The position numbers and the translations under genes are program-made. A stretch of 9,101 nucleotides of DNA from Desulfocapsa sp. (GTDB taxonomy: Bacteria > Desulfobacterota > Desulfobulbia > Desulfobulbales > Desulfocapsaceae). Location of the stretch: assembly GCA_030635405.1 (NCBI GenBank), contig DAOVZA010000053.1, forward strand, positions 1 through 9,101, written 5' to 3'. This document shows positions 1-9,101 of the stretch, in pieces. How positions within the stretch are numbered: position 1 is the first letter of the stretch; the number at the start of each line of letters is the position of its first letter. A model generated the notes under the pieces. That model was not told the origin of the DNA and did not search any database. It saw nothing but the letters and a program-made list of their open reading frames with translations.

Positions 1-93
1 GGGATATACTGCATAAAAATCCAGAGAATATCGTTCTTTTATGGAGATCCTGAAGGAAATCCGGAAATACAATTGCTTTTAAAACAATCATGA
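1..93 (+). CDS. Possible 3' end of an upstream gene (partial)
   Basis: Frame 1 is open from the window edge to a TGA at 91-93 and reads as a plausible C-terminus that includes FFYGDPEGNPEIQLL. This loosely resembles the closing strand of vicinal-oxygen-chelate (glyoxalase-like) domains, where a DPxGN turn precedes a metal-binding Glu. Thirty open codons is weak evidence on its own, and frame 3 also gives a sensible-looking end (stop 51-53, residues NPENIVLLWRS). The call is tentative; the upstream sequence would settle which frame is used. Confidence 0.25.
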   Translation, partial: GIYCIKIQRISFFYGDPEGNPEIQLLLKQS

Positions 94-109
94 CTATCCT
101 ACACAATAC

Positions 110-163
110 AAAAGTGACTCATACGCTATAACACTCAGACGTATCGAGTAAAGTATCACTTTT
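110..163. repeat. Long imperfect hairpin upstream of rnr
   Basis: Outer arms AAAAGTGA (110-117) and TCACTTTT (156-163) are exact reverse complements. Inside them ACTCATACG (117-125) pairs with CGTAT(C)GAGT (140-149), with one bulged C at 145. The loop is 126-139 and contains TATAAC (127-132), which could be a -10 element. The structure could be a poor terminator for the preceding gene (its T run lies within the outer stem) or a regulatory hairpin or operator for rnr. No good -35 element is visible at the right distance from TATAAC. Confidence 0.4.
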
Positions 164-211
164 CCGCAACTCTGCCAAATTAAAAGCTTCTTGGAAAAAA
201 TAAAAATAAAA

Positions 212-2437
212 ATGCACAAAAAAAAACGTTTCAAACAGAAAAAAAAATCAAACAGACATAACCGTAACAAGCAATTCAACAAGAGCAATTCTCACGATGA
301 CAACCTGTACCAGCAGGTTTTGACACTTTTTTATAAATGGGCAACTCCTTTAGACAACAAAGACATTTTTAAACAGTTAGGCCTTCCACTTTCAGACAGA
401 AAGCCACTTCATCGTCTCCTGCTCCAGCTCACAAGTGAAAAAATCCTCACTGAGGTAGAAAAATACACCTATGAAGCTGGGCTCAAAAACGGGCTTGCCG
501 AAGGAACCATTGATATAAACACAAAGGGTTTTGGCTTTGTAAGTGGCCTCACCTCACAACTTGGGCCCACAAATTACACAAGAGATGCTTTCATTTCGCC
601 AACAAACGTGGGCAATGCCCATCATGGCGATAAAGTTCTGATACGGATCTATAAGGTAAAAAAAGATGGTCGGCCAGAGGCTGAAGTTCTTACGGTTCTA
701 GGACGAGGCCGTGAACAAATGGCTGGGTTTGTCTCCTTGCAGGGAGCTCAGACCTTTGTTTATCCAGAAGACTCAAGGTATCCTTTTACAATCCGCATAA
801 CCGAGAATATCCCTGAAAATCTGCAGGATGGCGATGCTGTTATCGTGAAGATAACAGGAGAAAGTAACGACAGCCATCACGAAGAAGGCACTCTTATTGA
901 GGTACTTGGTGATCCTGACCTTGTTGATGTTCAGATGCGAATGGTTATAGAAAACCATGGCCTGCCCCACAAATTCAGCGAGAAAACTGAAGCACAGGTT
1001 GACGCAATCAGTGATGAGATCATCCCTTCTGACGGAAGGCTTGATCTACGAGACATTCAGCATGTGACCATCGATGGTGAAACAGCCAAAGATTTTGACG
1101 ATGCCATAGCCGTTATCAAAACACCTAAAGGATTTAAACTCTACGTTTCCATTGCTGACGTGGCCCATTATGTCCGTATAGGAACAGCACTTGATAAAGA
1201 CGCCTACGAGCGTGGAACTTCCATTTACTTTCCGGGTCGGGTTATTCCCATGCTCCCTGAAAAACTCTCAAATGGCCTGTGCAGTCTGGTGCCGGATGAA
1301 GACCGCTATGCCTTCACCGCCATACTCGACTTTGACAGAGCAGGACATCTTCATAAAAAATCATTTACAAAATCAATTATCTGCAGCAAAAAACGTTTCA
1401 CATATACAACAGTCAGACAAATCTTAACGGATCATGATCTTGATGTGAGACGGCAGTATAAAGAGTTCCTTACACCTTTAAAATGGGCTGGTGAACTTGC
1501 CAGCGCTCTCATGCTGTTAAGAGAACAACGAGGCTCAATTGGCTTCACAATTCCCGAACCATTTATGGAATTAAACGATGAGGGAAAAATTTCTTCAATC
1601 AGTCGTACCGAGAGAAATTTTGCTCATAAGCTCATAGAAGAATTTATGCTCGCTGCAAACGAAGCCGTTGCAGAAACATTTACAGAAAACCACCTCGAAG
1701 GGCTTTATCGTATCCATGAGCGTCCATCTCCTGAAAAAATTCAGGAATTTGTCGAATTTGGACGATCGCTTGGTATTGACCTGCCGCCTCTTCGTCAGGA
1801 TCCCGACTGGTTTGGGCAAGTTCTTGCCCTGGTAAAGGATAGTCCAAAGGAATACGTTATCAACAATCTCCTTTTACGCACCATGCAACAGGCGAAATAC
1901 GATTCAAAAAACGTTGGTCATTTTGGGTTAGCAGCAACGGATTATGCACATTTCACATCCCCGATCCGTCGTTATCCAGACCTTACTGTTCACCGGACAT
2001 TACAAAACTTTCTCCAACGGCGAGCGAAGATAAAAACCAGACAGAAGGAATCAAAAGTAACAATTAAAGATATGGGAGTATTTCTTTCTGCCCGTGAACG
2101 CATAGCAGTAAAGGCTGAACGTGAAATGAATGACAGACTGAAAGTCCGATTTATGCACAACAAAGTTGGAGAAGAATTTCAGGCTGTTATTTCAGGAGTT
2201 ACTGCATCTGCTATTTTTGTTGAACTCACAGAACTTTTTGTCAGTGGTGGTATTTCACTCACCACACTGAAAGATGACTACTATGTCTTTGATGGTAAAC
2301 ATCATCGCCTTACAGGAAAACATAGCGGAAGGTCTTTTCAGATTGGTGATATGTTGCAGGTTATACTTCTCGATGTTGACCTGCGGCGCAATCGAATCTA
2401 TTTTGGCCCGCTTGCGCCCAAGAAGAAAACTACATAA
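212..2437 (+). CDS. rnr: Ribonuclease R (RNB-family 3'-5' exoribonuclease)
   Basis: Processive, hydrolytic 3'-5' exoribonuclease that degrades structured RNA, mRNA fragments and defective rRNA/tRNA in the cytoplasm. From the ATG at 212 the protein has 741 residues. It has a Lys-rich N-terminal tail (about 1-25), a winged-helix RNase R domain (about 34-85), cold-shock OB domains (GTIDINTKGFGFV near 98-110, then a second), the RNB catalytic domain (about 240-600) and a C-terminal S1 domain (about 650-735). The RNB signature DGETAKDFDDA at 288-298 supplies the metal-binding acidic residues (D288, D294, D296, D297), and SPIRRYPDL at 583-591 is the conserved Arg-containing motif. The frame also opens at an in-frame TTG (191), adding seven Lys-rich residues. 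Neither start has a clear Shine-Dalgarno, so ATG is preferred by codon only. The basic tail is at the N-terminus, whereas E. coli RNase R carries its long Lys-rich tail at the C-terminus. trmJ follows 32 nt later. Confidence 0.96.
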   Translation: MHKKKRFKQKKKSNRHNRNKQFNKSNSHDDNLYQQVLTLFYKWATPLDNKDIFKQLGLPLSDRKPLHRLLLQLTSEKILTEVEKYTYEAGLKNGLAEGTIDINTKGFGFVSGLTSQLGPTNYTRDAFISPTNVGNAHHGDKVLIRIYKVKKDGRPEAEVLTVLGRGREQMAGFVSLQGAQTFVYPEDSRYPFTIRITENIPENLQDGDAVIVKITGESNDSHHEEGTLIEVLGDPDLVDVQMRMVIENHGLPHKFSEKTEAQVDAISDEIIPSDGRLDLRDIQHVTIDGETAKDFDDAIAVIKTPKGFKLYVSIADVAHYVRIGTALDKDAYERGTSIYFPGRVIPMLPEKLSNGLCSLVPDEDRYAFTAILDFDRAGHLHKKSFTKSIICSKKRFTYTTVRQILTDHDLDVRRQYKEFLTPLKWAGELASALMLLREQRGSIGFTIPEPFMELNDEGKISSISRTERNFAHKLIEEFMLAANEAVAETFTENHLEGLYRIHERPSPEKIQEFVEFGRSLGIDLPPLRQDPDWFGQVLALVKDSPKEYVINNLLLRTMQQAKYDSKNVGHFGLAATDYAHFTSPIRRYPDLTVHRTLQNFLQRRAKIKTRQKESKVTIKDMGVFLSARERIAVKAEREMNDRLKVRFMHNKVGEEFQAVISGVTASAIFVELTELFVSGGISLTTLKDDYYVFDGKHHRLTGKHSGRSFQIGDMLQVILLDVDLRRNRIYFGPLAPKKKTT

Positions 2438-2469
2438 GACTTCACTTTTCTTGTATCTACAGATCAATC

Positions 2470-3216
2470 ATGCCACAAAGCCATCCGCTCTTAGATAATA
2501 TTGCCATCGTACTGGTGGAACCTAAATACCCAGAGAATATTGGTTCAGCAGCACGAGCAGCCTGGAATATGGGCATCACTCGGTTGATTGTTGTGGCAAA
2601 GGAATACCCAAATCATTCACGGATGGTAAAGCTGGCTACCCACAATGCAGCACATCTCATTGACAACATGGCATTCCATGAAAATCTGGCAGATGCTCTG
2701 AAACCTTTTTCAAAAGTTATTGGAACAACTGCTCGTAAAGGTCGACACAGAGGACCCGGCAACAGTCCTCGAGATATCATGAAAATCATTCTGCCGCTGT
2801 TGCCAGAAAATGACATCGCATTTCTTTTTGGTGCTGAAGATCGTGGCCTCACCAATGACGATCTTAACTATTGTCAACTTCGTTCAGCCATCCCAACCTG
2901 TGATTTTTCTTCTTTAAACCTGGCTCAGGCAGTGGCTATTCATTGCTATGAAATCTTTCATTCCGTGGTTCATGAACAAAAAGAGCTTATTCCCAAACCT
3001 AAAATTGCCACATCCTATGAAGTTGAAAATATGTATCAATACGTGGAAAACAGTTTAGGAAAGATCGATTTTTTACGAGATAAAAGCCACGACTATTACA
3101 TGCGTAATATTAGACAATTCTTTGGTCGGATTGAGTTGAAATCCAAGGAGACAAAACTGGTGCAGAGCATCTGCCAGCAATTTCTCTCAAACGCTTCCAA
3201 AGAAAACGGCAAGTAA
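2470..3216 (+). CDS. trmJ: tRNA (cytidine/uridine-2'-O-)-methyltransferase, TrmJ type
   Basis: SPOUT (SpoU) methyltransferase of 248 residues, expected to 2'-O-methylate nucleotide 32 of tRNA anticodon loops using SAM. All three SpoU motifs are present: motif 1 with N23 and GSAAR 25-29 (R29 the likely catalytic Arg), motif 2 FLFGAEDRGL 118-127, and motif 3 SSLNLAQAVAI 147-157, which forms the knot that binds SAM. The opening IVLVEPKYPENIGSAARA and a roughly 80-residue helical C-terminal extension are typical of TrmJ rather than TrmH or TrmL. The ATG at 2470 lies 32 nt after rnr with no terminator or obvious promoter between them, so the two are probably co-transcribed. The Shine-Dalgarno is weak. 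Family assignment is firm. Target nucleotide 32 is inferred from the family. Confidence 0.93.
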   Translation: MPQSHPLLDNIAIVLVEPKYPENIGSAARAAWNMGITRLIVVAKEYPNHSRMVKLATHNAAHLIDNMAFHENLADALKPFSKVIGTTARKGRHRGPGNSPRDIMKIILPLLPENDIAFLFGAEDRGLTNDDLNYCQLRSAIPTCDFSSLNLAQAVAIHCYEIFHSVVHEQKELIPKPKIATSYEVENMYQYVENSLGKIDFLRDKSHDYYMRNIRQFFGRIELKSKETKLVQSICQQFLSNASKENGK

Positions 3217-3319
3217 TCTACCATCTTTCTTTTCAACTCTAAACGTAGTATCTTAGATTGAAATTTATTGTTGCACGATAGCTACAGGGTTGCTAATAAT
3301 TCAGAACATTTCAGCCACA

Positions 3320-3346
3320 TCGACAATATCTTATATTATTTATAAT
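3320..3346 (+). promoter_or_regulatory. Candidate sigma-70-type promoter for the EHD-like GTPase gene
   Basis: TCGACA (3320-3325, 5/6 to TTGACA) and a perfect TATAAT (3341-3346) are separated by 15 nt, slightly short of the usual 16-18. Transcription would start near 3353, giving a leader of about 37 nt before the ATG at 3390. This fits the 173-nt gap after trmJ. The surrounding DNA is AT-rich, so chance matches are possible. Confidence 0.45.
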
Positions 3347-3389
3347 ACGATTCAACTTTTCATCAATACGTCACACAGAGAGCTTATCC

Positions 3390-4736
3390 ATGCTTGCAAG
3401 TAAACTACAAACAGAAATCCAAAACAGAGTTAATAAAAAAATAGCACCATTATTTTCAAAATACGACATGGATTTTAGTAGTCTTGAATCCAGCATGAAA
3501 TGGAAACCCATTGTCCTCATAATTGGCAACTACTCCTCTGGAAAGTCAACACTCATCAACGAACTTATTGGTGCTGATATTCAGCGCACAGCACAGGCTG
3601 CAACCGTTGCTGCCTGCTCGGTTATCACTGCTGAAGGAAGCAACCGCCCTGAAGAAGTTCCTGGCTCCACACTGGTCAATGATGATCGCCTGCCATTTGT
3701 TAAATTCAAACAATATGGTGAAAAGCTTATCTCTCATATGTGCCTGAAAAACATTGATTCTCCCACCTTTGAGAACATGGCTATCATTGACAGTCCCGGA
3801 ATGCTTGATGCCACAACAGAGAAAGATCGTGGCTACGACTACATGGAAGTGTTGGGTGAATTTGCTAAAATGGCTGATCTTATCGTGCTTATGTTTGACC
3901 CCCATAAGGCTGGTACAATTAAGGAAACCTATTCTGCAATACGAAATACTCTGCCGGAGAAATCTGGTGAAGATAGAATTGTCTTTGTCATGAGTCGAAT
4001 TGATGAATGTGACAATATCAGTGATCTTGTTCGTTCCTACGGCACACTGTGCTGGAATATGTCTCAAATGACTGGTCGTAAAGATATCCCTCACATTTAC
4101 CTTACTTATGCTCCTGAACTCACAAATTCCGTCAAAGCCCAAGATTCATGGCCACAGGAAAGAAAAGAGCTGATGGAGAAAATCTACGCTGCCCCTAATC
4201 TTCGTCTGAATCACATATTGGAAGATATTGATCGTCAGGTAAATGAACTTGGCATAGTTTCTGAAGCCCTTGCTGAATTTACACAAAGAGGCCGAAAACT
4301 CTTTAGAAAAATCGGGAAAATAACCGTTGGTCTTGCAGTTGCCTTATTCTGTTTTGGCGACGTCATAACAAACAGCCTTATTTCTCTCCCTAAGCAAACT
4401 CTTATTTCATCTCTTCGCGGAGAAGGATTGACCGTCACAAGTCTGATTATGCCTCTTCTTTTTCTCCGTGGTACTCTGGCTGTTGGAATGTTAATTTTCA
4501 ATAATTTTGGTTTTAAGGGCCTTCTCAAAAAATCCCTCTCGGACAGCAGTGATCTTGTTGATCTTGACACTGAATATCGTAAAAACCTCTGGAATAAGAT
4601 GGCTGGAAAAACCGAAAAACTGATACAAAACAGTGGATCCAAGGACATTTGGCAAGGACATATCAGCAATCAGAACAAGATACGCCGTTTCCTTGATGAA
4701 GATCTGAAAAAATATTACGACAAGTTAAGATCGTAA
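3390..4736 (+). CDS. EHD/dynamin-like membrane-associated GTPase
   Basis: Predicted 448-residue GTPase. The P-loop is GNYSSGKST (46-54, K52, S53). Candidate switch Thr residues lie in QRTAQAATVA (65-74), and G3 is DSPG at 134-137. The segment after it (RGYDYMEVLGEFAKMADLIVLMFDPHKAG, 147-175) strongly resembles eukaryotic EHD proteins, in which the G domain is followed by RGYDF and FDAHK motifs. The G4 position reads MSRID (201-205), so the usual NKxD is S-R-I-D with only the Asp kept. The C-terminal part has two hydrophobic stretches (about 309-331 and 346-371) joined by a short loop, flanked by amphipathic helices, suggesting insertion in the inner membrane with the GTPase cytoplasmic. By family a membrane-remodelling or tethering role is likely; the actual process is unknown. 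The start has only a weak AGAG upstream. It appears to be a single-gene unit between its own promoter and terminator. Confidence 0.85.
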   Translation: MLASKLQTEIQNRVNKKIAPLFSKYDMDFSSLESSMKWKPIVLIIGNYSSGKSTLINELIGADIQRTAQAATVAACSVITAEGSNRPEEVPGSTLVNDDRLPFVKFKQYGEKLISHMCLKNIDSPTFENMAIIDSPGMLDATTEKDRGYDYMEVLGEFAKMADLIVLMFDPHKAGTIKETYSAIRNTLPEKSGEDRIVFVMSRIDECDNISDLVRSYGTLCWNMSQMTGRKDIPHIYLTYAPELTNSVKAQDSWPQERKELMEKIYAAPNLRLNHILEDIDRQVNELGIVSEALAEFTQRGRKLFRKIGKITVGLAVALFCFGDVITNSLISLPKQTLISSLRGEGLTVTSLIMPLLFLRGTLAVGMLIFNNFGFKGLLKKSLSDSSDLVDLDTEYRKNLWNKMAGKTEKLIQNSGSKDIWQGHISNQNKIRRFLDEDLKKYYDKLRS

Positions 4737-4744
4737 TATTTTTT
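4707..4744 (+). terminator. Hairpin terminator overlapping the GTPase stop codon
   Basis: AAAAAATATTACGA (4707-4720) and TCGTAATATTTTTT (4731-4744) are exact reverse complements, giving a 14-bp stem with a 10-nt loop. The T run (4739-4744) forms its 3' end. The TAA stop (4734-4736) sits in the right arm. The A-tract/T-tract symmetry could allow function on both strands. The stem has few G-C pairs, so efficiency may be modest. Confidence 0.5.
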
Positions 4745-4863
4745 ATCCGAGAACGTGATGTCAAGTGACCATAAAGTAACGAAGATATCTTTTCCGTAAT
4801 ACCAAATAACCTTATTTCATTCAAAAAAACCTAGCTACAAACTGGAACAGCCACTGAATAACC

Positions 4864-4890
4864 CGATATCATAAACAATATTTTATATCG
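4864..4890. repeat. Inverted repeat upstream of the -24/-12 promoter
   Basis: CGATAT (4864-4869) is mirrored by ATATCG (4885-4890) around a 15-nt AT-rich centre, with further partial symmetry inward. It ends 19 nt before the -24/-12 element, about 45-70 nt upstream of the expected transcription start. This is where an enhancer-binding activator for sigma-54 could sit, though such sites are often further away. No match to a known activator motif is claimed. Confidence 0.3.
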
Positions 4891-4908
4891 ACCAGCAACA
4901 ATTCATAA

Positions 4909-4924
4909 TGGCATCATTTTCGCA
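4909..4924 (+). promoter_or_regulatory. Candidate sigma-54 (-24/-12) promoter
   Basis: TGGCATCATTTTCGCA matches the RpoN consensus TGGCACG-N4-TTGCW at 10 of 12 defined or semi-defined positions that I can align, missing only C6, G7 and one T of TTGC. The invariant GG (4910-4911) and GC (4922-4923) have the required 10-nt separation. The start of transcription would fall near 4935, leaving a leader of about 40 nt that contains the GGTGA ribosome-binding site (4964-4968). The downstream gene is flagellar, a class often under RpoN control. Confidence 0.65.
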
Positions 4925-4973
4925 TTAAATTTTAAGAAAGTTATTAATTGTAAAGATAAATTATGGTGACGAA

Positions 4974-5327
4974 ATGATATCTGGCGTTAATCAAGCCCTC
5001 TCAGGGCTTCAGGCATTTGGAACAAAACTTGAATCCAATGCCAACAATATTGCCAATGCATCCACAGAAGGATACAAGAAAACAAGAGTTACTCTGGCAA
5101 ACCAGGCTCCACAGGGAGTACAAGCAAGTGTTGAAACAATAGACAGCCCTGGCACACAGATACTCGAACAGACAAACAATGGGAGTGAGCTTATTGAACA
5201 GTCAAATGTTGATCTGGGCGAAGAACTTCCGGACACACAACTTAATGCCAGATTTTATGAGGCGAATTTAAAGACACTGGAAGTCAGTGATCAAATGATG
5301 GGAGAAATGCTGAACTTAAAAGCATAA
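4974..5327 (+). CDS. Small flagellar basal-body rod-family protein (FlgC/FlgG-like)
   Basis: 117-residue protein with both ends of the flagellar rod/hook axial family. N-terminal SGVNQALSGLQAFGTKLESN leads into ANNIANASTEGYKKTR (23-38), the Flg_bb_rod signature. The C-terminus has SNVDLGEEL (77-85) and a heptad-rich helix ending EMLNLKA (85-117), as in FlgC and FlgG. The two helices would form the coiled-coil axial core. The middle (about 40-76) is short, so the protein is smaller than typical FlgC (about 135-150). It may be a minimal rod-like subunit exported by the flagellar apparatus, or a divergent paralogue. No other flagellar gene is in the window, so it is an orphan with a private -24/-12 promoter and a strong terminator. 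GGTGA (4964-4968) serves as ribosome-binding site. Family membership is well supported. Identity with FlgC itself is not established. Confidence 0.82.
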   Translation: MISGVNQALSGLQAFGTKLESNANNIANASTEGYKKTRVTLANQAPQGVQASVETIDSPGTQILEQTNNGSELIEQSNVDLGEELPDTQLNARFYEANLKTLEVSDQMMGEMLNLKA

Positions 5328-5354
5328 CAAATCTACAAAGATAAAAGCAGATTT

Positions 5355-6011
5355 CTACCTCTCCACCCGTTGTAACGGACACTCGTTACAACGGGGTTTT
5401 GTTTTTTTACAGAACTCCTTTGCCACAGCAACAATCAAGGCATGAAATTCATTAAAAAGTGGAGCGTCTTCAGGTAAATTATCCATGAACTCCTGTTGCA
5501 GACTGAAATAATCAGTATCTTCCTCAACAAGCTGATGCCTGGAAAAAACACGGTGTGTATAGGTATCAATCACAAAAATTGGTTTTTCTGCTGCATACAA
5601 TAAAATGGCATCGGCCGTCTCAGGCCCCACACCTTTAACCCTCAAAAGATTTTCACGACTGTCTTCCAGATTATCCTCAAAGAAAAACTCTAGTTCTCCT
5701 TCATACTCATCAACAATCATCTGAAACAAATTCTTCAATCTGCGAGCTTTAATATTATAGTAACCAGACGGTCGAACATACTCAGCAAGCAGTTCCTGAT
5801 CCATTTCAAGAAGAGTGGTAAACGAAAAATTGCCAGATTGTTTAAGATTTGTAAGAGCCTTTTCCACGTTCCCCCAATTCGTATTTTGGGTTAACACGGC
5901 ACCAACCATCATTTCAAGTGGTGTTTCACAGGGCCACCACCCTTGCGAGCCATAATGATTAAACAACCTGTCATATACACGTAGGAAAAGATTACTATTT
6001 TCTTCTTTCAT
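5355..6011 (-). CDS. EndoIII-superfamily DNA glycosylase, MagIII-like
   Basis: 218-residue HhH-GPD base-excision repair protein. The helix-hairpin-helix is VKGVGPETADAILLYA (125-140), followed by the catalytic Asp in VIDTYTHRV (D149). The E. coli EndoIII catalytic Lys position is E131 (GPETAD), so beta-lyase activity is unlikely and a monofunctional glycosylase is expected. The N-terminal WWPCE (25-29), GAVLTQNT (37-44) and VRPSGYYNIKARRL (79-92) segments resemble Helicobacter MagIII, a 3-methyladenine glycosylase of this superfamily. The C-terminus keeps three Cys of the Fe-S loop, C201-x6-C208-x2-C211, but the expected fourth (217) is Glu and the protein stops at 218. Substrate (alkylated purine versus other damage) is inferred from resemblance only. 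It starts 11 nt after pfk and is probably translated from the same mRNA. Its last codons overlap the terminator of the convergent flagellar gene. Confidence 0.88.
   Translation of the reverse strand: MKEENSNLFLRVYDRLFNHYGSQGWWPCETPLEMMVGAVLTQNTNWGNVEKALTNLKQSGNFSFTTLLEMDQELLAEYVRPSGYYNIKARRLKNLFQMIVDEYEGELEFFFEDNLEDSRENLLRVKGVGPETADAILLYAAEKPIFVIDTYTHRVFSRHQLVEEDTDYFSLQQEFMDNLPEDAPLFNEFHALIVAVAKEFCKKTKPRCNECPLQRVER
5366..5408 (+). terminator. Strong intrinsic terminator of the flagellar gene
   Basis: CCCGTTGTAACG (5366-5377) and CGTTACAACGGG (5384-5395) form a perfect 12-bp stem with a 6-nt loop (GACACT), followed by TTTTGTTTTTTT (5397-5408). It is directional for + strand transcripts, since the minus-strand side has no T tract after the stem. 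It lies 38 nt after the flagellar stop codon and entirely within the coding sequence of the convergent glycosylase, covering its residues 202-216. Confidence 0.9.
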
Positions 6012-6022
6012 TGCTTACTTAT

Positions 6023-7108
6023 TCAGTCTCCCAGACAAATACCAATTTCTCTGGCCGTAAATACCTTATCATTATCCAGATTAACTTTTTTTCTCGATTT
6101 TACAGCATCTTCCAAGGGAACAGAGCTCATATTGGGAGATATTAAAGCCACCATATGACCAAATTTTCCTTCCTCAACCAGACGAACTGCAGCGGCTCCG
6201 AAACGCATGGCCAGCAATCGATCAAAAGTAGTTGGTGATCCACCACGTTGCAAATGCCCGAGAACAAGTGACCTGGTATCTTTACCGGTGCGCTCCCTAA
6301 TTTCGGAAGCAACCCATTCACCAATTCCTCCAAGGAGCAATTCCTTCCGCCCAACTTCACCCTTACCCTTAGTTATCACTTGGCCACCAGCTGCCACAGC
6401 ACCTTCAGCCACCACAATTATCGCATAATCCTTATCATGAAGAGCATTATCCATGATTTTCTCACAGACCTTTTCCATCTCAAAGGGTAGTTCCGGTATT
6501 AAAATTACATCCGCTCCACCTGAAATCCCTGAATAGAGAGCAATCCATCCGGCGTCTCTACCCATCACTTCAACCACCATAACCCGGTCATGAGATTTGG
6601 CAGTTGAATGGAGCTTATCTAATGCTTCTGTAGCAGTTGAAACGGCAGTATCAAAACCAAAGGTTCGATCAGTTGCCTCCAGGTCATTATCAATTGTCTT
6701 AGGCACCCCTATCACAGGCATGCCCTTCACGGCAAACTTACGAGCGATTTCCAGACTCCCATCGCCACCTATGGCGATATGACAATCAAATCCCATTCGT
6801 TTAAAGTTATGAAGAATCTTGTCAGACACATCAACAATAGTCATTTCTCCTGCTAGATTTTCAACGGGCATGGCAAAAGGATCACCTTTATTGGTGGAAC
6901 CTATGATTGTTCCGCCAGTTGAGTAAATATCCTCGACATCGTCAACCCCAAGCCTTACAAGCTCATCCATATCGAGTAGTCCTTTATAACCACTCCGACT
7001 ACCGTAAACTTCCCAACCACGTTTATAGCACGCATGAACAACGGCATAAATGACAGCATTCAAACCTGGGGCATCACCGCCTCCGGTGGATATAACTATT
7101 TTTTTCAT
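6023..7108 (-). CDS. pfkA: 6-phosphofructokinase
   Basis: 361-residue PFK-A family enzyme catalysing phosphorylation of fructose 6-phosphate to fructose 1,6-bisphosphate in glycolysis (or the reversible reaction if PPi-linked). Motifs are the phosphoryl-donor loop STGGGDAPGLN (7-17), GGDGS (114-118), PKTIDND (136-142, catalytic D140), MGRDAG (182-187), PEL (205-207) and GHLQRGGSPTTFDR (284-297) for substrate and subunit contacts. The donor-specifying positions are Gly117 (ATP-like, E. coli Gly104) and Lys137 (E. coli Gly124; Lys is typical of PPi enzymes). This mixed pair also occurs in ATP-dependent trypanosome PFKs, so ATP use is favoured but not proved. AAAAGG lies 8 nt before the ATG. It is probably the first gene of a two-gene minus-strand operon with the glycosylase. 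Confidence 0.95.
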   Translation of the reverse strand: MKKIVISTGGGDAPGLNAVIYAVVHACYKRGWEVYGSRSGYKGLLDMDELVRLGVDDVEDIYSTGGTIIGSTNKGDPFAMPVENLAGEMTIVDVSDKILHNFKRMGFDCHIAIGGDGSLEIARKFAVKGMPVIGVPKTIDNDLEATDRTFGFDTAVSTATEALDKLHSTAKSHDRVMVVEVMGRDAGWIALYSGISGGADVILIPELPFEMEKVCEKIMDNALHDKDYAIIVVAEGAVAAGGQVITKGKGEVGRKELLLGGIGEWVASEIRERTGKDTRSLVLGHLQRGGSPTTFDRLLAMRFGAAAVRLVEEGKFGHMVALISPNMSSVPLEDAVKSRKKVNLDNDKVFTAREIGICLGD

Positions 7109-7424
7109 ATCAAAAACCTTTTCACATCATTTGTTTTTCATATCAGCGTATTGATGAATATAGTCGAAAAAAAGAATACTTACCCAATAGTTAAAATCAA
7201 AACAATTAACCCTTCCCTACTTTCAAAGAACATGACAGCCTCTTTGGGAATGATTTTCACAGAACAAAGATTGACTTCTCTATGTGAGTTATTATGTTTG
7301 TATGATATCATTTCCACAGATGATGGAAAGAACAATCTAACTTGGCGGTCAGATTACATTATTTTAAATTTGCAAATTAAAGAGATTTTTTTCTTTGCTA
7401 TCTTTTATTTTACAGGAGGTTTTC
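7109..7424. other. Divergent intergenic region between pfk and the selenoprotein gene
   Basis: A 316-nt stretch with no convincing gene. For the minus strand, a weak TTGATT (7200-7195) and TATTCT (7178-7173) pair with a 16-nt spacer could start pfk. For the plus strand, TTGGCG (7342-7347) and TAAATT (7365-7370) are spaced by 17 nt, and an alternative TTGACT (7271-7276) and TATGTT (7293-7298) by 16 nt. Two perfect palindromes are present: ATGATATCAT (7302-7311) and AATTTGCAAATT (7367-7378). All promoter matches here are 4-5 of 6 per box in AT-rich DNA and are only suggestive. Confidence 0.4.
7342..7370 (+). promoter_or_regulatory. Candidate promoter of the selenoprotein gene
   Basis: TTGGCG (-35, 4/6) and TAAATT (-10, 4/6) have the ideal 17-nt spacing and would start transcription near 7377, about 48 nt before the ATG. 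The palindrome AATTTGCAAATT (7367-7378) overlaps the -10 and start site, where a repressor could act. The boxes are weak, so this is a best guess among several. Confidence 0.3.
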
Positions 7425-7769
7425 ATGTCTGATTTTACAGTAACAGACGAAGCAGTTGTAAAGCTTAAGGAATACTTGGAACAGAACAATATCAGTTCTG
7501 CTCTCCGTATTGCTTTAATGCAAGGCGGCTGAGCTGGCCCTTCATTGGGATTGGCTCTGGATGAGCCAAAAGATAACGACAACGTATACGACCAGGACGA
7601 CCTTAAATTTCTGGTTGAAGAAGGTTTAATGAGCACCTGTGGTTCCATCAAAGTTGAATTTATTGATGCTGGACCACGATCAGGCTTTGGAATTACTTCC
7701 ACCAACTCCATTGCTGGTAGTGGTGGCGGATGCAGTTCCGGATCCTGTGGATCTGGCGGTTGCGGCTGA
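7425..7769 (+). CDS. HesB/IscA-like selenoprotein (in-frame UGA = selenocysteine)
   Basis: One reading frame of 114 residues interrupted by TGA at codon 36 (7530-7532). Reading it as selenocysteine joins a normal start to a conserved downstream half. A strong AGGAGGT (7414-7420) lies 4 nt before the ATG. The N-terminal part (FTVTDEAVVKLKEYL, then ALRIALMQGGUAGPSLGLAL) is the A-type Fe-S carrier fold, and U36 sits where IscA/HesB proteins have their first conserved Cys. The sequence continues through LDEP (45-48), a second core Cys at C72 and GFGI (87-90), and ends in the tail GSGGGCSSGSCGSGGCG (98-114) with C103, C108 and C113 in place of the usual CxC. HesB-like selenoproteins of this design are known from selenoproteome surveys; their exact function (Fe-S carrier, redox or metal handling) is not settled. 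A conventional gene finder would call only the 74-residue part from 7545 or a broken gene. The true stop is also TGA (7767-7769). Confidence 0.88.
7530..7569 (+). promoter_or_regulatory. Candidate bacterial SECIS element
   Basis: Downstream of the recoded UGA (7530-7532), TTGGCTC (7551-7557) and GAGCCAA (7563-7569) form a perfect 7-bp stem with the 5-nt loop TGGAT (7558-7562). The loop begins 25 nt after the UGA and has G as its second base. This fits the general bacterial SECIS rules: short apical loop, G in the first two loop positions, about 16-37 nt from the UGA. The element would recruit SelB with Sec-tRNA while lying inside the coding sequence. Confidence 0.72.
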
Positions 7770-7786
7770 TCCAACTCTGCTTTACC

Positions 7787-7824
7787 AAGTGGTGAATCCT
7801 GTTTCAGGATTCACCACTTTTTTT
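7787..7824 (+). terminator. Strong intrinsic terminator of the selenoprotein gene
   Basis: AAGTGGTGAATCCTG (7787-7801) and CAGGATTCACCACTT (7805-7819) form a perfect 15-bp stem with a TTT loop. The T run 7818-7824 overlaps the stem end. It begins 17 nt after the stop codon and isolates this single-gene unit from clpB. Confidence 0.92.
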
Positions 7825-7886
7825 ATTCTTTCTCTTCTCTGTTACCTCTCGACAGTCCTTCTGTTTGCAATTTTCTTGCCAAAATC

Positions 7887-7915
7887 TTGACACGCACCCT
7901 TTTAATCCTTATTTT
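7887..7915 (+). promoter_or_regulatory. Candidate upstream promoter of clpB
   Basis: A perfect TTGACA (7887-7892) is followed after 17 nt by TATTTT (7910-7915, 4/6). The same -35 reads CTTGAC in context, similar to the heat-shock sigma-32 -35 box, but I see no CCCCAT-type -10. A second -10, the perfect TATAAT at 7963-7968, lies nearer the gene without a good -35. Either could drive clpB. Confidence 0.4.
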
Positions 7916-7967
7916 TCTTTACAAAAGGAAATTCCACTGGATCTAGTTATCCGGTTTTACGATATAA

Positions 7968-7988
7968 TTTATGCGATATCAGCATAAA
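7968..7988. promoter_or_regulatory. Inverted repeat over the presumed clpB start site (operator or leader hairpin)
   Basis: TTTATGC (7968-7974) and GCATAAA (7982-7988) are exact inverted copies separated by 7 nt (GATATCA). The repeat begins at the last base of TATAAT (7963-7968) and spans the expected transcription start near 7975. That is a typical repressor position. It does not match the CIRCE (HrcA) consensus. If transcription starts further upstream, it would instead be a hairpin just ahead of the GGGGAG ribosome-binding site (7997-8002). Confidence 0.45.
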
Positions 7989-8009
7989 CGAAAAAAGGGG
8001 AGAAAGATC

Positions 8010-9101
8010 ATGCAATTCGACAAACTCACAATAAAATCTCAGGAAGCGATACAAAACGCACAGCAACTTGCGCAAAACAATAACAATCAGGAAATCAGAA
8101 TTTCACACCTGGTAAAAACCATACTGGAACAACCTGAAGGAGTTGTTGTACCGGTGCTTCAGAAAATGGGGATAGATCCATCAATCGTCCTCATGGAAAC
8201 AGACAAACTCATAGGCAACATTTCACAGGTAAGCGGAAGTGGCGCTGGCCAGGCCTATCTTTCAAATGACCTGCGAAGAATTATTGACAATTCCTTTAAC
8301 ACTGCCAAGCAGATGCAGGATGACTTTGTCAGCCAGGAACATCTCTTTCTTAATATTATTCAGGACAGAAAATCAGCCAGTGCAAAAATGCTGAAGAAAC
8401 TGAGTGTTGATGAAAAAGGTTTCCTGACTGCACTCACAACCATCCGTGGCAACCAACGAGTCACCGACCAATACCCTGAAGAAAAATATCAGGCTCTTGA
8501 AAAATATGCCCGCAACCTCACTGATGTAGCAAGACAAGGGAAACTTGATCCGGTAATCGGAAGAGATGAGGAAATTCGAAGAATCATTCAGGTCCTCTCA
8601 AGACGTACCAAAAACAATCCAATTCTCATTGGCGAACCCGGTGTAGGCAAGACTGCCATCGCAGAAGGTTTAGCTTTAAGAATAGTTAATGGTGACATCC
8701 CAGCCACTCTTGAAGGAAAACAGGTCATGTCACTTGACCTTGGATCTCTGATTGCTGGTGCCAAATACAGGGGAGAGTTTGAAGACAGGCTAAAAGCGGT
8801 GCTCAAGGAAGTGGAACAACGAGCGGGCGAAATCATTCTCTTTATTGACGAAATCCACACACTCGTAGGTGCTGGTGCTGCCGAAGGATCCATGGATGCA
8901 TCTAATATGCTAAAACCAGCACTTGCCCGAGGTGAGCTTCACTGCATTGGAGCTACGACCCTTGATGAATATCGCAAGTACATTGAAAAGGATGCCGCTC
9001 TTGAGCGAAGATTTCAACCTGTTCTTGTTGAAGAACCCAGTGAAGAGGATACCATCGCAATCCTGCGAGGCATAAAAGAAAAATATGAACTCCACCACGG
9101 A
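8010..9101 (+). CDS. clpB: ATP-dependent chaperone ClpB (3' truncated by window edge)
   Basis: First 364 residues of the Hsp100 disaggregase, which threads aggregated proteins through its hexameric pore together with DnaK/DnaJ/GrpE. The N-terminal double-repeat Clp_N domain spans about 1-145. NBD1 follows, with [16 protein letters not shown] (184-199), Walker A GEPGVGKT (208-215), pore-loop region [10 protein letters not shown] (252-261), Walker [10 protein letters not shown] (275-283, E281) and the Arg-finger region LERRF (331-335). The start [18 protein letters not shown] is characteristic of ClpB rather than ClpA or ClpC. GGGGAG (7997-8002) lies 7 nt before the ATG. The frame is open to the window end; the M-domain and NBD2 lie outside. 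No gene is seen between it and the terminator at 7787-7824. Confidence 0.96.

Follow-up and report, generated by a model that had tools for sequence, protein, structure and literature searches.

The question raised by this locus is whether a UGA lying inside a short reading frame is read as selenocysteine (Sec), and what a protein carrying Sec at that place does for the cell. By the window we mean the whole stretch of DNA that was analysed (9,101 nucleotides). On re-translation, the frame ran from ATG 7425 through TGA 7530-7532 (codon 36, in the context GG-U-AGPS) to a terminal TGA at 7767-7769 and gave 114 residues, exactly as the first-pass annotation had placed it. The two local signals that it had named were also found: AGGAGG lies five bases from the ATG, and a hairpin at 7787-7819 with its T-run was the only terminator-like site called between 7100 and 8000 on both strands, 3' of the whole frame (shuffled sequence gave 0.6 calls on average). 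The features are listed below.

6023..7108, minus strand: divergent upstream neighbour, phosphofructokinase gene pfkA (PF00365); upstream on the minus strand in 69 of 81 loci including the window
7414..7419, plus strand: ribosome-binding site AGGAGG, 5 nt 5' of the ATG; read directly from the sequence
7425..7769, plus strand: predicted IscA/HesB-family selenoprotein gene (NF038090), end including the terminal TGA stop, with Sec as residue 36 of 114; from profile match, TGA conservation and omega
7530..7532, plus strand: in-frame UGA, putative Sec codon for residue 36; from the TGA in 79 of 80 genome loci and the alignment to the first conserved Cys
7551..7569, plus strand: candidate SECIS-type hairpin, stem 7551-7557/7563-7569, apical loop UGGAU 7558-7562; from pairing and fixed codons in UGA genes
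7731..7766, plus strand: Gly/Ser-rich tail with three Cys (C103, C108, C113; C-x4-C-x4-C), predicted disordered; from alignment and pLDDT
7787..7827, plus strand: intrinsic terminator, 15-bp stem and 3-nt loop (7787-7819), then a T-run; from terminator prediction
7971..9101, plus strand: downstream neighbour, ClpB-type AAA chaperone gene, partial (Clp_N, AAA; the name ClpB is our own reading); downstream on the plus strand in 71 of 81 loci including the window

Standard gene calling truncates the selenoprotein gene at the UGA, as had been foreseen, since the database holds a 74-aa product starting from TTG 7545 (entry P0070, in a cluster of 43 member sequences). We also observed an antisense ORF of 136 codons (window 7364-7774, minus strand) that spans the whole gene and has a counterpart in many loci (38 counted). 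It is likely a shadow of the conserved protein and a false gene call.

When the read-through product was compared with family profiles, we observed that it matched NCBIfam NF038090 (IscA_HesB_Se) at 134.3 bits (1.5e-39, profile positions 2-101 of 101), over the cut-off of 85, while the downstream 74-aa half alone scored 73.2 bits and stayed under it. Among the candidate proteins, 351 of 392 matched this profile at E<=1e-3. A member of NF038090 is expected to carry Sec or Cys as its first ligand residue, and the window has a TGA there. The scores with TIGR00049 (51 bits, cut-off 58.8) and with TIGR01911, HesB_rel_seleno (49.2 bits, cut-off 66.35), were under the cut-offs, and PF01521 was passed marginally with C replacing U (26.8 against 26.3 bits). 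Neither half of the split gene, searched alone against Pfam, gave a family at E<=0.01.

Codon 36 was aligned by HMMER (profile A1) with the first conserved Cys of IscA (1s98), HI1723 (2apn) and AQ_1857 (1nwb). The conserved UGA stands opposite Cys in the Cys-containing homologues, and the proposal that Sec takes the place of the first cluster-ligand Cys was borne out by this alignment. The profile, the structural model and the alignment all point to an A-type Fe-S carrier fold, with Sec predicted in the place that the first cluster-binding Cys otherwise occupies. Within this fold family, we take that position to be a metal-ligand position. A-type carriers have a C-terminal C-x-C ligand pair, as in IscA; the window protein differs here, its tail being C-x4-C-x4-C. 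Within 62 aligned sequences C108 was invariant, and C103, C113 and Cys72 were each kept at 90% or more. The predicted structure had pLDDT below 50 at residues 99-109 and 111-114. We considered a second Sec at the terminal UGA (7767-7769), since the Desulfopila Cys paralogues end CGC-stop, one residue later. This was rejected: reading on enters the terminator, and across the 80 loci the next stop lay 0-78 codons on, with no shared end seen.

The scan of genome contigs confirmed 254 stretches, and the analysis was carried out on the best 80 of these. The best of these loci, contigs of Desulfocapsa and other Desulfobulbales MAGs, share about 74% DNA identity with the window over 4-7 kb. Codon 36 was TGA in 79 of the 80 and TGC in one. 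For the window against the 30 best loci, median omega was 0.06 upstream of the UGA (27 of 30 values finite), 0.085 downstream of it (29 of 30) and 0.075 past the hairpin (22 of 30); by this measure, both halves of the gene are under purifying selection. In an order-level sample of 116 genomes, the family was over the cut-off in 110, and at least 105 had, among the matches listed, an over-cut-off copy with one internal TGA. Together, the TGA in 79 of 80 loci, the low omega and the order-wide UGA copies make it very unlikely that the window carries an error or that the gene is dead, in agreement with the initial view that this is not a pseudogene.

The hairpin (UUGGCUC-UGGAU-GAGCCAA) has a 7-bp stem, with 25 nt between the UGA and the loop, and sits in the codons for LALDEPK. 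We observed that its Ala, Leu and Glu codons were GCT, CTG and GAG in all of the 80 UGA genes (79 loci and the window), while Ala, Leu and Glu codons elsewhere in the same genes vary freely (heterozygosity 0.71, 0.79 and 0.44). All seven stem pairs were formed in 63 of these genes, and six of the seven in the remaining 17 (mean 6.79). The control was a set of 18 Cys paralogues, most of which keep the peptide, with repeat copies of one gene counted once. Here 15 of 18 formed at most three pairs, one formed four and two formed six (individual values were 6 for L127, 4 for L132, 0 for L134 and 2 for L135). The two with six pairs were L090, a recent TGC copy, and L127, where an A-A mismatch breaks the stem. 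The exact inner stem GGCTC/GAGCC was present in 78 of 80 UGA genes as against 1 of 18 Cys genes, and six pairs were formed in 302 of 19,741 arbitrary stretches (1.5%). Folded as a single sequence, the hairpin beat its shuffles by no more than a modest margin (z -0.98 to -2.23), the lowest-energy fold of a 71-nt segment was another fold and not the hairpin at 7551-7569, and the stem is nearly invariant, hence lends no compensatory-change support. The fixed synonymous sites, read with the Cys control, are stronger evidence for a SECIS than folding energy. Since the UGA genes have these codons fixed and form six or seven of the pairs, while most Cys paralogues form four or fewer, we read the hairpin at 7551-7569 as the probable SECIS element.

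Sec machinery was searched for in 38 genomes of the 80 loci, namely the 30 best and eight picked as named isolates or for odd features. selB was over the cut-off in 33 of them and split at contig ends in two more; the three in which it was not seen (G004, G017 and G024) are all MAGs. selA was over the cut-off in 36, and selD in all 38, most of the best selD copies themselves carrying one TGA. A tRNA-Sec was over the cut-off in 34, of which 33 were ordinary and one (G035) had a gene with a GCA anticodon as its only such match; G002, G007, G009, G017 and G035, in which no ordinary tRNA-Sec was over the cut-off, are all MAGs. Among 14 control genomes the same models were passed by two for selB, one for selA, two for selD and five for tRNA-Sec, and the tRNA-Sec model is the least specific of the four because these 5 of 14 pass it. 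The complete chromosome G027 (L027, Desulfosediminicola flagellatus) gave no selA match with TIGR00474 or PF03841; it has the UGA gene, selB, selD and tRNA-Sec. As judged from sequence comparison, UGA 36 is almost certainly decoded as Sec in a member of the IscA/HesB selenoprotein family, the family that had been named from the letters.

As to what the protein does, it was the only A-type Fe-S carrier homologue detected in 39 of the 116 genomes of the order (Desulfoprunum benzoelyticum DSM 28570 is one of the genomes with a single homologue), and in the 38-genome set NifU was present and SUF nearly absent. The Sec protein probably does the A-type job in many relatives, because no other A-type protein was detected in them. 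Some bacteria have no A-type carriers at all, according to the available part of PMC2682760, so that sole-homologue status is no proof of function. The reading that we prefer, with a rough probability of 0.4, is that the window-type protein is the A-type carrier of the cell, with Sec as a ligand. UGA 36 would be decoded as Sec through the SelB pathway of bacteria, with the hairpin at 7551-7569 as the guiding signal. Sec36 and the tail cysteines, perhaps with the conserved Cys72, would hold an Fe-S cluster or iron, which may be taken from a NifU-type scaffold and passed to apo-proteins. Under sulfidic, anoxic conditions, Sec would give the site a ligand that binds more strongly, is more reducing and is easier to repair. 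In L140, L141 and L143 we observed an A-type homologue that has diverged and lacks the GGC ligand motif (e.g. VMGNSGLGL, VMGSGSSCGLGL), and which scored 26-33 bits with TIGR00049.

A PF01521 survey reported A-type carriers to be absent from many delta-proteobacteria (PMC2682760, available part). As the split halves score no Pfam family, a gene of this kind would escape a survey of the PF01521 type. It is conceivable, although we lean towards doubting it, that a sizeable part of the Desulfobulbales has a selenoprotein as its sole A-type carrier, which would make Fe-S delivery there selenium-dependent, and that the delta-proteobacterial absence is partly apparent, a UGA-split gene being invisible to Pfam surveys. 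In the open-licence literature we found no paper linking UGA-split genes to the reported absence. The genome counts are new here and lift the interest of the locus above that of an ordinary annotation correction. For bacteria that have NifU-type assembly, in most cases no SUF, and a single detected A-type homologue bearing Sec, they make the function of the HesB-like selenoprotein answerable by gene deletion. The case also shows how a core housekeeping family can drop out of surveys when its genes are truncated at a UGA.

The best of the alternatives, in our view possible and on the unlikely side, is a selenol/thiol oxidoreductase, in which Sec36 would pair with Cys72 or with one of the tail cysteines as a selenenylsulfide for redox or peroxide chemistry, the A-type fold being a mere scaffold. 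For most uncharacterised selenoproteins a redox function is considered likely (PMC13188914, in its available part). Partners for Sec36 are at hand in the well-kept Cys72 and the invariant C108, and the tail is flexible. However, the protein lacks a thioredoxin fold as well as any UxxC or CxxU motif, its Sec stands at what is presumably the metal-ligand position of the fold family, and in many genomes no other A-type homologue was detected. The first-pass annotation had favoured redox or selenolate chemistry over plain Fe-S delivery. This is possible and unproven, nothing found here separates the two, and the evidence from whole genomes tends to speak against it, since the Sec protein is the sole A-type homologue detected in many relatives.

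Less probable again is a role in the Sec pathway, in which the cargo of the family would be selenide/selenium or a soft metal or metalloid, and not Fe-S clusters. In L119 (Desulfopila aestuarii) a Cys paralogue does have as neighbours a selD that itself carries a UGA, a gene for the selenium protein YedF and one for a tRNA-Sec-like RNA, and selD- and yedF-like genes are close by in L122 too. However, the UGA form is flanked by pfkA in 69 and by clpB in 71 of 81 loci, and BLAST clustering with the L119 genes gave no selD in the Cys-paralogue stretches L120, L121, L126, L127 and L136-L138.

The order pfkA (minus), selenoprotein gene (plus), clpB (plus) is common to the window and most loci. Endonuclease III (62 loci), a SpoU methylase (33) and RNase R (23) also recur, the names being those of the window's genes. 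We rejected the neighbourhood as a functional clue, since in the window a terminator separates the gene from clpB and other neighbours recur too; in our own reading, the pfkA/clpB flanks are an inherited order with no functional link. Rfam gave only a sub-threshold PsrR1 on the window (4710-4794, 25.5 against 42 bits, E 0.23), taken as chance. The search of viral contigs gave no relative, and the plasmid search with the pfkA protein only matches below 60% identity.

That UGA 36 is decoded as Cys by a SelB-dependent tRNA-Cys with a UCA anticodon (selC* type) we regard as highly improbable, although such a tRNA is described for Desulfobacterales in the available part of PMC7609411. selA and selD are near-universal in the relatives (36 and 38 of 38), the main tRNA-Sec has the anticodon UCA in the two loci examined, and the divergent tRNA-Sec-like genes seen in 5 of the 38 relatives (55-62 bits) read GCA, not UCA.

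L119 4438-4529, minus strand: GCA tRNA-Sec-like gene
L120 5971-6060, plus strand: GCA tRNA-Sec-like gene
L121 6628-6717, minus strand: GCA tRNA-Sec-like gene
L122 5538-5627, minus strand: GCA tRNA-Sec-like gene
L123 995-1086, plus strand: GCA tRNA-Sec-like gene

Four of these anticodons were called by ARAGORN and the fifth was read from the cmscan alignment. Four of the five genes have a Cys paralogue from the IscA_HesB_Se-type family no more than 2 kb away, four of the five occur with a CCG-domain Fe-S oxidoreductase, and those of L119 and L122 are also near selD and yedF. They fit the described selC* tRNA-Cys.

Among 120 listed homologues, residue 36 was W in 51, C in 67 and R in one, the part being missing in one (P0070); W is what we would expect from short contigs called with UGA as Trp. 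The terminal stop was TGA in 66 of the 78 UGA-form loci with the end present, and for nine gene families that neighbour it in these loci the share of TGA stops was 4-52% (the antisense shadow cluster, 9 of 39, was left out). In spite of the in-frame TGA and the Trp written in these 51 homologues, a sequencing error, a pseudogene or a UGA=Trp code is practically excluded, since sequence comparison has already refuted these readings through the conserved TGA, the low omega in both halves, UGA as a stop of this gene and its neighbours, and the SECIS and Sec machinery in relatives.

Several copies in relatives stand apart. The only TGC among the 80 loci is the L058/L090/L120 copy (about 6263-6595), which lies 0.2 kb from a GCA tRNA and keeps 6 of 7 stem pairs. 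Its UGA may have changed to UGC recently, or SelB may possibly direct the decoding of a sense codon here. The idea that Cys paralogues next to a GCA tRNA have Sec inserted at a sense codon is weakened, since the tRNA fits selC* tRNA-Cys; the L058/L090/L120 copy does keep a SECIS-like hairpin. The paralogue at L127 5811 (G027) has TGT (Cys) in a genome without a selA match and forms 6 of 7 stem pairs with an internal A-A mismatch, perhaps a remnant SECIS. A Sec-to-Cys conversion with a putative remnant SECIS is given for Desulfitobacterium in a figure legend of the 2005/2006 selenoprotein surveys (PMC1242214, PMC1794560; available parts). Tandem copies with and without the UGA, a few hundred bases apart, were seen in G031 (L137 4370 and 4889, the no-UGA copy in L137 having Cys), and the same arrangement in G049, G069, G077, G085 and G103 of the 116-genome order sample. 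This suggests a selenium-dependent isoform switch.

Compared with known systems, the selC* tRNA-Cys loci (PMC7609411, available part) share with the relatives a tRNA-Sec-like tRNA with a GCA anticodon, here near Cys paralogues; the likeness concerns these paralogues and not the window gene. From the A-type carriers IscA/SufA/ErpA (TIGR00049, PF01521) the window protein differs in having Sec for Cys, in its C-x4-C-x4-C tail and in its score below the TIGR00049 cut-off. The protein MMJJ_08070 of M. maripaludis is HesB-like too, and its Sec was identified by mutagenesis and 75Se labelling. It comes from an archaeon, however, and is likened to the window protein by description, not by sequence. 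Nitrogen fixation was unimpaired in its mutant, and its function is called not clear (PMC11097638, available part). HesB-like selenoproteins were already present in surveys of 2005 and 2006 (PMC1242214, PMC1794560; available parts), and the initial description of the family as known and poorly understood agrees with both. The HesB-like selenoprotein (TIGR01911; PMC1794560 and PMC13188914, available parts) is likewise a small protein of HesB type in which Sec replaces the first ligand Cys, in a UxGP motif according to PMC13188914; the window protein differs by score (49 bits, under the cut-off of 66). With NF038090 IscA_HesB_Se, whose name marks the Se members, it is over the cut-off at near full profile length, and no difference appeared in the tests run: it is a plain member. 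At the sequence level, the window gene is firmly supported as a new member of an already known selenoprotein family.
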